Of a stretch of 64,000 nucleotides of DNA, positions 1 to 64,000 are shown one piece after another. The stretch spans positions 62,001-126,000 of the forward strand of contig NZ_JNNU01000011.1 of assembly GCF_000732195.1 (NCBI RefSeq). Direction: 5' to 3'. Numbering within the stretch: position 1 is the first letter of the stretch; the number at the start of each line of letters is the position of its first letter. This DNA is from Neorhizobium vignae (GTDB lineage Bacteria; Pseudomonadota; Alphaproteobacteria; Rhizobiales; Rhizobiaceae). A model generated the notes under the pieces. That model was not told the DNA's origin. It did no database searches and was given only the letters and a program-made list of their open reading frames with translations. The position numbers and the translations under genes are program-made.

Positions 1-506
1 TAGGCGCTGGTGACTTTCAGCTTCTGCCGCAGCGTGCCGGAAGGCTGCGGCGTCGCCTTGGGAGCGGTCCAGATCTCGTCCTCCTCGCGCAGATAGCCGA
101 CAGGACCTTCCGGCGCCGCGATCATCGGCGCGGAATAATCTCCCTCCGGATCGTAGTCGGTGAAGCTCATGCCGTCCTCGGGAACGAAGGCCTCGACGTA
201 AACGAGCGAGCTGATGCGCTCGGGGATCCGCTCGACAACGCCGGTGGCGACGATGCCGCCATAGGAATGGCCGACCAGCACGAGATCCGTCAGGTCCTTG
301 TAGACCGCCTCGTTGACGATGTCGTCGATATGGGTGTCGAGGTTCACGGACGGGGCCGCCAGGTGCTTGCGTTCGCAAAGCCCGGTCAGCGTCGGCGCAT
401 AGGCGCGGTGGCCTCCTGCATGCAAACGGTTCAGCACCCTCTCCCAGGACCAGCCGCCGGTCCAGGCTCCGTGCACGATCAGGAATGTCAGGTTTCGATC
501 CGTCAT
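1..506 (-). CDS. Alpha/beta hydrolase, 3' end cut off by the window edge
   Basis: The first 168 codons are visible, starting at the ATG at 506 and running off the left edge. The N-terminus has the first strand and oxyanion loop of an alpha/beta hydrolase (FLIVHGAWTGGWSWE), and around residue 80 the nucleophile elbow GHSYGG, giving the catalytic Ser. The final visible bases are TA, which could be a stop or a Tyr codon. The pattern is closest to the small esterase / hydroxynitrile-lyase-like group of about 230 residues, so the acid and His of the triad would lie outside the window. The substrate cannot be told. The promoter side carries repeated AACCGGTT palindromes (see 518-583). Confidence 0.85.
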   Translation of the reverse strand, partial: MTDRNLTFLIVHGAWTGGWSWERVLNRLHAGGHRAYAPTLTGLCERKHLAAPSVNLDTHIDDIVNEAVYKDLTDLVLVGHSYGGIVATGVVERIPERISSLVYVEAFVPEDGMSFTDYDPEGDYSAPMIAAPEGPVGYLREEDEIWTAPKATPQPSGTLRQKLKVTSA

Positions 507-517
507 GTTCCCCCTCT

Positions 518-583
518 CCAACCGGTTGCGATTTGCAATTGGTTGGAGTTTATCAATCCAATTTCATTTTGCAACCGGTTTTA
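518..583. promoter_or_regulatory. Two AACCGGTT palindromes upstream of the hydrolase
   Basis: AACCGGTTGC at 520-529 and its exact inverse GCAACCGGTT at 571-580 lie 12 to 75 bp upstream of the hydrolase start. A third degenerate copy (GCAATTGGTTGG, 535-546) forms a near palindrome with the first. AA-N-CG-N-TT is the core of LacI-family operators, so a repressor site pair is plausible. No LacI gene is adjacent, and the assignment is inferred from pattern only. Confidence 0.4.
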
Positions 584-603
584 TCGAGGCATGAAAGGGG
601 GAA

Positions 604-672
604 GGCCCTCACCCCTCGGCGACATGCGGGCGCCTTTTTCAACGCCTCGCATGCCCTTTCAGGATGAGGGCC
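604..672. repeat. Inverted-repeat intergenic segment
   Basis: GGCCCTCA at 604-611 and TGAGGGCC at 665-672 are exact inverted arms around about 50 bases with further short complementarity. It lies directly after the VOC gene stop, so it could act as a weak terminator for the operon ending at 700, or be a worn intergenic palindromic repeat. No clear U-tract follows on the minus strand. Confidence 0.3.
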
Positions 673-699
673 AACGCCCGCCAAAACAGACTGTGCCGC

Positions 700-1512
700 T
701 TACTTCTTCGCGGAAGTCAGAGCGAAGAAAGCGCCCTGCGGATCGAGCGCCTGGACGATCCAGGAGCCGCCGGGGACTTCCATCGGGCCGTGGACGACCT
801 TGCCGCCGCCTGCCGTCAACCGGGTGATGGCGGCGTCGATCGAGTCGACGATGAAATAGTAGCACCAGCAGGCCATCGGCACTTCCGCCGGCTTGGTCAT
901 CATGCCGCCGATCTGCCGGCCGTTATGGGAGAAGATGTGGTAGGTGCCCATCGGTCCCATGTCGAAATCATGGTCGAGCTTCCAGCCAAACATCTTGCCG
1001 TAGAAATCGACCGCTTCCTTGCCATTTCCGGCATAAAGCTCGCGCCAGCCGACATTGCCGACGGCATCCGGGGCGAGTTCCTGAGGCGGATTTTCCATCG
1101 GCAGCGGCGTCATGATGCAGATGACAGCACCGTGCGGGTCGGCGACGACGGCAAACCGGCCGATACCCGGAATGTCCTCCGGCTCGCGCTGGACGCGGCC
1201 GCCATTGGCGACGAAATCCCTGGCCGTCTGGTCGACGTCGTCGACCGCGACATAACCGGTCCAGTTCGGCGGGATCTTGCCTTCGAGTTCCGGCGGAAAG
1301 TTCATCATGCCGCCGATGCCCGGGCAATTGTCGCCCTCGCCCATCTCGAACAGGTAATAGGCCGGGAGATCCGGCATGCTCATCGCCTTGACCTTCCAGC
1401 CGACCACCGACGAATAGAATTTTCCGCCGGCATCGGTATCGGGCGTCATCAGCTCGACCCAGATGAATTTGCCATGGGTCTCCGATCTGGTCCCCGTAAC
1501 GGTCTGCAACAT
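700..1512 (-). CDS. Two-domain VOC (glyoxalase-fold) protein
   Basis: This 270-residue protein contains two consecutive vicinal-oxygen-chelate modules, roughly residues 14-135 and 145-265. Each opens with a beta-strand such as GKFIWVELMTPD or NVGWRELYAG and ends with a 'D(P)xGA...' strand (ADPHGAVICI, LDPQGAFFAL). This tandem layout is that of the CFP-30B / 27-kDa antigen type VOC proteins. No substrate is known for the group. The start is supported by GGAGACGACC just before the ATG. It is the last gene of a minus-strand operon with DUF1579 and DUF899, divergent from a MarR regulator. Confidence 0.88.
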   Translation of the reverse strand: MLQTVTGTRSETHGKFIWVELMTPDTDAGGKFYSSVVGWKVKAMSMPDLPAYYLFEMGEGDNCPGIGGMMNFPPELEGKIPPNWTGYVAVDDVDQTARDFVANGGRVQREPEDIPGIGRFAVVADPHGAVICIMTPLPMENPPQELAPDAVGNVGWRELYAGNGKEAVDFYGKMFGWKLDHDFDMGPMGTYHIFSHNGRQIGGMMTKPAEVPMACWCYYFIVDSIDAAITRLTAGGGKVVHGPMEVPGGSWIVQALDPQGAFFALTSAKK

Positions 1513-1571
1513 GGTCGTCTCCTCTCCGAATGACTGCGCCGTTCGACGCGTTGATCGAGCACCCGCAAGGC

Positions 1572-2051
1572 TCAGCGCTTGCGGGCGTAATGTGCTTCCA
1601 TGAATTGCTGCCAGGTGCCGTCCGGCTGTTTGGCACTGGAATTGAAGATGCGGTGATCCTCATCCGAGAAGATGATCTGCTCGCGGTAGTCGCCGGTCTT
1701 GCCGGGATTGGCGAAATCCGGGCCGGTCGTATAGAGATTGAGCGTCGATCCGTCTTCGGACACGTCACCCTCATAGACCCAAAGATGGTTCATCATCGTG
1801 CCGAGCCAGGTGCCGACATATCTGCCTTTGGCCGGATCGTAGCCGAGCGTGAGAATGGTGGTGGCGGGGCCACCGCCACCCGGCATCTCGCCGCTGCCTT
1901 CGGCGACGAACCAGATGCCGTTCAGCGAGCGGCAGACTTCCACCCATTTTTCGTCATGGCCCATGCTGGTGGATGTCACCTGCCAGAGGCCGACCATTCT
2001 TTCCAGAAAGCCGTGCTCGGCCTGGGGTTTGGGCATTTCCATCGCGCTCAT
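1572..2051 (-). CDS. DUF1579 family protein
   Basis: A 159-residue protein with the DUF1579 pattern: a lipocalin-like barrel opening with GFLERMVGLWQVTSTSMG, then SLNGIWFVAEGSGEM and a GYDPAKGRYVGTWLGTM strand. The ATG at 2051 is preferred over one 15 codons upstream because the intervening codons (KEEEEK) are just the purine-rich Shine-Dalgarno GAGGAGGAGG read in frame. Function is unknown. It lies about 40 bp downstream of the DUF899 gene and 59 bp upstream of the VOC gene, and probably shares their transcript. Confidence 0.85.
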   Translation of the reverse strand: MSAMEMPKPQAEHGFLERMVGLWQVTSTSMGHDEKWVEVCRSLNGIWFVAEGSGEMPGGGGPATTILTLGYDPAKGRYVGTWLGTMMNHLWVYEGDVSEDGSTLNLYTTGPDFANPGKTGDYREQIIFSDEDHRIFNSSAKQPDGTWQQFMEAHYARKR

Positions 2052-2092
2052 CTTTTCCTCCTCCTCTTTTCGAAGCTCCAGAATGAACCCGT

Positions 2093-2845
2093 TCAATGGC
2101 AGCAGGATGAAGCCGTCTCTTGTGGCTTCTGTTCGTATTCGTCGTGGCGCTTGACGAAGTTCATCGTCGAATCCTCGTTGCGACCAAGCGGCGCCCGGTC
2201 GAGGATCATCAGCGTGCCGATCAGCTCTTCGCCGCCTCGGGCATAGCTGGAATAGGTATGAAAGACCTCGCCCGCCTCATTCCTGTAGAAGGCTGAAAGG
2301 CCCGGCAGCTCATCATGCGCCTCGGAGGGCGGCACTTCGCGGAAGTTATAATACACCTTCTCCTTGGCAAGGTCTTCCTTGGAAAAGGAAACGTGATAGT
2401 CGAAATTGAAATCGCTGCCGAAGGAAGAGACCCAGGGAAACTTCCAGCCCATGCGCTTCTTGTAGGTCTCGATCTTGTCGAGCGGCGCGCGGGCGACTGC
2501 GATGAAGGTGACATCGTGGTTGTTGAGATGCGGCAGCGTGCCGTCGATATGGTCCGACAGGAACGAGCAGCCCGGGCAGCCGGCATCCCAATCCGGACCG
2601 AGCATGAAATGGTAGATCAACAGCTGGCTGCGGCCGTCGAACAGTTCGGCGAGCGACTTCCTGCCCTTTGCAGTGTCGAACACGTAGTCCTTGTCGACCT
2701 TTACCCAGGGCATGGCCTGGCGTTCGGCGCGCACCTTGTCGCGCAGACGGGTCTCTTCCTTTTCCAGAGCCAGCAGCTTGCGCCGGGCTTCGAGCCACTC
2801 CTCGCGGCCGACGACAGGGTTTTTCGGGGACATGGTGACATCCAT
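2093..2845 (-). CDS. DUF899 thioredoxin-like family protein
   Basis: A 250-residue DUF899 protein. The thioredoxin-like core begins near residue 70 (LLIYHFMLGPDWDAGCPGCS), holding a CPGC-type CxxC pair. It is followed by FIAVARAPLDKI, FPWVSSFGSDFNFDYHVSF and the conserved GLSAFYR segment. DUF899 proteins are sometimes called predicted dithiol-disulfide isomerases; no reaction is proven. The ATG at 2845 follows AGGAGGCCTGTC, an excellent ribosome site. It is the first gene of the operon with DUF1579 and the VOC protein, divergent from the MarR gene and probably controlled by it. Confidence 0.9.
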   Translation of the reverse strand: MDVTMSPKNPVVGREEWLEARRKLLALEKEETRLRDKVRAERQAMPWVKVDKDYVFDTAKGRKSLAELFDGRSQLLIYHFMLGPDWDAGCPGCSFLSDHIDGTLPHLNNHDVTFIAVARAPLDKIETYKKRMGWKFPWVSSFGSDFNFDYHVSFSKEDLAKEKVYYNFREVPPSEAHDELPGLSAFYRNEAGEVFHTYSSYARGGEELIGTLMILDRAPLGRNEDSTMNFVKRHDEYEQKPQETASSCCH

Positions 2846-2864
2846 GACAGGCCTCCTCCAATGC

Positions 2865-2893
2865 TTGACAGAATAAGTTGATATCAACATACT
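2865..2893 (+). promoter_or_regulatory. marR promoter with overlapping palindromic operator
   Basis: TTGACA (2865-2870) and CATACT (2888-2893) are 17 bp apart, a good sigma-70 type promoter for the MarR gene. A perfect 12-bp palindrome, GTTGATATCAAC (2877-2888), sits in the spacer and is a typical MarR site. Repressor bound here would block its own gene and could also affect the divergent DUF899 operon. The predicted transcription start falls at or next to the ATG at 2900, suggesting a leaderless message. Confidence 0.6.
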
Positions 2894-2899
2894 CTTTCC

Positions 2900-3358
2900 A
2901 TGCTGTCAAATATCCCGACTATCGAAGTGATTCCCTTTTCGACGACGCTGCTGGTACGCGACACGTGCCTCTGTCTGCATGTCCAACGGGCGGCGCGGGC
3001 GCTGGCCCGGCGTTTCGACAATGCGATGAAGCCGATCGGGCTCACCAACGGGCAGTTCTCGCTGATGATGTCGCTGAACCGGCCGCAGCCGGCTCCGATG
3101 GGCCAGGTCGCCAGCCTGCTCGCGATGGACCGCACGACGCTGACGGCGGCACTGAAAGTGCTGGAACGGCGCGGCCTGGTCGAAACCACCGTCGATCCGA
3201 AGGACCGGCGCGGCCGGCTCCTGCGCCTGACGGACGACGGAATGACCATGCTTTCCGCCGCACTGCCGATCTGGATACGGGTGCATGGGGAGATCGACGC
3301 GGAGCTTGGCGAGGGCGGGCCGGAAGAGCTGCGGGCGACGCTCAATACCCTCAAATAA
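2900..3358 (+). CDS. MarR family transcriptional regulator
   Basis: A 152-residue winged-helix protein of MarR type. The first helix is CLHVQRAARALARRFDNAM, the recognition region is MGQVASLLAMDRTTLTAALK, and the wing is VDPKDRRGRLLRLTDDG, with the DxRxRxLxLT motif intact. The ligand is unknown. It diverges from the DUF899-DUF1579-VOC operon, and the palindrome between them suggests it regulates that operon and itself. The ATG at 2900 has no clear ribosome site, consistent with leaderless translation. Confidence 0.88.
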   Translation: MLSNIPTIEVIPFSTTLLVRDTCLCLHVQRAARALARRFDNAMKPIGLTNGQFSLMMSLNRPQPAPMGQVASLLAMDRTTLTAALKVLERRGLVETTVDPKDRRGRLLRLTDDGMTMLSAALPIWIRVHGEIDAELGEGGPEELRATLNTLK

Positions 3359-3380
3359 AAAGCCGGCCCGAAGGCCGGCT
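3355..3380 (-). terminator. Rho-independent terminator of ohr
   Basis: AGCCGGCC (3361-3368) and GGCCGGCT (3373-3380) form an 8-bp stem with a four-base loop. Read on the minus strand the stem is followed by TTTTTATTT, so it terminates ohr. The T-tract overlaps the end of the convergent MarR gene. Confidence 0.85.
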
Positions 3381-3405
3381 CTTCATCTTGAAACTTTCAG
3401 AACGA

Positions 3406-3828
3406 TCAGGCGACCGAGACCGGCACTTCGGTCGAGGTGCGCATCGCGTGGCTATAGGGGCAGACGATGTGGGCCTTGGCGGCGAGGTCTTCGGCCTGGG
3501 CCTTGTCCATGCCCGGAATGTCGACCAGAAGCGACACTTCGATGCCGAAACCGCCGCCGTCTTCGCGCGGGCCGATGCCGACAGTTGCCGTCACCTTGGC
3601 GTCGTCCGGGATCTTTACCTTTTCCTTGCCGGCGACGAATTTCAGCGCACCGAGGAAGCAGGCGGAATAACCGGTGGCAAAGAGCTGTTCCGGATTGGTG
3701 CCGCGGGCGCCATCGCCGCCGAGTTCCTTCGGAACCGTCAGCGTGACGTCGAGGACGCCGTCTTCGGAGGCGCCATGGCCGGCGCGGCCGCCGGTGGCCG
3801 AAGCCTTGGTGGTGTAGAGAATGGGCAT
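3406..3828 (-). CDS. ohr: Organic hydroperoxide resistance protein Ohr
   Basis: A 140-residue OsmC/Ohr-fold thiol peroxidase that reduces organic and fatty-acid hydroperoxides in the cytoplasm. The two catalytic cysteines are present: Cys57 in ATGYSACFLGAL and Cys123 in AHIVCPYSHAM. The Ohr hallmark GTNPEQLFA precedes Cys57. Length matches the family. It is divergent from ohrR, with OhrR-type palindromes in between, the usual layout for peroxide-inducible control. Confidence 0.96.
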   Translation of the reverse strand: MPILYTTKASATGGRAGHGASEDGVLDVTLTVPKELGGDGARGTNPEQLFATGYSACFLGALKFVAGKEKVKIPDDAKVTATVGIGPREDGGGFGIEVSLLVDIPGMDKAQAEDLAAKAHIVCPYSHAMRTSTEVPVSVA

Positions 3829-3872
3829 GGGTCTAACTCCCTTGGTTCTGGTTCAGCGTGATGAATATCGTC

Positions 3873-3913
3873 CGCAATTCAATTGCGCACAATCTAATTA
3901 CGCGCATTGCAAT
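3873..3913. promoter_or_regulatory. OhrR operator between ohr and ohrR
   Basis: CGCAATTCAATTGCG (3873-3887) is a perfect odd palindrome, and ATTGCAAT (3906-3913) is a second even one. Both match the AT-rich CAATT-type half sites bound by OhrR in alphaproteobacteria. They lie between the divergent ohr and ohrR genes and should mediate repression relieved by organic hydroperoxide. Confidence 0.75.
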
Positions 3914-3984
3914 TTCCCGTCAAGCCTGCGAAAATGGGTTTGCCGAAAAAGATAGAGCACAGCTACGTGAAAACAGGACCGGCC

Positions 3985-4470
3985 ATGCAGAAAAAACCGC
4001 GCGATCCGGACAATTTGGGAATCAAGCTCGATGCGCAGCTGTGCTTTGCGATCTACGGCGCGGCGCATGCCTTCACGCGTACCTACAAGCCGCTGCTCGA
4101 GCCCCTGGGGCTCACCTATCCGCAATACCTGGTGATGATCGCGCTTTGGGAAGAGGACGACCAGCCGGTGAAGGCGATCGGCGACCGGCTGGGGCTCGAT
4201 TCCGGCACGCTCTCCCCTCTCCTGAAGCGCCTCGAGCAATCCGGCCTCGTCGCCCGCAAGCGTGATCGCGACGACGAGCGGCAGGTGAGGATCTCGCTGA
4301 CGAAAAAGGGAGCGGAGCTGAAAGCCCAGGCGGCGGGCGTTGCCGGTGCGATCGGCAAGGCCGTCGGCTGCAGTGTCGAAGAGGCCGTGGCGCTGCGCGA
4401 CGAATTGATCGCGCTGAAGCAGAGGCTGACCAAGGCGGGGAGCGAAAAAGAGACACTGCCATCTGCTTGA
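3985..4470 (+). CDS. ohrR: Organic hydroperoxide sensor-repressor OhrR (MarR family)
   Basis: From the ATG at 3985 the protein has 161 residues. Its peroxide-sensing cysteine is Cys20 in KLDAQLCFAIYGAAHAFTR, the conserved OhrR position. The winged helix includes VKAIGDRLGLDSGTLSPLLKRLE and the wing KRDRDDERQVRISLT. An in-frame ATG at 3907 would add 26 residues but would overlap the operator palindrome, so the downstream start is preferred. Oxidation of Cys20 would release the DNA and induce ohr. Confidence 0.93.
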   Translation: MQKKPRDPDNLGIKLDAQLCFAIYGAAHAFTRTYKPLLEPLGLTYPQYLVMIALWEEDDQPVKAIGDRLGLDSGTLSPLLKRLEQSGLVARKRDRDDERQVRISLTKKGAELKAQAAGVAGAIGKAVGCSVEEAVALRDELIALKQRLTKAGSEKETLPSA

Positions 4471-4514
4471 TCGCCTGGGGCGCCATCAATGCCAAGTGAC
4501 AACGGCGGAGGCAG

Positions 4515-5399
4515 TCATTCCCTGCCGAGATGATCCACGACGATCCGGTCGATCCAAGTACGGTGCTCTTCCTTGACGAGCGGATTGGTGCCGGGTTCGC
4601 CGGCGACCGTGATCAGCGCCTTCCAAAGGCACCAGCCGCGCGCCCTTTCCCAGGTCCGCGCATCGAGCCCGACCCGATCGCGGAAAGCGCGGGCCGCCGG
4701 TGCGTCGAACAGCGTCCACGCGATAACGAGGTCGCAGGCGGGATCGCCCGTGCCGGAACTGCCGAAATCGATCACCGCGGAAAGCCGCCCGTCACGGACG
4801 AGCAGATTGCCGTCAGCGACGTCGCCATGCACCCAGACCGGCCTGTTCTCCCAGGTCGAGGCGAGCGCCCTCTCCCAGATCTCGGTAATCAGCGGCACAT
4901 CGATTTCACTCGAGAGAGTATCGATCGAACGGCGTGTCTCCGCGTCATAGACTTCCAGCGCGCCGCCGCGGTAAAAATTATGTTGGCCGGCGGGCGGGCC
5001 ATCGGCAGCGTCGATTTTCCAGAGCGCCAAGAGGAAATCGGCCAGATCCTCGGCAAATTCCGTCAGGTTCGCGATGCTCTGCAGCCCCGAGCGCTCGCCC
5101 TCGATCCAGCGATAGACCGACCAGGGCCAGGGATAACCCTCGCCCGGCCTTCCGAGCCCGAGGGGCACGGGAATGGGAAGCGGCAGTTGCGGGGCCAGTG
5201 CCGGCAGGACGCGGTGCTCCTTTTCGACCTGCGCGACATACCGTTCGGCGCTCGGCAGACGCACCGACATGGTGTCGCCGAGATGGAAGGTGCGGTTGCA
5301 CCACCCACCGATCGCGACCGGTCTCACCTGGAGACCCGCCCAATCCGGAAACTGGGCGGCGATCAGGCTTTTCACGAGAGCGGTGTCGATCTCGACCAT
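4515..5399 (-). CDS. Phosphotransferase, aminoglycoside phosphotransferase (APH) fold
   Basis: A 294-residue protein of the APH/choline kinase-like superfamily. It shows the nucleotide-loop region IGGWCNRTFHLGDTMSVRLP, the Brenner catalytic motif VWVHGDVADGNLLV with Asp and Asn, and the metal-binding IDFGSSGTGDPACDL. The linker WPWSVYRWIEGE is typical of chromosomal members annotated as 'aminoglycoside phosphotransferase family' that act on unknown small molecules; resistance should not be assumed. The ATG at 5399 follows AAGGGGA and is preferred over a TTG two codons upstream. It converges with ohrR and probably forms a single-gene unit. Confidence 0.85.
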   Translation of the reverse strand: MVEIDTALVKSLIAAQFPDWAGLQVRPVAIGGWCNRTFHLGDTMSVRLPSAERYVAQVEKEHRVLPALAPQLPLPIPVPLGLGRPGEGYPWPWSVYRWIEGERSGLQSIANLTEFAEDLADFLLALWKIDAADGPPAGQHNFYRGGALEVYDAETRRSIDTLSSEIDVPLITEIWERALASTWENRPVWVHGDVADGNLLVRDGRLSAVIDFGSSGTGDPACDLVIAWTLFDAPAARAFRDRVGLDARTWERARGWCLWKALITVAGEPGTNPLVKEEHRTWIDRIVVDHLGRE

Positions 5400-5467
5400 G
5401 CACAAATCCCCTTCGGCGCGAGATCCAGGTTGCGCCGGGGATGACTAGCAACTGTCTGTGACAGAAA

Positions 5468-6169
5468 TTACTGCCAGACCACAATGCGTGCCTTTTCCGG
5501 CACGCGGTCGTAGAGGTCGATGATATCCTGGTTCATCAGCCGCACGCAGCCCGACGAGGCGGCGGTGCCGATCGAGTTCCATTCCGGCGAGCCGTGCAGG
5601 CGGTAGAGCGTGTCCTTGCCGTTCTGGAAGATATAGAGCGCGCGGGCGCCGAGGGGGTTGAGAAGGCCGGGCGGCATTCCGCCGTTCTTCGCCGAATATC
5701 TGGTCAGTTCCGGCTGGCGCGCGACCATCTCGTCCGGCGGCGTCCATTTCGGCCATCTCTGCCGCCACTGGATGACGCCCTCGCCCTGCCAGGCAAAACC
5801 CTCCCGGCCGATGCCGACGCCGTAGCGCATGGCGGTGCCGCCCGGCTCGACGAGATAGAGAAAGCGCGAGGCCGTATCGACCACCACCGTGCCGGGGCGT
5901 TCGCCGGTCGGATCGACGACCTGCTGGCGATAATAGCGCGGGTTGATCTGGCGATAGGGAACCGCCGGGATGACAAAACCGCCATCGACCACGGAGCCGT
6001 ACATGACATCCAGTTCCGACGACGGGCCTTCAACAGGCTCCGGACGGAAGGCAACCGTCGTCGCCAGCGGGCGCGGCACGGACGAGGCGCAGCCGGCAAG
6101 CGTGGAGGCTGCGCCCGCGCCGAGGAAAGACAAGAAACTCCGGCGGGAAAAGGCAGGATTCAGGATCAT
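5468..6169 (-). CDS. L,D-transpeptidase (YkuD family) lipoprotein, copy 1
   Basis: From ATG 6169 the product has 233 residues. It begins with a Tat-like signal (SRRSFLSFLGAGAAST) ending in a lipobox LAGC with Cys27. The YkuD domain spans about residues 90-232, with catalytic His192 (LYRLHGSPEW) and Cys208 (SSGCVRLMNQD). Such enzymes cross-link diaminopimelate residues of peptidoglycan or attach proteins to it in the periplasm. It is a paralogue of the next gene upstream, sharing long identical blocks such as TPPDEMVARQP and NPLGARALYIF. The start is chosen to place the signal peptide at the N-terminus. Confidence 0.92.
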   Translation of the reverse strand: MILNPAFSRRSFLSFLGAGAASTLAGCASSVPRPLATTVAFRPEPVEGPSSELDVMYGSVVDGGFVIPAVPYRQINPRYYRQQVVDPTGERPGTVVVDTASRFLYLVEPGGTAMRYGVGIGREGFAWQGEGVIQWRQRWPKWTPPDEMVARQPELTRYSAKNGGMPPGLLNPLGARALYIFQNGKDTLYRLHGSPEWNSIGTAASSGCVRLMNQDIIDLYDRVPEKARIVVWQ

Positions 6170-6334
6170 CTGGGGCAGGACCGCTCGATAGTAAAACGCA
6201 GGGAACAGCAAAATCGCTCTTTAACGGCAGGGCGGTCGAAAGGTTCCGACTCGCTCCTTGAGCTGCAAGATAGGTCCGCGGTCCTTAATCAACTATTCAC
6301 GAGACCTACACGGCAGTTCAAACCCCTGAGACAA

Positions 6335-6361
6335 CGAAAAAAAGAGCGGCAATGCCGCTCT
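6335..6361 (-). terminator. Terminator after L,D-transpeptidase copy 2
   Basis: AGAGCGGC (6343-6350) and GCCGCTCT (6354-6361) form an 8-bp stem with a 3-base loop. On the minus strand it is followed by TTTTTTTCG. It ends the transcript of the gene at 6391-7215. Confidence 0.88.
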
Positions 6362-6390
6362 CTTTCTTCGTTGAAGGAATGTTTCCGCGG

Positions 6391-7215
6391 TCAGATGACC
6401 ACGATCGGCGTGCCCGAAGGAACGCGGTCGAACAGGTCGATGACATCCTGGTTGAGCATGCGCACGCAGCCGGACGAGGTCTGCTTGCCGACGGACTGCC
6501 AGTCCGGCGTGCCGTGCACGCGGTAGAGCGTGTCCTGGCCGTCCTTGAAGATATAGAGCGCGCGGGCTCCGAGCGGATTGTTGAGGCCCGGATTGGCACC
6601 GCCCTCGGCGGCCGAAAATTTGCGAAGATCCGGCTGGCGGGCGACCATCTCGTCCGGCGGCGTCCAGCGCGGCCATTCCGCCTTGCGCTGGATGACGCCG
6701 CGGCCCTGCCACGAGAAACCGGCGTTGCCGAGACCGACGCCGTAGCGGATCGCCTTGCCGCCCGGCTGCACGAAATAGAGGAACCGCTCCCTGGTATCGA
6801 CGACGATCGTGCCCGGCGCTTCGTTGGTGCGGTAATCGACGTCCTGGCGCAGATAACGGGAATCGATGCGCGAATAGGGGATGGCCGGAAGCGTGTGGCC
6901 GTCGTCGCGGATGACGCCGTACATGGCCCGGTGGACCGGATTGGAAACCGGCAGTCCGTAGGTCTGGTGGAAGGTCGACGGATAGAGCTGGCGCTTGTGC
7001 GGGATGGCGCCCGGCATCGGAGGCGGCTGGTTCGACGGCGGATCGGCATAGGGCGCGACGTTGAAGACCGGCGCCGTCTGCTGCACGAAGACGTCCGGGT
7101 TCATGCGGCTGGTATCGGTGACCAAGGGGATCTGACAGCCACTGACAGCCGCGGACGCGGCGAGCATGGCGGAAAGGCCAAGGGGTCGGCGGAAAGGTCG
7201 AAAGGAGAATGGCAT
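6391..7215 (-). CDS. L,D-transpeptidase (YkuD family) lipoprotein, copy 2
   Basis: A 274-residue protein from ATG 7215. It has a signal peptide with lipobox VSGC (Cys27), a proline-rich linker (about residues 56-72) and a YkuD domain with catalytic His234 (YRVHGTPDW) and Cys250 (SSGCVRMLNQD). The longer linker distinguishes it from copy 1, suggesting a different reach from the outer membrane anchor. A strong terminator separates the two genes, so they are expressed independently. Upstream in-frame ATGs to 7350 would bury the signal peptide and are rejected. Confidence 0.92.
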   Translation of the reverse strand: MPFSFRPFRRPLGLSAMLAASAAVSGCQIPLVTDTSRMNPDVFVQQTAPVFNVAPYADPPSNQPPPMPGAIPHKRQLYPSTFHQTYGLPVSNPVHRAMYGVIRDDGHTLPAIPYSRIDSRYLRQDVDYRTNEAPGTIVVDTRERFLYFVQPGGKAIRYGVGLGNAGFSWQGRGVIQRKAEWPRWTPPDEMVARQPDLRKFSAAEGGANPGLNNPLGARALYIFKDGQDTLYRVHGTPDWQSVGKQTSSGCVRMLNQDVIDLFDRVPSGTPIVVI

Positions 7216-7288
7216 GGGAACCCGCTTCCAGCAGATGACGTCCGGCCGACAATGGCAGATGCGGCTGGCGCGAAGCTGGTGAACCCGT

Positions 7289-7756
7289 TCACGTGTGCCA
7301 GCCAGCACCGGCACGGGCCGCCGATTCCGGATAGCGTGCCATGCGAGCATCGAAATCGCGGGCGATATCTGCCAGCGTCACCTTGCCGAAGCGGCTGAGG
7401 AGCAGCTTCTCCGCCTCCTCGAAAGCTTCGGAAAGGGCCGCATTGACCGCCTGCTCCACCAGGCATGCCGGCTGGTCGCAGGCAGGGCCGACGGCAAAGA
7501 CCGCAGGCTGGCCCACCGCTTCGTAAATGTCGAGCAACGTCATTTCCGACAGGGGGCGACCCAGCGTCCAGCCGCCGCCATGGCCCTTTTCTGAGCGCAC
7601 ATAGCCCTTATCCCGAAGCCCCGCCATGGTGCGGCGGACCACGACCGGATTGGTGTTAAGCATCGCGGCAATGGTTTCCGACGTGGCCGCACCTTCGTGG
7701 CGATCCATATGGATCAGTACATGCAGCATGCGGGACAGGCGGCTGTCGTGTCTCAT
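7289..7756 (-). CDS. Rrf2 family transcriptional regulator
   Basis: A 155-residue winged-helix protein. The helix-turn-helix is TSETIAAMLNTNPVVVRRTMAGLR and the wing SEKGHGGGWTLGRP, both typical of Rrf2. In place of the three Fe-S cysteines of IscR or NsrR there are only Cys93 and Cys98 (ACDQPACLVE), so a thiol switch is more likely than a cluster. The start at 7756 follows GGGAG. It diverges from a CxxC flavoprotein with a perfect 16-bp inverted repeat between them, pointing to redox control of that gene. Confidence 0.88.
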   Translation of the reverse strand: MRHDSRLSRMLHVLIHMDRHEGAATSETIAAMLNTNPVVVRRTMAGLRDKGYVRSEKGHGGGWTLGRPLSEMTLLDIYEAVGQPAVFAVGPACDQPACLVEQAVNAALSEAFEEAEKLLLSRFGKVTLADIARDFDARMARYPESAARAGAGWHT

Positions 7757-7812
7757 CGCGGCGCTCCCTACGCGTTTTCGGCCATCCATTTCTAACACGC
7801 GCATTCATTCGC

Positions 7813-7867
7813 AACAACATAAGTTACAAATCTGTTGACCGCGCCTCATCATGTAACTTATGTTGTT
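7813..7867. promoter_or_regulatory. Perfect 16-bp inverted repeat between rrf2 and the flavoprotein gene
   Basis: AACAACATAAGTTACA (7813-7828) is repeated exactly in inverse as TGTAACTTATGTTGTT (7852-7867), with a 23-bp spacer that holds a TTGACC -35 like element. Each arm contains the small palindrome TAACTTA/TAAGTTA. The two arms lie at equivalent distances from the divergent genes, as expected if the Rrf2 protein controls both. Confidence 0.7.
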
Positions 7868-7892
7868 TCGAGACACACAAGGAGAATTTCGC

Positions 7893-8774
7893 ATGGATTA
7901 CGACGCGATCGTCATCGGCGGCAGCTATGCCGGCCTCTCCGCAGCCCTGCAGCTCGCCCGCGCCCGGCGGCGTATTCTCGTCATCGACGACGGTCGCCGC
8001 AGGAACCGTTTTGCCGAGACTTCTCATGGGTTCCTGACCCGCGACGGGGAACGGCCCGAGATCATCGCCAGCGCGGCCCGCTCCCAGCTGATGGCCTATC
8101 CGACCGTCGAATGGCTCGACGCACGGGCCGACGATGCACGCAAAAGCGAAGCCGGGTTCTCGGTGACAGCGGGCGGCAAAGAGCTTGCGGCGAAACGGCT
8201 GGTGCTTGCCATGGGTGTCAGGGATCACCTGCCCGAGGTCCCCGGCCTGATCGACCGGTGGGGCAAAAGCGTCTTTCATTGCCCCTATTGCCACGGTTAC
8301 GAATTGAACCGCGGGCCGGTAGGGGTGATCGGCGTCTCCGCCATGTCGATGCATCACGCGCTGATGCTGCCCGACTGGGGACCGACCACCCTGTTGCTCA
8401 ACGGTGCGTTCCGGCCTGACGAGGAACAGGCCGGCCAGCTGGCCGCGCGCGGCGTCACCATCGAGGAAACCCCGATCTCATCGATCGGCGGCCATGCCGA
8501 AATCCTGCTGCAGGATGGCCGGGCCTTGAGTTTCGCCGGACTTTTCGTTCTGTCCCGGACGGAATTGGCAAGCCCCATTGCCGAACAGCTCGGCTGTGCC
8601 CTGGAGGACGGCCCGGTGGGCAAATTCATCCGCACCGACATGACCCAGCAGACCAGCATTCCCGGCGTTTTCGCCTGCGGGGATGCAGCCCGCGCGGCGG
8701 GCTCGGTGGCGATTTCCGTCGGTGACGGCGCCATGGCGGGCGCAGGAACGCACCGGTCGCTGATGTTCGGGTAA
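7893..8774 (+). CDS. NAD(P)/FAD-dependent oxidoreductase, thioredoxin-reductase-like
   Basis: A 293-residue flavoprotein with the N-terminal FAD motif IVIGGSYAGLSAALQLARA, a redox-active CPYC pair (Cys130, Cys133) in FHCPYCHGYE, and the C-terminal FAD site TSIPGVFACGDAARAAGSV. Thioredoxin reductases usually carry CATC and a second GxGxxG for NADPH; here the second Rossmann motif reads GVIGVSAMS, which lacks the third glycine, so the electron donor may differ. AAGGAG precedes the ATG at 7893. It is divergent from and probably regulated by the Rrf2 protein. Confidence 0.9.
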   Translation: MDYDAIVIGGSYAGLSAALQLARARRRILVIDDGRRRNRFAETSHGFLTRDGERPEIIASAARSQLMAYPTVEWLDARADDARKSEAGFSVTAGGKELAAKRLVLAMGVRDHLPEVPGLIDRWGKSVFHCPYCHGYELNRGPVGVIGVSAMSMHHALMLPDWGPTTLLLNGAFRPDEEQAGQLAARGVTIEETPISSIGGHAEILLQDGRALSFAGLFVLSRTELASPIAEQLGCALEDGPVGKFIRTDMTQQTSIPGVFACGDAARAAGSVAISVGDGAMAGAGTHRSLMFG

Positions 8775-8791
8775 TTCTTGCGACACCCTCT

Positions 8792-9211
8792 TTACAGGAT
8801 GCGGCGAGCCTGTTCCGGTGACGGAAGCCAGCAGGCCTCTCGCCGTCCAAAGATGCGATAGCGGTTTCTGGCAACCAGGCGATAAAGCGGATCGCGAATG
8901 AACCGCGGCACCAGCCTGACGATCGACAGCCCCTTCCAGGGCCATCCGAGCCCCTCATAGATTGCCAGGACTGCATCGCTGTCGCGCAGGACGCTTTGCC
9001 CATCCACGACTATCATGGTTTCGGGGTTTTCGGGATCGATCCCGCACCGACGGTAAAGCGCTGCGCCGACCTCGCCCTGCATCGACGCCAGGCGAAACCT
9101 TGCGGTGCGATCATGTCGAAGCACGAACTGGGCGTTGGCCGAACACAGGACGCACATCGCATCGAAGACGATGATCGGCCCGCCCAAATCCATTCTGTCA
9201 GTACCGCTCAT
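8792..9211 (-). CDS. DCC family (DUF393) thiol-disulfide oxidoreductase-like protein
   Basis: A 139-residue protein with the family signature near the N-terminus, IIVFDAMCVLCSANAQFVLRHD, containing the D-x-x-C-x-x-C motif (CVLC), and the conserved LYRLVARNRYRIFGR tail. Members are predicted thiol-disulfide oxidoreductases without a proven substrate. It starts 26 bp after the alpha/beta hydrolase gene on the same strand and is likely co-transcribed. The ATG at 9211 has GGAG about 8 bases upstream; ATG 9193 is an alternative. Confidence 0.9.
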   Translation of the reverse strand: MSGTDRMDLGGPIIVFDAMCVLCSANAQFVLRHDRTARFRLASMQGEVGAALYRRCGIDPENPETMIVVDGQSVLRDSDAVLAIYEGLGWPWKGLSIVRLVPRFIRDPLYRLVARNRYRIFGRREACWLPSPEQARRIL

Positions 9212-9237
9212 ACATGCGCTCCGGCGAAGGCTCGGCC

Positions 9238-10221
9238 TCAACCCGTGACCTGATTGAAGAAGCGGATGCTTTCGGCGACAGCGCCCGGCACAACGCCGTT
9301 GTGATTGCCGGGCAGGAGCTTCGCCTCGATCGAGACGCCAGCTGATTTCGCCCGGTCCATCAGCAGCCGGTGATCGGCGTCGAAGGGCCGTTCCTCGGTG
9401 CCGCGCAGCAGCAGCGTCGGGCATTTGAGGCTGTGGCCGAAGCAGACCGAAGAGCGCATGATGAATTCCCTCTGGTCGGTCTCGTCGAAACGCACTTCGC
9501 GCTCGAACCGGCCGAAATAACGCCAGGAATTGACGCCGGCCGAGATCGGCGCGGAGGCGCGGAACTTTCGCGTCATCGAGGCGAGCAGCGCCAGTGTGCC
9601 GCCATTCGAATGGCCGGCGAGGAAGAAGCGGTTCTTGTCGATCCCCGGCAGATCCTCCAGGTAGCTTGCGGCAGCGAGCGCATCCGATGTCTCGTCGTAG
9701 AAGCCCGAATAATTGCCGGCCTGGCCGTTCTCGCCTCGGAACGAGGGCAGCATGACGACGTAGCCCGCTTCCCAATAGCCCTTCATCAGTTCCCAGTGGC
9801 CGTCCCCGGTGGCGTTGCCGCCATGCAGGAAAAGGACCGCGGGCTTCAATTTCGCGGAAGGCTCATAGAGCGAGATCCAGGCGATCAGTTCGATCGAGCC
9901 GTTCGGTCCGCCACGATACATCACCTTCTTCGAACCGGCGGGGGTGCCGAGCGGAGGCGACTGTTCCGGGGACGGGCCCTTGCGGATGAGGTTGGTGTGG
10001 AAATGCCGGCGAGCGTCGCCGTAATCCTCCTTTTCAAGCGGCGGAACCTCGGGGACGGGAAATTGCGCGCGGGCCGCGGCCGGCAGCATGGCTGCAGCCG
10101 AGAGACCGGCGGCCCCGGCCAGAATCGCGCGGCGGGTGACGCCATCCTGTCGCGAGGGGAAATTCGGGGCGATGATGCGGTCTGATGCCATGTCTTTCGA
10201 TGCCATGTCTGCGGAATCCAT
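9238..10221 (-). CDS. Tat-exported alpha/beta hydrolase (dienelactone hydrolase-like)
   Basis: About 327 residues from ATG 10221. A twin-arginine signal (VTRRAILAGAAGLSAAAML, cleavage after ARA) directs the enzyme to the periplasm. The hydrolase core shows the oxyanion strand PAVLFLHGGNATG, nucleophile elbow GHSNGG with the catalytic Ser, and a C-terminal His in LPGNHNGV. The layout matches prolyl-oligopeptidase or dienelactone-hydrolase-like esterases; the substrate is unknown. Several in-frame ATGs within a short direct repeat (10191, 10206, 10221) make the exact start uncertain, and all precede the signal. Confidence 0.82.
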   Translation of the reverse strand: MDSADMASKDMASDRIIAPNFPSRQDGVTRRAILAGAAGLSAAAMLPAAARAQFPVPEVPPLEKEDYGDARRHFHTNLIRKGPSPEQSPPLGTPAGSKKVMYRGGPNGSIELIAWISLYEPSAKLKPAVLFLHGGNATGDGHWELMKGYWEAGYVVMLPSFRGENGQAGNYSGFYDETSDALAAASYLEDLPGIDKNRFFLAGHSNGGTLALLASMTRKFRASAPISAGVNSWRYFGRFEREVRFDETDQREFIMRSSVCFGHSLKCPTLLLRGTEERPFDADHRLLMDRAKSAGVSIEAKLLPGNHNGVVPGAVAESIRFFNQVTG

Positions 10222-10300
10222 TCCTGCGTTGCGCGCTATTGCGATTTCAGCACTCGCGAAAGGCGCTGTCCATTCAACGATTCGGGAACGGCAACGGGTT

Positions 10301-11926
10301 TCAGCCGGTCTTGGCATCCAGCATAGCGGTCAAGGTCGACAGCCGGTCGGCATCGCGCGGCAGCTTGTCCAGGCGCAGGCGGGCGATCCGCGGAAAACGC
10401 ATGGCGACACCCGACTTGTGGCGGGTCGAGCGGTTGATGCCCTCGAAGGCGACTTCCAGCACGAAGCCGAAATCCCGCTCGGCACGCACCGCCCGGACCG
10501 GCCCGAAACGATCAACGGTGTTGTCGCGCACGAACTTGTCGAGCACTTCGAGTTCCGCATCGGTAAAGCCGAAATAGGCTTTACCGACCGGCACCAGTTC
10601 CTCGCCGTCGGGCGTCTCGGCCCAGACGCCGAAGGTGAAATCGGAATAATAGCTCGAGCGCTTGCCGTGGCCGCGCTGCGCATAGAGCATGACCGCGTCG
10701 ATATTGTAGGGGTCGCGCTTCCACTTGAACCACGGGCCCTTGAGGCGGCCGGCCTGGTAGGGGCTGTCCTTGCGCTTGATCATCACTCCTTCGATGACCG
10801 GATCGGGCGGGGCGATGCGGATGCGGTCGAGTTCGTCCCAGGTGGTGAAGGGCACGAGATCGGAGAGATCGAAACGGTCATGCGGCGCCCCCTGGATGAT
10901 GTCGCCGAGGCGTCTGCGGCGCTCGAGAAAACTTTCGGCGCGGATATCGAGGTCGCTTTCGAACAGCAGGTCATAGGCGCGCACGAAGGCGGGGTAGTCA
11001 TCGAGCATCTTGCCCGTCACCGTCTTGCGGTTCAGCCGCTGCTGCAGGTCGGAGAAGGTGCGCGTCGGATTGTTGGAGCGGGCAGTGCCGCCGACCAGCA
11101 GTTCGCCGTCGATGACGCCTTCGAAATTGATCGACCCGACGACATCCGGAAAGGCACCGGTGATGTCGTCGCCGGAACGGGAATAGAGCTTCTTGATGCC
11201 GCCATAACTCGACATCTGGACGCGGATGCCGTCCCATTTCCACTCGGCGGCGTAATCGGCCGGATCGAGCTTTTCGAGATCGCCCGTCTCCACCGGATTG
11301 GCGAGCATGACCGAGTGGAAGATCGCCGGCGTGGCAAGGACCGGCTTTTCCGCCCTGCCTTCCAGCCAGGCGAACAGCGGTTCGTAGGGCGGTATCAGCC
11401 CATGCCAGAGCGTCTCGATCTCCGGGACATCCTTGCCGCTCATGTCCGACAAGGCCTGCTTGGCGAGACGGGCCGAGACCCCGATGCGGAGCGCGCCGGT
11501 GACGAGTTTCAGAAAGGCGAAACGGCTCGACGTATCGAGCTTGTCGAGCAGATCGCGGACGGCGGAGCGCACCTCCGTGCGGCCGAGCGAGTTCATCTTG
11601 GTGACGACTTCGCTCAGGCGCGGCTGGTGGTCATCGTCGATCACATCCTTGGCGCCGCCATCCCAGACGAGCGAAATGGTCTCGGCGAGATCGCCGACAT
11701 AGTCGTAGGAGTACTGAAAGAGGACGGGGTCCATGCGCTCCAGCACGAGATCGCGCAGCATGGCCGGCTTGACGCTTTTCAGATCGAGCCCGCCGGCGAG
11801 AGCGGCAAGGCCATAACCGCGGTCGGGATCGGGAGTATCGCGAAAATAGTCGGCGAGCAGGGTGAGCTTGCCGTTGCGCGACGGGGTGAGGACGAGGCGG
11901 TCGAGGAGGGTGGCGAAGGCTTTCAC
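10301..11926 (-). CDS. ATP-dependent DNA ligase of the Lhr/exonuclease-associated type
   Basis: A 541-residue ATP-dependent ligase. The N-terminal DNA-binding domain (1-200) precedes the adenylation lysine Lys230 in the KxDG motif EWKWDGIRVQ, motif III (FEGVIDGELLVG), motif IV (PVIEGVMIKRKDSPYQAG), motif V (WFKWKR), and an OB-fold domain. This is the bacterial family usually found with an MBL-fold exonuclease, an Lhr-like helicase and a metallophosphoesterase. Only the exonuclease is present here, 55 bp upstream. The GTG at 11926 after AGGTGGG gives the N-terminus MKAFATLLDRL. Role: sealing breaks in a stress or repair pathway separate from NAD-dependent LigA. Confidence 0.93.
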   Translation of the reverse strand: MKAFATLLDRLVLTPSRNGKLTLLADYFRDTPDPDRGYGLAALAGGLDLKSVKPAMLRDLVLERMDPVLFQYSYDYVGDLAETISLVWDGGAKDVIDDDHQPRLSEVVTKMNSLGRTEVRSAVRDLLDKLDTSSRFAFLKLVTGALRIGVSARLAKQALSDMSGKDVPEIETLWHGLIPPYEPLFAWLEGRAEKPVLATPAIFHSVMLANPVETGDLEKLDPADYAAEWKWDGIRVQMSSYGGIKKLYSRSGDDITGAFPDVVGSINFEGVIDGELLVGGTARSNNPTRTFSDLQQRLNRKTVTGKMLDDYPAFVRAYDLLFESDLDIRAESFLERRRRLGDIIQGAPHDRFDLSDLVPFTTWDELDRIRIAPPDPVIEGVMIKRKDSPYQAGRLKGPWFKWKRDPYNIDAVMLYAQRGHGKRSSYYSDFTFGVWAETPDGEELVPVGKAYFGFTDAELEVLDKFVRDNTVDRFGPVRAVRAERDFGFVLEVAFEGINRSTRHKSGVAMRFPRIARLRLDKLPRDADRLSTLTAMLDAKTG

Positions 11927-11981
11927 TTTTCCCACCTCGTTAAGGGGGTGCCGGCGGCACCACTAATATGGTGTAACCCCA

Positions 11982-12992
11982 TCAATCCCCCTCGTCCTCG
12001 TAACCCACCAGATGCAGCGGCCGGGCGGGGATGTTCTTCAGCTCGCACCAGCGCACCAGAGCCTCTTCGCGGCCGTGGGTCACCCAGACTTCGCTCGGGC
12101 CGATCTCCTTGATGGTCGACAGCAGTTCCGGCCAGTCGCAGTGATCGGAAATGACCAGCGGCAGTTCGACGCCGCCCTGCTTGGCGCGCTGGCGCACCAT
12201 CATCCAGCCGGAGGCAAAGGCGATCAGCGGTTCGTTGAAGCGGCGTGCCCAGCGATCCTGGAAGGCCGAGGGCGGGCCGACGATGACGGCACCCTTGAAG
12301 GTGTCGGGACTGCTCTTCTCGATGGTCGCGGGTCTGATGTCGCCGAGATCGATTCCCTGGCCGGCGTAATAATCACAGAGCTTCGCCAATGCGCCATGGA
12401 TGAAGATCGGTTCGGAATAACCGCAATCCCGGATCAGCCGGATGACCCGCTGCGCCTTACCGAGCGCATAGGCGCCGACCAGATGGCTGCGCTCGGGAAA
12501 CTGTTTCAGCGAGGTCAGCAGCTTGTCGATTTCGTCCTTCGGGTCCGGGTGGTGGAAGACCGGCAGGCCGAAGGTCGCCTCGGTGATGAAGACGTCGCAG
12601 GCGACCGGCTCAAACGGTGCGCAGGTGGGATCGATGCCCCGCTTGTAGTCGCCGGAAACGACGATGCGCAGCCCGTCCTTCTCGATGGCGATCTGGGCCG
12701 AGCCGAGCACGTGGCCGGCCGGGTGAAAACTCACCCGCACGCCGTCGACATCGATCTCCTCGCCGAAGGCGGCTGCCTGTTCCTCACCACAGAAATCCTC
12801 GCCGTAGCGAAGCCGCATGATGTCGAGCGTCTGGCGCGTCGCCAGAACCTTGGCGTGGCCGGCGCGGGCGTGGTCGGAATGGCCGTGGGTGATCAGCGCC
12901 CGCTCGACGGGACGGACCGGATCGACATGGAAACGGCCGATGGGGCAGAACAGCCCGGCCGGGGTGGGATGAAGCAGCGCCTCTGGTTTCAT
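11982..12992 (-). CDS. Ligase-associated MBL-fold DNA exonuclease
   Basis: A 336-residue metallo-beta-lactamase/beta-CASP-like nuclease. The metal-binding motif THGHSDH (His36, His38, Asp40, His41) is followed by HPAGHVLGSAQI, VSGDYKRG and a distal WVTHGRE. This matches the 'ligase-associated DNA damage response exonuclease' group related to SNM1/Artemis. It is transcribed just ahead of the ATP-dependent ligase, so the two probably act together in DNA end processing and sealing. The usual partners, an Lhr-type helicase and a metallophosphoesterase, are not adjacent. Confidence 0.93.
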   Translation of the reverse strand: MKPEALLHPTPAGLFCPIGRFHVDPVRPVERALITHGHSDHARAGHAKVLATRQTLDIMRLRYGEDFCGEEQAAAFGEEIDVDGVRVSFHPAGHVLGSAQIAIEKDGLRIVVSGDYKRGIDPTCAPFEPVACDVFITEATFGLPVFHHPDPKDEIDKLLTSLKQFPERSHLVGAYALGKAQRVIRLIRDCGYSEPIFIHGALAKLCDYYAGQGIDLGDIRPATIEKSSPDTFKGAVIVGPPSAFQDRWARRFNEPLIAFASGWMMVRQRAKQGGVELPLVISDHCDWPELLSTIKEIGPSEVWVTHGREEALVRWCELKNIPARPLHLVGYEDEGD

Positions 12993-13029
12993 GCCGCTGA
13001 AGATAGGGCAAAAACGCCGCGATGCCAGA

Positions 13030-14562
13030 TCACTCCGAGGCGCCGGCCGGCTTGTTTTCGGCCATCACCGCCTGCGGCAGACGGACCGGTTTGAGCATCA
13101 GGGCGGCGATGAGGCCGATCAGCGCCATGGCGCTGCCGGCCAGGAACACGGGCGTGAAGGCCTCGGTGTAGAGCGTATGGACCGCGATCCGTGACGGTTC
13201 AGGCAATGCCAGCATCATCAGCGGCGTCAGCGAGCCGATGTCCTCGACGCCCGGAATGCTGGTGCCGACGCCCCTGATGCCGGCCGCGATGATCGCGCCG
13301 TAGACCGAGATGGCAATCGAGGCGCCGGCCATGCGCATCAGCGTCACGGCGCCGGTTGCCGCGCCGACATCCTCGCGGGGGGCGGAATTCTGTACGCCGA
13401 TGATCGGCGCCTGCTGGCCGAAGCCGATCGCCAGTCCCTGCAGCAGCATGAAGCCGAGGATGACATAGATCGGGGTGCCGACCGGAAGCTGCGAGAGGAT
13501 GAACAGGGCGGCGATATTCAGCGACAGGCCGAGCAGCGTGAACGGCTTGTAGCGGCCGCTGATCGAGATCAGCCGGCCGGTCGTGAGCGAGCCGATGACG
13601 ATGCCGAGCGTCGTGGCGACGAAACAGAAGCTCGCGGTTGTGGGCGACAGGCCGGTGGTCGTCTGCAGGAAGAGCGCGAAATAGTTCGCCATGCCGATCG
13701 CCACCGCGCCGGTGCAGAAGGAGACGATCAGGAACAGCGAAAAGGTCGAATCGCGAAAAAGTTTCAGCGGCACGATCGGCTCGGGCACGCGTCCCTCGAC
13801 GAACACCCAGAGGATGGCGCAGAGGGCGCCGATCGCCACGACGACCATCGACTGCCAGGCGACCAGCGAACCGAACAGCGTGACGCTGTCGGCCCAGACG
13901 ACGACGCTCGCAACCGTTGCCGCCAGCAGGACGGCGCCGAGATAATCGATCTTCGGCTTGCGGATCGGGCGGCGATAGGGAAGCAGAAGCGAAATGCCGG
14001 TGACCGCGACGATGCCGACCGGCAGGTTGATCAGGAAGATGGACCGCCAGCCGAACAGTTCGCTCATCGTGCCGCCGAGCAGCGGCCCGAGGCTGCCCGA
14101 GGCCATGATCACCAGGCTCGAATAACTCTGGTATTTCGCCCGCTCGCGCGGCTCGAACAGGTCGGCATTGATGGAGAAGATCGATACCATGATGCCGCCG
14201 CCGCCAAAACCCTGCAGCACGCGCGAGGCGATCAGCGAATCCATCGACCAGGCAAGCCCGCAGGTGAGCGAACCGATGGTGAAGATGACGATCGCCGCCA
14301 GCATCACGTATTTGCGGCCGAACAGATCGCCAAGCTTGCCGTAGATCGGCATCGAGGTGCTGCTGGCGAGAAGATAGGCCGAACCGATCCAGCCGAAACG
14401 CTCCAGTTCGCCGAACTCGCCGACAATCGTCGGCAGCGCCGTCGAGACGATCTGGTTGTCCAGCGTCGCCATGAACAGCGCCGTCAGCAAAAAGCAGAAG
14501 ATCACCAACCGCTGGCGGTGGTTGGCGACAAGCGGCACATGGGCCGGGCGGGTCATATCCAT
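13030..14562 (-). CDS. MFS drug:H+ antiporter, DHA2 (EmrB/QacA-like) family
   Basis: About 510 residues with 14 predicted membrane segments. Recognisable are motif A after the second helix (GKLGDLFGRKYVML), the first-helix motif LDNQIVSTALPTIVGEF (LDxTIVNxALP-like) and motif C-like GSLGPLLGGTMSELFGWR. This points to a proton-driven exporter of hydrophobic or amphipathic compounds in the inner membrane. The ATG at 14562 is preferred to a TTG four codons upstream. It is divergent from a MarR regulator with an imperfect palindrome between, the usual layout of a substrate-inducible efflux unit. Confidence 0.92.
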   Translation of the reverse strand: MDMTRPAHVPLVANHRQRLVIFCFLLTALFMATLDNQIVSTALPTIVGEFGELERFGWIGSAYLLASSTSMPIYGKLGDLFGRKYVMLAAIVIFTIGSLTCGLAWSMDSLIASRVLQGFGGGGIMVSIFSINADLFEPRERAKYQSYSSLVIMASGSLGPLLGGTMSELFGWRSIFLINLPVGIVAVTGISLLLPYRRPIRKPKIDYLGAVLLAATVASVVVWADSVTLFGSLVAWQSMVVVAIGALCAILWVFVEGRVPEPIVPLKLFRDSTFSLFLIVSFCTGAVAIGMANYFALFLQTTTGLSPTTASFCFVATTLGIVIGSLTTGRLISISGRYKPFTLLGLSLNIAALFILSQLPVGTPIYVILGFMLLQGLAIGFGQQAPIIGVQNSAPREDVGAATGAVTLMRMAGASIAISVYGAIIAAGIRGVGTSIPGVEDIGSLTPLMMLALPEPSRIAVHTLYTEAFTPVFLAGSAMALIGLIAALMLKPVRLPQAVMAENKPAGASE

Positions 14563-14584
14563 GGGTCTATCCAAAGTGTCGGAA

Positions 14585-14609
14585 ATTTATGTGCCTTCAG
14601 CATATAAAT
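14585..14609. promoter_or_regulatory. Inverted repeat between MFS exporter and marR genes
   Basis: ATTTATGTGC (14585-14594) and GCATATAAAT (14600-14609) match as inverted arms at 9 of 10 positions, with a 5-bp centre. This AT-rich palindrome sits between the divergent exporter and MarR genes and fits a MarR operator. Confidence 0.55.
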
Positions 14610-14679
14610 GTCAACGGCACTCTGATGCGCTGCGCAAAGAACGGTTGGAAAGCCTTATGCGCTTTGATATGTTCATCCC

Positions 14680-15231
14680 ATGACAACGAAGAGCCATTTG
14701 AACCCGAAACCCGCCGTCGCCTCCCCGGCTCCCGAGGACGTGGCCCGCGTGGGCGAAACGCTCGGGCGGATGCGGATCCTGATCGGCCGGCGGATCATCG
14801 GCCGCACGGCGATCGCCAATATCGCACCGGGCCTGGAAATCTCGCATCTCGACGTGCTGGAGGTGATGCGCCGGATCGAGGGCGAGGTGACGGTGGGTGC
14901 TATCGCCGAGGCGATGCGCATCGACCCCTCGCGCGGCAGCCGGCTGGTGGCCGATCTCGTCGCCCGCGGCATCCTGCGCCGCGATGCCTCCCAGGCGGAC
15001 GGCCGCCGCTCGCTGGTCGTGCGCACCGAATTCGGCGACAGCCTGCTGGCCGAGATCCGAGCCGTCAAACGCACGCTGCTGGCACGCGTCCTGGAGGACT
15101 GGCCCGAAGACGAACTCAATGCCTTTTCGGTGCTGTTCGAAAAGTTCGTGTCGAGTTTCGAAGAGGTCTTCGTGACGGCGGAAAAGTCGACGGAAGGCGA
15201 GCTCTCCGAGGCGCCTCAGCCGAGGCCATAA
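14680..15231 (+). CDS. MarR family transcriptional regulator
   Basis: A 183-residue MarR protein. The DNA-binding part is VTVGAIAEAMRIDPSRGSRLVADLVARG, followed by the wing RDASQADGRRSLVVRT. An N-terminal tail of about 20 residues and a C-terminal acidic tail extend the core. It diverges from the DHA2 exporter and is its likely repressor. Confidence 0.88.
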   Translation: MTTKSHLNPKPAVASPAPEDVARVGETLGRMRILIGRRIIGRTAIANIAPGLEISHLDVLEVMRRIEGEVTVGAIAEAMRIDPSRGSRLVADLVARGILRRDASQADGRRSLVVRTEFGDSLLAEIRAVKRTLLARVLEDWPEDELNAFSVLFEKFVSSFEEVFVTAEKSTEGELSEAPQPRP

Positions 15232-15306
15232 GTTTCCGGCATTGCGGAAGACAGGGCTATCGATGAGACAGGCGTTATCTCAGTAGCGCCCCCCTGATAC
15301 GAAAGC

Positions 15307-16833
15307 CTAAATGCCGAGACCATCGCCCGGCACATGCGAAACACGCAGGCGGTCGCGGCCCAGGTCCTTGGCTTCGTACATGGCACGGTCGGCGCGGGCG
15401 AGCAGTTCTTCCGGCGTATCACCGTCCTGCGGGAAGAAGGCGACGCCCATGCTGCAGGTGGCGATGACGCTCTTGCCGTCGATGACAATGGGTTTCGCGA
15501 TCGCGGTCCGCAACTCCTGAAGCCGGCGCACCAGGCCGAGCTCGTCCTGACTGACATTGCTGAAGACGATCGCGAACTCGTCGCCGCCAAGGCGAACCAG
15601 AAGATCGGTGACTCGGACGCAGTTGACCATGCGCCACGACAGCGTTTTCAACACCTCGTCGCCGGCCGCGTGCCCCAGCGTATCGTTGATCTGCTTGAAA
15701 TTGTCGAGATCGAGATAGGCGACCGTGACCTTGCGTTTCTCGCGGCGGGCCTCGTGCAGGGCGCGGCTGAACTGCGCCCAGAACAGCGTGCGGTTCGGAA
15801 GGCTGGTCAGCGGATCGTGATGCGCCATGTGCTGGATGCGCTCTTCCGCACGCGCACGTTCAATGGCGATGCCGGCGATGTCGGTCGCCATCGCGGTCAG
15901 TTCGAGCTCGAGCTCGGTCGGCTCGCGCGGCGCATCGGAATAAAGTGCGAACGTGCCCAGCACCTGCCCGTCGGCGCCCATGATCGGCGTCGACCAACAG
16001 GAGCGGAAGCCGAACCTCAACGCCAGTTCGCGATAATTGTCCCAGAGCGGATCGGCCAGCACGTCCTTGACGAAGACCGGTTCGCGCCGCCAGGCGGCCG
16101 TGCCGCAGGAGCCGACCTTCGGGCCGATCTCGATGCCATCGATCAGTTTCACATAAGCGGGCGGAAGGCGGGTCGCCGCGCCGTGGCGCAGCCGGTCCGT
16201 ACCCTCTTCAAGAAGCAGAACCGAGGTGATGACGTCGTCCAGCTCATCTTCGACCGTTTTGACAATCGCATCCAGGACCGCCGACAAAGGCTGGCCCCGG
16301 GCGATCATCTCGAGAAGACGCGCATGGCCGTGCCGGCGGTCGTCCTGGCGTTTGCGTTCGGTAATGTCGCGGGAAATCCCGACCAGGCCGACGATCTGAC
16401 CCTGAACGTCGCGCAGCGGCATTTTGGAGGTGGTGAGCCAGAGCATGCGGCCGTCGCCGAGCTTGACGCGTTCCTCGCGGCCTTCGATCGCCACGCCGGT
16501 CGACATGATCTCCTGTTCGACGATAAACAGTTCGCGTGCGGTTTCGTGATCGAGGATATCGAAATCCGTCTTGCCGATCAGATCGTTGCCTTTGTGCAGC
16601 TTGCTGCTGTGCCCGGCTGCGGCATTGGCAAAGACGAAGCGGCCGCGTCGATCCTTTACGTAAATGAAGTCCGGGAGCTGATCGAGAAGAGTGCGGGTTT
16701 CAAGTTCGCGGGTGGCCAGCGCGATGTCGAGATCTATCTCGCTGTCGGCGGAAACGCGCAGGAGGCGGCTGCAGAGTTCGTCCAGCGGGTCGACAAAAGC
16801 CAAGGGCATGCTATGCGACATGGGTCCCGCCAT
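15307..16833 (-). CDS. PAS-GAF-GGDEF diguanylate cyclase
   Basis: A 508-residue soluble protein. A PAS domain (about 45-165: LPDFIYVKDRRGRFVFAN ... GLVGISRDITERK) is followed by a GAF domain (about 175-335) and a GGDEF domain (340-505). The active site is intact (LGGDEFAIV, residues 416-420), and the inhibitory I-site RxxD lies exactly five residues upstream (Arg407 to Asp410), so an active, product-inhibited cyclase making c-di-GMP is expected. No EAL domain is present. AGGAGG precedes the ATG. The sensed signal is unknown. Confidence 0.95.
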   Translation of the reverse strand: MAGPMSHSMPLAFVDPLDELCSRLLRVSADSEIDLDIALATRELETRTLLDQLPDFIYVKDRRGRFVFANAAAGHSSKLHKGNDLIGKTDFDILDHETARELFIVEQEIMSTGVAIEGREERVKLGDGRMLWLTTSKMPLRDVQGQIVGLVGISRDITERKRQDDRRHGHARLLEMIARGQPLSAVLDAIVKTVEDELDDVITSVLLLEEGTDRLRHGAATRLPPAYVKLIDGIEIGPKVGSCGTAAWRREPVFVKDVLADPLWDNYRELALRFGFRSCWSTPIMGADGQVLGTFALYSDAPREPTELELELTAMATDIAGIAIERARAEERIQHMAHHDPLTSLPNRTLFWAQFSRALHEARREKRKVTVAYLDLDNFKQINDTLGHAAGDEVLKTLSWRMVNCVRVTDLLVRLGGDEFAIVFSNVSQDELGLVRRLQELRTAIAKPIVIDGKSVIATCSMGVAFFPQDGDTPEELLARADRAMYEAKDLGRDRLRVSHVPGDGLGI

Positions 16834-17062
16834 CCGAGTGCCTCCTTTTCATTTTCCAAAGAAAATACGCGGGAACTCGCGCCAAGTTGCCGTATAGCAT
16901 GGCGGATAATTCCTTATCGTTGCTTAAAATCATTGTGAAATTGCCATGGTTGAAGCTTCGAAAGAAGCCTTTTTTACTGAATCAATCGGAACCCTTGAGC
17001 ATAGTAACAATATAAAGGGCCGGCATGGAAAATGCTTTATTGACGCAGAGGAGACGCGCTGG

Positions 17063-18442
17063 ATGATTTCGAGACGCACGGCATTGACGATGATCGCGGG
17101 TGCGGCGGCGGCAGGAGCCGTGCCTCGGCCCCTCTTCGCCCCCCCCCCGGGCTTTTCGACGATCGACCTGCGCCGCTCGATCGATGCCGGCGCACACGGC
17201 GTCACGCCTGACGGCGGCGACAAGCAAAACCGCAAGCTCGCGGAGACCATCGCCAAGGCGGCGCGACAGAACATGCCGGTATTCCTGCCACCCGGAAACT
17301 ACCCGGTCTCCAATCTCGATCTGCCCGAGGGCACCCGCATGACCGGCGTGGCCGGGGCTTCCCGGCTCGTCTATTCCGGCGACGGGCGGATGCTCACGGC
17401 GGACGGCGCGCGCCGCATCGAGCTTTCCAACATTGTCATCGACGGGGCGAACCGCCGGCTCGACGACCAGAGCCCGGCGCTCGTCACCATGCGCGGCATC
17501 AGTGAGATCGTCATCGACAATTGCGAGATCATCGGCGCGCGCAGAACCGCCGTGCAGCTCGAACGCTGCGGCGGGCGGATAGAGCGCAGCCGCATTTCCG
17601 GCGCCGCCGAATACGGCCTCTATGCGGTCGAGAGCACTGGGCTTTCGGTCACCGGCAATACGGTCTCCGACTGCGGCAATGGCGGCATCCTCATCCATCG
17701 CTGGACCAAGGGCGTCGACGGCACGATCGTTTCCGGCAACCGGATCTTCCGGATCGGCGCTACAAACGGCGGCACCGGCCAGCACGGAAACGCCATCAAC
17801 CTGTTCCGGGCCGGTAACGTGATGGTGGCCGGCAACCAGATCTCGCAATCGGCCTTTTCGGCGATCCGCGCCAACAGCGCCTCGAACGCGCAGATCACCA
17901 ACAATACATGCCTGGCCTCCGGGGAGACGGCGATCTATGCGGAATTCGCCTTCGAGGGCGCGTTGGTCTCCGGCAATATCGTCGACGGCGCGGCGAACGG
18001 CATTTCGGTCGTCAATTTCAACGAGGGCGGCCGGCTTGCGACCGTCGCCAACAATATCGTCCGCAACCTCACCCCCACCGGCCCCTATGTGCTCGACGGA
18101 GCGATCTTCGGCGTCGGCATCAGCGTCGAGGCGGATACGGCGGTCACCGGCAACGTCATCGAGAATGTGCCGCTCTGGGGCATGGCGCTCGGTTTCGGAC
18201 CTTACCTGCGCAACGTGCTCGCCAGCAACAACATCGTCCGGCAAGCGAAAATCGGCTGCGCGGTGACCGTGGTCGAAGGCGCCGGCGCAGCGCTGATTTC
18301 CGGCAACCTGTTCGAGGCGGTGAAGGACGGCGCGGTTATCGGCCACCGCTGGAAGACGCCCTCCACGGCAGAACTCGGCCGGGGCGACGGGCAGGCCCAG
18401 GGGTTCAAGCATCTGACGATCGAGAATAACCGGATCGCTTGA
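17063..18442 (+). CDS. Tat-exported parallel beta-helix repeat protein (TIGR03808-like)
   Basis: A 459-residue protein with a twin-arginine signal (ISRRTALTMIAGAAAAG) ending near PLFA. The rest consists of repeated short beta-strand units such as 'xVxGNxIxxxxxxGIxV' (for example VSGNIVDGAANGISVVNF), as in right-handed beta-helix pectate-lyase-like folds. It matches the family annotated as TAT-translocated repetitive protein TIGR03808, of unknown function, possibly a periplasmic polysaccharide-binding or -cleaving protein. A run of ten C (17139-17148) encodes the Pro-Pro-Pro at the signal cleavage region and could be prone to slippage. GAGGAG lies upstream of the ATG. Confidence 0.88.
   Translation: MISRRTALTMIAGAAAAGAVPRPLFAPPPGFSTIDLRRSIDAGAHGVTPDGGDKQNRKLAETIAKAARQNMPVFLPPGNYPVSNLDLPEGTRMTGVAGASRLVYSGDGRMLTADGARRIELSNIVIDGANRRLDDQSPALVTMRGISEIVIDNCEIIGARRTAVQLERCGGRIERSRISGAAEYGLYAVESTGLSVTGNTVSDCGNGGILIHRWTKGVDGTIVSGNRIFRIGATNGGTGQHGNAINLFRAGNVMVAGNQISQSAFSAIRANSASNAQITNNTCLASGETAIYAEFAFEGALVSGNIVDGAANGISVVNFNEGGRLATVANNIVRNLTPTGPYVLDGAIFGVGISVEADTAVTGNVIENVPLWGMALGFGPYLRNVLASNNIVRQAKIGCAVTVVEGAGAALISGNLFEAVKDGAVIGHRWKTPSTAELGRGDGQAQGFKHLTIENNRIA
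17139..17148. repeat. C10 homopolymer within the beta-helix gene
   Basis: Ten consecutive C residues sit just after the Tat signal coding region. The reading frame through it is open with ten C; nine or eleven would shift the frame and truncate the protein. Confidence 0.9.
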
Positions 18443-18546
18443 GTGAATGATTCATCGAAAACTTTCATCATCGTCCAACGCGGATTGGTCTTCCGTTTTG
18501 GGCGGCCTGCCCGTAGCTTGCGCTCGCATTTCCTGGAGGGACTTTC

Positions 18547-19206
18547 ATGCTGAAAATCTATGGTGTTTACCGTTCGCGCGCCACGCGGCCGCTGTGGCTT
18601 GTCGAGGAACTGGGTATTCCTTTCGAACTTATTCCGATCATCCAGGGCTACCGCCTGCCCGAGCCGATGGCACCGGGTGCACCGGTAAACACGCTGTCGC
18701 CGGAATTCCTGAGCATCAACCCGATGGGCTCCATCCCATCGATGGACGACGACGGCTTCGTGCTGCACGAGTCGCTGGCGATCACGCTCTATCTCGCCCG
18801 CAAATACGGCGGCGAACTCGGTCCGAAGGATATTGCCGAGGAAGGCCAGATGGTGCAGTGGTCGCTGTTCGGCGCGACCAGCGTCGAGACCCCGGCATTG
18901 AAGATCTCCGCCACGATCGCCGGCGGCAGGGCGGAGACCGAAGAAGGCAAGGCCGACATCGAGGTTGCTGCCCGCACCCTGAAGCGGCCCTTCGACGTGC
19001 TCGAAAAGCACCTTTCCAAGAACAGCCACATGGTTGGCGGCCGCTTCACCGTGGCTGACATCAATGTCGGCGAAGTCGTGCGTTATGCGCAGGGATATGC
19101 GCCACTGTTCGACAGCCGCCCGGCCTTGAAGGCCTGGATCGAGGCCGCCCAGGCGCGCCCGAGCTTCAAGGCGATGTGGGACAAGCGGACCGCCGAGCCG
19201 GCGTAA
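18547..19206 (+). CDS. Glutathione S-transferase family protein
   Basis: A 219-residue GST. The N-terminal thioredoxin-like domain reads LKIYGVYRSRATRPLWLVEELG, with the cis-Pro segment GSIPSMDDDGFVLHESLAITLYLA binding the glutathione gamma-glutamyl group (Glu-Ser). The C-terminal helical domain contains VGGRFTVADINVGEVV, the conserved N-capping box. GGAGGGAC precedes the ATG. It is convergent with the LysR gene. Substrate unknown. Confidence 0.93.
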   Translation: MLKIYGVYRSRATRPLWLVEELGIPFELIPIIQGYRLPEPMAPGAPVNTLSPEFLSINPMGSIPSMDDDGFVLHESLAITLYLARKYGGELGPKDIAEEGQMVQWSLFGATSVETPALKISATIAGGRAETEEGKADIEVAARTLKRPFDVLEKHLSKNSHMVGGRFTVADINVGEVVRYAQGYAPLFDSRPALKAWIEAAQARPSFKAMWDKRTAEPA

Positions 19207-19210
19207 CGCT

Positions 19211-20107
19211 TTACTTCCGGCTCTCCGCGAGCGGCGGCAGTTCCGTCTTCAGCCAGTCCCGGAAAGCCCTCACCTTCGCCGGCGCCCGAGCGCCGGCGCG
19301 GGTGACGAGATAATGCCCCATGCCGGTATGCGCCCGGATCGAAAACGGCTCGACCAGCCGCCCCTGTTCCAGCGCGTAGGTGGCGAGCGTATGCCAAGCG
19401 AGCATCACGCCTTGGCCCGCGATCGTTGCATCGAGGCATAGCGAGGCGTCGTTGAACACATGCCGCGTCGCCATGCCGGCTCCGGACAATCCCGCCTCGT
19501 TCAGCCAGATCTCCCAGGAAAACATCGAGGGGCCGTCGATGATCGCGGGCAATTTCAGGATATCCTTCGGCTCCTTCAGCTTTTCAGCAAGCGCCGGCGA
19601 GCAGACCGGAAAGACCGTCTGCTCGATCAGCAGCTCGGCATCGACGCCCGGCCAGGTGCCCGGCCCGACGCGGATGCCGAGATCGATGTCGTCGACCCCG
19701 AGATCGGCGAGCCTGGTCGTCGCATCTATCCGCAGCCGAATTTCCGGGTGCAGGCTTGAAAACCGGTCGAGCCGGTGGACGAGGAACCGCGCTGCGAACA
19801 CAGGTGCGACGGAAATGGTGAGCAGCGCATCGTCCTGCCGCCTGCCGATGGCCACCGCTTCGGAAAGCGCATGGAAACCCTCGCTCAATCGCGCCAGCAT
19901 GGGCCGCGCCGAATCGACCGGCATCATGCCCTTCGGCAGGCGCTGAAAGACCGGCTGGCCGAGCTGGGCTTCCGCCTTGATGACCTGCTGGCTGACGGCG
20001 CCGATCGATACGCCCAGTTCGTCCGCTGCTGCCTGCAGCGAACCGAGGCGACCGACAGCTTCCAGCGCCCGTAAGCCGTTGAGGTGCACGAGGTTAAGAT
20101 TGCTCAT
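19211..20107 (-). CDS. LysR family transcriptional regulator (GcvA-like)
   Basis: A 298-residue LysR protein. The N-terminal winged helix-turn-helix is NGLRALEAVGRLGSLQAAADELGVSIGAVSQQVIKAE, and the substrate domain covers residues 90-295. The spacing and IRVGPGTWPGVDAELL segment resemble the GcvA subgroup. It diverges from a small conserved-looking ORF (20210), and a 15-bp palindrome overlaps its start codon, suggesting autoregulation. Confidence 0.92.
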   Translation of the reverse strand: MSNLNLVHLNGLRALEAVGRLGSLQAAADELGVSIGAVSQQVIKAEAQLGQPVFQRLPKGMMPVDSARPMLARLSEGFHALSEAVAIGRRQDDALLTISVAPVFAARFLVHRLDRFSSLHPEIRLRIDATTRLADLGVDDIDLGIRVGPGTWPGVDAELLIEQTVFPVCSPALAEKLKEPKDILKLPAIIDGPSMFSWEIWLNEAGLSGAGMATRHVFNDASLCLDATIAGQGVMLAWHTLATYALEQGRLVEPFSIRAHTGMGHYLVTRAGARAPAKVRAFRDWLKTELPPLAESRK

Positions 20108-20121
20108 ATAGATTTTCTATA
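20107..20121. promoter_or_regulatory. Palindrome at the lysR start codon
   Basis: TATAGATTTTCTATA (20107-20121) is a perfect palindrome around TTT. It begins at the last base of the LysR start codon and extends upstream. It has the T-N11-A form of LysR boxes, so it may be an autoregulatory site. Confidence 0.5.
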
Positions 20122-20209
20122 GTCAGGCACTCAAGAACTCAATTGAAAGTAAGCCTGCGTGCGCCGATATTGCCGCTGCAAATGATAACAAATTTGCGAG
20201 GTAACGGTC

Positions 20210-20410
20210 ATGGGACCGCTGAAGATTTTCTTGAGCCTGAAAGCCTGGTTGGAAACAACCGAAACGTTGACGGACCTGCAGTCGAACGACCCGTTCCGTC
20301 ATCCCGACATCCGCGGGATGGACCTTCGGCAACTCGCCGACCTGCCCTTCCCGCGCCCGCTTCAAGCCGATCCGAACCGCAACGATGCGCCTCTGGCGAA
20401 ATGCGCCTGA
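20210..20410 (+). CDS. Small hypothetical protein (66 aa) divergent from lysR
   Basis: A 66-residue ORF with GAGG about 10 bases before the ATG. The N-terminus is an amphipathic helix (GPLKIFLSLKAWLE), and the C-terminal half contains HPDIRGMDLRQLADLPFPRP, whose 'LRxLADLPF' part recalls the C-terminal motif of DUF1127-type small proteins, though the N-terminal arginine-rich helix is missing. Function unknown. It may be the target of the divergent LysR protein. The codon pattern looks genuine. Confidence 0.55.
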   Translation: MGPLKIFLSLKAWLETTETLTDLQSNDPFRHPDIRGMDLRQLADLPFPRPLQADPNRNDAPLAKCA

Positions 20411-20501
20411 CGCTCCCACGATCCGCTTCCCTCAAGAGCGGATCGGGTTGCTGACGTAAATTCGATATTCGAGCGGAAAGGCTTGCCGCCGTCTACCGGC
20501 G

Positions 20502-21134
20502 TTAGACTGCGGTCGCGGCAGCCTGTTCGGCCAGGGCGCGCTGTACGGCCGGACGCTGCTTCATCCGCTCGTAGTGCGCATTGACCTCGGAGAAGTCCGC
20601 ACGGTCGAGCTTCATGTTCGCGAGCCAGTCGGTCATCAGGTAGAGATAGGCGTCGGCGACCGAATAGGTTTCGCCGAGCACATAGGGACCTTCGAGCAAC
20701 GAGTCCTCGATCACCTGAAAACACTCGTGAAAGACCTTTGGCGCCTTGGCGACCATGTCGTCGAAGGAGGACTGGTTATCCGCCCAGCGATAACCGCGGC
20801 GCCAATGGGCATAGGCGACGTGGACCGTCGAGGCGATATAGGCGTTGAACGCCTGCATCTTGCCGAACAGGAACGGGTCGTCGAGCGGCGCAAGCTTCGC
20901 CTCGGGCGCCGCCTGGGCGATGAAGGCGAGGATCGCGACGGACTCGGTGATGATACCCCGGTCCGTTGCGAGTGCTGGGACGCGGCCCTTAGGATTGATC
21001 TTCAGATAGGCTTCCGACTGCTGTTCCTTGTCGGCGAATTTCACCCATTTGATCTCGTAGGGAAGACCGGATTCGGCAAGCGCGATGTGGCTGGCCAGCG
21101 AGCAGGCATTGGGCGAAAAGAACAGCGTATACAT
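20502..21134 (-). CDS. Glutathione S-transferase, beta-class-like
   Basis: A 210-residue GST. The N-terminus MYTLFFSPNACSLASHIAL has the beta-class catalytic cysteine at Cys11. KGRVPALATDRGIITESVAILAFIA forms the glutathione site with the cis-Pro and Glu-Ser, and LGETYSVADAYLYLMTDWL is the C-terminal N-capping box. The presumed roles are detoxification or peroxide reduction in the cytoplasm. It may share a transcript with the DUF4406 gene that lies upstream on the same strand. Confidence 0.93.
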   Translation of the reverse strand: MYTLFFSPNACSLASHIALAESGLPYEIKWVKFADKEQQSEAYLKINPKGRVPALATDRGIITESVAILAFIAQAAPEAKLAPLDDPFLFGKMQAFNAYIASTVHVAYAHWRRGYRWADNQSSFDDMVAKAPKVFHECFQVIEDSLLEGPYVLGETYSVADAYLYLMTDWLANMKLDRADFSEVNAHYERMKQRPAVQRALAEQAAATAV

Positions 21135-21189
21135 GAAAATCCTCCTTTGGACCGCGCCGTTCTAGCACGGTTTTTCCAGGCCAGAAGTC

Positions 21190-21558
21190 TCAAACCGCCG
21201 GTCGACTGACGCCGGGCACATCTTCCAGCCGATGCCAGACCGGAATGCCGCGTTCGGTAGCGATCCGCACATCGTTGTCGGCGCCCTTGGAGGCTCCCGG
21301 CAGGCGAAGGACTCCCTCGCAGAGCTGCAGCAGACGACCGGCGACCGGGTGAAAGATCTCCTCGTAGAGATCGTCGCCCACATGCTTGCCGCCGGCTGCA
21401 TGCCAGACCGGCAGGGCCACCCATTCGCCGATCATCGGCACATGGCCGGCCTTGAACAGCGCATGCGACGGCGCTTCCAACCGCTTGAGGTTCTCGGCCA
21501 TCTTCTCAGGGTCGTCCCCGGTGCCGGAGCGGTAGGGGCCTGCAATCAAAATCAACAT
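21190..21558 (-). CDS. DUF4406 / nucleoside deoxyribosyltransferase-like protein
   Basis: A 122-residue protein starting MLILIAGPYRSGTGDDPEKMAENLKRLE, the Rossmann-like opening of DUF4406, related to nucleoside 2-deoxyribosyltransferases. A later SKGADNDVRIATERGIPVW resembles the conserved 'S.Ga..E...A...G..v' segment of that fold. The reaction is unknown. GGAG lies 9 bases before the ATG at 21558. It is divergent from the DeoR regulator. Confidence 0.8.
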   Translation of the reverse strand: MLILIAGPYRSGTGDDPEKMAENLKRLEAPSHALFKAGHVPMIGEWVALPVWHAAGGKHVGDDLYEEIFHPVAGRLLQLCEGVLRLPGASKGADNDVRIATERGIPVWHRLEDVPGVSRPAV

Positions 21559-21640
21559 CTTCGTTTCTCCAAACCTGTCCGCATCCATCGCGGAACTGCA
21601 CGAATTTGCCTGAACTACTTTACATCGCCAGTAATTTCAG

Positions 21641-21662
21641 GCATAAATGCGCTTATTTATGC
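21641..21662. promoter_or_regulatory. Palindrome upstream of the DeoR-family gene
   Basis: GCATAAAT (21641-21648) and ATTTATGC (21655-21662) are perfect inverted arms with a 6-bp spacer, 24 bp before the deoR start and in the divergent interval with the DUF4406 gene. It fits a DeoR-family operator. Confidence 0.6.
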
Positions 21663-21685
21663 AATTTCGTGCAGAGTCAAGACCC

Positions 21686-22441
21686 ATGCTGACAAGCCAA
21701 CGCAAGAGCCTCATCCTCGATATGCTGCGCAGGGAGGGGCAGGTTGTCGCCAAACGGGCGGCGGAAGAGTTTTCGCTATCGGAGGACACGATCCGGCGAG
21801 ATCTTCGGGAGATGGCGGCAGAAGGACTGCTCAGACGGGTGCATGGTGGGGCGATGCCGGTCGCCCCCGACCTGCCGGATTTTTCCGCCCGGCGGGCCGT
21901 GTCATCGGATGTGAAGCAGCGGCTTGGCGCAAAGGCGGCCGGGATGGTGCGCGAGGGGCAGACGATCTTTCTCGATGGCGGTACGTCGACGGCGGAAATC
22001 GCCCGCGCCCTGCCCCGCGACTTCGGCTTCACCGTCGTCACCCACGGCCCAACGATCGCCACCGAACTCGAACACCATCCGACCGCAGAGGTGATCCTGA
22101 TCGGCGGACGGCTCTACAAACATTCGATGGTGGCGACAGGTGCGGCGGCCATGGCGCAGATCGCGCTGATGCGACCGGACATCTTCTTCCTCGGCGTCAC
22201 CGCTGTTCATCCGGTACGCGGCCTATCGACCGGCGATTTCGAGGAGGCGGCGATCAAGCGCCATATCGCGGCATGCTCGGCGGAGACGATTACGCTCATC
22301 ACGGCGGAGAAGCTGGATGCGGTCTCGCCGCATGTGATCATGCCGATTTCCGGGTTGTCGGGCATGATCGTGCAGAGCGGGATCGATGAGGGGCGGCTGG
22401 AGCCTTACAGGGCGATGGGTGTGGGCCTCATGGAGGCATGA
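21686..22441 (+). CDS. DeoR/GlpR family transcriptional regulator
   Basis: A 251-residue repressor. The N-terminal helix-turn-helix is VAKRAAEEFSLSEDTIRRDLREMAAEGLLRRVHGGA, the DeoR signature. The C-terminal DeoRC sensor domain contains FLDGGTSTAEIAR and the phosphosugar-binding GxRG-like stretches (VTHGPTIATELEHH, DIFFLGVTAVHP). Such proteins usually answer to sugar phosphates. No sugar operon is adjacent, so its targets lie elsewhere or are the divergent DUF4406/GST genes. The start at 21686 is preferred over ATG 21647, which overlaps the palindrome. Confidence 0.9.
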   Translation: MLTSQRKSLILDMLRREGQVVAKRAAEEFSLSEDTIRRDLREMAAEGLLRRVHGGAMPVAPDLPDFSARRAVSSDVKQRLGAKAAGMVREGQTIFLDGGTSTAEIARALPRDFGFTVVTHGPTIATELEHHPTAEVILIGGRLYKHSMVATGAAAMAQIALMRPDIFFLGVTAVHPVRGLSTGDFEEAAIKRHIAACSAETITLITAEKLDAVSPHVIMPISGLSGMIVQSGIDEGRLEPYRAMGVGLMEA

Positions 22442-22491
22442 GACGAGGCACGGGGAATTTTGGCGCCTCTCGCCTAGAGGCACTGCCCTCC

Positions 22492-22663
22492 CCCCTCATC
22501 CCTGTGCTTGTCACAGGAAAGAGAGAGCACGGTGGCCCCACCCTCACCGCCGTCATCCTCGGGCTTGACCCGAGGATCCACAGCCGCGTCTGCGGCGAAT
22601 GGGACTTTTTTTCGCGAAAGACTTCGCGTGGATGGATCCTCGGGTCGAGCCCGAGGGTGACGG
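22492..22663. repeat. Rhizobial-type palindromic intergenic repeats
   Basis: Two elements are joined here. CCTGTG-CTTGT-CACAGG (22501-22517) is a short hairpin. The larger one has arms 22550-22580 and 22633-22663, inverted copies of each other with only two mismatches, and each arm has its own inner palindrome around CCTCGGG...CCCGAGG. Between them is the hairpin CGCGAA-AGAC-TTCGCG (22613-22628). The arm sequence GTCATCCTCGGGCTTGACCC is a common dispersed intergenic element in Rhizobiales genomes. It fills the gap between the DeoR and asparaginase genes and may act as a bidirectional transcription barrier. Confidence 0.8.
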
Positions 22664-22733
22664 AGTGTGGGGAGCTGGTTTCCCTAAAACCTCGCCCGAT
22701 GCATTGATGCCGACTGGATCGATCTGACCAATC

Positions 22734-23741
22734 TCACGCAAACAGCGCGTCGGTCACCCTCACGTCACCCACATGGATGCCGTTCCAATTCTTCATCGGC
22801 TTGTTGGCCATCGCCATCAGCTTGGCATGCACCTCACCGCCCTTTTCGAAATAACGCGCGATGAGGGCGAAGATCATGGCTTCGGCGGCGCGGGTGGTGC
22901 CGTCCTCGCATTTCACCGCCATGGCGATGCCCTGGTCCGGAAGGGCGGCGACGAAGACGCCTTCGGCGCCGGTCTTGGCGAAGATCCTGCCGGGCGCGAT
23001 TTCCATCAGTTTGGTGCAGGCGCGGTTGGTGCCGGCGACGTAAAAGGGCTCGGCCATGCAGGCGTCCATCAGCCGGCGCGAGGCTTTCGCACGCTCGGCA
23101 GAGAGGGTGTTGCCGGTCGCCATTTTTGCGAAGCCGTGGGCAAGGCCTTTCAGCGGCACCGCGTAGGTCGGGATCGAGCAGCCGTCGGTGCCGCAATTCT
23201 GGTGGCCGATGATGGCGCCCGTCAGCACCTCCATCGTGCCGCGGATTTCGGCCTGCAGCGGATGGTCGTAACCGGCATAGCCCGTGACCTCCATGCCGGT
23301 GTGCACGCAGGTGCAGACGAAGCCGGAATGTTTGCCGGAGCAATTGTTGTGAAGTGCTGTCGGTGCCTCGATCGTGCGGGCCTGATGGATCAGCACCGCC
23401 TGTTCGGAGGCCCAATGGGCGCCGCATTCCAGCGCGCTGTCGTCACGGCCGGCCTTGTCCAGCATCGACGCGGCCATAGCCACATGCGCGTCCTCGCCGG
23501 AATGGGAGGCGCAGGCAAAGGCGAGTTCCTTGTTGCCGAAGCCATAGGCATCCGCCGCGCCGCTTTCGACGAGCGGCAGCGCCTGCATGGCCTTGCTGGC
23601 GGAACGGGGAAAAACATGGGCGTCCGCCTCGCCGAACGAGAACAGCACCTTGCCGTCACCATCGATGACCGCACCGAGCCCGCGGTGGCGGCTTTCGACC
23701 AGGTTGCCTCTGGTAACTTCAACGGTAACGGGGTTTTGCAT
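22734..23741 (-). CDS. L-asparaginase, Rhizobium etli type (asparaginase II family, PF06089)
   Basis: A 335-residue class 3 asparaginase that hydrolyses asparagine to aspartate and ammonia. The residues known to matter in R. etli ReAV are present at nearly the same numbers: Ser47/Lys50 in FPRSASKAMQ (SxxK), Cys134/Lys137 in HNNCSGKHSGF, and Cys188 in QNCGTDGCSIP; the zinc-binding trio corresponds to Cys134, Lys137 and Cys188. The ATG at 23741 follows AGGACAGACC. It appears monocistronic. Confidence 0.93.
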   Translation of the reverse strand: MQNPVTVEVTRGNLVESRHRGLGAVIDGDGKVLFSFGEADAHVFPRSASKAMQALPLVESGAADAYGFGNKELAFACASHSGEDAHVAMAASMLDKAGRDDSALECGAHWASEQAVLIHQARTIEAPTALHNNCSGKHSGFVCTCVHTGMEVTGYAGYDHPLQAEIRGTMEVLTGAIIGHQNCGTDGCSIPTYAVPLKGLAHGFAKMATGNTLSAERAKASRRLMDACMAEPFYVAGTNRACTKLMEIAPGRIFAKTGAEGVFVAALPDQGIAMAVKCEDGTTRAAEAMIFALIARYFEKGGEVHAKLMAMANKPMKNWNGIHVGDVRVTDALFA

Positions 23742-23835
23742 GGTCTGTCCTGAAATTGCCGGTTTCAATGTGCCTATCGTCTGGCGATATCACAGGCTCT
23801 TAAACGAGTCCGGCGGGATTTTCATGGGGGATCGT

Positions 23836-24573
23836 ATGAAATCGGTTAAGCGGTTGTTTCTGGTGATCTTCATTGTCTACCTGGTTCCGACCTTCGCGTC
23901 GGCAGGGTTTTGGGCGATGAAGGAGCGACCGTCGGGCTGGCGCGAGGCACGCTGGTCCTCGGCCGACATCCTCCCAAAACCGGAAGAGAGCAATGATGCG
24001 GCGATCTACGTCTTCTCGGCCATGACGGGGGGCCTGAAGGGTGCCGTGGCGAGCCATGCCTGGATCGTCTTCAAGGAAAAGGGCGCGAAAACCTACACGC
24101 GCTTCGACAAGGTCGGCTGGGGCAGTCCGATCCGCCGCAACGGCTATGCGCCCGACGCCTACTGGTATTCCAACACGCCGCAGCTCGTCACCTCGGTGAC
24201 CGGCTCGAAGGCGGAACTGCTGATCCCCAAGATCGAGGGCGCGATCGCCGCCTACCCCTATGCGGAGCCTGGCGGCTACACGATCTGGCCGGGACCGAAC
24301 TCCAACACGTTCGTCGCCCATGTGCTGCGCACCGTGCCGGAGCTCGACGCCGTGCTGCCGCCGCATGCCGTCGGGCGCGACTATCTGCCGGACGGCGAAT
24401 TCGTCCATGTGGACGACGACTGGCGCGACGTGCATGTGACCGTGCGCGGCCTCATCGGCCTGTCGGCCGGCCTGCGCAGCGGGTTTGAGGTGCACTTCCT
24501 CGGCCTGGTCGCAGGCCTCGACTTCGCCAATCCCGGCATCAAGGTGCCGGCGCTCGGACGGATCGGGATTTAA
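23836..24573 (+). CDS. DUF3750 domain protein, membrane-anchored or exported
   Basis: A 245-residue protein. A hydrophobic N-terminal segment (LFLVIFIVYLVPTFASA, about 7-24) is either a signal peptide or an anchor. The body contains the DUF3750 pattern, including SHAWIVFKEKGAKTYTRFDKVGWG and PGPNSNTFVAHVLRTVPEL, which resembles an N-x-F cysteine-less amidohydrolase-like core. Function unknown. The ATG at 23836 follows GGGGGATC and is preferred to the ATG at 23824. Confidence 0.85.
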   Translation: MKSVKRLFLVIFIVYLVPTFASAGFWAMKERPSGWREARWSSADILPKPEESNDAAIYVFSAMTGGLKGAVASHAWIVFKEKGAKTYTRFDKVGWGSPIRRNGYAPDAYWYSNTPQLVTSVTGSKAELLIPKIEGAIAAYPYAEPGGYTIWPGPNSNTFVAHVLRTVPELDAVLPPHAVGRDYLPDGEFVHVDDDWRDVHVTVRGLIGLSAGLRSGFEVHFLGLVAGLDFANPGIKVPALGRIGI

Positions 24574-24595
24574 GATGGCAGCTATGCATGAAATG

Positions 24596-24622
24596 CAAAA
24601 CGCCCGCGGCTGCGGGCGTTCG
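24596..24622 (-). terminator. Terminator of the DUF1127 gene
   Basis: AACGCCCGC (24599-24607) and GCGGGCGTT (24612-24620) make a 9-bp stem with loop GGCT. On the minus strand TTTTGCATTT follows. The hairpin also lies just after the convergent DUF3750 gene and may stop both. Confidence 0.85.
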
Positions 24623-24646
24623 ACATAACTATCTGTCAGATGGCGA

Positions 24647-24793
24647 TCAGAAGCCGACGGCCTGACGCGCAACCCGGCGGATATCGCCCTGGGCGATGCC
24701 GAGATCGTTGAGTTCGCGCGGTGTCATGCGGCCCAGTTCGGCAACCGTCTGACGGTACTTGCGCCAATTGTTGAGAGTGCGTGCGACGTTCAT
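24647..24793 (-). CDS. DUF1127 small arginine-rich protein (48 aa)
   Basis: A 48-codon gene. The protein starts MNVARTLNNWRKYRQTVAEL and contains the DUF1127 motif 'LGRMTPRELNDLGIAQGDIRRVA'-like helix pair. AAAGGGGAACC gives a strong ribosome site. In Rhizobiaceae such proteins are abundant; some are linked to phosphate, carbon or RNA-related regulation, but this copy is not assigned. It ends at a strong terminator, and a GCTTATATAAGC palindrome (24864-24875) lies in its promoter region. Confidence 0.93.
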   Translation of the reverse strand: MNVARTLNNWRKYRQTVAELGRMTPRELNDLGIAQGDIRRVARQAVGF

Positions 24794-24863
24794 GATGGTT
24801 CCCCTTTCCTGGGATTTTCGAAGCCAGCTGCCAGTCCTTGGCGCTCTCGTTTGCTTCGATGAC

Positions 24864-24875
24864 GCTTATATAAGC
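24864..24875. promoter_or_regulatory. GCTTATATAAGC palindrome upstream of the DUF1127 gene
   Basis: A perfect 12-bp palindrome overlapping a possible -10 (TATATA on the minus strand), about 75 bp upstream of the start codon. A TTATATAA core recurs at about 25250-25258, ahead of the next minus-strand unit. Confidence 0.4.
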
Positions 24876-25012
24876 CCATCAAACGTGCACTGAAAGCGCC
24901 CAGTTGGCAGGCCACCTATGCGAGCGGCGCATGGGTCTTTCTCATATTAGAAATAATGAAAAATGAAGAACCGTCGTTGAACAAAAGCCTGGGATGAAAA
25001 GGCCATAAAATG

Positions 25013-25038
25013 GAAAAGGGCCGCTCGAGGCGACCCTT
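25013..25038 (-). terminator. Minus-strand hairpin after the 24-codon ORF
   Basis: On the minus strand AAGGGTCGC pairs with GCGGCCCTT over nine pairs, one of them a G-U wobble, with loop CTCGA, followed by TTCCATTTTATG. On the plus strand the wobble becomes an A-C mismatch, so the structure is specific to minus-strand RNA. It would end a transcript containing the small ORF at 25104-25178. Confidence 0.6.
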
Positions 25039-25103
25039 CCATGAGTTTGGTCCGGTTGAACGAACCCGGGGCGCTTCGTGAGCTCCCCGAAGGAAGATGA
25101 GGT

Positions 25104-25178
25104 TCAGGCCGAGGGTTGCCCCGTCAAGACCGCCACCTTTCCATTGCCCGTTACACAGACCGAAATCTCACTAGACAT
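25104..25178 (-). CDS. Possible 24-residue peptide, or part of a small RNA
   Basis: A 24-codon ORF (MSSEISVCVTGNGKV...) with a very good ribosome site, GGAAGG six bases before the ATG, in a 610-base interval with no other gene. A strand-specific hairpin follows (25013-25038), and a TTATATAA-type element lies upstream near 25250. The unit could encode a peptide, be a leader for the DUF1127 gene 311 bp downstream, or be a small regulatory RNA in which the ORF is accidental. No family is recognised. Confidence 0.4.
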   Translation of the reverse strand: MSSEISVCVTGNGKVAVLTGQPSA

Positions 25179-25349
25179 TGGATCACCTTCCTTTCACTAC
25201 GTTGACGATGATTAAAAGGTAGGGGCCGAAGCCTGAGTCTGCAAGCCACGTTATATAAACGATTGCGTATTTAATTGAGTTGCGGAAACGGCCTTCCGCC
25301 CCTAGAATTCGCCAGCTTCGATCGAGGCAGATTCCCCCTTCAGCCCAGC

Positions 25350-25389
25350 GTCACGACTATCTTGCCGATATGGCTGCTGGTTTCCATCA
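25350..25389 (-). repeat. 40-bp direct repeat, displaced 3' end of the quinone oxidoreductase gene
   Basis: These 40 bp are identical to 26056-26095. On the minus strand they encode [12 protein letters not shown] and then continue, in the same frame, as T-L-G-stop, so this copy looks like the original end of the oxidoreductase gene now lying beyond the toxin-antitoxin genes. Confidence 0.93.
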
Positions 25390-25405
25390 ATCCAGGGATC
25401 GAAGA

Positions 25406-25687
25406 TCAGGCCGCGTCCGCGATATCCAGCCGGACGGAAAGCCCAACTTTTCCAGCAAGTTCTACCAGCGCGTCCAGACTGAAATTTGCAATCCTGCCCC
25501 GCAGCAGGTCGTTCAGCCTTGGCTGGGTGATGCCGAGGCGAGCGGCCGCATCCTTCTGGGTCACGTTCCAGTTCCGAACCTTCTGCTCGATCGCAATCAG
25601 CAGGGCCGAGCGCATCGACATATTGGCTGCTTCCGCCGGAGTGTTTTCCAGCGCATCCCAGACATTTGCAAAGCTCTGGCGTTCCAT
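25406..25687 (-). CDS. XRE-type antitoxin (Ata/HigA-2-like)
   Basis: A 93-residue protein. It opens with SFANVWDALENTPAEAANMSMRSALL, the typical N-terminus of COG5606 antitoxins, followed by an XRE helix-turn-helix (WNVTQKDAAARLGITQPRLNDLLRGRIANFSLDALVELA). It would neutralise the toxin encoded just upstream (13-bp gap) and repress the shared promoter. Toxin-first order is usual for this Tad-Ata/HigBA-like group. Confidence 0.93.
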   Translation of the reverse strand: MERQSFANVWDALENTPAEAANMSMRSALLIAIEQKVRNWNVTQKDAAARLGITQPRLNDLLRGRIANFSLDALVELAGKVGLSVRLDIADAA

Positions 25688-25700
25688 TGGTCCAATCCGA

Positions 25701-26012
25701 TCAGATCTGCCGCAGACGTGCGGTGGCGATATCCAGATCTCGCTTTGCCGTCTGCTGCGTCTTCTTCTGAAATGCATGCAGGACGTAGACGGCATCCTCT
25801 ATTTTGGTCACGTAGATGATGCGAAAAGCGCCCGCTTCGTCGCGAATGCGGATTTCCCGCACGCCCGCTCCGATCGTCGTCATGGGCTTCCAGTCGCTCG
25901 GCTCAAGGCCAAGTTGAATTTTATGCAACTGGACTCCCGCTTCCTTACGGGCTCCTTCCGGAAAGTCCCGCAGCTGCTCCAGGGCATCACCGAGAAAAAC
26001 GACCGGTTTCAT
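25701..26012 (-). CDS. RelE/HigB-like toxin (Tad, phage-derived Gp49-like)
   Basis: A 103-residue toxin of the Gp49-like/HigB family (COG4679). Conserved segments include KPVVFLGDALEQLRDFPEGARKEAG, WKPMTTIGAGVREIRIRDEAGAFRIIYV and the C-terminal YVLHAFQKKTQQTAKRDLDIA. Relatives act as ribosome-dependent mRNA endonucleases. The ATG at 26012 directly follows a GTG in frame; the ATG is chosen. It is the first gene of the two-gene operon. Confidence 0.93.
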   Translation of the reverse strand: MKPVVFLGDALEQLRDFPEGARKEAGVQLHKIQLGLEPSDWKPMTTIGAGVREIRIRDEAGAFRIIYVTKIEDAVYVLHAFQKKTQQTAKRDLDIATARLRQI

Positions 26013-26015
26013 CAC

Positions 26016-26035
26016 TTATACCAAAACTGATATAA
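26016..26035. promoter_or_regulatory. Operator-like palindrome of the tad-ata operon
   Basis: TTATACCA and TGATATAA (26016-26035) are inverted arms agreeing at 7 of 8 positions with a 4-bp centre. The element lies just upstream of the toxin start and contains the likely -10, fitting antitoxin autoregulation. Confidence 0.6.
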
Positions 26036-26048
26036 TTTGACAAACTTG

Positions 26049-27047
26049 TCAAAGGGTCACGACTATCTTGCCGATATGGCTGCTGGTTTCCATCAGCTTG
26101 TGGGCCTCGACGATGTCTGTGAACGGCAGGACGGAGTGGATGACGGGGGAGACCGTGCCATCCTCCAAGAGCGGCCAGACCTGCCCTAAGAGATCGTCGC
26201 GGATGGCGCGTTTTTCGTCTGGCGTGCGCGGGCGCATGGTGGAGCCGGTCACCGTCAGGCGCTTGACCATGATCGGCGAGAGGTTGACCTTTTCGGCCAT
26301 ATTGCCGCCGAGAAAGGCTATGATCGAGAGGCAGCCGTCCTTGGCGAGAACCGAGAGGTTCTTTTCGAGATAGGCAGCGCCGATCATGTCGAGCACGACG
26401 TCGACGCCCCGGCCGGCGGTTTCCGTCTTGATGACCTCGGCAAAGTCCTCGGTCTTGTAGTCGATGCCTCTCACGGCGCCGAGCTTTTCGCAGGCCTCGC
26501 ATTTTTCCCTGGATCCGGCCGTCGCGTAGATCGTCGCGCCGAACGCCTTGGCGAGCTGAATGGCGGTGGTGCCGATACCGCTGGTGCCGCCGTGGATCAG
26601 CACGCTCTCGCCTTCGGTCAGGCCCGCCATCTGGAACAGATTGGCCCAGACGGTGAAGAAGGTTTCCGGCAGCGCCGCGGCCTTCACGGCGTCATAACCC
26701 TTCGGCCAGGGCAGAGCCTGGCCCGCCGGTATGGCGCAATATTGCGCGTAACCGCCGCCGTTTGCGAGCCCGCAGACCTTGTCGCCAAGCTTGAATTCGC
26801 TGACATCCTCGCCGAGCGCCACGACTTCGCCGGATATTTCCAGGCCGAGGATCGGGCTTGCGTCCTTCGGCGGCGGATAGGCGCCCTTGCGCTGCTGCAC
26901 GTCCGGGCGGTTGATGCCTGCCGCCTCCACCCGGACCAGGATTTCGCCCGGCCGCACCGCCGGCAGCGGCCCCGTGGCAATGGTCATCACCTCCGGCTCT
27001 CCGAAGGACGGCAAATCGACGAAACGCATTTCGGTGGGAAGCAGCAT
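26049..27047 (-). CDS. NAD(P)H-quinone oxidoreductase, zinc-independent MDR family
   Basis: A 332-residue medium-chain reductase of the PIG3/Qor type. It has the GroES-like domain ([39 protein letters not shown]) and the nucleotide-binding motif [23 protein letters not shown]. The zinc ligands of alcohol dehydrogenases are absent. It should reduce quinones or related carbonyls with NADPH in the cytoplasm. GGAG precedes the ATG at 27047. The last 13 codons before the final residues are duplicated 700 bp downstream, and the present C-terminus (VVTL) differs from the displaced copy (VVTLG), indicating that the 3' end was replaced by an insertion. Confidence 0.93.
26056..26095 (-). repeat. 40-bp direct repeat, present 3' end of the quinone oxidoreductase gene
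   Basis: Identical to 25350-25389 over all 40 bases, diverging immediately on both sides. This copy is inside the oxidoreductase reading frame, ending seven bases before its stop codon. Confidence 0.93.
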
Positions 27048-27149
27048 GGCGGGACTCCTCTCAGAACCAGCCATCGACTTACGGCCGGCGTCGGGCACTG
27101 ACTTAGGACAGACGTCTCGCGATAGGAAGGCGGCGTTCCGTCGCCTAGG

Positions 27150-28955
27150 TCATTTTGTCTCGCCGAAACTCGCGAAAAACAGACCGCCTTCGTTTTCCTT
27201 GGCCTGAGCCTTGACGGCGGCGATCTCCGAACCGATGCGGCCGACATCGTCGAGCAGCAGGCCCTGGGGCAGTTCGAGCACGCCGATCGAGCAGCGCAGC
27301 AGCGGGAAATCCCGCTCCGCGCCGGAGCGGTCGTGGCCGCGGATCTTGCCGGCGGCGCGCTCTTCCGGGGAGTAGAGCTCGACGACATCGTCGTGGAAAT
27401 CGGAAAGCAGGCGTTCGAGGATCTCGTTCAGCTCGTCACGGGTCCAGTCGCGCACGCCGATGAAGAAGTCGTCGCCGCCGACATGGCCGAGGAAATCGCC
27501 GTCCGAGAAGAAATAGCGTTTCATCAGGGCGGCGAAGAGCGAGATCGCGTGATCGCCCATCTGGAAGCCGTAATGGTCGTTGAACGGCTTGAAGTTGTCG
27601 AAGTCGCAGTAACAGAAGAAGCGGGTCTCGTCGTCGTCGCGGCCGGTTTCCTGCATGAAATCGCGGATGGCGCGGTTGCCCGGCAGGCCGGTCAGCGGGT
27701 TCTGGTCCTGGGCGATCTTCAGCTGCTTTTCGTTGATGACCTTGATCAGCGAGGCGGCCGAAACGACGCCGGCATAGCGCATGTTTTCGGTGAGGATGAC
27801 GCAGGCGCTGTTTTCCATATTGGCAAACAGGGTCATCAGTTCCTCGGCTTCCGCGTCCAGCCCGACGATCGGGGCGCGGTCGACGAAATGCGAGATCGAG
27901 CGCTCATAGACCTTGTTCTTCAGGAGATCGCGGCCGAAGGGCTGATAGATATATTCCTTGAGATGGTATTCGTTGATGACGCCGCGCGGCTCGCCATTGG
28001 CATTCAGCACCGGGAAGAAAGCCTGGCGCGGATTGCGGCGGAACAGGTCGAAGACGCTGTCGATGCTCTGGTTCTCATAGACGGTCGGCAGATGTTCGAT
28101 CTGCTTGCGGATGAGGATCTCATCGAGCGACTGACTGGAGCGACGGATACGACCGATATCGGCGAGATAAGGGAAGGACGGCTGCAGTTCGGACACGAAT
28201 GTCGTCGGCCGGGCTATGAACCAACCCTGGACGAGATCGACGCCGTATTCGCGGCAGATCAGAAATTCCGCTTCCGTCTCGATGCCTTCGGCGATGACGC
28301 GGATGCCGAGCACGTGGGCGATGCTGACGATGTTCTTGACGAGGTGGCGCTTGCGCGGGTTCCCGTCGATGCCGGCGATGAAATGGCGGTCGATCTTCAG
28401 GTAGTCGACCGGATAGTCGCAGAGCAGTTTCATCTCGCCATGGCCGACGCCGAAATCGTCGATAGCCAGCTTGAAGCCCTCCTTCCGCATCTGGGTGACC
28501 AGATCGGCGAATTCCGGCACGCTGGTATTGTCGAAACGCTCGGAGAACTCGAAGCAGACGGAAGACGGTGCGATATTTGCCTTGCGCAGGTGCTGAACGA
28601 CCTTTTCAAGGAAATGTTTGCCGTGGCGGATCAGCCGGACATCGAGATTGAGAAACAGCGTCTGGGACGAGAAATCCGGCAGGCTGGCGAATTTCGCCAG
28701 CGCCCGGGTTGCCATCATCTGTTCGAGTGCCAGGAGCTGTCCGGTCTCCTGGGCCTCATCGAGCAGTTCGAGCGGTGAGGAGAAACCGATCCGTTCCTGG
28801 CCGCGCAGCAGCGATTCATAACCGAAGACGGAGCCCGTGCCGACTTCGACGATCGGCTGGAAGGCATTTTCCAAAACCAATTTTGCCAGGGTGACAAGCT
28901 GATCGCTCGCATACCGACGGAAAACGCCCGGTTCCAAGATGGCCGCAGACGACAT
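27150..28955 (-). CDS. EAL-CBS-GGDEF c-di-GMP protein with variant catalytic motifs
   Basis: A 601-residue soluble protein. The order is EAL domain (about 25-265), a pair of CBS domains (about 285-415) and a GGDEF domain (about 430-595). The EAL motif reads ESL (residues 47-49 in GYESLLRG), while the other phosphodiesterase elements LFLNLD, CFEFSE, IDDFGVGHGEM and YLKIDR remain. The GGDEF motif reads GGDDF (493-497). Whether either domain is catalytic or senses GTP or c-di-GMP is open. The CBS pair suggests adenine-nucleotide control. It appears monocistronic. Confidence 0.93.
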   Translation of the reverse strand: MSSAAILEPGVFRRYASDQLVTLAKLVLENAFQPIVEVGTGSVFGYESLLRGQERIGFSSPLELLDEAQETGQLLALEQMMATRALAKFASLPDFSSQTLFLNLDVRLIRHGKHFLEKVVQHLRKANIAPSSVCFEFSERFDNTSVPEFADLVTQMRKEGFKLAIDDFGVGHGEMKLLCDYPVDYLKIDRHFIAGIDGNPRKRHLVKNIVSIAHVLGIRVIAEGIETEAEFLICREYGVDLVQGWFIARPTTFVSELQPSFPYLADIGRIRRSSQSLDEILIRKQIEHLPTVYENQSIDSVFDLFRRNPRQAFFPVLNANGEPRGVINEYHLKEYIYQPFGRDLLKNKVYERSISHFVDRAPIVGLDAEAEELMTLFANMENSACVILTENMRYAGVVSAASLIKVINEKQLKIAQDQNPLTGLPGNRAIRDFMQETGRDDDETRFFCYCDFDNFKPFNDHYGFQMGDHAISLFAALMKRYFFSDGDFLGHVGGDDFFIGVRDWTRDELNEILERLLSDFHDDVVELYSPEERAAGKIRGHDRSGAERDFPLLRCSIGVLELPQGLLLDDVGRIGSEIAAVKAQAKENEGGLFFASFGETK

Positions 28956-29104
28956 GACTCACTACTCCACTGCGCAATGGCCTAAAATACGCCTAAAACA
29001 CCAATGTCAGGTTCCTGGAAATTGGTCAAAAATACCTTTCCCGAACATGAAGGTTGGATGAAAGTTTTATGACGGAAAGAGATATTTTTATTGCAATATT
29101 AAAG

Positions 29105-29127
29105 ACTTAACGGCAACTTTGCCGTGT
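29105..29127 (-). terminator. Probable terminator of the hdeD-like gene
   Basis: ACGGCA (29110-29115) and TGCCGT (29120-29125) form a short stem with loop ACTT directly after the stop codon on the minus strand, followed by TTAAGTCTTT. The U-tract is interrupted, so termination may be partial. Confidence 0.5.
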
Positions 29128-29128
29128 T

Positions 29129-29677
29129 TCATGCCTTGGCCGCAAGCGCAACTGCGATCAATGCCCAGCCCTGCATCGTCAGGTCGATCGCCAGGAACAA
29201 GCCGAGGATCCACAGGCTGTTGACCGGCCAGCCGAGCGCGATGACGAGGCCCGCAAGCGCGGTGATGACGCCGCCGAAAATCACCCAACCGGACCCGCGC
29301 ATCGGCCGCATCCTGAACCCGACCCAGATGCGGAACAGGCCCGCCACGATCAGCGTCACCGCCATGAAGAAGGTGACGATGACGGCGGTCAGCGCCGGAT
29401 TCCAGAAGGCGAGCAGGCCGGCAATGGTGTAAAGGATGCCGCTTGCCGCCCAGAACAGGAACTGGTCCCAGCCCTTCACCTGGAAAGCATGCACGAGATA
29501 GGCGATGCCGCCCACCAGCATCATCATGCCGATGTAGAAGACCGACGCGACGGTCGCCACGAAGAGATTGGCGAGCGCGATGAAACCGAAGACCAGCAGC
29601 AGAATACCGAGGGCGAGAAACCAGCCCCACTTGTCGCGGACAGTCGAAACCGACGGCACATCCAGACCGAACGTCAT
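29129..29677 (-). CDS. HdeD family (DUF308) membrane protein
   Basis: A 182-residue integral membrane protein with six predicted helices. The family pattern is seen in WGWFLALGILLLVFGFIALANLF, the YLVHAFQVKGWDQFLFWAASGILYTIAGLLA repeat unit, and GSGWVIFGGVITALAGLVIALGWP. E. coli HdeD contributes to acid resistance at high cell density; the role here is unknown. AGGGG precedes the ATG at 29677. It is divergent from betC. Confidence 0.9.
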   Translation of the reverse strand: MTFGLDVPSVSTVRDKWGWFLALGILLLVFGFIALANLFVATVASVFYIGMMMLVGGIAYLVHAFQVKGWDQFLFWAASGILYTIAGLLAFWNPALTAVIVTFFMAVTLIVAGLFRIWVGFRMRPMRGSGWVIFGGVITALAGLVIALGWPVNSLWILGLFLAIDLTMQGWALIAVALAAKA

Positions 29678-29787
29678 GGCCAACCCCTTTTTGCCAAAAC
29701 TCACCCGAACCTAACGGATAGGATGTGGAGCCGGCTTGATCCGGGTCAATGGCGCGCTTTTGGAACAGGAAGGTTCGCAATCGCTTC

Positions 29788-29807
29788 TTGATTGCCAAGA
29801 CGATCAA
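29788..29807. promoter_or_regulatory. Possible BetI-type operator upstream of betC
   Basis: TTGATTG (29788-29794) and CGATCAA (29801-29807) are inverted arms matching at 6 of 7 positions, 49 bp before the betC start. BetI (TetR family) sites are dyads of similar TTGA/TCAA composition. No betI gene lies in the window, so this is only a positional inference. Confidence 0.35.
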
Positions 29808-29855
29808 AAATAACTCACTGTGGAGACCATACCGCCTGCTAGGAAGACGCCTGCC

Positions 29856-31379
29856 ATGACCAAACCCAATATCCTCATCGTCATGGTCGACCAGTTGAAC
29901 GGGACGCTGTTTCCCGATGGGCCGGCGGAGTGGCTGCATGCGCCCAACCTCAAGGCGCTCGCCGCACGCAGCGCGCGGTTTGCCAACAACTACACGTCCT
30001 CGCCGCTCTGTGCACCGGCACGTGCCTCGTTCATGGCCGGGCAATTGCCGAGCCGGACGCGGGTCTATGACAATGCCGCCGAATATGTTTCATCGATCCC
30101 GACGTTTGCGCATCACCTGCGTCGCGCCGGTTATTACACGGCGCTTTCGGGGAAGATGCATTTCGTCGGGCCCGACCAGCTGCATGGGTTCGAGGACCGG
30201 CTGACGACCGATATCTATCCCGCCGATTTCGGCTGGACGCCGGATTACCGCAAGCCGGGCGAGCGGATCGACTGGTGGTACCATAATCTCGGTTCGGTGA
30301 CCGGCGCGGGCGTGGCCGAGATCACCAACCAGATGGAATATGACGACGAGGTCGCCTTTCTCGCCAACCAGAAGCTCTATCACCTTGCCCGCGAGCGAGA
30401 CGATGCGGAACGGCGCCCTTGGGCGCTGACCGTCTCCTTCACCCATCCGCACGATCCTTATGTGGCGCGGAAGAAGTTCTGGGATCTTTACGAGGATTGC
30501 GAGCACCTGCTGCCGGAAGTCGGGCCGATCCCGCTCGAAGACCAGGACCCGCATTCCAAGCGGATCATCTTTTCCTGCGACTACAAAAATTTCGACGTGA
30601 CGGAAGAGGATGTGCGCCGCTCGCGAAGAGCCTATTTCGCCAATATTTCCTATATCGACGAGAAGGTCGGCGAGTTGATCGACACGCTGACGCGGACGCG
30701 GATGCTCGACGACACGCTGATCCTGTTCTGCTCCGACCATGGAGACATGCTCGGCGAGCGGGGACTGTGGTTCAAGATGAATTTCTTCGAGGGTTCCGCG
30801 CGCGTGCCGCTGATGATCGCAGGTCCTGGCGTGCCCGCTGGTCTGCATCTGGCGCCGGTTTCCAACCTCGACGTGACGCCGACGCTCTGCGACCTTGCCG
30901 GCATTTCCATGGACGAGATCAAGCCCTGGACGGACGGCGAAAGCCTGAAGCCGATGATGGAGGGTGTTGCGCGCACGAGCCCGGTGCTGATGGAATATGC
31001 CGCCGAGGGCTCCCATGCGCCGCTCGTCGCCATCCGCGCGGGCAAGTGGAAATATGTCCACTGCATGCTCGATCCGGACCAGTTGTTCGACCTGGATAGC
31101 GATCCGAAGGAGCTCGACAACCTCGCCGACGATCCCGATTTTACCGAGGTGGTCGCTCTCTTCCGGCGCCAGCGCGAGGAGCGGTGGGACATGGGCGCCT
31201 TCGACGCGGCGGTGCGTGAAAGCCAGGCGCGGCGCTGGGTGGTCTACGAGGCGTTGCGCAACGGCGCCTATTACCCCTGGGACCACCAGCCCTTGCAGAA
31301 AGCATCCGAGCGCTACATGCGCAACCACATGAACCTCGACAATCTCGAGGAATCCAAACGCTATCCGCGCGGAGAATGA
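29856..31379 (+). CDS. betC: Choline-sulfatase BetC
   Basis: A 507-residue sulfatase converting choline-O-sulfate to choline and sulfate. The formylglycine signature is intact: Cys52 in [11 protein letters not shown] (C-x-P-x-R). Metal ligands are seen in [11 protein letters not shown] and [12 protein letters not shown], and [19 protein letters not shown] is characteristic of BetC. It requires a formylglycine-generating enzyme encoded elsewhere. It is the first gene of betC-betB, followed after a toxin-antitoxin interruption by betA. ATG 29856 is chosen; AGGA lies 11 bases upstream. Confidence 0.97.
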
Positions 31380-31380
31380 G

Positions 31381-32844
31381 ATGAAAGCCCAGCCGATCGC
31401 CAGCCATTTCATCGACGGCGAATATGTCGAGGATACCGACGGCACCGTCATCGAAAGCCTCTATCCGGCGACCGGCGAGGTGATCGCCCGGCTGCATGCG
31501 GCAACGCCCGCGATCGTCGAGAGAGCGGTTGCTGCCGCCAGGCGCGCCCAGCCGGCATGGGCGGCGATGAGCCCGACCGCCCGCGGCCGCATCCTCAAAC
31601 GCGCCGCCGACATCATGCGGGAGCGCAACCGCGAGCTTTCCGAACTGGAGACGCTCGATACCGGCAAACCGATCCAGGAAACCATCGTCGCCGACCCGAC
31701 ATCGGGGGCCGACAGCTTCGAGTTTTTCGGGGGTATCGCAGCGGCAGGACTCAACGGCAGCTACATCCCGCTGGGGCAGGACTTTGCCTATACGAAACGG
31801 GTGCCTCTAGGTGTTTGCGTCGGCATCGGCGCCTGGAACTATCCGCAGCAAATCGCCTGCTGGAAGGGTGCACCGGCGCTGATCTGCGGTAATGCGATGG
31901 TGTTCAAGCCGTCCGAAAACACGCCGCTCGGGGCGCTGAAGATCGCCGAGATCCTGATCGAGGCGGGGCTGCCGAAGGGGCTCTACAACGTCATCCAGGG
32001 GGACCGGACGACCGGGCCGCTGCTGGTCAACCATCCAGATGTGGCCAAGGTGTCGCTGACCGGCTCGGTGCCGACCGGCCGCAAGGTGGCTGCCGCCGCG
32101 GCCGGCAGCCTCAAGCATGTGACGATGGAACTCGGGGGCAAATCGCCGCTGATCGTCTTCGACGACGCCGATATCGACTCGGCGGTCGGCGGGGCGATGC
32201 TCGGCAATTTCTATTCGACAGGCCAGGTCTGCTCGAACGGCACCCGGGTCTTCGTGCAGCGGAACATCAAGGAGACGTTTCTGTCTCGCCTGAAGGCGCG
32301 CACCGAAAACATGGTGATCGGCGACCCCATGGACGAGGCGACGCAGCTCGGTCCGATGGTTTCCTTCGACCAGCGGCAGAAGGTGCTCTCCTATATCGAC
32401 AAGGGCAAGGCCGAAGGTGCCACGCTCGTCACCGGCGGCGGCATTCCCAACCACGTGACCGGCGAAGGTTATTACGTACAGCCGACCGTCTTCGCCGACG
32501 TCACCGACGAGATGACGATCGCGCGGGAGGAGATCTTCGGGCCTGTCATGTGCGTGCTCGATTTCGACGACGAAGCCGAGGTGATCGCGCGGGCCAACGG
32601 CACCGAGTTCGGCCTGTCCGGCGGCGTGTTCACGTCCGACCTCACGCGCGGGCATCGTGTCGTCGATCAGCTCGAAGCGGGCACGCTGTGGATCAACACC
32701 TACAATCTTTGCCCCGTGGAAATCCCCTTCGGCGGCTCCAAGCAATCCGGCTTCGGACGCGAAAATTCGCTGGCCGCGCTGGAGCATTATTCCGAGTTGA
32801 AGACGGTCTATGTGGGCATGGGCAAGGTCGAGGCGCCGTATTGA
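31381..32844 (+). CDS. betB: Betaine-aldehyde dehydrogenase BetB
   Basis: A 487-residue aldehyde dehydrogenase oxidising betaine aldehyde to glycine betaine with NAD(P). Catalytic Cys284 ([16 protein letters not shown]) and general base Glu250 ([13 protein letters not shown]) are present, along with the Rossmann segment [15 protein letters not shown] and KPSENTPL. The BetB subgroup is supported by the SNGTRVFV stretch. It starts one base after the betC stop and is translationally coupled. It is followed by a convergent toxin-antitoxin pair. Confidence 0.97.
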
Positions 32845-32852
32845 GGATGGGT

Positions 32853-33206
32853 TCAGTCGACTACCAGATCGTCGAGATCAACCTTGAGAACGGCGGCGAT
32901 GCGCTTCAGCACGTCGACGGAACCGTTCTTCTTGCCGGCCTCGATCTCGGAGAGATAAGGCTGAGAAATGCCGGCCGCCTCGGCGAGCTGCGACACGGTC
33001 ATCTTGCGGTAGGTGCGGAAGGTGCGGATACGGCTATCGGTTTCCAACAGTTCATACACGAGTTCGGCCGGCCAGGTCTCTTCGCCGGCGGCGACCCGCG
33101 CCATGATCTCTTTGGCCGCGATGATATCCATCATGTCCTCGAACTCTTCCTCTGGCACCAAGACAAAGGGTTTGCCGTCGATGACCGTCCTGTTAAAAGC
33201 GCCCAT
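32853..33206 (-). CDS. HTH-type antitoxin within the bet locus
   Basis: A 117-residue protein. The N-terminal half (VIDGKPFVLVPEEEFEDMMDIIAAKEI) resembles Phd/YefM-like or accessory antitoxin segments; the C-terminal half is an XRE helix-turn-helix (MTVSQLAEAAGISQPYLSEIEAGKKNGSVDVLKRIAAVL). Only 3 bp separate it from the toxin gene upstream. It should bind the toxin and the TATAGCT palindrome in front of the operon. Confidence 0.9.
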   Translation of the reverse strand: MGAFNRTVIDGKPFVLVPEEEFEDMMDIIAAKEIMARVAAGEETWPAELVYELLETDSRIRTFRTYRKMTVSQLAEAAGISQPYLSEIEAGKKNGSVDVLKRIAAVLKVDLDDLVVD

Positions 33207-33209
33207 CAG

Positions 33210-33455
33210 TTACTCCTTGTAGATGCCGCCCCTGGGACCAACATCGATGACCAGGACGAGGTTCGTCTGCTCGTCAATGATGATCCGGTCGTCGCCGACA
33301 CGTATACGAACAAGCGGACTACCCACCAGCTTCTTGAGATCGACCTTTTCGCCACGTGCAAACGCATCGACCTTCGCCTTGATCCCAGCCTGACGTTTGG
33401 GCTGCATCCGGCTCAGGCTTTTCTGTGCAGTCCTAGAATAACGCACCGGCTTCAT
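33210..33455 (-). CDS. RelE-like toxin within the bet locus
   Basis: An 81-residue protein of RelE/ParE fold: MKPVRYSRTAQKSLSRMQPKRQAGIKAKVDAFA is the N-terminal helix pair, and KLVGSPLVRIRVGDDRIIIDEQTNLVLVIDVGPRGGIYK is the beta-sheet with basic residues and the C-terminal 'GxRGxxY' ending typical of RelE-type mRNA interferases. It precedes its antitoxin in a two-gene operon placed antisense between betB and betA. Confidence 0.9.
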   Translation of the reverse strand: MKPVRYSRTAQKSLSRMQPKRQAGIKAKVDAFARGEKVDLKKLVGSPLVRIRVGDDRIIIDEQTNLVLVIDVGPRGGIYKE

Positions 33456-33482
33456 TGCATCAATATAGCTGACAGCTATAAT
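33455..33482. promoter_or_regulatory. TATAGCT palindrome overlapping opposed promoters of betA and the toxin gene
   Basis: TATAGCT-GAC-AGCTATA (33464-33480) is a perfect 7+7 palindrome. On the plus strand TTGCAT (33455-33460) and TATAAT (33477-33482) form a promoter for betA with 16-bp spacing. On the minus strand TTGCGT and TATATT, 17 bp apart, form a promoter for the toxin gene. A repressor on the palindrome would cover both. Confidence 0.65.
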
Positions 33483-33506
33483 TAACGCAATCAGGGATTG
33501 AACTCC

Positions 33507-35156
33507 ATGCAGGCAGACTACGTCATCATCGGTTCCGGCTCGGCGGGCTCGGCCATGGCCTACCGCCTGTCGGAGGACGGCAAACATTCGGTGATCGTCA
33601 TCGAGGCGGGGGGCACGGATTTCGGGCCGTTCATCCAGATGCCGGGGGCTCTCGCCTGGCCGATGAGCATGAAGCGTTACAACTGGGGTTATCTTTCCGA
33701 ACCGGAGCCGAACCTCAACAACCGCCGCATCACCGCGCCGCGCGGAAAGGTGATCGGCGGGTCGTCGTCGATCAACGGGCTCGTTTATGTCCGGGGGCAT
33801 GCGGAAGACTACAATCGCTGGGAGGAACTCGGCGCGCAGGGCTGGGCCTATGCGGACGTGCTGCCCTATTTCAAGCGCATGGAACATTCCCATGGCGGCG
33901 AGGAAGGCTGGCGCGGCACGGACGGGCCGTTGCATGTCAAGCGCGGGCCGATGACCAACCCGCTCTTCCATGCCTTCATCCAGGCGGGCTCCCAGGCCGG
34001 TTTCGAGATGACCGAGGACTATAATGGCTCGAAGCAGGAAGGTTTCGGGCTGATGGAACAGACGATCCATAACGGCCGCCGCTGGTCCGCCGCCAACGCC
34101 TATCTGAAGCCGGCGCTGAAGCGCAAGAATGTCCAATTGATCTATGGGCTGGCCCAGAAAGTGGTCATCGAGAAGGGTCGGGCCATCGGCGTGGAGATCG
34201 AAAGGCGGGGCTTTACCGAGACCATTATGGCCAACCGCGAGGTGATCGTCTCCGCCTCCTCCTTCAACTCGCCGAAACTGCTGATGCTGTCCGGCATCGG
34301 GCCGGCGCAGCATCTGAAGGAAATGGGCATCGAGGTGAAGGCCGACCGGCCGGGCGTCGGCGAAAACCTGCAGGACCATATGGAATTCTATTTCCAGCAC
34401 GTCTCGACCAAGCCGGTATCGCTCTATTCCTGGCTGCCGTGGTTCTGGCAGGGCGTGGTGGGGGCACAATGGCTGCTCTCGAAGGGCGGGCTTGGCGCCT
34501 CCAACCAGTTCGAGGCCTGCGCCTTCCTGCGCTCCAGTGCCGGGCTCAGCCAACCGGATATCCAGTATCATTTCCTGCCGGTGGCGATTTCCTATGACGG
34601 CCGCGCGGCCGCAAAAAGCCATGGTTTCCAGGTGCATGTCGGCTACAACCTGTCGAAATCGCGCGGACGCGTGACGCTGCGCTCGGCCGATCCCAAGGCC
34701 GATCCTGTGATCCGCTTCAACTACATGAGCCATCCGGAGGACTGGGAGAAGTTCCGCCACTGCGTGCGGCTGACCCGGGAAATCTTTTCCCAAAAGGCCT
34801 TTGATCAGTATCGCGGCCCGGAAATCCAGCCAGGCGAACAGGTCGAAACCGACGACCAGATCGACGCCTTCCTGCGCGAGCATCTGGAAAGCTCCTATCA
34901 CCCCTGCGGCACCTGCCGCATGGGCCGCGCCGACGATCCGCTCGCAGTGGTCGATCCGGAATGCCGAGTGATCGGCGTCGAGGGCCTGCGCGTTGCGGAC
35001 TCGTCGATCTTCCCGCATGTGACCTACGGCAACCTCAACGGCCCCTCGATCATGACCGGCGAGAAGGCGGCCGACCATATTCTCGGCAGGACGCCCCTGC
35101 CCCGCAGCAATCAGGAGCCCTGGGTCAATCCGCGGGCGATGGTGAGTGATCGATGA
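33507..35156 (+). CDS. betA: Choline dehydrogenase BetA
   Basis: A 549-residue FAD-dependent GMC oxidoreductase oxidising choline to betaine aldehyde, membrane-associated in relatives. The FAD motif is [21 protein letters not shown] signatures are [20 protein letters not shown] and [18 protein letters not shown]; the catalytic His is in [12 protein letters not shown] and the Asn in [10 protein letters not shown]. With betC and betB it completes the route from choline sulfate to glycine betaine. It is separated from betB by the antisense toxin-antitoxin pair and probably has its own promoter. Confidence 0.97.
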
Positions 35157-35182
35157 TCACCCTTGCCTGAATTACAAGACGC

Positions 35183-35653
35183 CTACAAAAACCCGATCCA
35201 TCTGCCGGCAATCACCGCGCTGATCCACAGCACGACCGAGAGGACGGCGGAAATCCGAAGTGCAGTCGTCGGCTTACCGCCGGAGAGCACCGCCCGCCAG
35301 CCGGAACCGAAATGAACCACGGCAACGTTCAGAACGCCGAGCGCCACCAAGCCGAACTTGGCGAGGAAAGCCGGGTTGCGGGCATATTCCAGCGGCCGGA
35401 CCGAGAACAGGCAGAGGCCGGTGAGGATGGCGAGGAGGACGCCGGCGCCGGCCAGGCGCGACAGGAAGGGCGCGATCGTGGCAAGCGGGACGGCCGGGGC
35501 CAGGCCCAGCAGCCGGAGATCGAGTGCCAGGATCGCGCCGAACAGCATGCCGATGCCGAGGATATGCGCGGCGTTGACCAGGAGATAAAGCGTCGAAGAA
35601 GCGATCAACGCCCGCGCGAGCGGCGTTTCAGCAGCCATGGCCAGAAATTCCAT
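35183..35653 (-). CDS. Small membrane protein, DUF2214/DUF6644-like
   Basis: A 156-residue protein with four predicted membrane helices: 19-45 (LYLLVNAAHILGIGMLFGAIL), about 60-85, about 95-115 and about 132-153. The first helix carries a His (NAAHILG) and the third loop another (VVHFGSG), as in families that may bind haem, but this is not established. It starts 7 bp after the DUF6152 gene and is co-transcribed. GAGGCGGGC precedes the ATG. Confidence 0.75.
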   Translation of the reverse strand: MEFLAMAAETPLARALIASSTLYLLVNAAHILGIGMLFGAILALDLRLLGLAPAVPLATIAPFLSRLAGAGVLLAILTGLCLFSVRPLEYARNPAFLAKFGLVALGVLNVAVVHFGSGWRAVLSGGKPTTALRISAVLSVVLWISAVIAGRWIGFL

Positions 35654-35660
35654 GCCCGCC

Positions 35661-36044
35661 TCAATTGGTCTTGATGCGTTCCGGATAGATGTCGAAGGTC
35701 TTGCCGGAGACCACGATCCGGACCGCCTTCAGGCGTTTTTCGCTGCGGTCTTCGGAGCGGTTGCCGGTGGCGGTGATCGGGTCGCCGACCTTGGCCTGTC
35801 CTTCGACGAATCCGGAGCGCTGGGTCTGGTTGGGATTGCCGAGCTCGACGCGCCAGACGCCGTCTTCGGCTCGGACTTCGAGCGTCGGATGCGGCGGCGC
35901 GAACGAAATCGACTGGATCGTACCCTTGAGGTCTATCTGGTCGGCTTGCGCCCAGGACCAGCCGTGATGGGCAATGGCAGTGCCGGCGAGCGACGCGGCG
36001 ATCGTGGTGCCGGCTAGAATGCGGGCGATCGAAAGGCGGGGCAT
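35661..36044 (-). CDS. DUF6152 family periplasmic protein
   Basis: A 127-residue secreted protein. A signal peptide (residues 1-25, ending GTAIA) is followed by HHGWSWAQADQIDLKGTIQSISFAPPHPTLEV, the characteristic DUF6152 opening with a His pair and a 'PP/NPH' strand. A small OB-like barrel is expected. In many genomes it neighbours small membrane proteins of the same kind as the next gene. Function unknown. GGAGAGCC precedes the ATG. Confidence 0.85.
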   Translation of the reverse strand: MPRLSIARILAGTTIAASLAGTAIAHHGWSWAQADQIDLKGTIQSISFAPPHPTLEVRAEDGVWRVELGNPNQTQRSGFVEGQAKVGDPITATGNRSEDRSEKRLKAVRIVVSGKTFDIYPERIKTN

Positions 36045-36146
36045 GGCGGCTCTCCTCTGTTCCGGATCATATGCCGGAGATGTAGGCCGTCTCCGAAGAT
36101 GACCAGAGGTCTCACCGTTTCTTGAACGTCGGCTGACGATCGAACG

Positions 36147-37508
36147 TCAGTTGGTCGCCATCAGCGCCACGGCCCTGTCGACGATCAGGCGGTTGAGGGC
36201 GCGGTAGTCGCCGTCGAAATGGTGGCCGCCTTCGCGGGCGAGAACCTGGGTGCCACGGATCTCCCGGACTGCCGGGCAGGCGCTGTCGTCTTCCTTCAGT
36301 CCGTAGATGCACTGGATCTTGGACGGCTCGACCTCGCGAAGATCGTCGACCGGATCGCCGTATTTGCCGAGACCTGCAAAACCGAGCCAGCCGGTCACGT
36401 CGATCTCGAAATCCGCCTGATGCGACAGCGCCAGAAGCGAGACGAGCGAGATCGCCTGCTTGTCGGCCTCCGGCAGCAGCCGGTAGGTGGCCGGCAGGAC
36501 ATTGGCGCCGAAGGAATATCCGATCAGCAGGACGTTATCGACGTTCCAGCGTTTGCGGTAGGAACCGATGATATGGGAGAGATCGGCGGCGGTCTGTTCC
36601 GGGGTTCGCTCGCTCCAGAAATAGCGCAATGCATCGACGCCGACGACCGGGATGCCCTCTTCCTTCAGATAGGCGCCGAGCTGCTGGTCGATATCGCGCC
36701 AGCCGCCGTCGCCGGAATAGATGATCGCCATCATATTGTGCTTCGGCGTCGCATGGATCGGCACGATCGGCAGATTGAGCGGCGAAGCGGACTGCGCGAG
36801 CCGTCGGACCGTGGCCGAGGTATTCTCCAGCAGTGCCACATCGGCGCCCCCAGCCGTTTCCCGGTACTCGATCGCGGGATGGGTGTTTTTCAGATTTTCC
36901 GTGTGGACGCGGCCTGCCGCATCGGCCTCTGGAGTGAAGACGACGCGGACGGGATTGGGGAGATCGCCTTCTGTCAGGCCGTAGACCGTACCGCCTGGGA
37001 CCGGCGTCTTCGGCGCCGGGGTGCAGAGAATGGTCGATAGCGGGATGGCGGTCTGCGGGTCGATGGCAAGCGTCTCGGCAATCGTCGAATCCGGCGTCTG
37101 CGCGACAATGGCCAGCGCCAGCGTACCGCCGTCGCCAATGCCGGCCACGATCGGCGGGTGATAGGTGGCGATATCAGCCGAACGATGCAGCTGGCGCGTC
37201 ACATCTTCGATATCGGAAACGAGATAGAGGCAGTCGTCCCGCTCCTCCTCGAGCGCCGCATAATAATCGCGAATATCCACGCCGACCACCAGGGCGCCGT
37301 CCCTGATCAGCGCGTCGGAGGTCCGCTCCTCGCGGTCAGACCACCCCTCTCCGCCCGAAATCAGCACGACGACACCGGTCGCCTTGCCTTCGGGAAAGGA
37401 AATGCGATCGGTCGGCAAGCTTTTGGACTTGAGGCCCGGGTCGGAGACGATATTGACGATGGCAGCGACGAAGGTGATGCCTGCAACAATGATCGGCAGA
37501 ATTTTCAT
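36147..37508 (-). CDS. acvB: AcvB/VirJ family periplasmic lysyl-phosphatidylglycerol hydrolase
   Basis: A 453-residue protein. An N-terminal signal or anchor (ILPIIVAGITFVAAIVNI) precedes two related alpha/beta halves. The C-terminal VirJ domain has the nucleophile elbow LLIGYSFGANVLPATY, the strand MMAIIYSGDGGWRDID and a terminal His (EGGHHFDGDY). Agrobacterium AcvB is needed for virulence and acid tolerance and hydrolyses lysyl-phosphatidylglycerol made by LpiA. Its ATG overlaps the lpiA stop (ATGA), confirming the operon. The longer upstream frame to 37613 is rejected because it overlaps lpiA. Confidence 0.93.
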   Translation of the reverse strand: MKILPIIVAGITFVAAIVNIVSDPGLKSKSLPTDRISFPEGKATGVVVLISGGEGWSDREERTSDALIRDGALVVGVDIRDYYAALEEERDDCLYLVSDIEDVTRQLHRSADIATYHPPIVAGIGDGGTLALAIVAQTPDSTIAETLAIDPQTAIPLSTILCTPAPKTPVPGGTVYGLTEGDLPNPVRVVFTPEADAAGRVHTENLKNTHPAIEYRETAGGADVALLENTSATVRRLAQSASPLNLPIVPIHATPKHNMMAIIYSGDGGWRDIDQQLGAYLKEEGIPVVGVDALRYFWSERTPEQTAADLSHIIGSYRKRWNVDNVLLIGYSFGANVLPATYRLLPEADKQAISLVSLLALSHQADFEIDVTGWLGFAGLGKYGDPVDDLREVEPSKIQCIYGLKEDDSACPAVREIRGTQVLAREGGHHFDGDYRALNRLIVDRAVALMATN

Positions 37509-38824
37509 CTGCGAAGGATGCCCTTCAGCCCGCCGCCGATCAGCATGGTAACGTCGACCAGTGAAACGACCGGCAGGCCACGGCCAGAGACTGCGATGTA
37601 GCGCGGCTGCCATTCCGGATCGAACTTGTCCTTGAACAACCTCACGCCGCGGAAATTGTAGAAACGCTCGCCATTCTGGAAGATGCGCTCGCCCACGTGG
37701 TTCCAGAGCGGCGCCCTGCTATGGGTCGAAAGGCCGGCAAGCGGAGCCATGCCGAGGTTGAGGGTGCGAAAGCCTGCAGCCCTCAAATGCTCCATGATCC
37801 GCACGAACAGCAAGACCATCATGCCCTGATGAGCATTCGGCAGGTGGCGCATTAGGTCGATGCAGGCGTCCCCTGCGGAGCCGGTGGAAAGGACGTTCGC
37901 GAAGGCAACGATCCTGCCATCGATGCGGATGACGCCGACCGGGCCGGCCGCCACGTATTGAGGCTGGAAGGTTCCGAGCGAAAAGCCTTTTTCCGTCGCA
38001 TTCTGGGCCGTCAGCCAGGTCCGGGAGACGGCCCGGAGTTCGTCGAGAACTGCGGGCACGTCATTCGCCTCGATCATCGAAAACTCAAGACCATCGCGAA
38101 CCGCGCGGTTGACGGCGCGCCGAAGCCTGATCCGGGTGCCACCCTTGAGGTCGAACTTCGTCAGGTCGACCACCGCCTGTTCGCCGAGCTTGTAGGGCTT
38201 CAATCCGGATTCGACGGTGAGCGGCAGGAAATCCGGGGAGACCTGATAGAAAACGGCGCGGCAGCCCGACTTGCGGGCATGTTCCATGAATTTCAGCGTC
38301 AGGCCTGCCCAGGCACTGCCGGGGCCGATGGGATCGAACAGGGCCACCCAGGAACGGCCCTGCTGGGCGTACATGATGAACGCGTTGCCGCAATCGGAAA
38401 AAAGCAGCTTCTTGTCGCCGAGGCGGACGAGACCGGCGCTCGCATTCGGCTGGGTGGCGAGAATTTCGAGGGCGCGGTTCATTTCGTCGCTCGCCGGCGG
38501 CTTGCGGCAGCGCCGCGGGCGCCGCAGCCGGGTGGTGGCAAGCGTACCGACCAGGAGCGTCAGCGCCAGGCCGGTCGGTGCGTGGATATCGCTGTTCGAC
38601 AGAAGCAGGCTCCAGCCGAGCCTCACCAGATTTTCCTCGAGGAAAACACTTACGCCAAGCGCAATCACGAAAAGAAAGAAACCGAAAGACAGGAGAATGC
38701 TCGTATCGGGAGTCAGGCGGTCAATCAGCACCCTCCCCATAGAGATGGCCGATTGTGCCGACTGTTTTGCGGGCGAGCCGGTGACCGGCTCGGAGGGTTC
38801 TTCGAGGTGGGCAATGTCTGCCAT
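37505..38824 (-). CDS. lpiA: Short-form LpiA, lysyl-phosphatidylglycerol synthase domain
   Basis: A 439-residue protein with the C-terminal GNAT-like DUF2156 domain of LpiA/MprF (about 115-435), which transfers lysine from Lys-tRNA to phosphatidylglycerol. Visible segments are RSWVALFDPIGPGSAWAGL, DLTKFDLKGGTRIRLRRAVN, YVAAGPVGVIRIDGRIVAFAN and RGVRLFKDKFDPEWQPRYI. Full-length LpiA is about 850 residues with a large flippase region; here only two membrane helices (about 38-60 and 84-101) remain. The gene is otherwise intact and coupled to acvB. Either a genuine short form or an old N-terminal loss. Confidence 0.85.
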   Translation of the reverse strand: MADIAHLEEPSEPVTGSPAKQSAQSAISMGRVLIDRLTPDTSILLSFGFFLFVIALGVSVFLEENLVRLGWSLLLSNSDIHAPTGLALTLLVGTLATTRLRRPRRCRKPPASDEMNRALEILATQPNASAGLVRLGDKKLLFSDCGNAFIMYAQQGRSWVALFDPIGPGSAWAGLTLKFMEHARKSGCRAVFYQVSPDFLPLTVESGLKPYKLGEQAVVDLTKFDLKGGTRIRLRRAVNRAVRDGLEFSMIEANDVPAVLDELRAVSRTWLTAQNATEKGFSLGTFQPQYVAAGPVGVIRIDGRIVAFANVLSTGSAGDACIDLMRHLPNAHQGMMVLLFVRIMEHLRAAGFRTLNLGMAPLAGLSTHSRAPLWNHVGERIFQNGERFYNFRGVRLFKDKFDPEWQPRYIAVSGRGLPVVSLVDVTMLIGGGLKGILRR

Positions 38825-38912
38825 AGGTTATCCGTCGCGGAAATAAGCGTTAGGCCTGCATTTCGTCAGAGCTTGCGCCCATAAGGTTCTTACCTGTTCT
38901 GCGTCAATCAAC

Positions 38913-38930
38913 AATTGACACATATCAATT
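38913..38930. promoter_or_regulatory. AATTGA-TCAATT dyad upstream of lpiA
   Basis: AATTGA and TCAATT flank six bases, about 90 bp upstream of the lpiA start. lpiA is acid-inducible in rhizobia, but this dyad is not tied to a known regulator and may only be part of an AT-rich promoter. Confidence 0.35.
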
Positions 38931-39056
38931 TTGGAAAACTTTCCGTGATTAAGGTAAAAACGTCACGCAACAACGGCGCGTGCACTGCGATTTCGGCGGC
39001 ACCATATATGCCGCAGCGTGTACGGACGACCCACATCATCTCGAGGCTGCAAAAAG

Positions 39057-40094
39057 CTACTTGCGGAAAACCTTCCAGCGTGTCGGACGGAAGCGTGTTT
39101 CGCTGCCAAGCTCGATCGGCGCATGCAGCGGCACCTCCACCTCGACGTGGTACGGCGCGTGGCCGTCATTGGCGATGTCGATCTCGGCGATGCGCGTGCC
39201 GGCGAGGCGGCGGCAGGCGGTGACCTTGCCGAACAGCGCATCCGGCGCATCGACAAGCGTCACGTCCTCCGGCCGGAAGAACAGTTCCCCTGCCCCGTCG
39301 CCCGCCTCTGCGATGCCGATCGGCTGGCCCTGGAAGAGCATGGTGCCGTCTCTTACCTCGACCGGGAGCTGCGAGGACTCGCCGATGAAGGAGAAGACGA
39401 AGGGGGATCCCGGCCGGTCGTAGACGTCGTCAGCCGAGCCGACCTGCTCGATTTTACCCTGGCTCATGACCACGACGCGGTCGGCGAGTTCCAGCGCCTC
39501 TTCCTGGTCATGGGTGACGAAGACTGTGGTGTGGCCGGTGCGGTCGTGGAATTCCCGCAGCCAGCGGCGCAGTTCCTTACGGACTTTGGCGTCTAGCGCG
39601 CCAAAAGGTTCGTCGAGCAGCAGGATGCGCGGCTCGATCGCCATGGCGCGGGCAAGTGCGACGCGCTGGCGCTGGCCGCCGGACAGCTGGTTCGGATAAC
39701 GCTTCTCGAGCCCGCTGAGCTGGACCATGTCAAGGAGTTCGGAGACGCGGCGGCGGATTTCCGTCTTCGGCGGGCGGCTGGCGGCCGGCCGGACCTTGAG
39801 GCCGAAGCCGATATTTTCGGCGACCGTCATATGCCGGAACAGCGCATAATGCTGGAAGACGAACCCGACATTGCGCTCCTGCACCGAATGATGCGACGCG
39901 TCCTGATCGCCGAAGAAGATCTTGCCCGATGTCGGGAAATCAAGGCCGGCGATGAGGCGCAAGAGCGTCGTCTTGCCGGAGCCCGAGGGACCGAGCAGCG
40001 CGATCAGCTCGCCGGACGCGATCTTCAGCGACACGTCGTTCAGAGCCGGGAAACGATCGAATTCCTTGCGGATATTGTTGATGGTGACTTCCAT
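39057..40094 (-). CDS. cysA: Sulfate/thiosulfate ABC transporter ATP-binding protein CysA
   Basis: A 345-residue ATPase. Walker A is [13 protein letters not shown], the Q-loop region FVFQHYALF, the signature [17 protein letters not shown], Walker [14 protein letters not shown], and the H-loop [10 protein letters not shown]. The C-terminal TOBE-like domain (about 235-345) is that of CysA. It powers sulfate uptake through CysT/CysW. It is the last gene of the minus-strand operon sbp-cysT-cysW-cysA, 15 bp after cysW. Confidence 0.95.
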
Positions 40095-40109
40095 CTGGTC
40101 CTTGACCTT

Positions 40110-40988
40110 TCAATGCCTGCCGCCGGCAGCGCCGGCACCGAACCGAAGTTCGAGAAGAGTTTTCAATGCAAGGGTGACGAGCGCCAGCAAGGCCAGCAGC
40201 GAAGCCACCGCGAAGGCCGCGACGAAGTTATACTCATTATAGAGTATCTCCACATGCAGCGGCATGGTGTTGGTGAGGCCGCGGATATGGCCCGAGACCA
40301 CCGAGACGGCGCCGAACTCGCCCATGGCGCGGGCGTTGCAGAGGAGCACGCCGTAGAGCAGACCCCATTTGATGTTCGGCAGCGTCACGTACAAGAAGGT
40401 CTGCCAGCCGGATGCGCCGAGCGACAGGGCCGCCTCCTCGTCGCCGGTGCCCTGGTCCTCCATCAGCGGGATCAGCTCGCGCGCGACGAAGGGAAAGGTG
40501 ACGAAGACGGTGGCAAGCACGATGCCCGGCACGGCAAACAGAATGGTGATGCCTTGGCTTTTGAGGATCGGGCCAAGCAGGCTGTTGGAGCCGAAGAGCA
40601 GCACGTAGACCAGGCCGGAAATGACCGGCGAGATCGAGAACGGCAGATCGATCAGGGTGATCAAAAAGGACTTGCCCTTGAACTCGAACTTGGCGATCGC
40701 CCAGGAGGCGCAGAGACCAAAGACGAGGTTGAGCGGAACGGAAATCGCAGCCACCAGAAGTGTCAGCCGGATCGCGGCTGCCGCGTCGGGCTCGATCAGC
40801 GCCTCGTAATATTCCGACCAGCCTTTGCGAAACGCTTCCACAAAGACGGAAACCAGCGGCAGGAGCAGGAAGAAGGCGAGGAAAACCAGCGCCAGCCCGA
40901 TCAGCAGGATCTTTGCGAGTGGCCGCTCGTCGGCAGGATTGCGGAAGGCCGGCGGTTTGCCGAGAGCGGTGCGGGTGTCTTCAGACAT
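40110..40988 (-). CDS. cysW: Sulfate ABC transporter permease CysW
   Basis: A 292-residue inner-membrane permease with six helices. The EAA loop is DEEAALSLGASGWQTFLYVTLPNI. The IDLPFSISPVISGLVYVLLFG and NARAMGEFGAVSVVSGHI segments are typical of CysW. Its start overlaps the cysT stop by 8 bp. It works as a heterodimer with CysT. Confidence 0.95.
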   Translation of the reverse strand: MSEDTRTALGKPPAFRNPADERPLAKILLIGLALVFLAFFLLLPLVSVFVEAFRKGWSEYYEALIEPDAAAAIRLTLLVAAISVPLNLVFGLCASWAIAKFEFKGKSFLITLIDLPFSISPVISGLVYVLLFGSNSLLGPILKSQGITILFAVPGIVLATVFVTFPFVARELIPLMEDQGTGDEEAALSLGASGWQTFLYVTLPNIKWGLLYGVLLCNARAMGEFGAVSVVSGHIRGLTNTMPLHVEILYNEYNFVAAFAVASLLALLALVTLALKTLLELRFGAGAAGGRH

Positions 40989-41838
40989 TGCCGTATCTCC
41001 TTCGGTTCCAGGCCTGGATGAGGTTGATGATGAAGAGCATCACGAAGGAGATGATCAGCATGATGGTGGCGATCGCCGTCGCGCCCGCATAGTTGAACTC
41101 CTCCAGTCGGATGACGATGAGGAGCGGGGCGATCTCCGAAACGTAGGGAATATTGCCGGCAATGAAGATGACCGAGCCGTATTCGCCGACGCCTCTGGCG
41201 AAGGCGAGCGCAAAACCTGTCAGGATCGCCGGCGTCAGTCCCGGCAGGATCACCTTCGAAATCGTCTGGAAGCGATTGGCGCCGAGCGTGGCTGCGGCTT
41301 CCTCCACCTCGCGGTCCAGTTCCTCCATCACCGGCTGCACGGTGCGCACCACGAAGGGAAGGCCGATGAAGACCAGCGCGACGACGATGCCGAGCGGCGT
41401 GAAGGCGATGCGGAACGGCATGAACAGCGAACCGACCCAGCCGTTCGGTGCATAAAGCGCCGCAAGCGCGATGCCGGCGACCGCCGTCGGCAGCGCGAAC
41501 GGCAGGTCAACGATCGCATCGATCAGCCGGCGGCCGGGGAAATTGTAGCGCGTCAGCACCCAGGCGACGACGGTGCCGAAGACGACGTTGACCAGCGCGG
41601 CCACGAAGGCCGTGCCGAAGGATATATAAAGTGCATCCAGCGTGCGCCGGTCGGTCAGAACAGCGAAGAACCCGCTCCAGCCAAGCCCGGCGGTACGCCA
41701 AAGCAGGCCGGCAACGGGGATCAGAATAATTATCGACAGGTAGGCGAGCGAAAAGCCGAGCGTCAACCCGAAACCCGGGATGATGCTCGGCCGTTTCAGT
41801 CGCCACTTTGCCGGTGAGGCAGTGGCGTTATGGATCAT
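40981..41838 (-). CDS. cysT: Sulfate ABC transporter permease CysT (CysU)
   Basis: A 285-residue permease. The EAA loop is EVEEAAATLGANRFQTISKVILPGL; DLPFALPTAVAGIALAALY and FARGVGEYGSVIFIAGNIP are the CysT-type conserved segments. The start ATG at 41838 lies 14 bp after the sbp stop; upstream in-frame ATGs overlap sbp. Confidence 0.95.
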   Translation of the reverse strand: MIHNATASPAKWRLKRPSIIPGFGLTLGFSLAYLSIIILIPVAGLLWRTAGLGWSGFFAVLTDRRTLDALYISFGTAFVAALVNVVFGTVVAWVLTRYNFPGRRLIDAIVDLPFALPTAVAGIALAALYAPNGWVGSLFMPFRIAFTPLGIVVALVFIGLPFVVRTVQPVMEELDREVEEAAATLGANRFQTISKVILPGLTPAILTGFALAFARGVGEYGSVIFIAGNIPYVSEIAPLLIVIRLEEFNYAGATAIATIMLIISFVMLFIINLIQAWNRRRYGNV

Positions 41839-41851
41839 TGAATATTCCGAC

Positions 41852-42898
41852 TTACTTCCCGGGCTTGTAGATCTGGTCGAAAATGCCGCCGTCACCGAAA
41901 TGGTCGGGCTGCGCCTTCTTCCAACCGCCGAAGATCGGATCGTCGATGGTGACGAGCTTGATGTTCGGCAGCGCCTTCAACAATTCCGGCTTTACCACAT
42001 CGGGCTTCGAAGGACGATAGAAGTGCTTCGCCGCGATGTTCTGGCCTTCATCGGAGTAGAGATACTGCAGGTAGGCTTCCGCCTGCTTGCGGGTACCCTT
42101 GGAGTCGACGGTCGCGTCAACCACCGCGACCGGCGGCTCGGCGAGGATCGAAATCGGCGGAACGACGATCTCGAAGGCATCCTTGCCGAATTCCGCGCCG
42201 GCGAGATAGGCCTCGTTTTCCCAGGCCAGCAGCACGTCGCCGATCTGGCGCTGCGCGAAGGTGACCGTCGAGCCCCGGGCGCCGGTGTCGAGGACGGGAG
42301 CGCGCTTGTAAAGCTCGCCGACGTAAGCCTTGATCTTGGCCTGATCGCCTTTGTATTCCTCGTTCGCCCAGGCCCAGGCGGCAAGATAGTTCCAGCGGGC
42401 GCCGCCCGAGGTCTTCGGGTTCGGCGTGACGATCGCAACGTCGCCCTTCACCAGGTCGCCCCAGTTCTTGATCCCCTTCGGATTGCCCTTGCGGACGAGA
42501 AAGACGATCGTCGACGTGTAGGGCGATGCGTGGTTCGGCAGACGGTCGCGCCAGCCGGCCTTGATCTTGCCGGACTTCTCGATCGCGTTGATATCGCTTT
42601 CGAGCGCCAGCGTCACGACATCGGCCTCAAGACCGTCGATGACGGAACGGGCCTGCGCGCCGGAACCGCCATGCGACTGGCGGATCGTCACATCGTCGCC
42701 GCCCTGCGCCTTCCAGTATTTGGCGAAGGCGACGTTGAAATCCTTGTAGAGCTCGCGGGTCGGATCGTAGGAAACGTTGAGAAGCTGGCTATCGGCAAAA
42801 GCCGGTGCAACGATCCCGGCCGTCAGGGACAGACCGAGTGCGACGGCGCCCAAACGCGTGCCCAGTCGGCGACCCAATCCCGGGGCAAATTTGAACAT
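41852..42898 (-). CDS. sbp: Periplasmic sulfate-binding protein
   Basis: A 348-residue protein with a signal peptide cleaved after PAFA (about residue 35). It carries the sulfate-binding signature [13 protein letters not shown] and the opening [17 protein letters not shown], typical of Sbp/CysP. It delivers sulfate or thiosulfate to CysTWA. GGAGGGAACC precedes the ATG. First gene of the transporter operon. Sbp and CysP cannot be told apart with certainty here. Confidence 0.93.
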
Positions 42899-42925
42899 GA
42901 GGTTCCCTCCTGTGGTTCTGCCAAA

Positions 42926-42953
42926 ACTCTATCGGTTGGGTCGTCTTAGTCAA
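42926..42953 (-). promoter_or_regulatory. Putative promoter of the sulfate transport operon
   Basis: On the minus strand TTGACT (42953-42948) and TAGAGT (42931-42926) are 16 bp apart, 28 bp upstream of the sbp start. The remaining part of the 320-base interval up to 43218 shows no gene and only promoter-like sequence ahead of the divergent hydrolase. Confidence 0.5.
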
Positions 42954-43218
42954 TCGAGGGCGAGAAGAAGGCAAAACTGTTTCCCTTTGAGGGTCTGCGA
43001 CGACAAAGAAACCATTAACCCTCACAACATGGACAGAACGCCCGCGTCGGCAAACGGGCGGTTTGCAAAATCACAATCCGGCCATAATCGGGATTTTGGG
43101 GGCGCGGGCGCGAGTATTTTCACGAAGCGTCCGACAGGATGTCGCAAATATCAACTGACATTCAACGCGAATCCCGCTCAGTGGTCACACGCAATCAATA
43201 TCAGGCCAGAGATCGCCA

Positions 43219-43995
43219 ATGAAGACCGTTCGGATCGCTGCCGCTCAAACATGCGAGTATCGGGAGGATATCGAAGCCGCTCTCGGCTGCATCGCCGAGG
43301 TTACGGCACAGGCCGAATCTGAACGCGTCCGCCTGCTCTGCTTCCCCGAGGGCTTTCTGCAGGGATATCTGATCGACGAGACTTCCGCCCGCCGCGTCGC
43401 GCTCGACCTTTCCTCCGGCGAATTCAAGGGGATCTTGCGCCGGTTTCCGCAGACCGAGGCGACAATCGTCGTGGGCATCATCGAGACGGAAGGCGGGCGG
43501 TTATTCAATACGGCCGTGGTGATCCAGGGCGGCAGTGTCATCGGTCGCTATCGCAAGACCTATCTGCTTGACGCTGAAAAAGCCTTCGACGCAGGAACCG
43601 AGACGCCGATTTTCGAGGTCGACGGCCTACGGTTCGGAATCAACATCTGCTACGATACAAACTTCCCCGAGGCGGCGCGAAAAGTATCTGAATTTGGAGC
43701 CTCCCTTCTCGTCTGTGCCGCAAACAATATGATGTCGCGACAAAAAGCCGAGGCGTTCCGGGAGTTGCACAATGCCGTGCGGGGCGAACGATGTCGGGAA
43801 ACGGGTCTTTGGCTGGTGTCGTCGGATGTTACCGGCGAGCGCGACGGACGCATCGCGTGGGGACCGACGGCAGTTCTCAACCCGGAAGGCGAGGTTGCAG
43901 GTCAACTGCCTCTAGAAAAAACGGGATTATTGATCTTCGACATTCCGCTGTCCGTTCAGAACGGCCCGCACCAAGCGGGCTTAAAGCCGGCATAG
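43219..43995 (+). CDS. Carbon-nitrogen hydrolase (nitrilase superfamily)
   Basis: A 258-residue amidase-fold enzyme. The Glu-Lys-Cys triad is complete: Glu44 in LLCFPEGFLQGY, Lys113 in YRKTYLLDAE, and Cys144 in INICYDTNFPEAA. Members hydrolyse amides or nitriles in the cytoplasm; the substrate is not predictable. It is divergent from the sulfate transport operon and convergent with the Rrf2 gene, so its presence in the sulfur block may be chance or may point to a sulfur-containing amide. Confidence 0.92.
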   Translation: MKTVRIAAAQTCEYREDIEAALGCIAEVTAQAESERVRLLCFPEGFLQGYLIDETSARRVALDLSSGEFKGILRRFPQTEATIVVGIIETEGGRLFNTAVVIQGGSVIGRYRKTYLLDAEKAFDAGTETPIFEVDGLRFGINICYDTNFPEAARKVSEFGASLLVCAANNMMSRQKAEAFRELHNAVRGERCRETGLWLVSSDVTGERDGRIAWGPTAVLNPEGEVAGQLPLEKTGLLIFDIPLSVQNGPHQAGLKPA

Positions 43996-44001
43996 GAAAC
44001 C

Positions 44002-44457
44002 TCAAGCCGTCAGCAGTTCCCTGACGGGCACCTTGGTGTCGCCGGCGCCTTCGACGGCATCGGCAATCGTGGTGTTGAACAGCACGTCGCGGGTCGCATC
44101 TGCGACACGGGCGAAGACGTGGCGGATTTCACAGAGGTGTTCGCCGTCGCAATCCTCGCATTTGCGGTAGGCGGTCTGCGACAGGCAGGGCAGCGGCGCG
44201 ATCGGGCCGTCGACCAGGCGCAGGACTTCGCCGAAGGTGATGGCATCGGCAGGTTTCAGGAGAAGATATCCGCCCTGCTTGCCGCGGCGGGAAACGACGA
44301 TGCCGGAACGCTTCAGGTCGAGCAGGATCTGTTCCAGGAATTTCTTCGGAATGCTCTGCTGGAGGGCAATCTCGGAAATCAGCATCGGCGCTTCGGGATC
44401 AGCCTGTGCAAGGGCGGCCAAGGCCCGAAGGGCATATTTCGCTTTCTGGGATATCAT
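44002..44457 (-). CDS. Rrf2 family regulator with Fe-S-type cysteine cluster, next to cysH
   Basis: A 151-residue Rrf2 protein. It starts MISQKAKYALRALAALAQ, with helix-turn-helix ISEIALQQSIPKKFLEQILLDLKRSGIV and wing SRRGKQGGYLLLKPA. Cys91, Cys100, Cys103 and Cys109 with His113 (LPCLSQTAYRKCEDCDGEHLCEIRH) could hold an Fe-S cluster as in IscR, or form a thiol sensor. It diverges from cysH-cysD-cysN, so it is a good candidate regulator of sulfate assimilation, in the manner of CymR in Gram-positives. The ATG at 44457 is preferred. Confidence 0.9.
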   Translation of the reverse strand: MISQKAKYALRALAALAQADPEAPMLISEIALQQSIPKKFLEQILLDLKRSGIVVSRRGKQGGYLLLKPADAITFGEVLRLVDGPIAPLPCLSQTAYRKCEDCDGEHLCEIRHVFARVADATRDVLFNTTIADAVEGAGDTKVPVRELLTA

Positions 44458-44817
44458 CACGCAACCATCGACAATAGCGCCGCCGCAAGGCAAATGGTCC
44501 TCACGGCGCCGCTCACTTCAGCTTCGTTTGGGGCATCCACGGGGTCGCCAGAGGGGCGCTCAGGGGCTGCAAATCCACCAGGGGAAACAGCGCCCCGGAG
44601 ACATGTTCCCGGAATAGCTTAAATCACGAAAAAATACAAACCAATGCAGGGGTTTCCGGGATAAAATCAGTCACTTTTGGTTAAGGCGGCAGGTTTTCTG
44701 TGTGAGCGCCGCTTTGGAGAGATATTTGCTCCGCATCACCATGGGAAGAAACGGGTTTTCCTGTCCTTGACGGCGAGAAATCTGGATAATCAAGCAATCG
44801 CTCACGGAAGAAGACCC
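44458..44817. other. Divergent regulatory interval between rrf2 and cysH
   Basis: This 360-base interval holds no gene. It is AT-rich around 44620-44690 (AAAAAATACAAACC; ATAAAATCAG). I see no strong dyad or leader peptide. Promoters for both divergent genes must lie here, but I cannot place them confidently. Confidence 0.6.
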
Positions 44818-45588
44818 ATGACACTGCACGATGCCGCCGGCCCGGACCGCTTGGAACTGGCCGCCTCCCTCGACGCAAAGCTCGAAAGCCTGGACCTTGC
44901 CGGCCGCCTGGCGCTTGCCGCCGAACTCGGCCACGCCGTGTTCACCACCTCGCTCGGCATCGAGGACCAGGTGATATCAGCGGCAATCGGCACCCACCGC
45001 CTGCCGATCGAAGTCTCGACGCTCGAAACGGGGCGGCTGTTCAAGGAGACCGTCGACCTGATCGGCGAGACCGAGGAACGTTACGGCATCGAAATCCGCC
45101 GGTTTCGCCCCGAACAGGACGACGTCGATGAATATGCGGCGAAATACGGCCTCAACGGCTTCTACGACAGCGTCGAAGCCCGTCATGCCTGCTGTCATGT
45201 GCGCAAGCTGAAGCCGCTTGCCAAGGCTTTGGCCGGCGCCGACGTCTGGGTCACCGGCCTTCGCCGCGGCCAGTCGGGCAATCGCGCCACGACGCCGTTC
45301 GCCGAATACGACGCCGAGCGCAACCTGATCAAGATCAACCCGCTGGCGGACTGGGACATCGACACGATCAACGCCCACGTGGCGGCGGAAGCGATCCCGG
45401 TCAATCCGCTGCACAAGCGCGGTTATCCATCGATCGGCTGCGAGCCCTGTACCCGCGCCATCAAGCCCGGCGAGCCCGAGCGCGCCGGCCGCTGGTGGTG
45501 GGAAAACGACGAAAAGCGCGAATGCGGCCTGCATGTGCCGGAAAACGCCGCTCAACCGATCGCAGAGCCCGCGCCTCAGGCGCATTGA
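44818..45588 (+). CDS. cysH: Adenylyl-sulfate reductase (APS-type CysH)
   Basis: A 256-residue thioredoxin- or glutathione-dependent reductase producing sulfite. The [4Fe-4S] motif of APS reductases is complete: Cys125-Cys126 (ARHACCHVRK) and Cys208/Cys211 (IGCEPCTR). The catalytic cysteine is Cys236 in KRECGLH. This means APS is reduced directly, which fits the absence of an APS kinase domain on cysN. It is first in cysH-cysD-cysN; the ATG at 44818 follows GGAAG. A longer in-frame opening to 44677 is rejected. Confidence 0.97.
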   Translation: MTLHDAAGPDRLELAASLDAKLESLDLAGRLALAAELGHAVFTTSLGIEDQVISAAIGTHRLPIEVSTLETGRLFKETVDLIGETEERYGIEIRRFRPEQDDVDEYAAKYGLNGFYDSVEARHACCHVRKLKPLAKALAGADVWVTGLRRGQSGNRATTPFAEYDAERNLIKINPLADWDIDTINAHVAAEAIPVNPLHKRGYPSIGCEPCTRAIKPGEPERAGRWWWENDEKRECGLHVPENAAQPIAEPAPQAH

Positions 45589-45630
45589 AGCCCTTTATTG
45601 TTTGTTTCTAGAGACTACCCGGAGACCGAA

Positions 45631-46584
45631 ATGCCCTTGTCAGTACAGGAAACGGAAGTGAAGAACCCGCCCGTTTCCAGACCGCCGCTCGATCCGCATC
45701 TGAAGGCCCTCGAAAACGAAGCGATCCATATCTTTCGCGAAGTGGCGGCGGAATTCGAAAAACCCGTAATGCTCTATTCGATCGGCAAGGACTCGTCCGT
45801 CCTGCTGCATCTCGCCCGCAAGGCCTTTTATCCCGGCCGCGTCCCCTTTCCGCTGCTGCACGTGGATACGACGTGGAAATTCAGGGAGATGATCGAGTTC
45901 CGCGACCAGATCGCCGAAAAATACGATCTCGACCTCGTGGTCCACACCAATCCGCGCGGCGCCGAGGAAGGCATCACGCCGTTCAGCCACGGTTCGGCGC
46001 TCTACACCGACATCATGAAGACCGAGGCCCTGCGCCAGGCGCTCGATGCCGGCGGCTACGACGCGGCCTTCGGCGGCGCCCGACGCGACGAGGAAGCCTC
46101 CCGCGCCAAGGAACGCATCTATTCGTTCCGCACCCCGGACCACAAATGGGACCCGCGCAACCAGCGCCCCGAACTGTGGAACGTCTATAACGGCATGGTC
46201 CGAAAAGGGGAAAGCGTGCGCGCCTTCCCGCTGTCCAACTGGACCGAGGTCGACATCTGGCGTTACATCCAGGCGGAAGACATCCCGCTCGTGCCGCTCT
46301 ACTACGCCGCCGAACGCCCCTATGTAGAACGCGACGGAATGATGATCCTTGCCGAGGATCCGCGGCTTGAACTGCTGCCCGGCGAAACCGTGCAGCAGGG
46401 TATGATCCGTTTCCGCACGCTCGGCTGCTTTCCGCTGACCGGGGCCATCCGCTCGACCGCCTCCAACCTCGAAGAGGTGATCGCCGAGCTCGAAATCGCC
46501 ACCGTTTCCGAACGCCAGGGCCGCGCGATTGACCGCGACCAGTCCGGCTCGATGGAAAAGAAGAAGCGCGAAGGATATTTCTGA
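45631..46584 (+). CDS. cysD: Sulfate adenylyltransferase subunit 2 (CysD)
   Basis: A 317-residue ATP-sulfurylase subunit. The PP-loop is [18 protein letters not shown], followed by [39 protein letters not shown] and the C-terminal [13 protein letters not shown] typical of CysD. It makes APS from sulfate and ATP with CysN. GGAG precedes the ATG at 45631; cysN follows after one base. Confidence 0.97.
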
Positions 46585-46585
46585 G

Positions 46586-48085
46586 ATGACCGCAACAGCA
46601 ACTTCGCCCTCCGCGACCATCCTTCCCTTCGCGGAACCCCTGAAGGCGGTGCGCGACACCCGCCCGCTGCGTCTCATCACCTGCGGCTCCGTCGACGACG
46701 GCAAGTCGACGCTGATCGGCCGGCTGCTTTGGGACACCAAGGCAGTCAAGGAAGACCAGGCCGCAACGCTTGCCCGCGACTCGGGCGGCCAGAACGACCT
46801 TGGCCTGCCGGACTTCGCCCTGCTGCTCGACGGCCTACAGGCCGAGCGCGAACAGGGCATCACCATCGACGTCGCCTATCGCTATTTCTCGACCGACAGG
46901 CGTTCGTTCATCGTTGCCGATACGCCCGGCCATGAGCAATATACCCGCAACATGGCGACCGGCGCCTCGACCGCCGATCTCGCCATCCTGCTTGCCGACG
47001 CCCGCGCCGGCCTGCTCGAACAGACCCGCCGGCATGCAACGATCGCATCCCTGATGGGCATTCGCCAGTTCGTGCTGGCCGTCAACAAGATCGACCTCGT
47101 CCACTACGACAAGGCCGTCTTCGACAGGATCTCCCACGATTTCCGCGAATTCGCCCTGTCGCTCGGCGTGCGCCAGATCACCGCCATCCCGATGTCGGCG
47201 CTCAAGGGCGAAAACGTCGTTTATCCGGCCGATGCCTCGATGCCCTGGTATGACGGCCCGACCCTGGTCGATGCGCTCGAACTGGCGACCGTACGCTCCA
47301 CCCAGGCCGGCGGCTTCCGCCTGCCGGTACAGCGTGTCGTGCGTCCCGGCGAGAGTTTTCGCGGGTATCAGGGGACTGTCGCGGGCGGCTCGGTGAAGCC
47401 GGGGGACTCGGTCGTCATCCTGCCCTCCGGCACGGTCGCCAACGTCAAGCAGATCGTTACCTTCGACCTAGTGCGCAATGCCGCGGTCGCCGGCGACGCG
47501 ATCACCCTTGTGCTCGACCGACAGGTGGACGTAGCGCGCGGCGACGTCATCGTCTCGCTCGACGGCCAGCCGATGACCGGCCACCATTTCGACGCCCAGC
47601 TCGTCTCGCTGCAGCCGGGCGGCATCGAGCCCGGCAAACGCTACTGGCTGAAAAGCGGTTCGCGCCGTCAGCGCGTCGCTGTCGAACCGATCAGCCAGCT
47701 CGAACTTGCGACCGGCAAGTGGCAGCCGCATGCCTCGACGCTCGCCATGAATGCGATCGGCAAGGTGCGCCTTTCCTTCGAGGAACTGGCGGTCTTCGAC
47801 GCCTATGACCAGAACCGCTCGACGGGCGCCTTCATCCTGATCGATCCGGATACGCTGAACACGGTCGCGGGCGGCATGATCATCGCCAAGCGCGCCGAAA
47901 TCGGCGGCATCCACCGCGCCGATGCGCCAGGCGGCCAACGCGTCGTGCTGTCGCTGCCGGCCGATCTCGCCGAGCAGCTGATGGCAAGCGAACTCTTCGC
48001 CAATCGCCGCGACGAGACCGAGGTCAAGCGGATGACCGCCAAGCAGGCGGCGGACCTGTTCTCCAACGCCGGCGGCGATATCTGA
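46586..48085 (+). CDS. cysN: Sulfate adenylyltransferase subunit 1 (CysN), GTPase, no CysC domain
   Basis: A 499-residue elongation-factor-like GTPase. G1 is GSVDDGKSTLIGRLLWD, G3 DTPGHEQYTRNMATGAS, and G4 VNKIDLV; domains II and III follow to the C-terminus. Many rhizobial homologues (NodQ, CysNC) carry a fused APS kinase and exceed 600 residues; this one ends without it. It drives APS synthesis by CysD. A strong terminator follows. Confidence 0.97.
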   Translation: MTATATSPSATILPFAEPLKAVRDTRPLRLITCGSVDDGKSTLIGRLLWDTKAVKEDQAATLARDSGGQNDLGLPDFALLLDGLQAEREQGITIDVAYRYFSTDRRSFIVADTPGHEQYTRNMATGASTADLAILLADARAGLLEQTRRHATIASLMGIRQFVLAVNKIDLVHYDKAVFDRISHDFREFALSLGVRQITAIPMSALKGENVVYPADASMPWYDGPTLVDALELATVRSTQAGGFRLPVQRVVRPGESFRGYQGTVAGGSVKPGDSVVILPSGTVANVKQIVTFDLVRNAAVAGDAITLVLDRQVDVARGDVIVSLDGQPMTGHHFDAQLVSLQPGGIEPGKRYWLKSGSRRQRVAVEPISQLELATGKWQPHASTLAMNAIGKVRLSFEELAVFDAYDQNRSTGAFILIDPDTLNTVAGGMIIAKRAEIGGIHRADAPGGQRVVLSLPADLAEQLMASELFANRRDETEVKRMTAKQAADLFSNAGGDI

Positions 48086-48108
48086 TCGCTTCGTTCGGCG
48101 GGAAATGG

Positions 48109-48134
48109 AAAAGGGGCCGGAAGGCCCTTTTTTT
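48109..48134 (+). terminator. Terminator of cysH-cysD-cysN
   Basis: GGGCC (48114-48118) and GGCCC (48123-48127) form a stem with loop GGAA, flanked by A-rich and T-rich tracts (TTTTTTTG), directly after cysN. Confidence 0.9.
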
Positions 48135-48146
48135 GTTACCAGCTCA

Positions 48147-49172
48147 TCAGGCGAGCGGCCGCGTCGAACCGCGCTGGATAAGGTCGAACGGCAGCTGGAT
48201 GACGCGGCTCGGCAGGCATTCGTCGTTGATGGCCCGGACGATGAGATCCGCGGCCTGATAGCCCATTTGGAAACGCGGCACGCGGACGGTCGTCAGCCTC
48301 GGTTCGGCGCAGAGCGCGAAATCCAGGTCGTTATAGCCGCAGATCCCGAAATCATCCGGCACGCGCAGGCCCGCCCGTTGCGCCTCGAACAGCGCGCCGA
48401 GCGCAAGGTCGTCGTTCTGGCAGAATACCGCATCGACATCCGGTGCCGTTTCCAAGAGCCGCTTGAAGAGGTCGCAGCCGAGCTGCATGCTCGTCTGCTT
48501 GTGCTCGGTCATGACGAGGCCCGGGTCGTAGAGCCCCGCCTCCTGCATCGCCAGCGCATAGCCATCATGCCGCCGCTGCGCGCGAAGATCGCGGCTGCCG
48601 CCGATCAGGCCGATGCGGCGATATCCGCAGGCGAGCAGATGGCGCGTCGCAGTCTCCGCCGCCTCGCGGTGATTGATGCCGACCGCGATACCCGAGGGCA
48701 GCAGGTTGAGATCGACGATCTGAACCACCGGGCAAGGCGCGAGCTCAAGCAGATCGCCGACGCGCTGGTCCTGCAATCCCGTCAGCAGGATGCCCGCCGG
48801 ATGCTGTGACAGGAAAAGCTTGACCTGACGGTATTCCTGGTCCGGATCGTGGTTGGTATTGGCATATTGGATGCGGAAATCCGTATCGCGCACCCGCTCT
48901 TCGATACCGCTCATGATGCCGAGATAGGCATGATTGGTCAGCGCCGGCGCCAGAACTCCGATAATGCCATTATGACGGCTTGCGAGCGCCCGGGCAGCGA
49001 GATCGGGTACATACCCCATCTGCTCCACCTGGCAGAGGATTTTCTGCCGAAGCGGCTCGGACACCTTTTCCGGTTCCCGCAGGGCGCGGGAAACAGTGAT
49101 CGAGCTGACCCCGAGAACGTTTGCAACGTCTAGCAGGGTCACCCGTTCCGATCTGGCGCGTCTAGGCGGCAT
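48147..49172 (-). CDS. LacI family transcriptional regulator (GntR-like)
   Basis: A 341-residue LacI protein. The helix-turn-helix is VTLLDVANVLGVSSITVSRALREPEKVSEPLRQKIL and the hinge YVPDLAARALASRHNGIIGVL. The periplasmic-binding-like sensor domain covers 65-338, with CQNDDLALGALFEAQRAG. The N-terminal subtype resembles GntR repressors of gluconate use. No gluconate genes are near, so its targets are elsewhere. A GTG at 49247 would add 25 residues; ATG 49172 fits the family length better. Confidence 0.9.
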   Translation of the reverse strand: MPPRRARSERVTLLDVANVLGVSSITVSRALREPEKVSEPLRQKILCQVEQMGYVPDLAARALASRHNGIIGVLAPALTNHAYLGIMSGIEERVRDTDFRIQYANTNHDPDQEYRQVKLFLSQHPAGILLTGLQDQRVGDLLELAPCPVVQIVDLNLLPSGIAVGINHREAAETATRHLLACGYRRIGLIGGSRDLRAQRRHDGYALAMQEAGLYDPGLVMTEHKQTSMQLGCDLFKRLLETAPDVDAVFCQNDDLALGALFEAQRAGLRVPDDFGICGYNDLDFALCAEPRLTTVRVPRFQMGYQAADLIVRAINDECLPSRVIQLPFDLIQRGSTRPLA

Positions 49173-49418
49173 GCGTTCTGCGGCCCTCTCCCCTGCCAAG
49201 TGCAGGCGGCCGCCCGAAGCGGTTCCCGAGCTGGAAGGTCTTTCCACAAGTTACACGTTCCCGCTGCCATGATGCCTTAGCGGGATGCCGAGCCCTAATA
49301 TAATCTCGTCCTGTTGAAGTAAGGGTTGTGGATAAGACCGATTTTAGGCGCCAGGTTCGATGTATTCGGCCGCGCAGGGGGCCTGCTGGACTACCACTTC
49401 TGCAGTAAAGGCGCTCGG

Positions 49419-49448
49419 GAAAGAGAAATCTCTTGGGAAACCAGAGAT
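49419..49448 (-). terminator. Possible terminator of tRNA-Pro
   Basis: On the minus strand ATCTCT and AGAGAT pair around a nine-base loop, followed by TTCTCTTTCC, directly after the tRNA 3' end. Confidence 0.45.
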
Positions 49449-49452
49449 CGGC

Positions 49453-49529
49453 TGGTCGGAGTGGAGTGATTCGAACACTCGACCCCCACGTCCCGAACGT
49501 GGTGCGCTACCAGACTGCGCTACACTCCG
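49453..49529 (-). tRNA. tRNA-Pro (anticodon CGG)
   Basis: A complete 77-nt cloverleaf with encoded CCA. Acceptor arms CGGAGTG and CACTCCG pair fully; the anticodon stem CCACG/CGTGG encloses TTCGGGA, giving anticodon CGG; the T-arm has GTTCGAATC. It reads CCG codons. No integrated element is visible at its 3' end. Confidence 0.97.
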
Positions 49530-49802
49530 TGACCAGCGGCGCCTCTATAGACCAGCATTTTTCATTGCACAAGCGCCGCTCATGAAAAATATGCGACAGC
49601 GGCGCGATCGCCAGCAACCCCGCTCCGGAAAGCCGGAAAACCAAGGCGTTGCAAAAAAGCGGCGCAGGACAAATTTGATGTCGGCGGGCGCTCATCGCCT
49701 CGCGAAGCCTGACAAAAATCTGTTACGTGCAGTCTCGAAAGACTTGCCTCAAAAGCCTTGCCTCCCAGGCACAACAGAAGACATGAAGGATTTTTCAGGA
49801 TC

Positions 49803-50159
49803 ATGAGCCGCCGCGTCATCGCATCGACTGCCCTTTTCGCACTCGCACTTTCGGCCTGCACCACCGTCAGCGTTGCCAGCAATCCGATCGAGACCCGCTG
49901 GGTGGGTCATTCGGCCGGTGAGTTCTTCGCGAAATTCAGCCCGCCGATCAGCGATATCGACGAGGGCTCCACGACCGTTTATACTTGGCGCGGAGGCTAT
50001 AACCGCATCAAGCAGCAGGGCGGCCGCACCTCCAGCGTCAGCTGCACGGCCAAGATCACCGTCTCCTCCAGCTACGTGATCCGCGACATCACCATCATCT
50101 CCGATCGTCCGGGCGCCAACGGCCCGAGCTATTGCACGGAACTGCTGACCGCCAGCTGA
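49803..50159 (+). CDS. Small lipoprotein, hypothetical
   Basis: A 118-residue protein. The signal peptide SRRVIASTALFALALSAC ends with a lipobox (LSAC). The mature part has GHSAGEFFAKFSPPISDIDEGSTTVYTWRGGYNRI and two later cysteines (SVSCTAKI, SYCTELL) that could form a disulfide. It resembles small rhizobial outer-membrane-associated proteins of unknown function. AGGATC precedes the ATG. Confidence 0.85.
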   Translation: MSRRVIASTALFALALSACTTVSVASNPIETRWVGHSAGEFFAKFSPPISDIDEGSTTVYTWRGGYNRIKQQGGRTSSVSCTAKITVSSSYVIRDITIISDRPGANGPSYCTELLTAS

Positions 50160-50383
50160 GGCGCGCGAGCCCGCGCAGGCAGACGACATCAGTCATGAAA
50201 GCCGCCGGCCGCTGCCCGACAGGGTGAGAGCCGGCGGCAATTTCTGAATGCACCGCAGCGAAAGCGATGCTAGATCTCTCACCAGCGCCTTGAACAGCTT
50301 AACCGACGCGATCAAAGGCCCGGCGCAGCGCGGCAATGCCGCAATGGCCGTCATCGAGAGCGCATCAGGTGCGGAGGCCCGGC

Positions 50384-51295
50384 GTGGCGGAAGACATTAC
50401 CTTCGACATGGAATTCACCCCTTCCTATGGCGTGCCGGTCACTGTTGCCGAAGGCGTGCAGCGGCTGACCGTCAACAATCCCTCGCCGTTCACCTTTCAC
50501 GGCACCAATACCTACATCGTCGGCGGTTCGTCGGTCGCGGTCATCGATCCAGGCCCCGAGAACGAGGCGCATTTCGAAGCGCTGATGGCGGCGCTGAGGG
50601 GCCGCGAGGTCACCCATATCTTCGTCAGCCATACGCACCGCGACCATTCCCCGCTCGCCCGCCGGCTGCGTGAAGAAACCGGGGCGATCACCGTCGCCGA
50701 AGGACCACACCGGGCCTCGCGGCCGCTGCATGCGGGCGAGGTCAACCCGTTCGCGGAAAGCGCCGACACCGGTTTCGTGCCCGACATCGCGGTTACCGAC
50801 GGGCAGTTGATCGAGGGGGACGGCTGGGCGCTGACGGCCGTGCATACGCCCGGTCACACGGCCAACCATTCCGCCTTCGGGCTGGAAGGAACCGGCGTGC
50901 TGTTTTCCGCGGATCACGTGATGGCCTGGGCGACGACGATCGTCGCGCCGCCGGATGGGTCGATGGCGGATTTCATGGCTTCGATCGAAAAGCTGCTGCC
51001 GCGCGAGGATCGCATCTTCTTTCCGGGCCATGGCGGCCCGGTGAAGGAGCCCGGCTCGTTCCTGCGGGGGCTCCGCACCCATCGGCGCATGCGCGAACGG
51101 GCGGTGCTGGAGCGCATCAAGGCCGGCGACCGGCTGATCCCCGACATGGTCAAAGTGATCTATGCCAGCACCGATCCGCGCCTGCATGGGGCAGCTGCCC
51201 TTTCCCTGCTGGCGCATCTGGAAGACCTGGTCGAAAAAGGCCGCGTGCTGACCGAAGGCCCGCCTTCGCTTGAGGGCGTATACTGGGCGACCTGA
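50384..51295 (+). CDS. MBL-fold metallohydrolase (LACTB2-like)
   Basis: A 303-residue metallo-beta-lactamase-fold enzyme. Metal ligands are in FVSHTHRDHSPLA (HxHxDH), AVHTPGHTANHSA, FSADHVMAW and FFPGHGGPVKEP. The C-terminal helical domain (from about 230) matches LACTB2-type hydrolases. A GTG at 50384 follows GGAGGCCCGGC at ideal spacing and is preferred to an upstream ATG at 50336. Substrate unknown. Confidence 0.88.
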   Translation: MAEDITFDMEFTPSYGVPVTVAEGVQRLTVNNPSPFTFHGTNTYIVGGSSVAVIDPGPENEAHFEALMAALRGREVTHIFVSHTHRDHSPLARRLREETGAITVAEGPHRASRPLHAGEVNPFAESADTGFVPDIAVTDGQLIEGDGWALTAVHTPGHTANHSAFGLEGTGVLFSADHVMAWATTIVAPPDGSMADFMASIEKLLPREDRIFFPGHGGPVKEPGSFLRGLRTHRRMRERAVLERIKAGDRLIPDMVKVIYASTDPRLHGAAALSLLAHLEDLVEKGRVLTEGPPSLEGVYWAT

Positions 51296-51351
51296 AGCGT
51301 GCTCCGCATGTCGTTATCGCAAAACCGCTGCACAGTTTTGCGCGACATGCT

Positions 51352-52245
51352 TTAGTTCCCGGCAATTCCCAGAAGTTCGGTATCGAGCCGGTCGAGGAAA
51401 TCCTCGGCGATGGCTTCGCTCATTCCGAGGTCATGCGGCCCGTAACGCGAGGCGACGCGGATATCGACGGAGGTGGTCTCGGCATCTTCGCGCAGCCGGA
51501 TCACGAGGTCGAAACGCAGGCCGAAAACCAGGGTGCGGGTCTCGCCCTGCAGCAGGACATCGCCGGCATTGACGAAAACCGGTGCGAGCGAGGGCTCCGG
51601 GCGCGGCAGCGGGATCGGCGCCACGTCCGGCACCGGCGCCTGTTCGTCCTGCGGCGCGGGACGCTGGGAGATATCCGGCGCAATCAGCTCGACGCCTTCC
51701 TTCTTGGTGATCGTGATCCGGGCGGAAAGCACCGCCTTCTGCACGCCCTGATAGACCCGGTCGAGGGCGCCCTCGTAACGCCTGCCGGTAAGGCCGGGAT
51801 AGGCGGCGAACTGCACCCGCCGGTCGGCAGGCGTAAGGATCGTCGAGCGCGGCAGCCATTTCTGGCCGGCCTTCGGCTCGGCAACCCACGGCGGCGGGTC
51901 GGCAATATCGGTGGAAATGTCAAAGAGCGGCGGCAGGGTGAAATAATAGAAGGCGCCGGTCGCCACCACGGCGAGCGGGACCGCCGCATAGATCAGTCCT
52001 TTCGTCGCCGCGACGCCGCCGGTTGCCCCGACCTGCCAGAGCCGCACCAGGCCAATCAGCGACAAGGGAACCGAAACGGCTGCAATCGCCGCCGAGAGGA
52101 ACAGCAGCGCCAGGAAATCGGGGGTTGCGAGCGGGCCGAAACGATGGGCCAGCGCGGCAATCACGAACAACGCCAGCGCCGACAAGGCCAGCCTGCGGGC
52201 CGTATAGGCCGAATGGGAAACGGGCCGGACAAAACGGACGGGCAT
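51352..52245 (-). CDS. DUF1499 domain membrane protein
   Basis: A 297-residue protein with three N-terminal membrane helices (about 18-38, 43-68 and 80-105), followed by a periplasmic DUF1499 domain (about 140-290) with FAAYPGLTGRRYEGALDRVYQGVQKAV and DIRVASRYGPHDLGMSEAIAEDFLDRLD. A proline-rich insert (about 197-222) splits the domain. Function unknown. Confidence 0.87.
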   Translation of the reverse strand: MPVRFVRPVSHSAYTARRLALSALALFVIAALAHRFGPLATPDFLALLFLSAAIAAVSVPLSLIGLVRLWQVGATGGVAATKGLIYAAVPLAVVATGAFYYFTLPPLFDISTDIADPPPWVAEPKAGQKWLPRSTILTPADRRVQFAAYPGLTGRRYEGALDRVYQGVQKAVLSARITITKKEGVELIAPDISQRPAPQDEQAPVPDVAPIPLPRPEPSLAPVFVNAGDVLLQGETRTLVFGLRFDLVIRLREDAETTSVDIRVASRYGPHDLGMSEAIAEDFLDRLDTELLGIAGN

Positions 52246-52354
52246 GGGATCGGCAATGGCTCCATGGCAAAAGCGCTTGCTCCTGTGTAAAACAGCTTCG
52301 CCCGGAATGGAATCCCAAGGTTGCAGGCCGGCCGAATGAAAAGGAGTTCATGCC

Positions 52355-52621
52355 ATGCGTCCTCACAGCCTTCTCCTCGTCACCTCGCTTTGCGCCCTGC
52401 TGGCCGGGTGCCAGACCATGACGCCGGAGGAACGCCGCGCGGCGGACGAAACCACCTGCGCCAGCTACGGCTTCAGGCGCGGCACGGACGCGATGGCGCG
52501 CTGCATGCTCGATATCGAGCTCGACCGCCGCGCCGAAGGCCGTTCGATGCAGTCCCGTGCCGATGCGATGATGTGGCGGCCGATGGTGGTCGAGCGCCGG
52601 GTGATCGTCGAGCGGCGCTGA
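52355..52621 (+). CDS. Small hypothetical lipoprotein (88 aa)
   Basis: A signal peptide with lipobox LAGC (LLLVTSLCALLAGCQTM) and a charged mature part with two cysteines (TTCASYGFRRGTDAMARCMLDIELDRR). The 'C..YGF..GT..MA.C' pattern recurs in many small alphaproteobacterial lipoproteins of unknown function. AAGGAG is present upstream of the ATG. Confidence 0.88.
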   Translation: MRPHSLLLVTSLCALLAGCQTMTPEERRAADETTCASYGFRRGTDAMARCMLDIELDRRAEGRSMQSRADAMMWRPMVVERRVIVERR

Positions 52622-52643
52622 ACGAACGCGAGTGCCCATTCGA

Positions 52644-53003
52644 TCACCGGCGGTATTGCAGCTCGATCTTCACGCCTTCCGGGCCGTAGACGAAGATCTG
52701 GCCGATGTCGGTATCAGGTATGGCGTCGTGTTCGAAGCGGTAACCCGTCGCCGTGATCCTCTCGACGGCCGCGTCGTGATCGTAAAAACCGAAAGCCACA
52801 TGGTTGAACATGCCGGCCGGAAAATCTTCGTCACGGGTGACTACGCTCAGGTGAATGAAGGGATGTCCGTCGAGATAAAGCCAGCGGCCCGGATCGGAGA
52901 AGGGCGGCCGGTAGCCCTCCTCGGCCCCGAGCACCTTGCCCAGGAACGCGATCATCGCGTCGGCATCGCGCGTATGAATATTGACGTGGTCCAGGCGCGG
53001 CAT
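52644..53003 (-). CDS. Single-domain VOC family protein
   Basis: A 119-residue glyoxalase-fold protein: LDHVNIHTRDADAMIAFLGKVLGAEEG, then WLYLDGHPFIHLSVV, FNHVAFGFYDHDAAVERI and IFVYGPEGVKIELQY. Metal ligand positions (His6, His near 54, Glu near 114) are present. Relatives include ring-cleavage dioxygenase-like proteins. Substrate unknown. GGAGG precedes the ATG at 53003. Confidence 0.9.
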   Translation of the reverse strand: MPRLDHVNIHTRDADAMIAFLGKVLGAEEGYRPPFSDPGRWLYLDGHPFIHLSVVTRDEDFPAGMFNHVAFGFYDHDAAVERITATGYRFEHDAIPDTDIGQIFVYGPEGVKIELQYRR

Positions 53004-53088
53004 GTTTTCCTCCCTGTCGCTCCCGGCGGACGATAGCATGGGAAGTCGCTCTCCTAAACCTCATGGCCGGACAGGCCGACGGCCGGCC

Positions 53089-53520
53089 TCAGAAGTTCTT
53101 CATGTTGTAATGGGGAATTCCCACGTCGAAGAACTCCTCGCCATAGGCCTTGAGGCCGAAACGCTCGTACATGGAGATCTTGTCGCTCTGGGCCGCCAGA
53201 TGAAAGCGGTTATCCCGCGCCTGGCCGTGCGCCTCCATGGCGGCGCGGATCATCGCGCTGGCGACGCCCTTGCCGCGCCAGGGCCTGGTGACGGCGACCC
53301 GGCCGATCTTGACGCAATCCTCCGCGTAAATGACCCGCAGAGTGCCGCAGACTTCACCCGAAACGACGGCGACGAAGTGGAAGGCAGTCAGGTCGTCGGC
53401 ATCGAATTCCATCTCGGCCGGCACGTTCTGCTCGACGATGAAGACCTCGCGGCGAAGGCGGAAACCCTCGTTGCAGAGCGTGCTGAAAACGGGCACGGCG
53501 AGAACGGTGACCTGGCTCAT
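53089..53520 (-). CDS. GNAT family N-acetyltransferase (ElaA-like)
   Basis: A 143-residue acetyltransferase. The acetyl-CoA pocket is IGRVAVTRPWRGKGVASAMIRAAM (V-x-x-x-x-R-G-x-G-x-A) and the N-terminal LRREVFIVEQNVPAEMEFDADDL is typical of ElaA/YjcF-like members. Its start overlaps the ppdK stop by 4 bp (ATGA), so it is translated from the ppdK message. Confidence 0.92.
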   Translation of the reverse strand: MSQVTVLAVPVFSTLCNEGFRLRREVFIVEQNVPAEMEFDADDLTAFHFVAVVSGEVCGTLRVIYAEDCVKIGRVAVTRPWRGKGVASAMIRAAMEAHGQARDNRFHLAAQSDKISMYERFGLKAYGEEFFDVGIPHYNMKNF

Positions 53521-56186
53521 CCCTTCCTCCTTTCGATCGCCGCCTGCGCCGCGGCAAGGCGGGCGATCGGTACGCGAAAGGGAGAGCAGGAAACGTAGTC
53601 GAGGTCGGCATTCTCGCAGAAGCGGATCGAGGCGGGGTCGCCGCCATGTTCACCGCAGATACCGAGCTTGAGGTCGTTGCGGGTCCGGCGGCCGCGCTCG
53701 GCGGCGATCTGGATGAGCTCGCCGACGCCGTCGAAATCGAGCGAGATGAACGGGTCGTGCTCGATGATGCCTTTCCTCTGATAGGTGGGGATGAAGGCCG
53801 CCGCATCGTCGCGCGACATGCCGAAGGTCGTCTGGGTCAGGTCGTTGGTGCCGAAGGAGAAGAACTCGGCCGTCTCGGCGATGACATGGGCGCGGATGGC
53901 GGCGCGCGGCAGCTCGATCATCGTGCCGACGAGATAGGCGATCGGGACGCTGGTTTCCTTGGCGACATCCTCGGCGACGCGGTCGATGACGCCCTTCACA
54001 TAATCCAGTTCCTTGCGCAGGCTGACGAGCGGCACCATGATTTCCAGCTCGACCGGTTCGCCCGTGAGCTTTCCGGCCTCCACCGCCGCCTCGAAGATGG
54101 CGCGCGCCTGCATTTCGGCGATCTCGGGATAGGAAATCGCCAGTCGGCAGCCGCGATGGCCGAGCATGGGGTTGAATTCGTGGATGGCATCGATGCGGCG
54201 GGCGAGGAAGGCCGGTGGCATTGCCATCGCCTTGGCGACTTCGGCGATTTCGGCTTCCGTCTTCGGCAGGAATTCGTGCAGCGGCGGATCGAGCAGGCGG
54301 ATCGTCACCGGCAGGCCGTGCATGATGGAGAAGAGCTCGATGAAATCCGAACGCTGCATCGGCAGGAGTTTTCCGAGCGCCTCGCGGCGGCCTTTCTCGT
54401 CCTCGGCGAGGATCATCTCGCGCATGACGTGGATGCGGTCGCCTTCGAAGAACATGTGTTCGGTACGGCAGAGGCCGATGCCTTCGGCCCCGAAGGAGCG
54501 GGCGGCGCGGGCGTCCTGCGGCGTATCGGCATTGGTGCGCACGGTCATGCGGCGGGTCTTGTCGGCCCAGGCCATCAGCTTGCCGAAATCGCCGGAGAGT
54601 GCTGGCTGGATCATCGGCACCGCGCCCTTCAGCACCTGCCCGGACGAGCCGTCTATCGTAACCGTGTCGCCGCGCTTCAGCGTCACGCCGGCGCCGATCA
54701 GGAGTTCGTTGCGCAGATCGACCCGCATCGAGCCGGCGCCGACGACGCAGGGGATGCCCATGCCGCGGGCGACGACCGCGGCATGACTGGTCATGCCGCC
54801 GCGGGTGGTGAGGATCCCTTCGGCGGCGTGCATGCCGTGGATGTCTTCAGGGCTGGTCTCGATGCGCACCAGGATGACCTTGCGGCCTTCGTGTTCCGCC
54901 TCAACCGCCTCTTCGGCGGTGAAGACGATCTCGCCGGTGGCCGCCCCCGGGGAAGCCGGCAGGCCGGACCCGACCACGTGGCGCTCGACGCGCGGATCGA
55001 TGGTCGGGTGGAGAAGCTGGTCGAGCGAGGGCGGTTCGATGCGGCAGACCGCCTCTTCCTCGGTGATGACGCCCTCCTCCACCATGTCGACGGCGATTTT
55101 CATCGCCGCGCGGGTGGTGCGCTTGCCTGAGCGGGTCTGCAGCATCCACAACTTGCCGCGCTCGACGGTGAATTCAAGGTCCTGCATTTCGCGGTAATGC
55201 GCTTCCAGCCGGTCGCAGATCACCTTGAACTCGGCGAACGTTTCCGGCATCAGCTTTTCCATCGACGGCTTCTCGGAGCCGGAGGCGATGCGTCCTTCCT
55301 CGGTGATCGATTGCGGCGTACGGATGCCGGCCACGACATCCTCCCCCTGCGCATTGACCAGAAACTCGCCGTAAAGCGCCTTTTCGCCGGTCGAGGGATT
55401 GCGGGTGAAGGCGACACCAGTCGCCGAGGACGAACCGAGATTGCCGAACACCATGGTCTGGACGTTGACGGCCGTGCCCCACTTTTCCGGAATGCGGTGG
55501 AGCATGCGATAGGTCATGGCGCGCGGGTTCATCCAGCTCGAAAAGACGGCACGGATGGCCCCCCAGAGCTGCACATGCGGATCCTGCGGAAAGCCGGTGT
55601 CCAGCTCGTCCTCGATCATCCTCTTGTAGAGGCTGACGACGTGCTGCCATTCGACGGCGGACAGATCGGTGTCGTAGTCGTGGCCGAGCCGGGCTTTCTC
55701 GTCCTCGAGTATCTCCTCGAAAATCTCGTGGTCGAGGCCCATGACCACATCGGCATACATCTGGATGAAGCGGCGGTAGCTGTCCCAGGCAAAGCGCGCG
55801 TCGCCGGCATCATGCCCGAGCGACTGCACGGTCTCATCGTTGAGGCCGAGGTTGAGGACGGTGTCCATCATGCCCGGCATCGAGGCGCGCGCGCCGGAGC
55901 GCACGGAAAGCAGCAGAGGCTTGGTCTTGCCGCCGAAGACGCGACCCGTCAGCCCCTCGATCGCGGTAACGCCTTCCAGGACCTGCGCCTTCAGGTCGTC
56001 AGGAAGCGTCCTGCCGTTCTCGAAATAGAAAACGCAGGCGTCTGCGACGATGGTCAGTCCCGGAGGAACGGGCAGGCCAAGGCTTGCCATCTCCGCGAGA
56101 TTGGCGCCCTTGCCACCCAGCCGCTCGACATCCGTGGCGCGGCCCTCCGCCTCGCCACCGCCGAAGCGATAGACCCATTTCGACAT
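53517..56186 (-). CDS. ppdK: Pyruvate phosphate dikinase PpdK
   Basis: An 889-residue enzyme interconverting pyruvate, ATP and phosphate with PEP, AMP and pyrophosphate. The N-terminal ATP-grasp domain begins VYRFGGGEAEG and contains LLSVRSGARASMPGMMDTVLN. The swivelling phosphohistidine domain has GGMTSHAAVVARGMGIPCVVG with the catalytic His. The C-terminal PEP/pyruvate TIM barrel ends KLGICGEHGGDPASI. ATG 56186 follows GGAGAGC and gives the family N-terminus; upstream codons to 56351 are noncoding. Confidence 0.98.
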   Translation of the reverse strand: MSKWVYRFGGGEAEGRATDVERLGGKGANLAEMASLGLPVPPGLTIVADACVFYFENGRTLPDDLKAQVLEGVTAIEGLTGRVFGGKTKPLLLSVRSGARASMPGMMDTVLNLGLNDETVQSLGHDAGDARFAWDSYRRFIQMYADVVMGLDHEIFEEILEDEKARLGHDYDTDLSAVEWQHVVSLYKRMIEDELDTGFPQDPHVQLWGAIRAVFSSWMNPRAMTYRMLHRIPEKWGTAVNVQTMVFGNLGSSSATGVAFTRNPSTGEKALYGEFLVNAQGEDVVAGIRTPQSITEEGRIASGSEKPSMEKLMPETFAEFKVICDRLEAHYREMQDLEFTVERGKLWMLQTRSGKRTTRAAMKIAVDMVEEGVITEEEAVCRIEPPSLDQLLHPTIDPRVERHVVGSGLPASPGAATGEIVFTAEEAVEAEHEGRKVILVRIETSPEDIHGMHAAEGILTTRGGMTSHAAVVARGMGIPCVVGAGSMRVDLRNELLIGAGVTLKRGDTVTIDGSSGQVLKGAVPMIQPALSGDFGKLMAWADKTRRMTVRTNADTPQDARAARSFGAEGIGLCRTEHMFFEGDRIHVMREMILAEDEKGRREALGKLLPMQRSDFIELFSIMHGLPVTIRLLDPPLHEFLPKTEAEIAEVAKAMAMPPAFLARRIDAIHEFNPMLGHRGCRLAISYPEIAEMQARAIFEAAVEAGKLTGEPVELEIMVPLVSLRKELDYVKGVIDRVAEDVAKETSVPIAYLVGTMIELPRAAIRAHVIAETAEFFSFGTNDLTQTTFGMSRDDAAAFIPTYQRKGIIEHDPFISLDFDGVGELIQIAAERGRRTRNDLKLGICGEHGGDPASIRFCENADLDYVSCSPFRVPIARLAAAQAAIERRKG

Positions 56187-56623
56187 TGCTGCTCTCCACC
56201 CGTCGCAGTCTTTTGCGCAATAACTACAAGTTTTATGACGGTTTGGAAACGGATGTAGGCAGGAATATGTTGCGTCGCAACAAGAGCGGCCGGAGACGGT
56301 CACAAATCGACCTGGGAGCGCCAAAGACAAAGCTTTGCGGGGCCGGATCACAGGCGGCCCCGCAAAGCTTTCCGCCCGGGACAGGAAACCCGGACGGGGG
56401 GTGGGAAACTTTAGTCGGACTGCGAAGCGTATGGACGCTCAAGCGCGTTCCAATTCCACGGCCCACAAAATAACAATAGTCAGAAAATTACATCCCCCAT
56501 ATGGGTGATTCTACGTATGTCCTAGGTACTTTACCCCCGGATGCAGCGCTAAAAATTGATGCTGATCAATGAATGACGTAAATCACGTCGCGTGAGAATG
56601 CAACTCGCGACAACCGGATCCCT
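56187..56623. other. Intergenic interval between ppdK and smc
   Basis: This 437-base interval holds no protein gene I can support. It contains a 17-bp perfect inverted repeat (56329-56371) and a run of short palindromes CCCATATGGG (56496-56505), TACGTA (56512-56517) and CCTAGG (56521-56526). The ppdK promoter must lie in it; an unrecognised small RNA is possible. Confidence 0.6.
56329..56371. terminator. 17-bp perfect hairpin downstream of smc
   Basis: AAAGCTTTGCGGGGCCG (56329-56345) and its inverse CGGCCCCGCAAAGCTTT (56355-56371) enclose nine bases. On the minus strand it lies 253 bp downstream of the smc stop and is followed by TTTGTCTTTGG, a weak U-tract. It may terminate smc read-through or shield the ppdK promoter. 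Confidence 0.5.
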
Positions 56624-59600
56624 TCAGCTCGCCTCGCGCAGAAGTTCCGCGGTCTGGAGATCGACGGAAACGAGCTGGGAAACGCCCTGTTCGCCCATCG
56701 TCACGCCGAAAAGGCGGTTCATGCGGGCCATCGTGATGGGATTATGGGTGATGATGATGAAACGGGTTTCGGTGGAGGCCGCCATCTCGTCCATGAGATT
56801 GCAATAGCGCTCCACATTGTGGTCGTCGAGCGGGGCATCGACCTCGTCCAGCACGCAGATCGGTGCCGGATTGGTGAGGAAGACGGCAAAGATCAGCGCC
56901 ATCGCCGTCAGCGCCTGCTCGCCGCCCGACAAAAGCGTCATGGTCTGCGGCTTCTTGCCCGGCGGGCGGGCGAGGATTTCAAGACCGGCTTCGAGCGGGT
57001 CGTCCGATTCGATCAGCTGCAGTTCCGCCGTGCCGCCGCCGAAGAGATGGGTGAAGAGCCGCTGGAACTGTTCATTGACCACGTCGAAGGCGGCCAGCAG
57101 CCGCTCGCGGCCTTCGCGGTTGAGGCTCTGGATCGCACCGCGAAGCTTGCGGATCGCGTCGATGACGTCGGCGCGCTCGCGCATCAGGTTGTCGAGCTTG
57201 TCGGAAAGCTCCTTCTGCTCTTCGTCGGCGCGCAGGTTGACGGCGCCGAGCCTTTCCCGCTCCATGCGCAGGCGGTCGACCTCGCGTTCGATCTCGCGGA
57301 CATCCGGCAGGGCCGAGTCGGGCTTCAGGCCCGCCAGCCGCAGGACCTCGTGGGGCGCGACATTGAGCGCCTCGCGGATGCGGTTCTCGCTCTCATGGCG
57401 CTTTTCGGCAGCCGAAACCAGACGCTCCTCGGCACGGCCGCGCTTTTCGCGCACCTCGGCCAGTTCCGACAGCGCGACGGTGGCAATCCGGTCAGCATCG
57501 CGCTGATGGGTTTCCGCTTCGGCCAATCGGTCGGCGGCGGCGCGGCGGGCCTCTTCCGCCTTCAGCAACTCGGTCAGCAGCGCGCGGCGCTTGTCGTCGA
57601 ATTCCTCGGGCGCAGCTTCGAGATCGGCGATCTCTTCGCGGGCTTCTTCCTCACGTTCTCGAAGGCTGGCGATATGATCGGCGGCGCTCGCCGCCCGGGC
57701 CGTCCAGGAGGCGCGTTCCTGGGCGATCGCGGCAAGGCGCCGCTTGCGGGCCTCGGTCTCGCGGCTCAGGCCCTCGTAACGGGCACGCGCTTCAGCGAGC
57801 AGGCCGCGATCGGTCGCGACAACCGCCTGCTGGTCGCGCAGCCGGTTGTCGAGATGGGAAATATCGGGCGCGTCCTCGAGCTCGATGCGGGCGTTTTCTT
57901 CCTGGACGCCGAGATCCTCGATCTGCGCGGTTACCTGGTTCACCGCCTCGCCGGCCACATCGCGGCGGCGCATCAGGTCGCCGGCGGCACGTTCGGCAGC
58001 GGCCAGCGCATCGCGGGCTTCCGACAGCTGGCGGGCGACGATGCGGGCGCGGTCACGGGCATCCGCAAGGCGCCGTTCCGCAGCGGAAATTTCGGAAGCG
58101 GCAGCGGCGAGCGCCACTTCGGTTTCGGACAGCACGATGCGCGCTTCGTCGATCTCGGCTTCCAGTTCCGAGAGCCGGTTCTTCTGGGACAGGCGCAAGG
58201 CAGCCGCACCCGGCGCCTCGGAGCCGGTAACGTGGCCGTCCCAGCGATAGACGGCGCCTTCGCGGGTCACCAGGCGCTGGCCGGGCCGCAGCAGGCGCAT
58301 CATCCGTTGGGCGTCCGCCGAAGCCACGACGCCGATCTGGGCAAGGCTGCGGGACAGTTCCGGCGGAGCGGTGACATGGGCGACCAGCGGCTGGGCACCC
58401 TGGGGCAGGCCGGGATCGCCCGAGCCGTCGCCATTCACCGACCAATAGGTGGGGGCCGACGCATCGACCGGGCTTTCGAGATCGTCGCCGAGCGCGGCAC
58501 CGAGGGCCGCCTCGAAACCGCGATCGACGCGGATCATGTCGGCGACCGCCACGAAATCCCCCGATGTGGCACCGGCCGCGAGCATTTTCGAAATGGTACG
58601 GGCTTCCGTTTCCAGCGCATTGAGCGCCGAACGCGCGGCCTCCACCGGGCCGCGGGCCATCAGCTCGGCCGAGCGGGCTGCGGAAAGTGCCGCCTCCACG
58701 TCTTCGACCGCGATTGTCGCATCCTCGACGGCGATTTCCGCCGCTTCGACCGCTTCACGCCTTTCGGCCGGATCGTCGAGGGCGGATAGCCGCTCGTTGA
58801 TGGCGTCAAGCTCGCCCGTGGCATCGCCAAGCTGCCGGTCGAGGCGCTGGCGGCGCTCCGTGAGATCGCGGATCAGCCGTTCGAGCTGGTGACGCCCGGC
58901 GGCGGCCTCCGCACGCTCGGCGGTGATTGCCGAAAACAGCGCTTCGCTCGCCGCAAGCGACGCGGCGGCAGCCTCGAAGGTCTCGCGCATCTCCTCGGCT
59001 TCGGAGCCGGAATCGGCAAGCATGTCGCTGATCTCGGCCTCTTCCTCGCCAAGCTTTTCGAGGAAGGCGGTATTGTCGGCGGCGAGCCGTTCTTCGCGGC
59101 CGATATCATCCCCGAGCTGGACGAGCCGGCGAGTGAGTTCGTCGCGGCGCTTCAGCAGTCGGTTTGCCTCTTCCTCCAGCTGGCCGCGGGCGATCTGCAG
59201 GCGCTGCAGGGCGGCACCGGCCTTGGCTTCCTCCTCGCGCAGTTCCGGCAGCCTGAGGCTGGCGATCGCCTGTTGCTTGGCGGCCTCCATCTGCGCCTGC
59301 GCCTTTTCGGCAACGACGCTGGTTACCTGGTTGAGCGCGCTTTCCGCCTCGCCTTCCGCCTCCCTGGCCTGCACCCAGCGGATATGCAGGAGCATCGCCT
59401 CGCGGGCCCGGATATCGGCCGACAGGGTCTTGAAGCGGCTCGCCTGGCGGGCCTGGCGTTTCAGGCTCTCGATCTGGCTTTCGAGCTGCGACAGCACGTC
59501 GTCCAGGCGTTCGAGATTGCCTTCGGCGGCGCGCAGCCGCAGTTCCGCCTCGTGGCGGCGAGAATGCAGGCCGGAAATACCGGCCGCCTCTTCGAGCAGC

Positions 59601-60085
59601 TGGCGGCGCGCCTGAGGTTTTGCCTGGATCAGTTCGCCAATGCGCCCCTGCCCGACCATGGAAGGCGAGCGGGCGCCGGTCGAGGCATCGGCGAACAGAA
59701 GCTGCACGTCCTTGGCGCGGGCTTCCTTGCCGTTGATGCGGTAGACGGAGCCGGACTCGCGCTCGATGCGGCGCGTCACCTGGATCTCGTCGGAATCGTT
59801 GAAGGCGGCGGGTGCCGTACGGTCAGAATTGTCGAGATAGAGGCCGACTTCGGCCGTATTGCGGGCCGGCCGGTTGCCGGAGCCCGAAAAGATCACGTCG
59901 TCCATGCCGGACGCGCGCATGTTCTTGTAGGAGTTTTCCCCCATCACCCAGCGCAGCGCCTCGACGAGGTTCGACTTGCCGCAGCCGTTCGGGCCGACCA
60001 CGCCGGTCAGCCCGCGCTCGATGATAAATTCCGTCGGTTCGACGAAAGACTTGAATCCGAGGACGCGCAGCTTGTTGAACTTCAT
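56624..60085 (-). CDS. smc: Chromosome segregation ATPase SMC
   Basis: A full-length 1153-residue SMC protein organising the chromosome with ScpA/ScpB. Walker A is GVVGPNGCGKSNLVEALRWVMGE, the hinge lies about residues 500-640 between two long coiled coils rich in Glu, Arg and Ala, the ABC signature is TLLSGGEQALTAMAL, and Walker B is PICVLDEVDAPLDDHN. The gene starts 36 bp downstream of the dsbA-like gene and is likely co-transcribed. Confidence 0.98.
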   Translation of the reverse strand: MKFNKLRVLGFKSFVEPTEFIIERGLTGVVGPNGCGKSNLVEALRWVMGENSYKNMRASGMDDVIFSGSGNRPARNTAEVGLYLDNSDRTAPAAFNDSDEIQVTRRIERESGSVYRINGKEARAKDVQLLFADASTGARSPSMVGQGRIGELIQAKPQARRQLLEEAAGISGLHSRRHEAELRLRAAEGNLERLDDVLSQLESQIESLKRQARQASRFKTLSADIRAREAMLLHIRWVQAREAEGEAESALNQVTSVVAEKAQAQMEAAKQQAIASLRLPELREEEAKAGAALQRLQIARGQLEEEANRLLKRRDELTRRLVQLGDDIGREERLAADNTAFLEKLGEEEAEISDMLADSGSEAEEMRETFEAAAASLAASEALFSAITAERAEAAAGRHQLERLIRDLTERRQRLDRQLGDATGELDAINERLSALDDPAERREAVEAAEIAVEDATIAVEDVEAALSAARSAELMARGPVEAARSALNALETEARTISKMLAAGATSGDFVAVADMIRVDRGFEAALGAALGDDLESPVDASAPTYWSVNGDGSGDPGLPQGAQPLVAHVTAPPELSRSLAQIGVVASADAQRMMRLLRPGQRLVTREGAVYRWDGHVTGSEAPGAAALRLSQKNRLSELEAEIDEARIVLSETEVALAAAASEISAAERRLADARDRARIVARQLSEARDALAAAERAAGDLMRRRDVAGEAVNQVTAQIEDLGVQEENARIELEDAPDISHLDNRLRDQQAVVATDRGLLAEARARYEGLSRETEARKRRLAAIAQERASWTARAASAADHIASLREREEEAREEIADLEAAPEEFDDKRRALLTELLKAEEARRAAADRLAEAETHQRDADRIATVALSELAEVREKRGRAEERLVSAAEKRHESENRIREALNVAPHEVLRLAGLKPDSALPDVREIEREVDRLRMERERLGAVNLRADEEQKELSDKLDNLMRERADVIDAIRKLRGAIQSLNREGRERLLAAFDVVNEQFQRLFTHLFGGGTAELQLIESDDPLEAGLEILARPPGKKPQTMTLLSGGEQALTAMALIFAVFLTNPAPICVLDEVDAPLDDHNVERYCNLMDEMAASTETRFIIITHNPITMARMNRLFGVTMGEQGVSQLVSVDLQTAELLREAS

Positions 60086-60121
60086 GCCGCGCCCCTCACC
60101 TTCCCGCCGGGGAAGGCGTGC

Positions 60122-60826
60122 TCACAACAGGCTGTCGATGAGCTTGGACATGGATTCAACAGACATATCTCCCGAATACTTCTTGCCGCCAATCAGGAAG
60201 GTCGGCGTGGAATTGACGCCAAATTCGTCCGCGCCCCTCTTAACGACGGCATTCACTTCATCGAGAAGCTTCTGGTTCGTCAAGCAGGCCTCGAAAGTCT
60301 GCTGTGAGTAACCCGCGAGTTTCACCGCCTGGAGCAGCGCATTGCGCACATTTCCGTCCGCCGGTGCCGCCCAGCCGCGCTGCTGCTTGAACAGCATCGA
60401 GACCATCGGGAAATACTGGGCGGGCGTCGAAGGCTCGGCCGCGTTCTGCGGGCTGCAGCGGGCAAGCATGAAAGCGGCGGTCGCGACCGGATCGAACGGG
60501 AATTCGCGGAGGATGAAACGCACCTTGCCGGTATCGATATACTTGGTCTTGATCGTCTCGAAGGTCTTGTTGTGGAAATTGGCGCAATGCGGGCAGGTCA
60601 TCGACATGTATTCGATGATCGTGACCTTGGCCTTTTCGTCGCCCAGCGCCATTTCCGGAAGCGTACCCGGCTTCACTGCAGCGGCCATGTCCACGTTGCC
60701 CTGGGACTCCGGCAATTCCTGCGCGAAAGCTTCGGAAGCACCAAGCGGCAAGGCTAGGCAAACAGCGGTGACTGCCACTCCGCCGAGAAGCGCGCGCCTG
60801 GTCATGGTCATTTCGTTCATCTGCAT
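60122..60826 (-). CDS. DsbA family thiol:disulfide oxidoreductase
   Basis: A 234-residue periplasmic protein with a Tat-like signal (MTRRALLGGVAVTAVCLALPLG, cleavage about AFA-QE). The thioredoxin-fold active site is MSMTCPHCANFH, Cys78-Pro-His-Cys81, and the cis-Pro loop is VNSTPTFLIGGKKYSG. It could oxidise dithiols in exported proteins, like DsbA, or act as an isomerase; the short insert pattern fits the DsbA/BdbD group. The start is uncertain among ATGs at 60826, 60820, 60811 and 60805. It lies between the DUF721 gene and smc. Confidence 0.92.
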   Translation of the reverse strand: MQMNEMTMTRRALLGGVAVTAVCLALPLGASEAFAQELPESQGNVDMAAAVKPGTLPEMALGDEKAKVTIIEYMSMTCPHCANFHNKTFETIKTKYIDTGKVRFILREFPFDPVATAAFMLARCSPQNAAEPSTPAQYFPMVSMLFKQQRGWAAPADGNVRNALLQAVKLAGYSQQTFEACLTNQKLLDEVNAVVKRGADEFGVNSTPTFLIGGKKYSGDMSVESMSKLIDSLL

Positions 60827-60970
60827 GGAACACCCGTGTGCGAGAGATCTTCAATAAAGGTGACATTCCGTATCGCGGCGCCCCAGCGCGAACAAGCTGT
60901 CGATAGGCAAATCTCTTCAAAGAATTGTGACAAATCGGAGGTCTATCAAGAGGATCGGCGGGTTTATCTC

Positions 60971-61474
60971 TCAGACCTTGCGTTTCTGCTGCAGGACGGC
61001 GGTGCCGAGCCTTGCCACGGCCTTCTTGAGCGCCTCGCTTTCGATACCTTCCATCATGGTTTCCAGCCGCTTGGCGGCCTCGCCTTTCAAAGGCGGCGGC
61101 TTGCGGGGATGCTTGAAGGTCTGGGACACCGGTTTCTGGACGATGCGGATCTGGCGCACGGCCGGGAAACCGAAAAAGCCGTTGATACGGGCGATCAACT
61201 CACCCTGGGCATGGGTGAGGAAAAGAGCGCGCGCCCCTTCGCAGGCGATCGTCAGCACGCCTGCCTGGTGGCCGCCGCCGGAACCGGTGCCCTCGTCGCG
61301 GCGCGGCCAGGCGATCTTTTCCGGCCTCGTGCAATCGGCAAAGTCCTCGCCGGCGATCTCGTCCCAGGAGCCGAGCAGTGCCGTCGATATGCCGGCGCGA
61401 CGGGCGAGCACCGGATCGATGATGCCGTTGGCGATTTCCGATATCTGCAGCTCGCGTTTCTTTGGATAACTCAT
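60971..61474 (-). CDS. DciA-like DUF721 protein
   Basis: A 167-residue protein with the DUF721 core: LARRAGISTALLGSWDEIAGEDFADCTRPEKIAWPRR and GVLTIACEGARALFLTHAQGELIARINGFFG. DUF721 proteins include DciA, which operates with the replicative helicase DnaB in bacteria lacking DnaC, a likely role here. It is divergent from mutY. ATG 61474 is used; ATG 61486 would add four residues. Confidence 0.88.
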   Translation of the reverse strand: MSYPKKRELQISEIANGIIDPVLARRAGISTALLGSWDEIAGEDFADCTRPEKIAWPRRDEGTGSGGGHQAGVLTIACEGARALFLTHAQGELIARINGFFGFPAVRQIRIVQKPVSQTFKHPRKPPPLKGEAAKRLETMMEGIESEALKKAVARLGTAVLQQKRKV

Positions 61475-61561
61475 GACGCCCGCCATTGCGGCCCCGGCAG
61501 GCCTTGATGCCGGCGCACTATTCCCACAACTATACGCCATCTCTTCCCATAACGGCAAACG

Positions 61562-62647
61562 ATGCTCCAGACGATCAACATCACCCATGCGCGGAAGCTG
61601 CTGAACTGGTACGACCGGCACCACCGCGAGCTTCCATGGCGGGTGAGCCCGGCTGCTGCAGAAGCCGGGAAACGGGCCGATCCCTACCACGTCTGGCTTT
61701 CGGAAGTGATGCTGCAGCAGACGACCGTGCAGGCGGTGAAACCCTATTTCGCCAAGTTCCTGACGCTCTGGCCCAAGGTGACCGACCTCGCCGCCGCCCC
61801 GGTCGAGGACGTGATGGCCGCCTGGGCGGGGCTCGGTTATTATGCCCGCGCCCGCAACCTGAAAAAATGCGCCGAAGCGGTTGCGGCCGAGCATGGCGGT
61901 GTGTTTCCTGACACGGAGGAAGGCCTGCGAGCGCTTCCCGGCATCGGCGACTATACGTCAGCGGCAGTCTCGGCCATCGCCTTCAACCGCCAGTCCGCGG
62001 TCATGGATGGCAATGTCGAGCGGGTGATTTCGCGGCTCTACGCCATCGACGCGCCGCTTCCAGGCTCTAAGCCGGCGATGAAGGCAAGGGTCGCTGAACT
62101 GACACCCGCCGACCGGCCCGGCGATTTCGCGCAGGCGATGATGGATCTCGGCGCGACCATCTGCACCCCGAAACGGCCGGCCTGCGCGCTCTGTCCCTTC
62201 CGCGACGACTGTCTGGCCTTTGCGGAACACGACCCGGAACGGTTTCCGGTCAAGGCAGCGAAGAAGGAAAAGCCCGTGCGGCTCGGCGCCGTCTTCGTGG
62301 CCGTGACGCCCGAGGGCGAAGTGCTGTTGCGGCGGCGGGTCGACAGCGGTCTGCTCGGCGGCATGACCGAAGTGCCGACCACCGCCTGGACATCGCGCGT
62401 CGACGGCGGGACCACGACCGACCATGCCCCCTTCCCCGCCGCATGGGAGGCATCGGGCTCCGTCACTCACGTCTTCACCCATTTCGAGCTGAGGCTCTCG
62501 GTCTTCCGGGCGAAGACCGAAAGGGTCGCCACCGCCGACGGATGGTGGGAGCCGGTCGCAAATCTCGAGGCCCAGGCCTTGCCTACCGTGATGAAAAAAG
62601 CCATCACCCAGGCTATTCCACTGGCCTTCGAAAAATCCTCGAACTGA
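61562..62647 (+). CDS. mutY: A/G-specific adenine DNA glycosylase MutY
   Basis: A 361-residue glycosylase removing adenine opposite 8-oxoguanine. Catalytic Glu48 is in VWLSEVMLQQTTV, the helix-hairpin-helix is LPGIGDYTSAAV, and the catalytic Asp149 is in AVMDGNVERV. The [4Fe-4S] cluster ligands are Cys201, 208, 211 and 217 (C-x6-C-x2-C-x5-C). A Nudix-like C-terminal domain (from about 240) recognises 8-oxoguanine. It is followed by a HAD hydrolase. Confidence 0.98.
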   Translation: MLQTINITHARKLLNWYDRHHRELPWRVSPAAAEAGKRADPYHVWLSEVMLQQTTVQAVKPYFAKFLTLWPKVTDLAAAPVEDVMAAWAGLGYYARARNLKKCAEAVAAEHGGVFPDTEEGLRALPGIGDYTSAAVSAIAFNRQSAVMDGNVERVISRLYAIDAPLPGSKPAMKARVAELTPADRPGDFAQAMMDLGATICTPKRPACALCPFRDDCLAFAEHDPERFPVKAAKKEKPVRLGAVFVAVTPEGEVLLRRRVDSGLLGGMTEVPTTAWTSRVDGGTTTDHAPFPAAWEASGSVTHVFTHFELRLSVFRAKTERVATADGWWEPVANLEAQALPTVMKKAITQAIPLAFEKSSN

Positions 62648-62664
62648 TATCCCGGGACATATTC

Positions 62665-63279
62665 ATGGCAGCCAAGATCGACCACATCGTCTTCGACATC
62701 GGCAAGGTGCTGATCCACTACGATCCGAACCTTCCCTATGCCCGCCTCATTCCCGACGAGGAGGAACGCAGATGGTTCTTTGAGAACGTCTGCACCCATG
62801 AATGGAACCTGGAGCAGGATCGCGGCCGCAAGTGGGAAGATGCCGAGGCGCTGCTGGTCGTGCAATATCCGGAGCGCGAGGAGCAGATCCGCGCGTTCCG
62901 CAAATACTGGCACGAAATGGTGCCGCATTCCTATGACGGCTCGGTCGCGATCATGGAGAGCCTGATCGACAATGGCCGCGACGTGACGATGCTGACCAAT
63001 TTCGCCGCCGATACATTCGTGGAGGCCAGAAAAATCTTCCCCTTTCTCAACAAGCCGCGGGGCGTCACCGTGTCGGGTGAGATCGGACTGATCAAGCCGG
63101 ACGTGGCTATCTACGAAAAGCATGCCCGCGACTTCGGCCTGACGCCGGAAGCCTCGATCTTCATCGACGACAGCCAGGCGAATGTCGAAGGTGCGCGCGC
63201 GGCCGGCTGGCAGGCAGTGCATTTCAAGGATGCCGAGACGCTGCGGCAGGACCTGATCGCCTACGGCATCGAGATATAG
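62665..63279 (+). CDS. HAD family hydrolase (subfamily IA, YihX-like)
   Basis: A 204-residue phosphatase-fold protein. Motif I is VFDIGKVLIHYD with nucleophile Asp11 and glycine at the second acid position, as in YihX-type members. Motif II is MLTNFA, motif III Lys in GLIKPDVAIYEKH, and motif IV IFIDDSQANVEGARAAGW. It starts 17 bp after mutY and is probably co-transcribed. Substrate unknown, perhaps a sugar phosphate. Confidence 0.92.
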   Translation: MAAKIDHIVFDIGKVLIHYDPNLPYARLIPDEEERRWFFENVCTHEWNLEQDRGRKWEDAEALLVVQYPEREEQIRAFRKYWHEMVPHSYDGSVAIMESLIDNGRDVTMLTNFAADTFVEARKIFPFLNKPRGVTVSGEIGLIKPDVAIYEKHARDFGLTPEASIFIDDSQANVEGARAAGWQAVHFKDAETLRQDLIAYGIEI

Positions 63280-63304
63280 GACCTTCCGGCCGCCGGGCCG
63301 GTTC

Positions 63305-64000
63305 CTAGAGGATCCGGCTCACGGCACAGACGCGACCGACGACCTTCAGATCGGACAGGCCGTCCTTGAGGACATGCTGCGGGCTGTAGCGCTCCAGATT
63401 GTCCGGCAGGAGATCCAGGCTGCCGTCCAAAAGCCGCTGCACCCGCCGGGCAATCAGTTCCGCACCGGTATCGAACAGATAGACGCTCCCGTCCTCCAAC
63501 TTGCGGTCGTTGATATCGATAAACATCGGCGTACCACCGACGATCGTCGGCGACATGCTGTCGCCGCTTGCGGATACGACCCGCATGTTTTCCGGATCGA
63601 CCGAGAGCTTCGCCCAGAAACCTCCGGGGATGGCCGCCCATGTGGTATCGAGAGAAGACTGTCCTGAAACGTCTTCATAAGCCGGGATGAGTATGCGATC
63701 GGCGAGATCCCAGACCGGGCTCGGCTCGGAAAACCCGGCCGGCGGGATTTCCGGAGGTGAAAAATGGATGACTCCATCCTCGACCGACCAGTCGTTGCCG
63801 AGATATTCGATCGGCACGTCGGCGAGCTCCGCCATCATGTTGAGCGTGCTGTGGCGCGGTTCGGTCTTGCCGTGGCGATAGTTGTCGAGCGTGTTGTCGT
63901 TGAGGCCCAGCGCATCGACGACGCGCAGGCGGCCGCCGGCCAGTTCGCAGAGGATCAGCATCTTCAGCGCCACGGCCCGGCGCGCGGCATCCCTGCCCTC
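63305..64000 (-). CDS. S24-type HTH repressor, 5' end beyond the window
   Basis: At least 231 codons, open to the right edge. The N-terminal helix-turn-helix region reads RLRVVDALGLNDNTLDNYRHGKTEPRHSTLNMMAELA. The C-terminal S24 peptidase-like domain has VVSASGDSMSPTIVGGTPMFID with the catalytic Ser. At the position of the catalytic Lys the sequence is ELIARRVQRLLDG, where Arg appears in place of Lys, so self-cleavage is doubtful. Such CI-like repressors are common outside prophages in rhizobia; no phage genes are seen here. A GTG at 63973 is possible, but the frame continues upstream. Confidence 0.85.
   Translation of the reverse strand, partial: EGRDAARRAVALKMLILCELAGGRLRVVDALGLNDNTLDNYRHGKTEPRHSTLNMMAELADVPIEYLGNDWSVEDGVIHFSPPEIPPAGFSEPSPVWDLADRILIPAYEDVSGQSSLDTTWAAIPGGFWAKLSVDPENMRVVSASGDSMSPTIVGGTPMFIDINDRKLEDGSVYLFDTGAELIARRVQRLLDGSLDLLPDNLERYSPQHVLKDGLSDLKVVGRVCAVSRIL

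Follow-up and report, generated by a model that had tools for sequence, protein, structure and literature searches.

How did a lone toxin–antitoxin (TA) pair come to be enclosed by two copies of a quinone oxidoreductase (QOR) gene 3′-end, and how did that gene stay whole? The question is raised by a locus in the window, i.e. the whole 64,000-nucleotide stretch of Neorhizobium vignae DNA analysed here, where the minus-strand gene order is QOR, toxin and antitoxin, and a second copy of the QOR 3′-end lies just beyond the antitoxin (Table 1). A sequence-only reading of this DNA had proposed, as the simplest account, that a cassette carrying a substitute gene end was inserted and left the host gene functional, an interpretation that, taken as a whole, is partly supported by the analysis reported here.

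A TA pair is flanked by duplicated 3′-ends of the QOR gene

The host gene matched the QOR model TIGR02824 at 483 bits (cut-off 296.8), and carries the ADH_zinc_N and ADH_N domains. Both downstream genes scored above the cut-offs of their domain models, PF05973 and PF13744, and are adjacent on one strand, so the pair, which the sequence-only reading had labelled tad-ata type (a name belonging to a pair of Paracoccus pAMI2), is predicted to be a type II TA system of the Gp49/HTH_37 kind; the toxin profile also matched HigB (6af3), though weakly (E = 0.0019). A dyad similar to the one found by eye in the spacer ahead of the toxin occupies the same place in the displayed TA-bearing relatives, and a consensus promoter scan, which requires T as the sixth base of the second hexamer, returned no promoter in the region. 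Toxin and antitoxin are the only recognised genes between the two gene-end copies.

Table 1. Features of the QOR–TA locus, in window coordinates
Feature	Position	Strand	Remarks
QOR (quinone oxidoreductase, PIG3 family), host gene	26049–27047	minus	Present C-terminus VVTL-stop
Proximal repeat copy, current QOR coding 3′-end	26056–26095	minus	40/40 versus distal copy
Spacer with putative TA promoter/operator	26013–26048	minus	TTGTCA, 17 nt, TATAAG; TTATATCAGTTTTGGTATAA dyad; by eye
Toxin gene, 103 aa, Gp49/DUF891 (RelE/ParE-HigB type)	25701–26012	minus	PF05973, E = 7.5e-28
Antitoxin gene, 93 aa, HTH_37/Xre	25406–25687	minus	PF13744, E = 1.7e-19
Distal repeat copy, displaced original QOR 3′-end	25350–25389	minus	Context as in empty sites G023, G062 and G063
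Native gene-end continuation (..T-L-G-stop), then start of native flank	25340–25349	minus	Stop 25340–25342; matches G023

The perfect 40-bp direct repeat noticed earlier was borne out, in that the exact core is 40 nt long and extends to a repeat of 43 nt with 42/43 bases alike (25347–25389 versus 26053–26095), at a spacing of 706 nt. As had also been read from the letters, the copy starting at 26053 is the present QOR 3′-end, and the distal copy reads on in frame through CTG GGC TGA, so that joining the flanks restores a T-L-G-stop end. When the 300-nt flanks of 587 control windows were compared by local alignment, one control reached score 16 and none reached 18, while an exact 40-mer scores 40 on the same scale; a chance origin of the repeat is therefore excluded. 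The TA segment with both repeats gave a single match in its own genome (G000), on contig C11, and the sole tRNA gene of the window lies at 49453.

On the same minus strand, a 24-codon open frame at 25104–25178, MSSEISVCVTGNGKVAVLTGQPSA, follows a GGAAGG ribosome site; it recurs downstream of QOR in many of the displayed relatives, TA-bearing or TA-less, and may encode a conserved small protein or a leader peptide.

QOR sites without the TA pair carry a single gene end

QOR was searched in 60 relatives, from which 30 loci were taken, the window's own among them, and the QOR-end pattern (up to two mismatches) was scanned in 57 genomes of the genus, 55 of which gave a match. An empty site with one 40-mer and the T-L-G end, as the sequence-only reading had led us to look for, was found in G023 (L005/L064), a TA-less genome whose single copy ends VVTLG-stop and is followed by the window's own downstream flank. 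Two further TA-less genomes, G062 and G063, also have a single copy, ending VVTLS-stop, and belong to the same clade as the window, as does G023. The two flanks of the window, joined across the TA pair, make up 494 nt, and were 91.7–92.5% identical to G062, G063 and G023 over 493–494 nt with one gap each. Two QOR-end matches less than 1 kb apart occurred in only three of the 57 genomes (G000, G001 and G028), all of them TA-bearing, and at the 22 of 30 loci that have no intact TA gene the best second copy within ∼1.5 kb agreed at 18–22 of 40 bases, so neither survey yielded a TA-less relative with both copies. The three empty sites thus support the earlier claim of an insertion that left the host gene whole.

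The same TA family lies between repeated ends of other genes

A toxin-alignment scan of genome contigs yielded 156 relatives, the best 80 of which were taken as loci; by these, the clade of the window is close to Neorhizobium galegae and N. tomejilense. Of the 80, 78 had both genes and enough flank. Direct repeats of score at least 18 between the 300-nt flanks were found at 10 of these 78 TA loci versus 0 of 587 controls, and of score at least 16 at 12 of 78 versus 1 of 587. The ten repeat-flanked loci comprise four at QOR together with L155, L158, L164, L212, L205 and L208. At L155 and L158, both of Mesorhizobium, ∼85 nt from the 3′-end of an opposite-strand DUF1737 gene are repeated upstream of the toxin; this repeat is present in these two and absent in three of the five named TA-bearing loci at the site, which is empty in seven g97 genomes (taken as Mesorhizobium, 84–100% DUF1737 identity). 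The TA pair is enclosed by a duplicated 20-nt moaE end at L164 and by a duplicated methyltransferase gene end of ∼112 nt at L212, the former in a metagenome bin and the latter in a Nitrospira bin, and these two bin-derived cases may be affected by assembly errors.

A single event could be read exactly in the family-wide search. It covered 297 genomes, of which 29 had a strong toxin match, and scored 29 non-window loci, six of which the first set already contained. There, the TA pair of L304 (G303) occupies the 3′-end of a gene that, judged by eye, is alpha/beta-hydrolase-like, and the site is empty in two TA-less congeners, G243 (hydrolase identity 99%) and G165 (98%). Comparison of G303 with either congener gave a 681-nt insert and the same 44 duplicated bases, the two copies being alike at 42/44. 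Since the empty site matches the two copies at 40/44 and 40/44 in G243, and at 43/44 and 41/44 in G165, both hydrolase-end copies look like host sequence and not like an imported end. The insert consists of the TA pair and ∼80 nt ahead of it, and the antitoxin stop sits in the duplicated TGATC, a possible microhomology. The sole high-scoring control of this run (1/354) was L304 itself. Hence the search for TA pairs between repeats of other gene ends, which the sequence-only reading had called for, turned up four such genes, i.e. DUF1737, moaE, methyltransferase and hydrolase.

No such flanking repeat was detected at 68 of the 78 loci drawn from the best 80 of 156 relatives, at 28 of the 29 loci of the family set, or at 25 of 26 further loci (10/10 plasmid, 9/10 class-wide and 6/6 non-QOR loci of the genus), and decay may explain its absence at most TA loci. 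The one class-wide locus with a repeat, L246 (G652), has 50–60 non-coding nucleotides repeated around the TA pair, like a dispersed intergenic repeat. The intergenic repeats of L205 and L208 appear non-coding as well; all three may be dispersed repeats and were not counted as gene-end duplications.

A gene-end repeat was also found around a pair of another TA family. Among 30 HicA loci, found by the Pfam model and scored, one (L277 of G112, ∼1168–1710) carries HicA and a HicB-like frame immediately downstream of nrdJ (nrdJ and HicB named by eye), and a decayed copy of the nrdJ end, with 83/111 columns alike, follows the HicAB-like pair, an anatomy like that of the QOR locus. Nine relatives were displayed for nrdJ, and the comparison at L277 rests on the locus itself.

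The QOR insertion is probably old, and the window's pair is a recombinant

TA genes or their remnants were found at QOR in 16 of the 55 genomes with QOR, 12 as intact pairs and four degraded: G024 keeps the antitoxin alone, G070 has a frameshifted toxin gene, in G026 the toxin gene is interrupted, and G032 retains a remnant identified by eye. No TA match turned up in the remaining 39, within the DNA examined past QOR. The distal gene-end copy is intact in G000 (40 nt), G001 (40 nt), G028 (37 nt) and G005 (31/32 nt), and where compared with the host's own QOR spelling it agreed at 40/40 (G001), 37/37 (G028) and 31/32 (G005) positions. It is decayed, with an apparently common deletion, in G002, G078, G015 and G072, which belong to the same clade as the window, and was not seen in G010, G067 and G070; these counts leave out G061 and G066, which were ambiguous, and G024, G026 and G032, which were not judged.

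TA presence is scattered on an rpoB tree of the 55 genomes, with 12 changes under Fitch parsimony and 18 losses under Dollo over 54 QOR-bearing leaves. The TA tree is broadly like the rpoB tree, the exception being the misplaced G066, and TA and rpoB distances correlated at r = 0.91 over 12 genomes, six of which form one clade (Mantel p = 0.0004), and at r = 0.56 over seven lineage representatives. We consider the QOR insertion to be probably old, mostly inherited with the host and lost many times. Several separate entries at QOR instead of one old insertion are possible, since the left spacer and the right distal copy vary between lineages, so that one old insertion with later recombination looks the same as several insertions. 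Toxins of at least 70% identity, found in 14 genomes, are all located at QOR, and relatives at 56–60% identity lie away from QOR in six genomes (G075, G003, G011, G069, G073 and G019). These six non-QOR loci have no repeat of score at least 13 within 300 nt; exact repeats of 14–16 nt occur in four of them, and only that of L125 (16 nt) spans the pair, at ∼450 nt on each side. With the toxins of at least 70% identity at QOR and no repeat of that score near the non-QOR loci, we rejected the idea that the cassette currently moves from one gene end to another in this genus.

Mosaic analysis of the window versus its clade (nine genomes) pointed to a composite origin of the window's pair. Its promoter and toxin start are 97–98.5% like G002 and its antitoxin is 98% like G001, while TA-less G062 is the closest genome over the QOR upstream flank and the initial three quarters of the gene; in the downstream flank G062 does not stand out (94.2%, versus 94.6% for G072). 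On the two sides of a breakpoint near 25785, differences from G002/G001 numbered 5/40 and 32/7 (Fisher p = 2e-11 for the best scanned point, uncorrected; permutation p = 5e-5). By these comparisons the window's TA pair is recombinant, with two neighbouring lineages as its sources. At the 3′-end of the window's QOR, the final 160 bases (26259–26096) are only 85–91% identical to each of eight relatives, and this patch was therefore probably imported from an unsampled source. We rejected vertical descent in which the repeat stayed undisturbed, the pair being mosaic and the distal copy being decayed in four genomes of the clade and intact in the window and G001. The window's repeat may be perfect because the pair is recombinant, and the distal copy could have been renewed by gene conversion or when the pair re-entered an empty allele. 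The earlier picture of one simple insertion gives way to an event at QOR that looks old and a pair in the window that is a later recombinant.

Two of the degraded loci downstream of QOR have features of their own. At L063 (G024), the toxin is absent and the operator-like dyad and antitoxin are kept, i.e. a solitary antitoxin, and at L043 (G026), the toxin is interrupted by ∼270 nt bounded by an inverted repeat (CTAGGGTGAGGACCCGATCAT at one end, the reverse complement at the other), an interruption that resembles a miniature element.

Target-duplicating insertion is the likeliest origin of the repeats

The reading that we favour, with a probability of roughly 0.7, takes the 706-bp unit for a selfish TA cassette of minimal size, composed of promoter, toxin and antitoxin, which entered the last codons of QOR by target-duplicating insertion. 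Because four other, unrelated genes have their 3′-ends duplicated around the same TA family, and because each repeat is spelled as in its host's gene and the gene concerned varies from site to site, the repeat is best read as a duplication of the target and not as an end carried by the cassette. On the same grounds the substitute gene end, which the cassette had been supposed to bring, was not upheld. The set shown here combines insertion of a bare TA pair, long and variable host-derived target repeats and retention of the gene end.

Such an insertion could arise by end capture, with a staggered break taking up the cassette at a few bases of microhomology; alternatively, a replication fork might switch template and return upstream, again joining at short microhomology. 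Where the duplication spans a gene 3′-end, the insertion would survive selection because the gene keeps its promoter, body and end, and addiction would then protect the cassette. The repeats would also allow exact removal of the pair, with which the empty sisters are consistent, and would supply a transferred fragment with homology to an empty site, permitting homologous re-entry; re-entry or gene conversion would in turn account for the still perfect repeat of the window. A wider proposal, which we advance tentatively and rate as somewhat less likely to be right than wrong, is that type II TA pairs, reduced to promoter, toxin and antitoxin, are mobile in their own right and that their host-driven entry duplicates 20 to ∼110 nt of target, the repeats serving as doors for loss and re-entry; TA pairs would then be found at gene 3′-ends because addiction rescues the insertion and the duplication spares the gene. 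Its basis is more than one TA family, i.e. Gp49/HTH_37 at five genes and HicAB at nrdJ.

Site-specific integration, by which the cassette or an eroded larger element would have carried an attP including a substitute QOR end, with the recombinase acting in trans or since lost, appears unlikely. The anatomy speaks for it, since passages of PMC6379469 describe e14 at icd, with a 163-bp duplicated end, as having the same rebuilt gene end and the displaced native end as the repeat, exact removal restoring the gene. Seven tyrosine integrase matches exist in the genome, but all lie on other contigs and none on C11, which agrees, for tyrosine integrases, with the earlier remark that an integrase is missing here; unlike e14, the TA locus thus has no tyrosine integrase on its contig, and it has neither a consistent core in common with the other sites nor other recognised element genes between the repeats. 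The core was sought by comparing four target repeats pairwise in both orientations, the hydrolase and nrdJ repeats standing outside this set. The QOR and moaE repeats have the 8-mer TGGAAACC in common, at a score reached by 2/200 shuffles, and the score of moaE versus methyltransferase was reached by 6/200; however, 10 of the 12 comparisons were reached by at least 13/200 shuffles. That the repeats carry each host's own spelling, that their length spans 20 to ∼112 nt, and that the gene-end inserts hold little beyond the TA pair also tell against site-specific integration.

Next in order, and likewise improbable, is homology-facilitated illegitimate recombination, in which a fragment with the QOR end and TA pair of a relative would have joined homologously on the left and illegitimately on the right, short of the native end. 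It would suit the TA operator, which always starts within ∼20 nt of the QOR stop, and the right junction, which differs in that the distal copy starts TGATGG, CCAGCAG or ATATCGG or is missing, as well as the divergent 3′-end of the window's QOR, which probably came from elsewhere. Yet the donor must already bear a TA pair at the same gene, so the first event is left unexplained, as are single events such as that at the hydrolase site of G303. An unrelated local tandem duplication of the QOR end, with the TA pair between the copies by chance, has nothing in its favour but the repeat itself and is scarcely credible, as two nearby copies occur only in TA-bearing genomes among the 57 scanned and the arrangement recurs at other genes.

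Relation to known systems

Target-duplicating insertion of a TA pair has its nearest counterpart in insertion with long target duplication (ILTD), which passages of PMC3874152, PMC3031569 and PMC1643837 describe for restriction–modification (R-M) systems with long variable repeats on the order of 100 bp; Nobusato 2000 is the source given in all three, joined by Furuta 2010 in PMC3874152 and PMC3031569. Common to both, as far as these passages go, are an addictive gene pair outside any known element, an insertion seen by genome comparison and long variable direct repeats. Uninterrupted one-copy sites were found here at QOR (G023, G062 and G063), hydrolase (G243 and G165) and DUF1737 (seven g97 genomes), and the duplications were long and variable (40, 44, ∼85, 20 and ∼112 nt), though mostly below 100 bp. 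Unlike in the ILTD cases of these passages, the duplications here span gene 3′-ends and the host gene is kept whole. We call the events ILTD-like and not members of the published R-M class because the cargo is a Gp49 toxin with an HTH_37 antitoxin, i.e. a type II TA and not an R-M system; passages of PMC3874152, PMC2654758 and PMC3031569 tie ILTD to R-M systems and make no claim there for TA pairs. New relative to ILTD are this TA cargo, one exact event and one site tracked through a genus with its losses and recombination.

Other comparisons are looser. The TA islet ccdO157 of Escherichia coli is, like the QOR cassette, a lone chromosomal TA pair that varies among isolates and decays, and differs in that no target duplication is described in the passages concerned (PMC2654758). 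TA mobility is ascribed to horizontal transfer and recombination in passages of PMC2701414, where direct repeats go unmentioned, and a 4-bp duplication is given for an R-M homologue in part of PMC10273834. In open-licence literature, at the level of titles and the starts of abstracts, no TA pair was reported with direct repeats, target duplication or an empty site.

The scars of single events, i.e. insert, duplication and empty site, can be read here and bear on how lone TA pairs might spread among chromosomal sites without transposase or integrase; they link TA mobility to the long-target-duplication pattern proposed for R-M systems. A search rule for all genomes follows, namely a neighbour's gene end repeated across a TA pair, and so does a test of addiction, as exact deletion of the pair through the 40-bp repeats would be expected unless its loss is punished.

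Plasmid-borne pairs of the same family, known from Rhizobiaceae and other bacteria, differ from the window's in having flanking repeats at 0 of 10 loci tested. Toxin matches at E ≤ 1e-15 were found in 224 PLSDB records, 45 of them at 80–90% identity and 115 of the 224 typed as conjugative. In A. rubi the TA pair adjoins a partition operon, and in six Sinorhizobium records ParA lies ∼1.6 kb off, two records of the plasmid neighbourhoods being without annotation there.
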